Shown here: positions 1 through 15,955 of the stretch, in pieces
How the letters are laid out: every line of letters starts with the position of its first letter
Position numbering within the stretch: the stretch's first letter is position 1
DNA from: Clostridia bacterium
Lineage (GTDB): Bacteria; Bacillota_A; Clostridia; Christensenellales; Aristaeellaceae
NCBI GenBank assembly: GCA_017481065.1
Contig: JAFUPT010000013.1
Span: 1 to 15,955 of the forward strand
Direction: 5' to 3'
Length of the DNA: 15,955 bases
Notes under the pieces: generated by a model
Databases searched by the model: none
What the model was told of the DNA's origin: nothing
Seen by the model: only the letters and a program-made list of their open reading frames with translations
Position numbers and translations under genes: made by a program

Positions 1-63
1 GACTTGCATGTGTTCAGCACGCCGCCAGCGTTCGTCCTGAGCCAGGATCAAACTCTTGCGTTT
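1..63 (-). rRNA. rrs: 16S ribosomal RNA, 5' end only (partial)
   Basis: The reverse complement carries the universal start of bacterial 16S rRNA: AGAGTTTGATCCTGGCTCAG (the 27F primer site, ending near 56), then GACGAACGCTGGCGGCGTG and CACATGCAAGTC. Only about the first 60 nt are in the window; the gene continues past the left edge. The mature 5' end is placed near 63 by analogy with E. coli, where seven bases precede this motif, so it is uncertain by a few bases. It is transcribed leftward from the promoter at 195-223. Confidence 0.97.
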
Positions 64-194
64 AATCCTTTATTCTCATCAAGTTTCCTTGACAAGCTTC
101 AACTCATTCGGAATTACTGTCTTGTTGATTGCGTTATCATTGTTCTGTATCGTTTTCAAGGTTCGGCGCTGCGCTCTCGCGAGTCAGCTTAGTT

Positions 195-223
195 ATAATA
201 ACACCGTTTTGAAGTTTTGTCAA
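195..223 (-). promoter_or_regulatory. rRNA operon promoter with A-tract UP-like element
   Basis: Read on the minus strand, a perfect -35 TTGACA (223-218) lies 17 bp from a -10 TATTAT (200-195). Directly upstream (about 224-243 on the + strand) are two A-tracts, as in the UP elements of strong rRNA promoters. Transcription should start near 188, which gives a leader of about 125 nt before 16S. The leader contains CCTTGAAAACG (complement of 152-162), which resembles the boxA-type antitermination signal of rRNA leaders; that last assignment is tentative. Confidence 0.88.
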
Positions 224-465
224 CCCCTTTTTTAAAGTTTTTTCAGGAAATTTTGCAACTTTTCCTGTGTAAGGGCTTTCATTTGGAGGATTGAAGGTGT
301 CTTCCTGCATTTTTACGTTTTTCTTTTACCAGAATAGACAAATGCCGATTGTTTTTTCACTGTTTCAACGCTTCATTCCGCATATTTTTTCTGAAAATCC
401 TTCTGAAAAAATGGATTTTCACTTGGTTCTCTGCGCTACTGTCATGTACGGACTGTGTTTTTATC
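224..465. other. Intergenic region between divergent rRNA operon and rlmD operon
   Basis: This stretch of about 240 bp is AT-rich. Near its left end it holds the UP-like A-tracts and a 7-bp inverted repeat, CAGGAAA (244-250) with TTTCCTG (261-267). No convincing gene is seen. A GGAGG (285-289) sits 7 nt before a GTG at 297, but the frame it would open runs 74 bp into rlmD and has no family resemblance. Confidence 0.5.
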
Positions 466-494
466 TTGCCACAGGGATGCGAAACTGTTACAAT
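466..494 (+). promoter_or_regulatory. Promoter of the rlmD-aroE-aroQ operon
   Basis: A -35 TTGCCA (466-471) is separated by exactly 17 bp from a -10 TACAAT (489-494). The expected start near 501 leaves a leader of about 22 nt that carries only the ribosome binding site TGGAGG before the ATG at 523. Confidence 0.8.
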
Positions 495-522
495 AGGATA
501 AAACCATTTTTCTGGAGGATGT

Positions 523-1875
523 ATGCGCAAAAACGACATTCTCACCCTCACCGCCGACGCTCTGGGCGCGGACATGGAGGGTGTTTGCCGCCATGAGGGC
601 ATGGCTGTTTTTGTCCCCGGACTGCTTCCGGGCGAGGAGGCGCAGGTGCGCATTGTGAAGGTGCAGCCCCGCTTTGCCTTCGGTCGCCTGGAATCCCGGC
701 CAGAAAAGGCTGCGGGAAGCCGCCGGGAGCCAGATTGTCCTGTGTACCCTCGCTGCGGCGGATGCAGCTGCCGTCACATGAGCTACGAGGCTACGCTGGA
801 GGCCAAGCGCAGGCAGGTGGAAGACTGCTTCCGCCGGATCGGTAAGATCGACGTGGAGGTTCCGCCGGTGCTGGGCATGGATCATCCCGCGGCTTATCGC
901 AACAAAACGGCCCTGCCCGTGGGCGGCACGGCGGAAAATCCACAGGTGGGCTTTTTTGCTCCCCGCAGTCATTCGTTAATCGCCATCGACCGCTGCCCCA
1001 ACGCCATGGAACCCTCCGACGCCATCTGCAGCGCCGTGCTCGACTGGATGCGCCGCTACAAAATCGCTCCTTATATGGAAGAAAGCCATACCGGACTGGT
1101 GCGCCATCTGGTGATTCGCGTCAACCGGCAGGGACAGAGCATGGTCACGCTGGTGGTCAACGGCACGAAGCTCCCCCATGAGCAGGAGCTGGCGGATGCG
1201 CTGGAGCCGCTGAAGGTGGTCAGCGTAATTTTTAACGAGAATCGTGAGAAGACCAATGTGATTCTCGGGCGGAAGTTCCGCACCATCCGCGGCGCTGATA
1301 CGCTGCAAGACGTGCTCTGCGGCCTGACCTTTGACCTGAGCCCGGCGGCGTTTTTCCAGGTGAATCCCATACAGACGGAACAGTTGTATCAGACCGCGCT
1401 GGATTTCGCCGAGCTTCGCCCGGAGGACACCCTTTGCGACGTTTACTGCGGCGCGGGCACCATCACGCTGATGATGGCCCGGCACTGCAAGACTGCTTTG
1501 GGCATCGAGATCGTGCCCCAGGCGATTGAAAATGCGAAGGCTAACGCGCGCCGCAACGGCATTTCCAATGTGGATTTTCGCGCGGCAGCGGCAGAGGAGC
1601 TGCTCCCCCGGCTGGTGGATGAGGGCCTACGGCCGGATGTGATCGTGATTGATCCGCCCCGCAAGGGTGTGGAGCCCGCTGTCATCTCCGCCATCTCCCA
1701 GGCAGGCCCCCGGCGATTGGTATATGTCAGCTGCAATGTGGCGACCCAAGCGCGGGACGCGGCGCTGCTCAAGGAGGCCGGGTATAGGCTGGAAAAGGTG
1801 CAGCCGGTGGATATGTTCTGCTGGACGAGCGGGGTGGAAAACGTCGCCCTTTTCATAAAGGAGGAATCACCATGA
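523..1875 (+). CDS. rlmD: 23S rRNA (uracil-C5)-methyltransferase, RlmD/RumA (RlmCD) family
   Basis: SAM-dependent enzyme that makes 5-methyluridine in 23S rRNA; the Bacillus relative RlmCD modifies two sites (U747 and U1939), so the exact target is not settled. The protein is 450 residues, normal for the family. The N-terminal region (about 1-60) fits a TRAM RNA-binding domain. Cys72, Cys78, Cys81 and Cys158 match the spacing of the [4Fe-4S]-binding cysteines of RumA. The SAM motif DVYCGAGTITL is at 306-316, DPPRKG at 377-382 and the catalytic nucleophile Cys404 in YVSCN. The start is fixed by GGAGG 7 nt upstream. The stop overlaps the aroE start (ATGA), so translation is probably coupled. 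It heads an operon with two shikimate-pathway genes; no functional link is evident. Confidence 0.93.
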   Translation: MRKNDILTLTADALGADMEGVCRHEGMAVFVPGLLPGEEAQVRIVKVQPRFAFGRLESRPEKAAGSRREPDCPVYPRCGGCSCRHMSYEATLEAKRRQVEDCFRRIGKIDVEVPPVLGMDHPAAYRNKTALPVGGTAENPQVGFFAPRSHSLIAIDRCPNAMEPSDAICSAVLDWMRRYKIAPYMEESHTGLVRHLVIRVNRQGQSMVTLVVNGTKLPHEQELADALEPLKVVSVIFNENREKTNVILGRKFRTIRGADTLQDVLCGLTFDLSPAAFFQVNPIQTEQLYQTALDFAELRPEDTLCDVYCGAGTITLMMARHCKTALGIEIVPQAIENAKANARRNGISNVDFRAAAAEELLPRLVDEGLRPDVIVIDPPRKGVEPAVISAISQAGPRRLVYVSCNVATQARDAALLKEAGYRLEKVQPVDMFCWTSGVENVALFIKEESP

Positions 1876-2657
1876 AGCACTACGCTCTCATCGGCGAAAA
1901 ATTAGGTCACAGCCTTTCCGTGCCGATTCATGAGGCCATTTTCCAGCGCCTGGGTATCGACGCGGATTACCGGCTCATTGAAATCCCTCGCAATGAGGTA
2001 ACCAGCGTCATTCCGCGGCTGCTCAAGGAGCTGGATGGCTTCAACGTCACCATTCCTTATAAAATGGAAGTCATTCCTTTGCTGGACGAAATTGACCAGT
2101 TTGCCTCCGATATCGGTGCGGTCAATACGGTGCTCTGCGGCCAGCCCTCTCGCGGCTTCAACACTGACGCGCCGGGGTTCACCGCCATGCTGCGCCACTT
2201 CGGCATTGATCCCCAGGGCGAAATTGCCTATGTGCTGGGCGGCGGCGGATCGTCGCTGACGGCAATCTCGGTCCTTAAAAAGTTGGGCGCGAAGAGCATT
2301 CGCGTGGTGTCCCGATCCCCTAAGGGCAAGGGGCAGATGGATTATGACGAGTTTCACCGCATCTTCCCCACCACCGGCGGCGTGATCGTCAACACCACGC
2401 CCGTGGGCATGTGGCCGAAGGTGGACGGCTGCCCCATCGACGCCTCCGTGCTGAAATATGCCAAGGGTGTGGCGGATATCGTCTACAATCCCCCGGAAAC
2501 CGTGCTAACCGCCGCTGCAAAGGCCGCCGGCGTACCTGCCTGCACGGGATTATACATGCTGATCGACCAGGCCGTGAAGGCCGAGGCCATCTGGCAGCAC
2601 CGGGACATGCCCGAGTATCTCACCGACACGCTGATGAAGGAGCTGAAGCTGCTATGA
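1872..2657 (+). CDS. aroE: Shikimate dehydrogenase
   Basis: Reduces 3-dehydroshikimate to shikimate with NADPH, the fourth step of the chorismate pathway, in the cytosol. The protein is 261 residues, slightly short of the usual 270-290. The N-terminal substrate motif GHSLSVPIH (12-20) binds the shikimate carboxylate. NVTIPYK (58-64) supplies catalytic Lys64, and Asp99 in NTDAPGF is the partner Asp. The Rossmann loop reads GGGGSS (123-128) in place of the common GAGGA. Arg148 in VVSRS is placed to bind the NADP 2'-phosphate. The C-terminal GLYMLIDQA (226-234) is also family-typical. A strong AAAGGAGG precedes the ATG, which overlaps the rlmD stop. The next gene makes its direct precursor's synthase, so the two form a pathway pair. 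Confidence 0.95.
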   Translation: MKHYALIGEKLGHSLSVPIHEAIFQRLGIDADYRLIEIPRNEVTSVIPRLLKELDGFNVTIPYKMEVIPLLDEIDQFASDIGAVNTVLCGQPSRGFNTDAPGFTAMLRHFGIDPQGEIAYVLGGGGSSLTAISVLKKLGAKSIRVVSRSPKGKGQMDYDEFHRIFPTTGGVIVNTTPVGMWPKVDGCPIDASVLKYAKGVADIVYNPPETVLTAAAKAAGVPACTGLYMLIDQAVKAEAIWQHRDMPEYLTDTLMKELKLL

Positions 2658-3085
2658 AAAAGATTCTGATTCTCAACGGACCCAACATCAACCTCACCGG
2701 CCTGCGGGAAAAATCCGTGTACGGCACGAAGACCTTCGAGGATTTGATTGCCCTGTGTCAGGCGGAGGCAGAAAAACTGGGCGTGGAGCTGCGCTGCGTG
2801 CAGTCCAACCACGAAGGCGCGCTGATTGACGCGCTGCAGCAGGCCTGGTTCGACGGCTTTGACGGCGCGGTGTTCAATCCCGGCGGATACACCCACACCT
2901 CCGTGGCGCTGCATGACGCCATTGCCTCCGTGCCCATGCCGGTGATCGAGTGCCACATGTCCAATGTGCATGCCCGGGAGGAATTCAGACACAAGTCCAT
3001 GACGGCTTCTGCCTGTAGGGGGCAGATCGTGGGGTTTGGGTTCTATGGGTATTTGATGGGGATGCGGGCGCTGGTGGAAACGTAA
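2654..3085 (+). CDS. aroQ: 3-dehydroquinate dehydratase, type II
   Basis: Converts 3-dehydroquinate to 3-dehydroshikimate, the substrate of AroE encoded just upstream. The protein is 143 residues, the usual size of the small dodecameric type II enzyme. Seen in order: LNGPNINLTGLRE (8-20), catalytic Tyr23 in SVYGT, FNPGGYTHTS with Asn75 and His81, ECHMSNVHAREEFR with His101 and Arg112, and GFGFYGYLMG near the C-terminus. The chosen start (ATGAAAAAG) overlaps the aroE stop by ATGA and has AAGGAG 11 nt upstream. A longer in-frame extension back to 2411 exists but lies entirely inside aroE and lacks family similarity. The operon ends at the hairpin directly downstream. Confidence 0.95.
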   Translation: MKKILILNGPNINLTGLREKSVYGTKTFEDLIALCQAEAEKLGVELRCVQSNHEGALIDALQQAWFDGFDGAVFNPGGYTHTSVALHDAIASVPMPVIECHMSNVHAREEFRHKSMTASACRGQIVGFGFYGYLMGMRALVET

Positions 3086-3099
3086 AAAAGCATCAGAAA

Positions 3100-3134
3100 A
3101 GGCTGCCGGATTTTTTCCGACAGCCTCATTTTTT
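3100..3134. terminator. Bidirectional rho-independent terminator, aroQ / rpiB-like
   Basis: An 11-bp inverted repeat (AGGCTGCCGGA at 3100-3110, TCCGACAGCCT at 3116-3126, one mismatch, T5 loop) is followed on the + strand by CATTTTTT. On the minus strand it is followed by TTTTCTGATGCTTTTTT. It sits between two convergent genes and can serve both. Its right flank reaches the stop codon of the minus-strand gene. Confidence 0.88.
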
Positions 3135-3771
3135 ACGCCTTCACGCTGCGCAGATACGCCGCAATCGCCTCATCCTTGCAGGCCGGGAAGAACAGCTCGT
3201 CGAACTTCTCGCCGCTGATGGACTCCTTCAGGAAATCCTGGTCGATGTCGTGCAGGATGTCGATCAGGGGACGGTAGGTGACTTCCTTCACCTTGTCCAG
3301 GATCTTCTTGTTGCGCTGCTCGGGCACCACGCGCTCCTTGGGATAGCCGTTGCCGTGGCCGAAGCCGAAGAGCTGCTGGAAGATCATCTCCAGCTTGAGC
3401 TCCGCGCCCCAGCCGAAGTCCTTGGCAAAGGGCAGGGCCACGCAGTTGCCATCGTTGATCTGGGCAAACATATAGCCGTCGGAGGGATCCACCAGATGGC
3501 CGCAGAGCACGCCGGGGAAGGAATTGCAGGCCAGCATTGCGCCCTCGCCGGTGCCGCAGCCGGTCACCACATAATCCGCCGCGCCGGTCTGAAGCAGCAG
3601 GGAGGCCAGCAGGCCGATCTTCACGTAGGTCAGCTGGCACTCGTCCTCCGCGGTGTACATGCCGTAGTTCACGACCTCGTGGCCCATGGGCTCCACGACC
3701 TTCTTCAGGGAGGCCTCGATCATGGCGTTTTTCGCCGCCTGGCTGTTTTCATTGATCAGAGCAATTTTCAT
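3133..3771 (-). CDS. RpiB/LacA/LacB family sugar-phosphate isomerase
   Basis: Predicted aldose-ketose phosphate isomerase of the RpiB fold; the substrate (ribose-5-phosphate, galactose-6-phosphate or another) cannot be told from sequence. The 212-residue protein starts MKIALINENSQ and carries the family signature VTGCGTGEGAMLACNSFPG at 69-87, with Cys72 matching the catalytic Cys of RpiB. It is longer than E. coli RpiB (about 150) because of a C-terminal extension of about 60 residues. The ATG at 3771 was chosen over an upstream in-frame start at 3837 because it has AAAGGAAG upstream and matches the family N-terminus; the longer form would begin on top of the promoter. It is the only protein-coding gene on the minus strand and has its own promoter. 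It occupies the place where dnaA is expected next to dnaN. Confidence 0.85.
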   Translation of the reverse strand: MKIALINENSQAAKNAMIEASLKKVVEPMGHEVVNYGMYTAEDECQLTYVKIGLLASLLLQTGAADYVVTGCGTGEGAMLACNSFPGVLCGHLVDPSDGYMFAQINDGNCVALPFAKDFGWGAELKLEMIFQQLFGFGHGNGYPKERVVPEQRNKKILDKVKEVTYRPLIDILHDIDQDFLKESISGEKFDELFFPACKDEAIAAYLRSVKA

Positions 3772-3772
3772 T

Positions 3773-3784
3773 GGAAGTACTTCC
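3773..3784 (-). promoter_or_regulatory. 12-bp palindrome overlapping the rpiB-like ribosome binding site
   Basis: GGAAGTACTTCC is a perfect palindrome that includes the Shine-Dalgarno GGAAG of the isomerase gene and ends 1 nt before its ATG. It could form a small hairpin that masks the site, or act as an operator. Either role is inference. Confidence 0.35.
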
Positions 3785-3808
3785 TTTCTGCAAGATTTTG
3801 ATGGTATC

Positions 3809-3837
3809 ATGATAGCATGAGTGGGAGGGAATTGCAA
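3809..3837 (-). promoter_or_regulatory. Promoter of the rpiB-like gene
   Basis: Read on the minus strand, -35 TTGCAA (3837-3832) and -10 TATCAT (3814-3809) are exactly 17 bp apart. The expected start is near 3802, about 30 nt before the ATG. Confidence 0.75.
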
Positions 3838-3897
3838 GTTTGGCTGAGCACTCTTTTCCCTCTTTCTTTCCGGTCGGCGATTTGGCTGGGAACGCGG

Positions 3898-3923
3898 CGC
3901 TATTATAAATAGAAGAAATAGCG
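3898..3923. repeat. Inverted repeat in an AT-rich stretch
   Basis: CGCTATT (3898-3904) and AATAGCG (3917-3923) form a 7-bp inverted repeat around a 12-nt AT-rich centre. It lies between the rpiB-like promoter and the first DnaA-like boxes. No T-tract follows, so it does not look like a terminator; its role is unknown. Confidence 0.35.
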
Positions 3924-3963
3924 AGATGCAGCGGTATGCAGGGGCGGATTTTTCCCAAAGGGC

Positions 3964-4306
3964 TGTGGACTAAGCTGTGGATCCTTTGCTTTGGGAAGCG
4001 CGCTTTTTCCCCATATTTCCTTGGAAAACGGCTTTCCACAGGTCGAATATCCACAGGTTGTGGAAAATGTGGAAAAGGTCTGTGGATGACCGCTGCACAG
4101 GCAGGGCAAAGCGCCGGTTCAGGGATTTTTTATGCATCGTATTCATGATTTCCAGCAGGAAACAGCGGGGCCGGTATGGAATATTACCTCGAAGGGGATT
4201 TCTGTCCACATACGCTGTGGATGAACCCCTCTGTTTTTCCACAGTTTATCCAGCCCCGTTTTTGGGGCGCTGTAAGGGCTGGAAGGGGTTTTCCACAGTT
4301 TCCACA
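3964..4306. other. oriC: DnaA-box cluster 1 (oriC region)
   Basis: The region has many 9-mers related to the DnaA box TTATCCACA or its complement TGTGGATAA. One-mismatch copies are ATATCCACA (4047), TGTGGAAAA (4059 and 4068, directly abutting), TGTGGATGA (4081 and 4216) and TTTTCCACA (4235 and 4289). Two-mismatch copies lie at 3964, 3976, 4032, 4202, 4246 and 4298. None is a perfect match. Several pairs are head-to-tail at 9 or 11 bp centre spacing. The location directly before dnaN is a usual place for an oriC, and the unwinding-type sequence follows at once. Function is inferred. Confidence 0.8.
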
Positions 4307-4352
4307 TCCCCTACTGCTACTACTGAAATAATACATACTGCTATCTATGTAA
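4307..4352 (+). other. Candidate origin unwinding element: GC step, DnaA-trio-like triplets, AT-rich stretch
   Basis: After the last two DnaA-like boxes (4289-4306) comes TCCCC, then CTACTGCTACTACTG (4311-4325). That is five triplets whose complementary strand reads 3'-GAT/GAC-5'. An AT-rich stretch follows (4326-4352). This order (box, short GC-rich spacer, repeated trinucleotides, AT-rich DNA) is that of the basal unwinding system described for B. subtilis oriC. It ends at the dnaN ribosome binding site, so any dnaN leader would run through it. Confidence 0.62.
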
Positions 4353-4368
4353 CAGGGAGGTTGATCCC

Positions 4369-5484
4369 ATGCAATTCACCATGAACGCCCAGGATCTCCT
4401 GGACGGGCTCAATACTGTGACTCGAGCGCTGGCGGCCCGGCCGGCGAAGCAGATCCTGGAGGGCGTGCTGATCGACGCCCATGAATCGGGGGTCATTTTG
4501 ACCTGCTCCGATGGGAGCCTGGCCATTGAGACCACCATCACGGCGGACGTCATGGAGACAGGCCGCGCGGTGCTGCCCGGTCGACTGTTCACCGAGCTGG
4601 TTCGCAAGCTGCCCGGCGGCAGCGTGACCATCAAGGTGGGCGATAGCCTGGCGGCGTCCATTCGCTGCATGTCCTCCAAGAGCAATCTTGCGGGCATGAA
4701 TCCGGCGGAGTATCCCGAGATGGCCCAGGTGTCCAGCGGCACGGAGATCAAGATCCCCCAGTGCAAGCTCAAGGAAATGATCTCTCGCGTGGTCTTTGCC
4801 ATCGCCACCGATGAGAGCCGCCAGATCCTCACCGGCTGCCTGATGGAGGTCAGCCGTAGCGAGGCCCGGCTGGTGGCGCTGGACGGCTTCCGCCTGGCGA
4901 TTCAGAAGGCTTTCCAGCCCTTTGAACTGCCCGCGGATACGGAGGTGCTCAAGGCGGTCATTCCCGGCCGGGTTCTCAGCGAGCTGAGCAAGATTCTGCT
5001 GGATGAGGAAGAATTCTGCACGCTGCTCATGGACAAGACCCGCATGCAGGCCACCTTCGGCAATACCCGCCTGAGCACGGTGCTGCTGGCGGGCGAATAC
5101 ATCGATTACCGCAAGATTCTGCCTCCCTCCTTCCGCACCGTGGCCAAGGCTGACCGCGTCGAGGTGCAGAACGCCATCGACCGCGCCTCCCTCATGGCCC
5201 GCGAAGGCAAGAACAACCTCGTGCGCCTCTCCTTCACCGACGGCACCCTGGCCATCACCTCCAATGCGGAGCTGGGCGATGTGCATGAGGAGCTGAGCGC
5301 GGCGCTCTCCGGTGATCCGATTGACATTGCCTTCAACGCCAAGTATATCACCGACGTGATTCGCAACATCTCTGATAATGAGATGTGCATGAAGTTCAAC
5401 TCCAACGTCAGCCCCTGCGTCGTGTGCCCGCAGGAGGGAGATCAGTATCTGTATCTGATCCTTCCCGTGCGCGTGTTCCAGTAA
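4369..5484 (+). CDS. dnaN: DNA polymerase III beta subunit (sliding clamp)
   Basis: Ring-shaped processivity clamp that tethers the replicative polymerase and recruits repair and regulatory factors. The protein is 371 residues, standard for the family, and should fold as three repeated clamp domains of about 120 residues. Typical stretches are the N-terminal MQFTMNAQDLLDGLNTVTRAL, GGSVTIKVGD near 83-92, the middle-domain LVALDGFRLAI and the conserved C-terminal YLILPVRVF. The start at 4369 has GGGAGG 10 nt upstream; an internal ATG at 4381 would cut the conserved first strand. I could not identify a clear sigma-A promoter. Its upstream region is the oriC-like segment, and a strong terminator follows it, so it seems to be transcribed apart from recF. 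Confidence 0.97.
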   Translation: MQFTMNAQDLLDGLNTVTRALAARPAKQILEGVLIDAHESGVILTCSDGSLAIETTITADVMETGRAVLPGRLFTELVRKLPGGSVTIKVGDSLAASIRCMSSKSNLAGMNPAEYPEMAQVSSGTEIKIPQCKLKEMISRVVFAIATDESRQILTGCLMEVSRSEARLVALDGFRLAIQKAFQPFELPADTEVLKAVIPGRVLSELSKILLDEEEFCTLLMDKTRMQATFGNTRLSTVLLAGEYIDYRKILPPSFRTVAKADRVEVQNAIDRASLMAREGKNNLVRLSFTDGTLAITSNAELGDVHEELSAALSGDPIDIAFNAKYITDVIRNISDNEMCMKFNSNVSPCVVCPQEGDQYLYLILPVRVFQ

Positions 5485-5499
5485 GAAATAAGGGCGGAG

Positions 5500-5537
5500 A
5501 TCAGGGTCTGCGGTGTTTCCGCCGGCCCTGATTTTTA
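5500..5537 (+). terminator. Rho-independent terminator after dnaN
   Basis: ATCAGGG (5500-5506) pairs with CCCTGAT (5526-5532), with an inner GCGG/CCGC stem and a GTGTT-type loop. TTTTT immediately follows (5532-5536). It separates dnaN from recF, genes that are often co-transcribed. Confidence 0.87.
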
Positions 5538-5560
5538 TGATAAAAACATAAGTAAATATT

Positions 5561-6730
5561 ATGCTGATTGAATCATTGAAGCTGCGGGATTACCGCAATT
5601 ATGGGGAACTGACGATCGCTCCTCACCCTGGCGTGAACATCCTTTTCGGACAAAATGGCTCCGGCAAGACCAATCTGCTGGAGGCTATTCACTACTGCGC
5701 ATTGGGCAGAAGTCACCGCACGAGTCAGGATAAAGAGGTCGTGCGCAAGGGCGCAATCATGTCCGCCATCGGCGTGCAGCTGCGCAAAAATGGCATCAGG
5801 ATGGATATTGCGGTCAAATTGACGCCCGATGAAGGCAAAAAAAAGCATATCTTCATCGACAAGAAGAAGGCCAGCCGCATTTCTGACCTGATGGGCAGGG
5901 TGCAGTGCGTCATTTTTTCGCCGGAGGATCTCATGATCGTCAAGGAGGGGCCCTCCATCCGCCGGCGTTTTCTGGATATGATGATCAGCCAGCTCTCTAC
6001 GGCCTATTTTGTGGCCTTGCAGCAGTATCAAAAGGCGTTGGATCAGCGAAACGCCATGCTGCGCGAGTACAAGCGCGGCGGACGGTGTGATATGGGTATG
6101 CTGGAAGCCTTTGAGCATGGAATGGCGGTGCCCTGCGACACCATCATCCCCCTGCGGCGAAAGTATGTACAGATGATGGCGCAAATCGCGGCGGAAAAGT
6201 ACAATGCCATCAGCGGTCGCGAGGGCGAGCAGTTCGCCATGAACTATGACTGCTGTGTGGCGCAGGAGGAGCGCGTTGCAGAGAAGGTCATGGAGAGGCT
6301 TCGCCAGTCCCGACGGGAGGATATGCTGCGCGGCACCACCAGCTTCGGCGTTCACAGGGAGGATATCGTGCTGCAGCTCTCTGGCAGGGATATGAAGGTG
6401 TTCGCCTCGCAGGGGCAGATTCGCACTGCCGCGCTGAGCATGAAGCTGTCCCAGTTAGAGGTTTTCAGGAAGGAATCCGGCGAGGCGCCCATTTTGCTGC
6501 TGGACGACGTGATGAGCGAACTGGACATGACTCGCCGCACCCGGCTGCTGGGTGAAATCAGCGGCGTGCAGACGTTCATTACCTGCACGGATGAATCCGA
6601 CCTGGAGGGCTGCCTGGAAAAGCGGAGCTACCGGGTGCAGATGGACGGCGAGGGGTTTGCGAATGTGACGGAGACCAGCGCCGGTGAGCAGGTGGCTTCT
6701 TTGATTCATGAGGATGAGCTCGATTTTTGA
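5561..6730 (+). CDS. recF: DNA replication and repair protein RecF
   Basis: SMC-like ATPase that helps load RecA at single-strand gaps. The protein is 389 residues, within the usual range. The N-terminus MLIESLKLRDYRNY is the family start, Walker A GQNGSGKT is at 30-37, the ABC-type signature ASQGQIRT at 282-289, and Walker B ILLLDDVMSELD at 311-322. The start at 5561 is set by family homology because no Shine-Dalgarno is visible in the AT-rich upstream sequence (ATAAGTAAATATT). The usual order dnaN-yaaA-recF is altered: no S4-domain yaaA-type gene lies between, only a terminator and 23 bp. I could not find a convincing promoter in those few bases, so expression may rely on readthrough. A parS site and a terminator follow its stop. 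Confidence 0.96.
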   Translation: MLIESLKLRDYRNYGELTIAPHPGVNILFGQNGSGKTNLLEAIHYCALGRSHRTSQDKEVVRKGAIMSAIGVQLRKNGIRMDIAVKLTPDEGKKKHIFIDKKKASRISDLMGRVQCVIFSPEDLMIVKEGPSIRRRFLDMMISQLSTAYFVALQQYQKALDQRNAMLREYKRGGRCDMGMLEAFEHGMAVPCDTIIPLRRKYVQMMAQIAAEKYNAISGREGEQFAMNYDCCVAQEERVAEKVMERLRQSRREDMLRGTTSFGVHREDIVLQLSGRDMKVFASQGQIRTAALSMKLSQLEVFRKESGEAPILLLDDVMSELDMTRRTRLLGEISGVQTFITCTDESDLEGCLEKRSYRVQMDGEGFANVTETSAGEQVASLIHEDELDF

Positions 6731-6738
6731 TTCCCCAT

Positions 6739-6754
6739 TGTTTCACGTGAAACA
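6739..6754. other. parS: parS site 1 (ParB/Spo0J binding)
   Basis: TGTTTCACGTGAAACA is a perfect 16-bp palindrome and matches the conserved bacterial chromosomal parS. It lies 8 bp after the recF stop and directly before the recF terminator. It would act as a loading site for ParB and, through it, SMC. Confidence 0.95.
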
Positions 6755-6755
6755 T

Positions 6756-6806
6756 GGCCCGACAGGCTGAATTTTGAAGAAAATGACGCCTGATGGGGCC
6801 TTTTTT
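6756..6806 (+). terminator. Rho-independent terminator after recF
   Basis: A two-part stem GGCCC/GGGCC plus CAGGC/GCCTG, with a long AT-rich apical loop, is followed by TTTTTT at 6801-6806. It begins 1 bp after parS1. Confidence 0.8.
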
Positions 6807-6900
6807 ACTTTTGCTGTGAGAACGAAAATAAAAACTTTCAATGAAGATAGGGTCAAAAAACATGGTGATCATCCATTTTAGCGAGGAAAAAATAAAAATG

Positions 6901-6972
6901 ACTTGAAAATAAAAGGATTCAGTCAAATGTAATACAATGATTATATAATTAATAGAAAATATAAAATAAAAT
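6901..6972. other. AT-rich island beside parS2
   Basis: By hand count 61 of 72 bases are A or T (about 85%), and the last 42 contain only three G/C. The surrounding genes are clearly GC-richer. It contains TACAAT and TATAAT hexamers but no well-spaced -35, so promoter activity is not clear. It could be an upstream region for addA, a DNA-unwinding element, or a bendable spacer. Confidence 0.55.
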
Positions 6973-6973
6973 A

Positions 6974-6989
6974 TGTTTCACGTGAAACA
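6974..6989. other. parS: parS site 2 (ParB/Spo0J binding)
   Basis: A second exact copy of TGTTTCACGTGAAACA; with the flanking A and T it makes an 18-bp palindrome. It lies immediately upstream of the predicted addA -35, so bound ParB could affect that promoter. The preceding A creates an ATG that opens the addA frame early (MFHVKH), but it has no Shine-Dalgarno. Confidence 0.95.
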
Positions 6990-7019
6990 TTGTCCCCTCA
7001 TTGACAGCCATGTTACAAT
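6990..7019 (+). promoter_or_regulatory. Possible addA promoter
   Basis: -10 TACAAT (7014-7019) has a partial -35 TTGTCC (6990-6995) at 18 bp. A perfect TTGACA (7000-7005) is only 8 bp from the -10, too close to pair with it. Transcription from this -10 would start near 7026, very close to the ribosome binding site, so the leader would be unusually short. Confidence 0.4.
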
Positions 7020-7038
7020 ACAAACAGGAGGGATCGTC

Positions 7039-10000
7039 ATGCCAAACTGGACGCCGGAGCAGAAAAAGGCCATCAAGGCCAGGAATCATACCATCCTCGT
7101 CAGCGCTGCGGCCGGTTCGGGTAAGACGGCGGTACTGATCGAACGAATCGTGCAGCTGATCCGCGAGGGCTATTCGCTGGGGCGGATGCTTATTGTAACC
7201 TTCACCAAGGCGGCGGCCGGTGAGATGCGGCAGCGCCTGACGCAGCGGCTGCTCTTTGAACGGGAAGTTGACCCGGTGATTATGGAGTCCGCACTGGATG
7301 AATTGGAGTACTGCGAAATATCCACGATCCACGCCTTCTGCACGAAGATGTTGCGGAGTGAATTTCAGGCGGTGGGCATTGATCCTCTTTTCCGCATCTG
7401 TGAGGAGAACGACAGGCAAACATTGTTTGAGTTGGCGTTTTGCGATGCGATGAATGATCTGCTGGAGGATGAGAGCGACCAAAATGTCATGGCATTCGCG
7501 GATGCATTTGAACAGCAAAAAATCCGCGAAATGACGACGGAGCTCTACAACTTCCTCATGTCCATGCCGGAGCCCTTTGCATGGCTGGAGCAGCAAATTG
7601 AAAATATCCCGAATCAAATTCACGATGACCAGCCTTGGCGCAAGGTCATGCGCAGCGACGCCGCGCGGGAACTGGATGGATTGAGTGAACTGCTGTCTCA
7701 GCAGCAGGAAATGTTCCGCGAAATAGATGCTGTGGCAGAGCTGATGGACACATGGGAGGCCGACTCGCAGGCCTATGCGCGCGTGAGGGAGAGCGTAGAA
7801 AAGGATGAAAGGGCGCTTTTTGAGCATGTCGCTTCCTTTGAGTTTGTGCGGGCAGCCACGTGCCGGGGACTTTCGCCGGATCAGAAGGCGTGGCAGAAGC
7901 GATATCAGAAGCTCCGCGACGAGATGAAAAAGCTCGTCAAGGACATCACGCAGCATCTGAGCATCGATCAGGAGCGCTGCACGCAGGAATTGACCGTCAT
8001 GCAGCAGCACCTCAAGGGGCTGCAATCGCTGATTCGGCGCGTACATGCGTATTTTTTGAAGTACAAGCAGCAAAAAAATGTGGTGGACTTCAGCGATTTG
8101 GAGCAGTTTACCTACCAAATTCTCCAAAACAAAGCCCATCGGGACATGCTGCAATCCGCCTTCGATCACATTTTTGTGGACGAATGCCAGGACGTATCGG
8201 CGATTCAGGACAGCATTTTGCAGGCGATTCACGGGGAAAAGAGCTGCATGTTCATGGTCGGCGATGTGAAGCAGAGCATCTACCGCTTCCGCCTGGCGGA
8301 TCCGACACGCTTTCTGCACCGAATGCGCACGTTTTCCGATGATAAGAAGGCCAGCGAGCGGCGGATTTTCCTGCAAAAGAACTTCCGCTCCCGCACGAAT
8401 GTCCTGGACGCCACCAACCGCGTCTTCCGCCGCCTGATGAAAAAGGAAGTCACGGAGTTGGATTATCTGCCGGAGGACGAGCTGATCCCTGGGCGCGAGA
8501 CGGAAAATGACCCGGAAGTGGAGATCCACGTGATCGACGCGGAGGGTAATGAGGACGAAGAAAAGGTACCCAGCATTGACGCGGAAGCGGCGCTGGTGAT
8601 CGAAAAAATCCGGTATATGCTCACGCAGACATACTCGGTGGGCGACGGCGAAAAGGCCTACACCTACCGAGACATGGTGATTCTGCTGCCGAAGGTGGCG
8701 GGCGTGGGCGGACGGCTGGTGGAGCTGCTGGGACAGGCAGGCATTCCCGTGTATTTTGACGGCTCGGACAGTTATTTCAGTTTGCCGGAAATTGTGACGA
8801 TGAAGTCGCTGCTGTCCGTGATCGACAATCCTTTGCAGGATGTGGAGCTCATGGCGGCGCTCAAGACGATTCCATTTTGCATGACAGATGAGGATTTGTC
8901 GGAAATTCGCCTGTGCAAAACGGGACGTGGCGTGCCGTTCCACGAGGCCTTTGACGCTTGCTGCGAGCAGGAATCGGAAATGGGTAAGCGCTGCCGAGAG
9001 GTTCGGGAGAAGCTGGCGGAGTGGCGCTTCTGGGCGGAAAACATGCGCCTTTCGGACTTTATCTGGAAAATCCTCCGGGAATCCGGCTATTATGCGGCCT
9101 GCGGCGCGCTGCCCAAGGGAGAGCTGCGGCAGGCAAATTTGCGGCTGCTGAGCCAAAGGGCGGCGGAATACGAGAGCAGCGGCGGATGTACGCTGAGCGG
9201 ATTCCTCGAGCTGGCGGGTCAGCAGCAGGATGCGGATGACAAGCGCAGCGCAAAAATGCTGGGGGAAAACGAAAACCTCGTCCGCATCATGACAATGCAC
9301 AAGAGCAAGGGCTTGGAGTTCCCTGTGGTGTTCTGCATGCAGCTCTCCGGGAGGCTCCACCGGCCCCAGACAGGCGACATCCTCATGCACAGCCAGCTGG
9401 GCGTGGCGCTGCCCTATGTGAACCGAAAAATGAACATCCGCCGACATACCATCGCGTACAGCGCCTTTGACGTGCAGCGCAAGTTAGATGAGAAGGCGGA
9501 GCGGGCGCGGCTGCTCTATGTGGCCATGACCCGCGCGAGGGAGAAACTCTACCTCATTGGCTGCACGCCGGAAAAAAAGCGCGGCGTGTGGGCGATGAGA
9601 GAGAGCAGCTACCGGATCATGAAGGCGGAGAGCATGATGGACTGGCTGATGCAGGCTTGTTTGTCAGATGAAAAAACAGCGTTTTCCACAGGTAATCCAC
9701 AGCCTGCAATGCCTTGGAAAATAAGGCTTTCCGGGTATGTTCATCCACAGCGTGTGGATAAAGAAAAAGTTATCCACAGCATGCAGGAATGGCTGAATAC
9801 CGTCGTTTCTTCGAAAAATGTGGATAAATTGTGGACATCCTGGCAGACCCTCTACGATCAGCCGGAAACCCGTCCGCTCAAGACCTCCGTCAGCAGCCTG
9901 GCAAAAAAGCAGACGCTGCTGGATCCTCTGCCCCTGACGGATGAGGAGGAATCCCTGGAGGATAAGCGCCGGGAGGAGCAAATAATCGCTCCCCTACGGC

Positions 10001-10542
10001 TGTCGGAGCTGCCGTCGAAGCCTGCATTCATGGAGGAGAGGCGCATGACAGGCGCGGAGCGGGGCACGCTGGTGCATCGGGTGCTGTCGCTGGTTCCGTT
10101 GGAAAGGATGCGGGAGGCGGAGAATCTGTCCGCGATTGTCCACGAAGAAGTGCATGCCATGGTGGAGCGCGGGCAGATCACTGCTGAGGAGCTGATGCGC
10201 GTGCCCATGCGCAGGGTCATGCAGTTCTTTGGCTCTGATGTGGGTCAGCGGCTGCTCAGGAGCGACAAAATCCGCAGGGAGTGGAGCTTCAATCTGCTCA
10301 TGGAGGAGGAAGGAACGCTTCTGCAAGGCGTGATTGACTGCGCGTTTATGGAGAATGGCCGCTGGATTCTGCTGGACTACAAGACGGATCGCATTGAGGA
10401 CGAAAATGCCTTCGTGCAGCGCTATACCCTGCAAATGCAGTGGTACGCCAGGGCATTGGAGCGCATCACGGGCACAAAGGTGGATGAAATCTGGCTCTGC
10501 GCGCTGTCTACGGGGATATTCTACGCGGTAGAGAAACAATGA
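7039..10542 (+). CDS. addA: ATP-dependent helicase/nuclease subunit A (AddA)
   Basis: UvrD-like helicase with a C-terminal RecB-type nuclease. With AddB it processes double-strand breaks for RecA loading. The protein is 1167 residues from the ATG at 7039, normal for AddA. Seen: Walker A AAAGSGKT (23-30), TFTKAAAGEM (54-63), STIHAFC (95-101), Walker B FVDECQD (379-385; Cys where Tyr is common), GDVKQSIYRFR (408-418), VRIMTMHKSKGLEF (748-761), RLLYVAMTRAR (824-834), and nuclease motifs GTLVHR (1009-1014) and GVID...LLDYKTD (Asp1100, Asp1113, Lys1115). The start has AGGAGGG 5 nt upstream; a start at 6973 would lie on parS2 with no ribosome site. addB, usually adjacent, is absent. Residues about 882-934, in the linker before the nuclease, are encoded by a dense DnaA-box cluster. 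Its stop overlaps the next gene (ATGA). Confidence 0.95.
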   Translation: MPNWTPEQKKAIKARNHTILVSAAAGSGKTAVLIERIVQLIREGYSLGRMLIVTFTKAAAGEMRQRLTQRLLFEREVDPVIMESALDELEYCEISTIHAFCTKMLRSEFQAVGIDPLFRICEENDRQTLFELAFCDAMNDLLEDESDQNVMAFADAFEQQKIREMTTELYNFLMSMPEPFAWLEQQIENIPNQIHDDQPWRKVMRSDAARELDGLSELLSQQQEMFREIDAVAELMDTWEADSQAYARVRESVEKDERALFEHVASFEFVRAATCRGLSPDQKAWQKRYQKLRDEMKKLVKDITQHLSIDQERCTQELTVMQQHLKGLQSLIRRVHAYFLKYKQQKNVVDFSDLEQFTYQILQNKAHRDMLQSAFDHIFVDECQDVSAIQDSILQAIHGEKSCMFMVGDVKQSIYRFRLADPTRFLHRMRTFSDDKKASERRIFLQKNFRSRTNVLDATNRVFRRLMKKEVTELDYLPEDELIPGRETENDPEVEIHVIDAEGNEDEEKVPSIDAEAALVIEKIRYMLTQTYSVGDGEKAYTYRDMVILLPKVAGVGGRLVELLGQAGIPVYFDGSDSYFSLPEIVTMKSLLSVIDNPLQDVELMAALKTIPFCMTDEDLSEIRLCKTGRGVPFHEAFDACCEQESEMGKRCREVREKLAEWRFWAENMRLSDFIWKILRESGYYAACGALPKGELRQANLRLLSQRAAEYESSGGCTLSGFLELAGQQQDADDKRSAKMLGENENLVRIMTMHKSKGLEFPVVFCMQLSGRLHRPQTGDILMHSQLGVALPYVNRKMNIRRHTIAYSAFDVQRKLDEKAERARLLYVAMTRAREKLYLIGCTPEKKRGVWAMRESSYRIMKAESMMDWLMQACLSDEKTAFSTGNPQPAMPWKIRLSGYVHPQRVDKEKVIHSMQEWLNTVVSSKNVDKLWTSWQTLYDQPETRPLKTSVSSLAKKQTLLDPLPLTDEEESLEDKRREEQIIAPLRLSELPSKPAFMEERRMTGAERGTLVHRVLSLVPLERMREAENLSAIVHEEVHAMVERGQITAEELMRVPMRRVMQFFGSDVGQRLLRSDKIRREWSFNLLMEEEGTLLQGVIDCAFMENGRWILLDYKTDRIEDENAFVQRYTLQMQWYARALERITGTKVDEIWLCALSTGIFYAVEKQ
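9682..9838. other. DnaA-box cluster 2, inside addA
   Basis: Three perfect DnaA boxes lie within 157 bp of coding sequence: TGTGGATAA (9753 and 9819) and TTATCCACA (9770). One-mismatch copies are TTTTCCACA (9682), TAATCCACA (9693) and TCATCCACA (9741), and a two-mismatch TGTGGACAT lies at 9830. Boxes occur on both strands; 9682/9693 and 9819/9830 are tandem pairs at 11 bp spacing. They fall in different codon phases, so protein repetition does not explain them. Confidence 0.82.
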
Positions 10543-11369
10543 TGGAGATGTTTCACGTGAAACAATACAGAATGGATTATCACCTGCACACCCTGCATTC
10601 CATGGACGGCCGGCAGACGATGGATGAGCTGTGCCGGACGATGGTGGAGCGCGGCGTGCAGGAAATCTGCCTGACGGAGCATATTGAGCCCGGTCACCCC
10701 GAGGAGGGCATGGATGTGCCGCCTATCTGGGATGTGTGGTTGCGGGAGATTCAGCAGATGCGGGAAAAATATCCGCAGCTGATCATCCGCGCGGGCGTGG
10801 AAATCGGCGATAATCCGCTGCTGAGAAAGCAAACCATGGCGATGCTGGATGAATTGCCGCTGGATTTCCGGCTGCTGTCGCTGCACTTGGTCAATGGCGT
10901 GGATCCTTATGATATCGCCCTTTTCTTTCAGGGGAAAACCCGCGATCAGGCCTATCGGGAATATGTGGAGGCTAAGGTGGAATCCATCTGTGCGTGGGAT
11001 GACTACGACAGCGTGGCGCACATCGGCTATGTGGCGAAGTATTCAGCGTACACGGGCGAGGAGCGTCCCCTGCGATATGAGGATGCGCCGGAGGCCTTCG
11101 ACACGCTGCTGCGCCGGGTGATTGAGACAGGAAAGTGCATCGAAATCAATACCTCCGGCTATGGTACAACGGGTGATACCCTGCCTCATAGCAGCATCAT
11201 CCGCCGGTATATCGAGCTGGGCGGCGATACCTTCACCTTCGGCAGCGACAGCCATGATATGGAGCGCAATTATGCTGATATCGAGCGGGCGAAGGACGCG
11301 ATCCGCGCCATGGGCGGCAAATACCAGGCGGCCTTTGCACAACGGAAGAAAATCCTGTACAAAATCTGA
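10539..11369 (+). CDS. hisK: PHP-domain histidinol-phosphatase, HisJ/HisK family
   Basis: Predicted metal-dependent phosphatase that converts histidinol phosphate to histidinol in histidine synthesis. The protein is 276 residues, typical of the family. PHP metal ligands are visible in order: DYHLHT (His15, His17), TEH (His48), GVEIG (Glu88), SLH (His116), AHIGY (His161), NTSG (205-207 region) and GSDSH (Asp237, His239). No other his gene is nearby, so a different phosphoester substrate is possible. Three starts compete (10539, 10542, 10548). I chose 10539 because it overlaps the addA stop by ATGA and has a weak GGTAGAG upstream. The third parS site forms codons 4-9 (MFHVKQ), so the N-terminal residues before DYHLHT reflect a DNA site and not the enzyme. 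Confidence 0.88.
   Translation: MMEMFHVKQYRMDYHLHTLHSMDGRQTMDELCRTMVERGVQEICLTEHIEPGHPEEGMDVPPIWDVWLREIQQMREKYPQLIIRAGVEIGDNPLLRKQTMAMLDELPLDFRLLSLHLVNGVDPYDIALFFQGKTRDQAYREYVEAKVESICAWDDYDSVAHIGYVAKYSAYTGEERPLRYEDAPEAFDTLLRRVIETGKCIEINTSGYGTTGDTLPHSSIIRRYIELGGDTFTFGSDSHDMERNYADIERAKDAIRAMGGKYQAAFAQRKKILYKI
10549..10564. other. parS: parS site 3 (ParB/Spo0J binding), inside a coding start
   Basis: Third exact copy of TGTTTCACGTGAAACA, 3.6 kb from parS2. It lies within the first ten codons of the hisK-type gene, where it encodes FHVKQ. ParB bound here would overlap the translation-start region of an actively transcribed operon. Confidence 0.95.
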
Positions 11370-11380
11370 GGTGAATACGA

Positions 11381-12625
11381 ATGCGCAAGCTGGTGCTGAT
11401 TTCTCTGGACGCTGTGTTTGATGAGGATATTGCCGCGCTGCCGCAGGACAGCTTCATCCGGCAGCTGCTGAATCGCTCGGCGGTGTCCACGAAGGTGAAG
11501 ACGGTGTTCCCGGCCCTCACTTACCCGGCCCATACCACGCTCATGACGGGCTGCGACCCGGCGGAGCATGGGATTGCGCAGAATCAGCCCTTCCAGCCGG
11601 GCAAGGCGGAGGATATGCGCGCATGGTACTGGCAGACGTCGGAAATCAAGCGGCCGAGCCTCTTTGATGCAGTGCATCAGGCGGGCGGAAAATGTGCATC
11701 GATCCTCTGGCCCGTGTCGGGAAAGAGTCCGTCGATCCGGTGGAATTTTCCAGAGGTGGTGGCGCTGCCGGGCGAGAGCCAGGTGATCAAGATGCTGCAG
11801 TATGGTACGCCGCTGTGGGTGCTTGACACGGAGATTCGCCTGGGAAGGCAGCGCGTGAGCACGAAGGAGCCGCATCTGTCGGAGTACGGCTGCCTGCTGG
11901 CCTGCGACGTCATCCGCCGCAAAAGGCCGGATTTGACCGCGCTGCACATGGTGGATGTGGACGACATGCGGCACCACTACGGCGTGCATAGCCAGGAAGC
12001 GAAGGACGCGCTGCGCCGCATGGATGACCGGGTGCGCCGGCTGTGGGACACACTGCGGCAGACGAAGGGCATGGAGGATGCGCTCTTTGTGCTGGTGAGC
12101 GACCATGGGCAGGCGGATGTGGACAAGGCGGTTCATCTCGGCGAGGTGCTGAACAGGGCGGGCAAGGGCGACTGCGTGCAGGTGCAGTCCAATGGCATGA
12201 GCGCCTATTTATATGAAGGAAAGCGCGGCAAGAAGGGCGTGGCGGAAGCCATTGCTTATTTGGATCAGCACATGGCGGAGGCGGGCATCCGTCACCTGTA
12301 CGCCTGGGATGAGCTGAAGAAAATGGGCTGTGCGAAGGATAATGCCGGGGCGATTGAGTTTGCCGTGGAAGCAGCGGAGGGCGTGGTTTTCTGCGACGGC
12401 CTTGACCATGCCAAGCGTGAGAAGGCGACGCACGGCTTTGGGCCGGGGCATCCGGCGGAAAATTGCTTGCTGGCGATCTGCGGCAGGGGCATTGCTCCTG
12501 GCGCGCTGACGGAAATGCCCATGCGGGATGTGGCGCCCACGCTGGCGGAGCTGATGGGCGTGAGCCTCCCGGAGGCGACGGGAAAAAGTCAGGTAAATGG
12601 GATAAAAGTGGGATCAAAAGGCTGA
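11381..12625 (+). CDS. Alkaline phosphatase superfamily protein (type I phosphodiesterase/nucleotide pyrophosphatase-like)
   Basis: Predicted metal-dependent phosphodiesterase or pyrophosphatase, 414 residues. Asp10 (ISLDA) and the nucleophile Thr47 in PALTYPAHTTLMTG fit the first metal site. DVDDMRHHYG (192-201) supplies an Asp/His pair, SDHGQ (240-244) the second metal site, and HGFGPGHP near 370 the final His. The N-terminus shows no signal peptide (MRKLVLISLDAVF starts the first core strand), so it is probably cytosolic, unlike many secreted members. The substrate is unknown. It starts 11 bp after the hisK-type stop with GAGGTG as ribosome site, so it is probably in the same operon. No clear terminator follows, although the 3' flank is A-rich. 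Confidence 0.85.
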   Translation: MRKLVLISLDAVFDEDIAALPQDSFIRQLLNRSAVSTKVKTVFPALTYPAHTTLMTGCDPAEHGIAQNQPFQPGKAEDMRAWYWQTSEIKRPSLFDAVHQAGGKCASILWPVSGKSPSIRWNFPEVVALPGESQVIKMLQYGTPLWVLDTEIRLGRQRVSTKEPHLSEYGCLLACDVIRRKRPDLTALHMVDVDDMRHHYGVHSQEAKDALRRMDDRVRRLWDTLRQTKGMEDALFVLVSDHGQADVDKAVHLGEVLNRAGKGDCVQVQSNGMSAYLYEGKRGKKGVAEAIAYLDQHMAEAGIRHLYAWDELKKMGCAKDNAGAIEFAVEAAEGVVFCDGLDHAKREKATHGFGPGHPAENCLLAICGRGIAPGALTEMPMRDVAPTLAELMGVSLPEATGKSQVNGIKVGSKG

Positions 12626-12682
12626 AAAAATCAGAAAAATTCGAGAAAAATGGTTTTAATGCGTTGAAAATCGTCGAAAAAA

Positions 12683-12711
12683 TTGACAAAGAGGGTATTT
12701 CGTGGCATAAT
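12683..12711 (+). promoter_or_regulatory. Extended -10 promoter of the MBL-fold gene
   Basis: Perfect -35 TTGACA (12683-12688), 17 bp spacer and -10 CATAAT (12706-12711), with an upstream TGG giving an extended -10. The expected start is near 12718. It is the strongest promoter in this part of the window. Confidence 0.85.
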
Positions 12712-12717
12712 ACTGGG

Positions 12718-12851
12718 GTGAGCGAAAAGACCCGCCTTCCACTGGGCGGTTTGAAATAGAGTCCGTAGGCACACAGGATGCCGGTTTGTGTCACCCGGCG
12801 GTCTGTGTATATTCAGGGCGGCAAGGGCCGCCTGCACGGAGGTGCTCATTC
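12718..12851 (+). ncRNA. Structured 5' leader of the MBL-fold gene, possible cis-regulatory RNA
   Basis: Between the promoter and the TTG start lies about 134 nt with four nested or successive helices. They are CCGCC/GGCGG (12732/12745); ACACAG/CTGTGT (12771/12803) enclosing GCCGG/CCGGC (12780/12795); a perfect GGCGGC-AAGG-GCCGCC hairpin (12817-12832); and GCAC-GGAG-GTGC (12834-12845), whose loop is the Shine-Dalgarno core. TGAGC at 12719-12723 can also pair with GCTCA at 12844-12848, joining both ends. No poly-T follows, so control would be translational. I do not recognise a known riboswitch class. Confidence 0.5.
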
Positions 12852-13706
12852 TTGAGTCAGCAAATCAATGTGACATACTACCACCACAGCGGCTTCTCCG
12901 CTGCGATGGATGACGTGCTGTTGGTCTTCGACTACTGGCAGGGGGAAAACGGAGAACTGCCGGAGAGCCGGAGAATAACGACGGAGTTCCTGTCCAGGTT
13001 CAAGGAAATTTACGTGTTCGTCAGCCATGAGCATGCGGATCACCTGGATCCGGTGGTGTTTCAGTGGCGCGAGAGCGTCCCGGTCACATACATCGTTTCT
13101 CACGATATGCCCATCGGCACCCGCGGAAAGCGCATGAGCCCCATGGACAGCCTGACGCTGTCAGAGAAGGTTAGCGTGCAGTGCTTTGACTCCACGGATC
13201 TGGGCGTATCCTTCCTGGTGGATCTGTGCGGCGTGAAGATTTTCCATGCCGGCGATCTGAATTTCTGGCACTGGCGGGAGGAATCCACCGCGACGGAGAT
13301 CGAAGAGGCGGACAGGCTGTTCCGCAAGGCGGTGGAGCCCATTACCAAGGAAAAGGTGGACGTGGCCTTCTTCCCTGTGGATCCGCGGCTGGGCCTGCTC
13401 TTTGATGCGGGCGCGAATTACTTCCAGCTGGCGGTCAAGCCGCGGCTGATGATTCCGATGCACTTCTGGGGCCGCGGGGATATTGTGGTGGAGTTTGCCC
13501 GCCGCAGCCGCAGCCGCCAGACGGAAATTGTGCCCCTGACCGTCCCCGGCGAGCAAATGCTGCTGGAATTTGAGGACAACGGCTATTTGACGGTGAATGT
13601 GGATATGCCGGAGGATTCCCTCCATGGCCAGGCGGTGGATTTGGGCGGTTACGAGGGACGCGATCCGTTCAATGAGACGGATCTTCCGGTGGATATCGGC
13701 CAATAG
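12852..13706 (+). CDS. MBL-fold metallo-hydrolase
   Basis: Metallo-beta-lactamase-fold protein of 284 residues with unknown substrate. The metal-binding HEHADH is at 59-64, a further ligand set in HAGD at 132-135, and PMHFWG at 202-207, consistent with a small di-metal hydrolase. No signal peptide is seen. The start is TTG at 12852, chosen because GGAGG lies 9 nt upstream and the protein then begins just before the first core strand (NVTYYHHSGF). An earlier in-frame TTG at 12786 would place the leader hairpins in coding sequence. It has its own promoter and a structured leader. The last 40 residues (rich in Asp, Glu, Gly) look like a loose tail. The next promoter begins 3 bp after its stop, so it is likely a one-gene unit. 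Confidence 0.82.
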   Translation: MSQQINVTYYHHSGFSAAMDDVLLVFDYWQGENGELPESRRITTEFLSRFKEIYVFVSHEHADHLDPVVFQWRESVPVTYIVSHDMPIGTRGKRMSPMDSLTLSEKVSVQCFDSTDLGVSFLVDLCGVKIFHAGDLNFWHWREESTATEIEEADRLFRKAVEPITKEKVDVAFFPVDPRLGLLFDAGANYFQLAVKPRLMIPMHFWGRGDIVVEFARRSRSRQTEIVPLTVPGEQMLLEFEDNGYLTVNVDMPEDSLHGQAVDLGGYEGRDPFNETDLPVDIGQ

Positions 13707-13708
13707 AC

Positions 13709-13737
13709 TTGACAATCCTTTAGGGATGGCGTATCAT
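13709..13737 (+). promoter_or_regulatory. Promoter of the DUF1858 gene
   Basis: -35 TTGACA (13709-13714) and -10 TATCAT (13732-13737), exactly 17 bp apart, begin 3 bp after the preceding stop codon. The leader is about 32 nt and carries AAAGGGA as ribosome site. Confidence 0.85.
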
Positions 13738-13775
13738 GAGCATGGTATCTTTTTGATAAGAAAGGGACGATTATC

Positions 13776-13979
13776 ATGACGGTGACCAAGACGATGACCA
13801 TCGGCGAGGTGCTGCGCGCGAATCAGGGCTGCGCCCGTATTTTCATGGAGTTCGGCATGCATTGCCTCTATTGCCCCCATGCCACGGCTGAATCCCTGGA
13901 GGAAGCCTGCATGGCTCACGGCGCCAACGTGGACGAGCTGGTGCATCAGCTCAACGAGTGGTTCGCGGAGAACGCCTGA
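13776..13979 (+). CDS. DUF1858 domain protein
   Basis: A 67-residue protein that consists of a single DUF1858 domain. This helical domain, also found at the N-terminus of ScdA/RIC iron-sulfur repair proteins, is common in anaerobes. Features: the opening TIGEVLRAN, then CARIFMEFGMHCLYCPHATAESLEEAC with a CxxC pair (Cys30, Cys33) that could bind metal or form a disulfide. The exact function is unknown; a link to redox or Fe-S handling is inferred from family context. It has its own promoter and a strong terminator, and is followed by a ferritin-like gene. Confidence 0.85.
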   Translation: MTVTKTMTIGEVLRANQGCARIFMEFGMHCLYCPHATAESLEEACMAHGANVDELVHQLNEWFAENA

Positions 13980-13987
13980 TCAACAAT

Positions 13988-14020
13988 GGCTCCCTTCGGT
14001 GACAGAGGCCGGAGGGAGCC
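13988..14020 (+). terminator. Strong hairpin terminator after the DUF1858 gene
   Basis: A 12-bp stem with one G-T wobble: GGCTCCCTTCGG (13988-13999) with CCGGAGGGAGCC (14009-14020), loop TGACAGAGG. The tail GTTTGCTATT is a poor T-tract, so termination may be partial. The GGCTCCCT/AGGGAGCC stem resembles hairpins I recall as frequent in Clostridia intergenic regions; a repeat origin is possible. Confidence 0.7.
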
Positions 14021-14072
14021 GTTTGCTATTAATGGGGAAAAGGAATGCGCCGCAAAAGATTCCACACCCTGG

Positions 14073-14197
14073 TGTGGATAAGATTGTGGACAATGTGGAT
14101 AATAGGCGAATAATTTATCCACAGGAGTGGATAAGGGCACGGGATCATTCATCACTGTGGATAAGTCTGGGGATAAGCCTGTGAATGATGTGGACAA
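14073..14197. other. DnaA-box cluster 3, upstream of the ferritin-like gene
   Basis: Within 125 bp there are four perfect boxes: TGTGGATAA at 14073, 14094 and 14156, and TTATCCACA at 14115. One-mismatch copies are TGTGGACAA (14085 and 14189), AGTGGATAA (14126) and TGGGGATAA (14168). Most point the same way; 14085 and 14094 abut at 9 bp spacing. It fills nearly the whole gap between the terminator and the next gene's ribosome site, leaving no clear sigma-A promoter outside it. Confidence 0.85.
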
Positions 14198-14227
14198 GCG
14201 GTGCACAAGTCGCCGGAGGAGGAACAT

Positions 14228-14692
14228 ATGGTGATTCGCAACGAGCGCCAGGCCCTGTGCGTGGCGGTGGAAATGGAGCGTCGGGCGATCCGGATTTATG
14301 AGCGGGCGCTGATGCTGGCGAAGAGCGAAGAGGTACGCCGAGGCATTGAGAAAATGCTGGGACAGGAGCGAGAGCATTACCGCCGTTTCCTGGAAATGAA
14401 GAATGCCACGGAGCCCGTGGAGGACGAGGAGCAGATCATCACCCAGGCTCTGGGCGCGGAGGTGCTGTTCACCGGCGGCGTGATGGAGCTGGAAAGGGCA
14501 AAGGCGCTCACCACCCTCAAGGGCCTGTACACCCACGCGGCCCAGAGCGAGGAGGAGGCGGTGGAGACCTATCTGGATTTCGCCAGCCGGTGCAGGGATG
14601 AACGGGTGGCGGAGACCTTCCGGGCCATCGCGGCGGAGGAATCCGGGCATTTTGGGGATTTGAAGGAGACGCTGCGGGAGATGAAGGAATGA
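14228..14692 (+). CDS. Ferritin-like (rubrerythrin-type) di-iron protein
   Basis: Four-helix protein of 154 residues with the two carboxylate/histidine half-sites of the ferritin-like superfamily: Glu17 in VEMERRAI with E47xxH50 (QEREHYRRF), and Glu110 in SEEEAVETY with E138xxH141 (EESGHFGDL). A role in peroxide reduction or iron handling is likely. It lacks the C-terminal rubredoxin domain of classical rubrerythrin, so the electron donor is unknown. The ATG at 14228 has GGAGGAGG 5 nt upstream; an earlier GTG at 14201 lies nearly on the DnaA-box cluster and has no ribosome site. It may be controlled by DnaA bound upstream. The next gene overlaps its stop (ATGA). Confidence 0.82.
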   Translation: MVIRNERQALCVAVEMERRAIRIYERALMLAKSEEVRRGIEKMLGQEREHYRRFLEMKNATEPVEDEEQIITQALGAEVLFTGGVMELERAKALTTLKGLYTHAAQSEEEAVETYLDFASRCRDERVAETFRAIAAEESGHFGDLKETLREMKE

Positions 14693-15955
14693 AAAAAGCG
14701 GAAAAGTGGTTTCTATGTTTGTTCATTCCTTTGTCGCTGCTGATGATGATTGTGCTGCCGATTTATCGGGCGCCGGATGAGCTGGCGCATTTGCAGCAGG
14801 CGTATACCATAGCGGATGGGCAGCTGTTTTCCTCTTTTAGCACAGGGACGAGAGCATTTCCGGAGAATTTTGCAGGCGATGTGGTTTCCCATGAGTTGAC
14901 GTTGCCTCAGCTTCCATTGCTGAGTGAGGATTTGTCAGAAAATCGGGTTATCTTGGGCACAAACACGGCAACAGCCATCTATCCGCCGATAAGCTATGTG
15001 CCTCAGGCGCTGGGCATGTGGCTGGCAATGCTGTTTACCAGCAATCGTCTTGTGATATTCTATGCGGCGAGGGTGGTTAACTGGCTGTGCACCATGGCGG
15101 TACTTTGGTGGGGCATCAGGAAAATTCCCAAGGGCAAGTGGATTTTCTTGTTCCTGTCGATTCTTCCCATGAATCTTCAGCAGATCGTGTCGGCCTCGGC
15201 GGACGGCATGGCGACGGCTATCGTCTTTGCGCTGTCAGCTTTCGTTGTCCATGCCGTCATGGAAAAGCCAAAGTTCACCTGGCGGGAATATGCGGTGATG
15301 GCGCTCATGTCCGTGGGTCTTGTGTGCTGGAAGGTATTCTATGCGCCTATGGTGTTGATTTTCCTGCTGATTCCCCGAGAATGCTTTGCATCCCGTCGGA
15401 GGAAGATCGCGGTGCAGGCGGGATATATTCTGGGAACATTTGCACTGATTCTGGGTTGGGCGCTGATCTGCTATGTGAATTTTTTCAGCGGAGCGTCGGA
15501 AGGAATTGAAGGCAGCACAGTGTCAATGATCGACTATTTGCTGCATCATCCCTGGGATTATTTCGTGCGCATGCTGATGGATCTGCGATACAGGGGTGTT
15601 CCTTACATAGGAGGCATGTTTGCGGTCAGCATGTCCTGGGGTAATATTGACATCGGCATTCCGCTCAGTGTCAGCAGCATGCTTCTGTGCCTGGCCATCT
15701 TCGCGGCGGAAAAGACGCCGAAGATGACCATCAAAGCGAGGGTGGCCCTGGCCGGCACGAGCATTCTCTGCGTGCTGATCGTCTATCTGCTGCTCTATGT
15801 CTGGTGGACGCCCATGGACAGTGCGATGATCCAGGGCTTTCAGGGCCGCTATCTCCTTCCCCTAACATTGCCGGTGATGCTGGCGGTCAAGCCTCCGCAG
15901 TGGCATAAGGAGAAGCTGCTCCCCTACCTCATGGGTGCGGCGGTGCTGGTGAATA
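14689..15955 (+). CDS. DUF2142 family polytopic membrane protein (partial, right edge)
   Basis: An open frame of 422 codons runs off the window. It starts with a hydrophobic helix (about 7-25), then YRAPDELAHLQQAY (26-39), matching the PDE-x-x-H motif of DUF2142 proteins, which resemble GT-C type membrane glycosyltransferases. After a loop of about 70 residues come several more hydrophobic segments, including one around SASADGMATA (about 168-177), and QGFQGRYLLPLTLP near the end, also family-typical. The function is probably cell-surface polysaccharide or glycan related, but this is inference. GGGAG lies 8 nt before the ATG, and the start overlaps the preceding stop. The C-terminus is outside the window. 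Confidence 0.8.
   Translation, partial: MKKAEKWFLCLFIPLSLLMMIVLPIYRAPDELAHLQQAYTIADGQLFSSFSTGTRAFPENFAGDVVSHELTLPQLPLLSEDLSENRVILGTNTATAIYPPISYVPQALGMWLAMLFTSNRLVIFYAARVVNWLCTMAVLWWGIRKIPKGKWIFLFLSILPMNLQQIVSASADGMATAIVFALSAFVVHAVMEKPKFTWREYAVMALMSVGLVCWKVFYAPMVLIFLLIPRECFASRRRKIAVQAGYILGTFALILGWALICYVNFFSGASEGIEGSTVSMIDYLLHHPWDYFVRMLMDLRYRGVPYIGGMFAVSMSWGNIDIGIPLSVSSMLLCLAIFAAEKTPKMTIKARVALAGTSILCVLIVYLLLYVWWTPMDSAMIQGFQGRYLLPLTLPVMLAVKPPQWHKEKLLPYLMGAAVLVN

Follow-up and report, generated by a model that had tools for sequence, protein, structure and literature searches.

A DnaA-box array of conserved spacing inside addA, near the replication origin of a Clostridia bacterium and its relatives

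Replication is initiated once per cell cycle, and little is known about how this is controlled outside model bacteria. The DnaA-box clusters that lie near oriC in Bacillus subtilis were reportedly studied by Okumura et al. in 2012. In the excerpts of two papers, the removal of six DnaA-box clusters outside oriC in this species led to early initiation (PMC5295017, PMC13220808), and the basal unwinding site of an origin is described, in the excerpt of another, as DnaA boxes followed by DnaA-trios (PMC8287927). Like the B. subtilis clusters, the array described here packs several DnaA boxes into a few hundred bp and is located outside oriC with an origin nearby (~5.4 kb); it lies within a gene, is fixed in spacing and conserved across genera, and is tied to origin linkage. 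Among open-access papers, judged by title, we found no earlier report of a DnaA-box array in addA. The array presents a definite target, as synonymous changes can destroy its boxes and leave the protein untouched, and it suggests that searches for replication control confined to intergenic DNA would miss such sites.

The array in addA and the nearby origin

The window analyzed here is a stretch of 15,955 nucleotides (contig JAFUPT010000013.1 of assembly GCA_017481065.1), whose features are collected in Table 1. An earlier note on this DNA had described three perfect and three one-mismatch DnaA boxes within addA, on both strands and in differing codon phases, 5 kb from an oriC-like region. Our scan recovered these six boxes, which span 9682-9827 and occupy both strands and all three codon phases (0, 2, 2, 2, 1, and 2, with 7039 taken as the addA start). 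The end coordinate given there, 9838, is that of a further two-mismatch site (TGTGGACAT at 9830), and the distance agrees with the ~5.4 kb that we found between the array and the trio-bearing origin region upstream of dnaN. Outside the linker segment, addA has no perfect or one-mismatch box, and the whole window has 23 boxes of at most one mismatch, compared to a mean of 2.08 and a largest value of 7 in 200 dinucleotide shuffles.

Table 1. Features of the window (positions are those of the 15,955-nucleotide stretch)
Feature	Position	Strand	Remark
Origin proper (cluster I): DnaA boxes, CCCCTACTGCTACTACT trio-like repeat at 4308-4324, AT-rich stretch	4047..4350	+	directly upstream of dnaN
addA (helicase-nuclease AddAB subunit A), host gene of the element	7039..10542	+	TIGR02785, 824.6 bits, cut-off 707.65
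addA-embedded DnaA-box array (cluster II), whole element, 157 bp	9682..9838	+	predicted from box consensus
Site A, TTTTCCACA, one mismatch	9682..9690	+	offset -71 from C
Site B, TAATCCACA, one mismatch	9693..9701	+	offset -60; 11 bp after A
Conserved spacer motif GCCTTGGAAAATAAGGC with rare codons ATA-AGG	9711..9727	.	between sites B and C
Extra one-mismatch box TCATCCACA	9741..9749	+	box scan
Site C, TTATCCACA, perfect	9753..9761	-	anchor site, offset 0
Site D, TTATCCACA, perfect	9770..9778	+	offset +17; divergent pair with C
Site E, TTATCCACA, perfect	9819..9827	-	offset +66
Site F, TGTGGACAT read on +, weak in window (two mismatches)	9830..9838	-	offset +77
Cluster III: eight DnaA boxes (4 perfect), gap before ferritin-like gene	14073..14197	.	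box scan

The relatives most used below belong to genus A, the genus of genome G001 and nearest to the window, and genus B, the genus of G093; their addA genes share 36-64% identity with that of the window. At the offset of the extra box TCATCCACA, the window alone of the listed genus A and B genes has a site with one mismatch or fewer; outside these genera, L016 has one too. The spacer motif takes forms like CCTTGGAAAATAAGG, with arms CCTTAT/ATAAGG in several relatives. At the protein level, the alignment to the solved AddA chain 3u44, which we take to be that of B. subtilis, skips residues 850-972, and this stretch looks like a linker.

Upstream of dnaN, the boxes of cluster I span 4047-4297, and boxes precede CCCCTACTGCTACTACTGAAATAATA at 4289-4340, the arrangement that characterizes a basal unwinding site. 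By reading, a clear CTAC-type repeat stands upstream of dnaN in 9 of 13 relatives (L157, L166, L167, L169, L174, L175, L176, L180, and L201); it is weaker in L090 and L114, and none was seen in L187 or in the 200 bp examined of L001. The array itself (9682-9838), also by reading, has no CTACTACT-type repeat and does not show the unwinding-site layout, although the DnaA-trio motif is degenerate (excerpt of PMC8287927), so a weak trio there could escape such reading.

In the single-contig relatives G093 (3.26 Mb) and G134 (3.41 Mb), for each of which 20 stretches of 20 kb were sampled, GC skew changes sign from minus to plus at the place corresponding to the dnaN-side origin, and dnaA lies 1.21 and 1.29 Mb from addA, respectively. 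There, dnaA (G093 C1 458337; G134 C1 1306313) has upstream DnaA boxes of its own. In L166 (G130), unlike G093 and G134, dnaA and dnaN apparently flank the origin boxes in the usual layout. The DnaA protein of a relative carries GGRDHTTV near its end, presumably the usual DnaA signature. The single-contig genomes G093, G134, G189, and G163 contain 26, 44, 36, and 40 perfect boxes versus 16, 23, 18, and 7 matches to the reversed pattern; as read from the list for these four, the places where perfect boxes stand within 200 bp of each other are this locus, dnaA in G134, and a single further site in each of G163 and G189. The window also contains three exact TGTTTCACGTGAAACA palindromes, which we assume to be parS-type motifs, at 6739-6754, 6974-6989, and 10549-10564; the second and third encode MFHVKH/MFHVKQ near open-frame starts, and many relatives have one palindrome of this type just upstream of addA.

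Site geometry and selection on the DNA

Spacing was compared across 42 genes (window included) with site C as zero and up to two mismatches allowed, the array-less genus A gene L059 having been excluded beforehand. Site A was found at -71 in 41 genes and site B at -60 in 30, each with no occurrence at shifts of 1 to 8 bp; D lay at +17 in 29 genes and at +18 in 4 more, with no other shifts in that range; and E at +66 and F at +77 were present in 29 genes each, where shifts of 1 to 8 bp gave at most 1. Site C, the anchor, was found in all 42, and both B and C are favored by construction because they were used in choosing the anchor, which does not apply to A, D, E, and F. When at most one mismatch was allowed, the counts were 23 (A), 19 (B), 35 (C), 27 (D), 18 (E), and 8 (F) of the 42, and six genes have, instead of D, a second minus box at +12 that forms a direct repeat. 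Five different distances separate the upstream protein motif from A, and six separate F from the downstream motif; as the offsets inside are fixed, indels appear to be tolerated by the surrounding linker and not by the array. The offsets place the outer four sites in mirror symmetry about a single point.

This near-dyad is also apparent because all seven genus B genomes that match a strict pattern (TCCACA-N51..62-TGTGGA-N14..15-TCCACA, zero mismatches) do so on both strands. Run over 396 genomes of the order, the pattern matched 14, nine in addA and five once each elsewhere, with ~1 match estimated by chance; its rarity outside the family does not show absence there, because a pattern without mismatches missed the sampled G009. 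No such element was found outside the family in the viral contigs searched. A search of 308 family genomes for the C/D pair, taken as two divergent boxes 17 bp apart with no more than one mismatch, found it in 24; by reading, it lies in addA in 14 of these, upstream of dnaA in 4, upstream of dnaN in 3, and by a ferritin-like gene in 1, with 2 unassigned.

Synonymous resampling of the linker segment of addA, in which the protein was fixed and the gene's own codons were used, gave an average of 0.21 perfect and 1.02 one-mismatch boxes and a maximum of 5 in total, and the observed 6 were never reached in 5000 trials. Together with the shuffles, this rules out chance or plain codon usage as the source of the boxes. 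When 40 addA genes (window included, and related sequences being non-independent samples) were resampled, P was at most 0.01 in 18; 16 of the remaining 22 are boxless in the segment, and six have boxes that fall short of P 0.01 (L013 0.035, L027 0.037, L026 0.095, L025 0.14, L014 0.24, and L002 0.42).

Codon conservation, taken as the share of same-amino-acid pairs with an identical codon, was compared in 14 genus A genes (L014 and L059, from which most of the array is absent, were excluded) and 27 genus B genes. It is higher in the element than in the rest of the gene within genus A (0.730 vs 0.503), between the genera (0.688 vs 0.460), and within genus B (0.793 vs 0.521), and the six best 52-codon windows of the gene overlap the element in all three comparisons. 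Amino-acid identity is lower in the element than elsewhere within genus A (0.37 vs 0.61) and between the genera (0.30 vs 0.39), and equal within genus B (0.51 vs 0.51). At the same place in 13 addA genes without the array, the excess of codon conservation is absent (0.544 vs 0.525).

A per-column test in 42 genes (15 of genus A, with L014 and without L059, and 27 of genus B) found the codons at box positions far above own-gene usage: Thr ACA in 41 of 41 cases (6.9 expected), Leu TTA in 12 of 18 (0.4), Pro CCA in 16 of 16 (1.5), and Val GTT in 20 of 20 (3.6). The spacer motif behaves likewise, with Ile ATA in 32 of 39 (2.9 expected) and Arg AGG in 28 of 35 (4.7). Sequence comparisons of these kinds support the view that the array is under selection at the DNA level. 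The earlier note had supposed as much, and the element does have the highest synonymous-codon conservation of the gene (0.69-0.79 vs 0.46-0.52). Its further claim that the boxes fall in a linker free to vary is in line with an amino-acid identity no higher than in the rest and with flanks of varying length. The outcome that it had named as contrary to its view, related addA genes that keep the amino acids and lose the 9-mers, is the opposite of what the alignment gave.

Linkage to recF/dnaN and neighboring clusters

A cluster was called where a span of 200 bp contained at least two boxes, perfect or with a single mismatch. Of the addA genes directly behind recF/dnaN, 37 of 43 contain one (the window's among the 37), compared to 7 of the other 52, with 45 below the rule; "not linked" here means that recF/dnaN was unseen in the available flank (0.2-10 kb upstream), as the relatives' genomes are mostly in many contigs. 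The rarity of clusters elsewhere upholds the link between boxes and origin drawn in the earlier note. The six linked genes below the rule comprise L027, L120, and L130, in which most of the expected offsets carry degenerate sites, L014, which retains little beyond site C, and L059 and L176, which retain nothing. Among the seven unlinked genes with a cluster, L016 and L123 sit on contigs too short to see recF, L141 has its boxes elsewhere in the gene, and L169, L188, L197, and L201 have them in the linker, where they exceed codon expectation (as the single box of L202 barely does, P 0.034). In L169 (G009) and L201 (G108), dnaN lies 1.5 and ~2.1 kb behind addA on the opposite strand; it is 14 kb away in L188 (G059, three boxes) and on another contig in L197 (G146, two boxes). 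A rule that nearness to dnaN means an array was rejected, as the array is absent from G145, G058, and G006, where dnaN follows addA within ~1.1 kb.

Genera A and B fall inside one supported 55-row group of a tree that was built by a quick method from 95 AddA proteins and rooted at its midpoint; the linked L175 of G004, which has three boxes, was omitted for its broken frame. Within this group is an 11-row branch in which the recF/dnaN arrangement is gone from 10 rows, one of which (L140) has 0.9 kb upstream visible, and the array from all 11; this branch may represent loss of the array, as judged from a single fork with support 86. In the tree as drawn, the diverged lineage of L169 (G009) branches in the opposite half; it retains A (-71), C (0), and D (+17) and a related spacer motif, which suggests that the array either dates back to the ancestor of the family or has been exchanged with this locus. 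G002 has two addA copies of ~38% identity to the window's, on C10 (L009, with just scattered one-mismatch boxes) and C6 (L002, without a cluster). In-frame stops (two TAG, one TAA) occur in the addA frames L017/L175 (G004) and L130 (G187).

Behind addA, a box cluster was found in 14 of 18 stretches (window included), and none in G066 and G113 (both with the array), G009, and G108. It precedes the ferritin-like gene in the window and in the genus A relatives where that gene is visible; in genus B it directly follows addA, with mbl (and alkphos where seen) on the opposite strand, and the block looks as if it had been inverted. The clusters before dnaN, in addA, and behind addA keep one common order in several relatives, and L237 and L238 have no cluster upstream of dnaN under the rule used here. 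The clusters look partly interchangeable, as is reported for those of B. subtilis: with their array lost, G157 and G150 show 7 and 6 boxes behind addA, respectively; G140, also without it, has four just behind addA and seven behind mbl; and G066 and G113 show the reverse.

Proposed role, alternatives, and known systems

We hypothesize, with moderate confidence, that the array is an origin-proximal site of DnaA assembly and sequestration in addA, similar in role to the B. subtilis clusters. Mechanistically, this stretch would be kept as a DnaA-assembly site because addA adjoins the origin; DnaA would bind at the central divergent pair C/D (17 bp apart) and at the tandem pairs that flank it, A/B and E/F (sites 11 bp apart in each), and the bound sites would give a compact, nearly dyad-symmetric complex. 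At ~5 kb from oriC, the array would be duplicated right after initiation, and the duplicated array, together with cluster III, would then sequester, and possibly also inactivate, DnaA and limit re-initiation. Binding of DnaA is predicted from the box consensus and from the GGRDHTTV of the relative's DnaA, and the negative, titration-type role is put forward with less certainty. YabA was not found in any of the 11 relatives tested (the control, B. subtilis and L. lactis, was positive), so another brake may be needed. Origin linkage, the apparent interchange of clusters, the frequent absence elsewhere, and the place deep within the gene all favor an origin-linked role over transcription control. 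Several findings count against sequestration: the sites of many relatives are degenerate (F at one mismatch or fewer in 8 of 42), the spacing is fixed, which pure titration would not need, G145, G058, and G006 have a nearby dnaN and no array, and G059 and G146 have boxes though dnaN is 14 kb off or on another contig. In the excerpt of PMC4447404, moreover, a strong in vitro DnaA site inside B. subtilis rplB is not detectably bound in vivo, possibly owing to transcription.

From its fixed geometry, the array may be more than a passive sink, and a datA-like or composite-origin role is possible. Taken further, the array could tentatively be seen as an old, geometry-locked DnaA machine, a counterpart of datA/DARS written wholly in coding DNA and dropped once addA leaves the origin, and thus as a 157-bp dual-purpose stretch that would serve jointly as protein linker and cell-cycle control element. 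The context of this bolder reading is that YabA was not found (11 of 11) and that dnaA is far from the origin (2 of 2). As the main alternative, which we think unlikely, the array would be the distal part of a composite (bipartite or tripartite) origin, in which DnaA bound in addA would loop to the dnaN-proximal unwinding site and aid initiation, the array replacing the upstream sub-origin located by dnaA in B. subtilis. The distance of dnaA from addA in G093 and G134 (1.21 and 1.29 Mb), so that a dnaA-side sub-origin is not beside dnaN there, the rigid array geometry, the similar order of the three clusters in several relatives, and the looping of oriC1 and oriC in B. subtilis (excerpt of PMC13220808) would all fit. 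However, 5.4 kb is far for such looping, the array of G009 lies ~3.4 kb from the origin in the other orientation (dnaN behind addA, opposite strand), and the linked G157, G150, and G140 manage without an array. That DnaA acts here as a transcription factor or roadblock on addA or the genes behind it would agree with its being a transcription factor elsewhere and with the array lying inside a gene. It is nevertheless improbable, as the array is mostly gone from unlinked addA though the gene is retained (45 of 52 below the cluster rule), and the genes behind addA differ (mostly PHP in genus A vs the cluster and then mbl in most of genus B) while the array is constant. Of the three roles suggested in the earlier note (a remote origin sub-region, a DnaA-titrating locus, or control of addA transcription), the last is disfavored because most relatives with an unlinked addA lack the array (exceptions G059 and G146) and because the array begins ~2.6 kb into the coding sequence.

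A positive regulator of the DARS type, at which ADP-DnaA would be reactivated, is very improbable: a catalytic DnaA complex might need the fixed geometry with tandem and divergent pairs, yet the spacings in the E. coli stretches taken as DARS1 and DARS2 are 14/12 and 17/15/14/12, compared to 11/60/17/49/11 in the array (at most two mismatches). We give hardly any credence to constraint on the protein, by which needed peptides (ST..PQ, VDK/VEK, and VIH) would spell boxes by accident. These residues do recur in genus A and B genes, but the explanation is ruled out by the resampling, the codon conservation, codons far above own usage (Thr ACA 41/41, Val GTT 20/20), and a D to E exchange that preserves a box-like site (TGTGGATAA to TGTGGAAAA); array-less relatives are also without the peptides. 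mRNA hairpins formed by opposed boxes have next to no probability: C and D pair over 9 bp in the window, but they are fully complementary in just 8 of 42 genes, and six genes have the direct-repeat minus box at +12 instead, so that the lack of C/D complementarity in most of the 42 rules hairpins out.

For comparison, we fetched the E. coli stretches that we take to be the DARS1, DARS2, and datA loci. Like the array, datA, whose DnaA boxes go together with an IHF site and DnaA-ATP hydrolysis, is a non-origin DnaA-box locus, and the negative regulation proposed here would be a further likeness; the stretch taken as datA has no site with two neighbors within 150 bp (at most two mismatches), which precludes a comparison of geometry. 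DARS1 and DARS2 are likewise small DnaA-box sets in a fixed arrangement, spaced at 14/12 and 17/15/14/12 (the 17 being a convergent pair) vs 11/60/17/49/11, and neither identity of spacing nor the DARS arrangement was seen in the array. The bipartite origin of B. subtilis, oriC1/oriC, resembles this locus in having a second DnaA-box region near the unwinding site, whereas the array is ~5 kb away, in addA, with other genes between. DnaA sites inside reading frames are also found in B. subtilis rplB and codV; according to the excerpt of PMC4447404, these are bound in vitro, that of rplB not detectably in vivo, whereas binding to the array is predicted. The oriC-proximal clusters of B. subtilis, as here, are outside yet near oriC, several in number, and apparently redundant; the present array differs from them in lying inside a protein-coding gene and in having a spacing that is conserved across genera.
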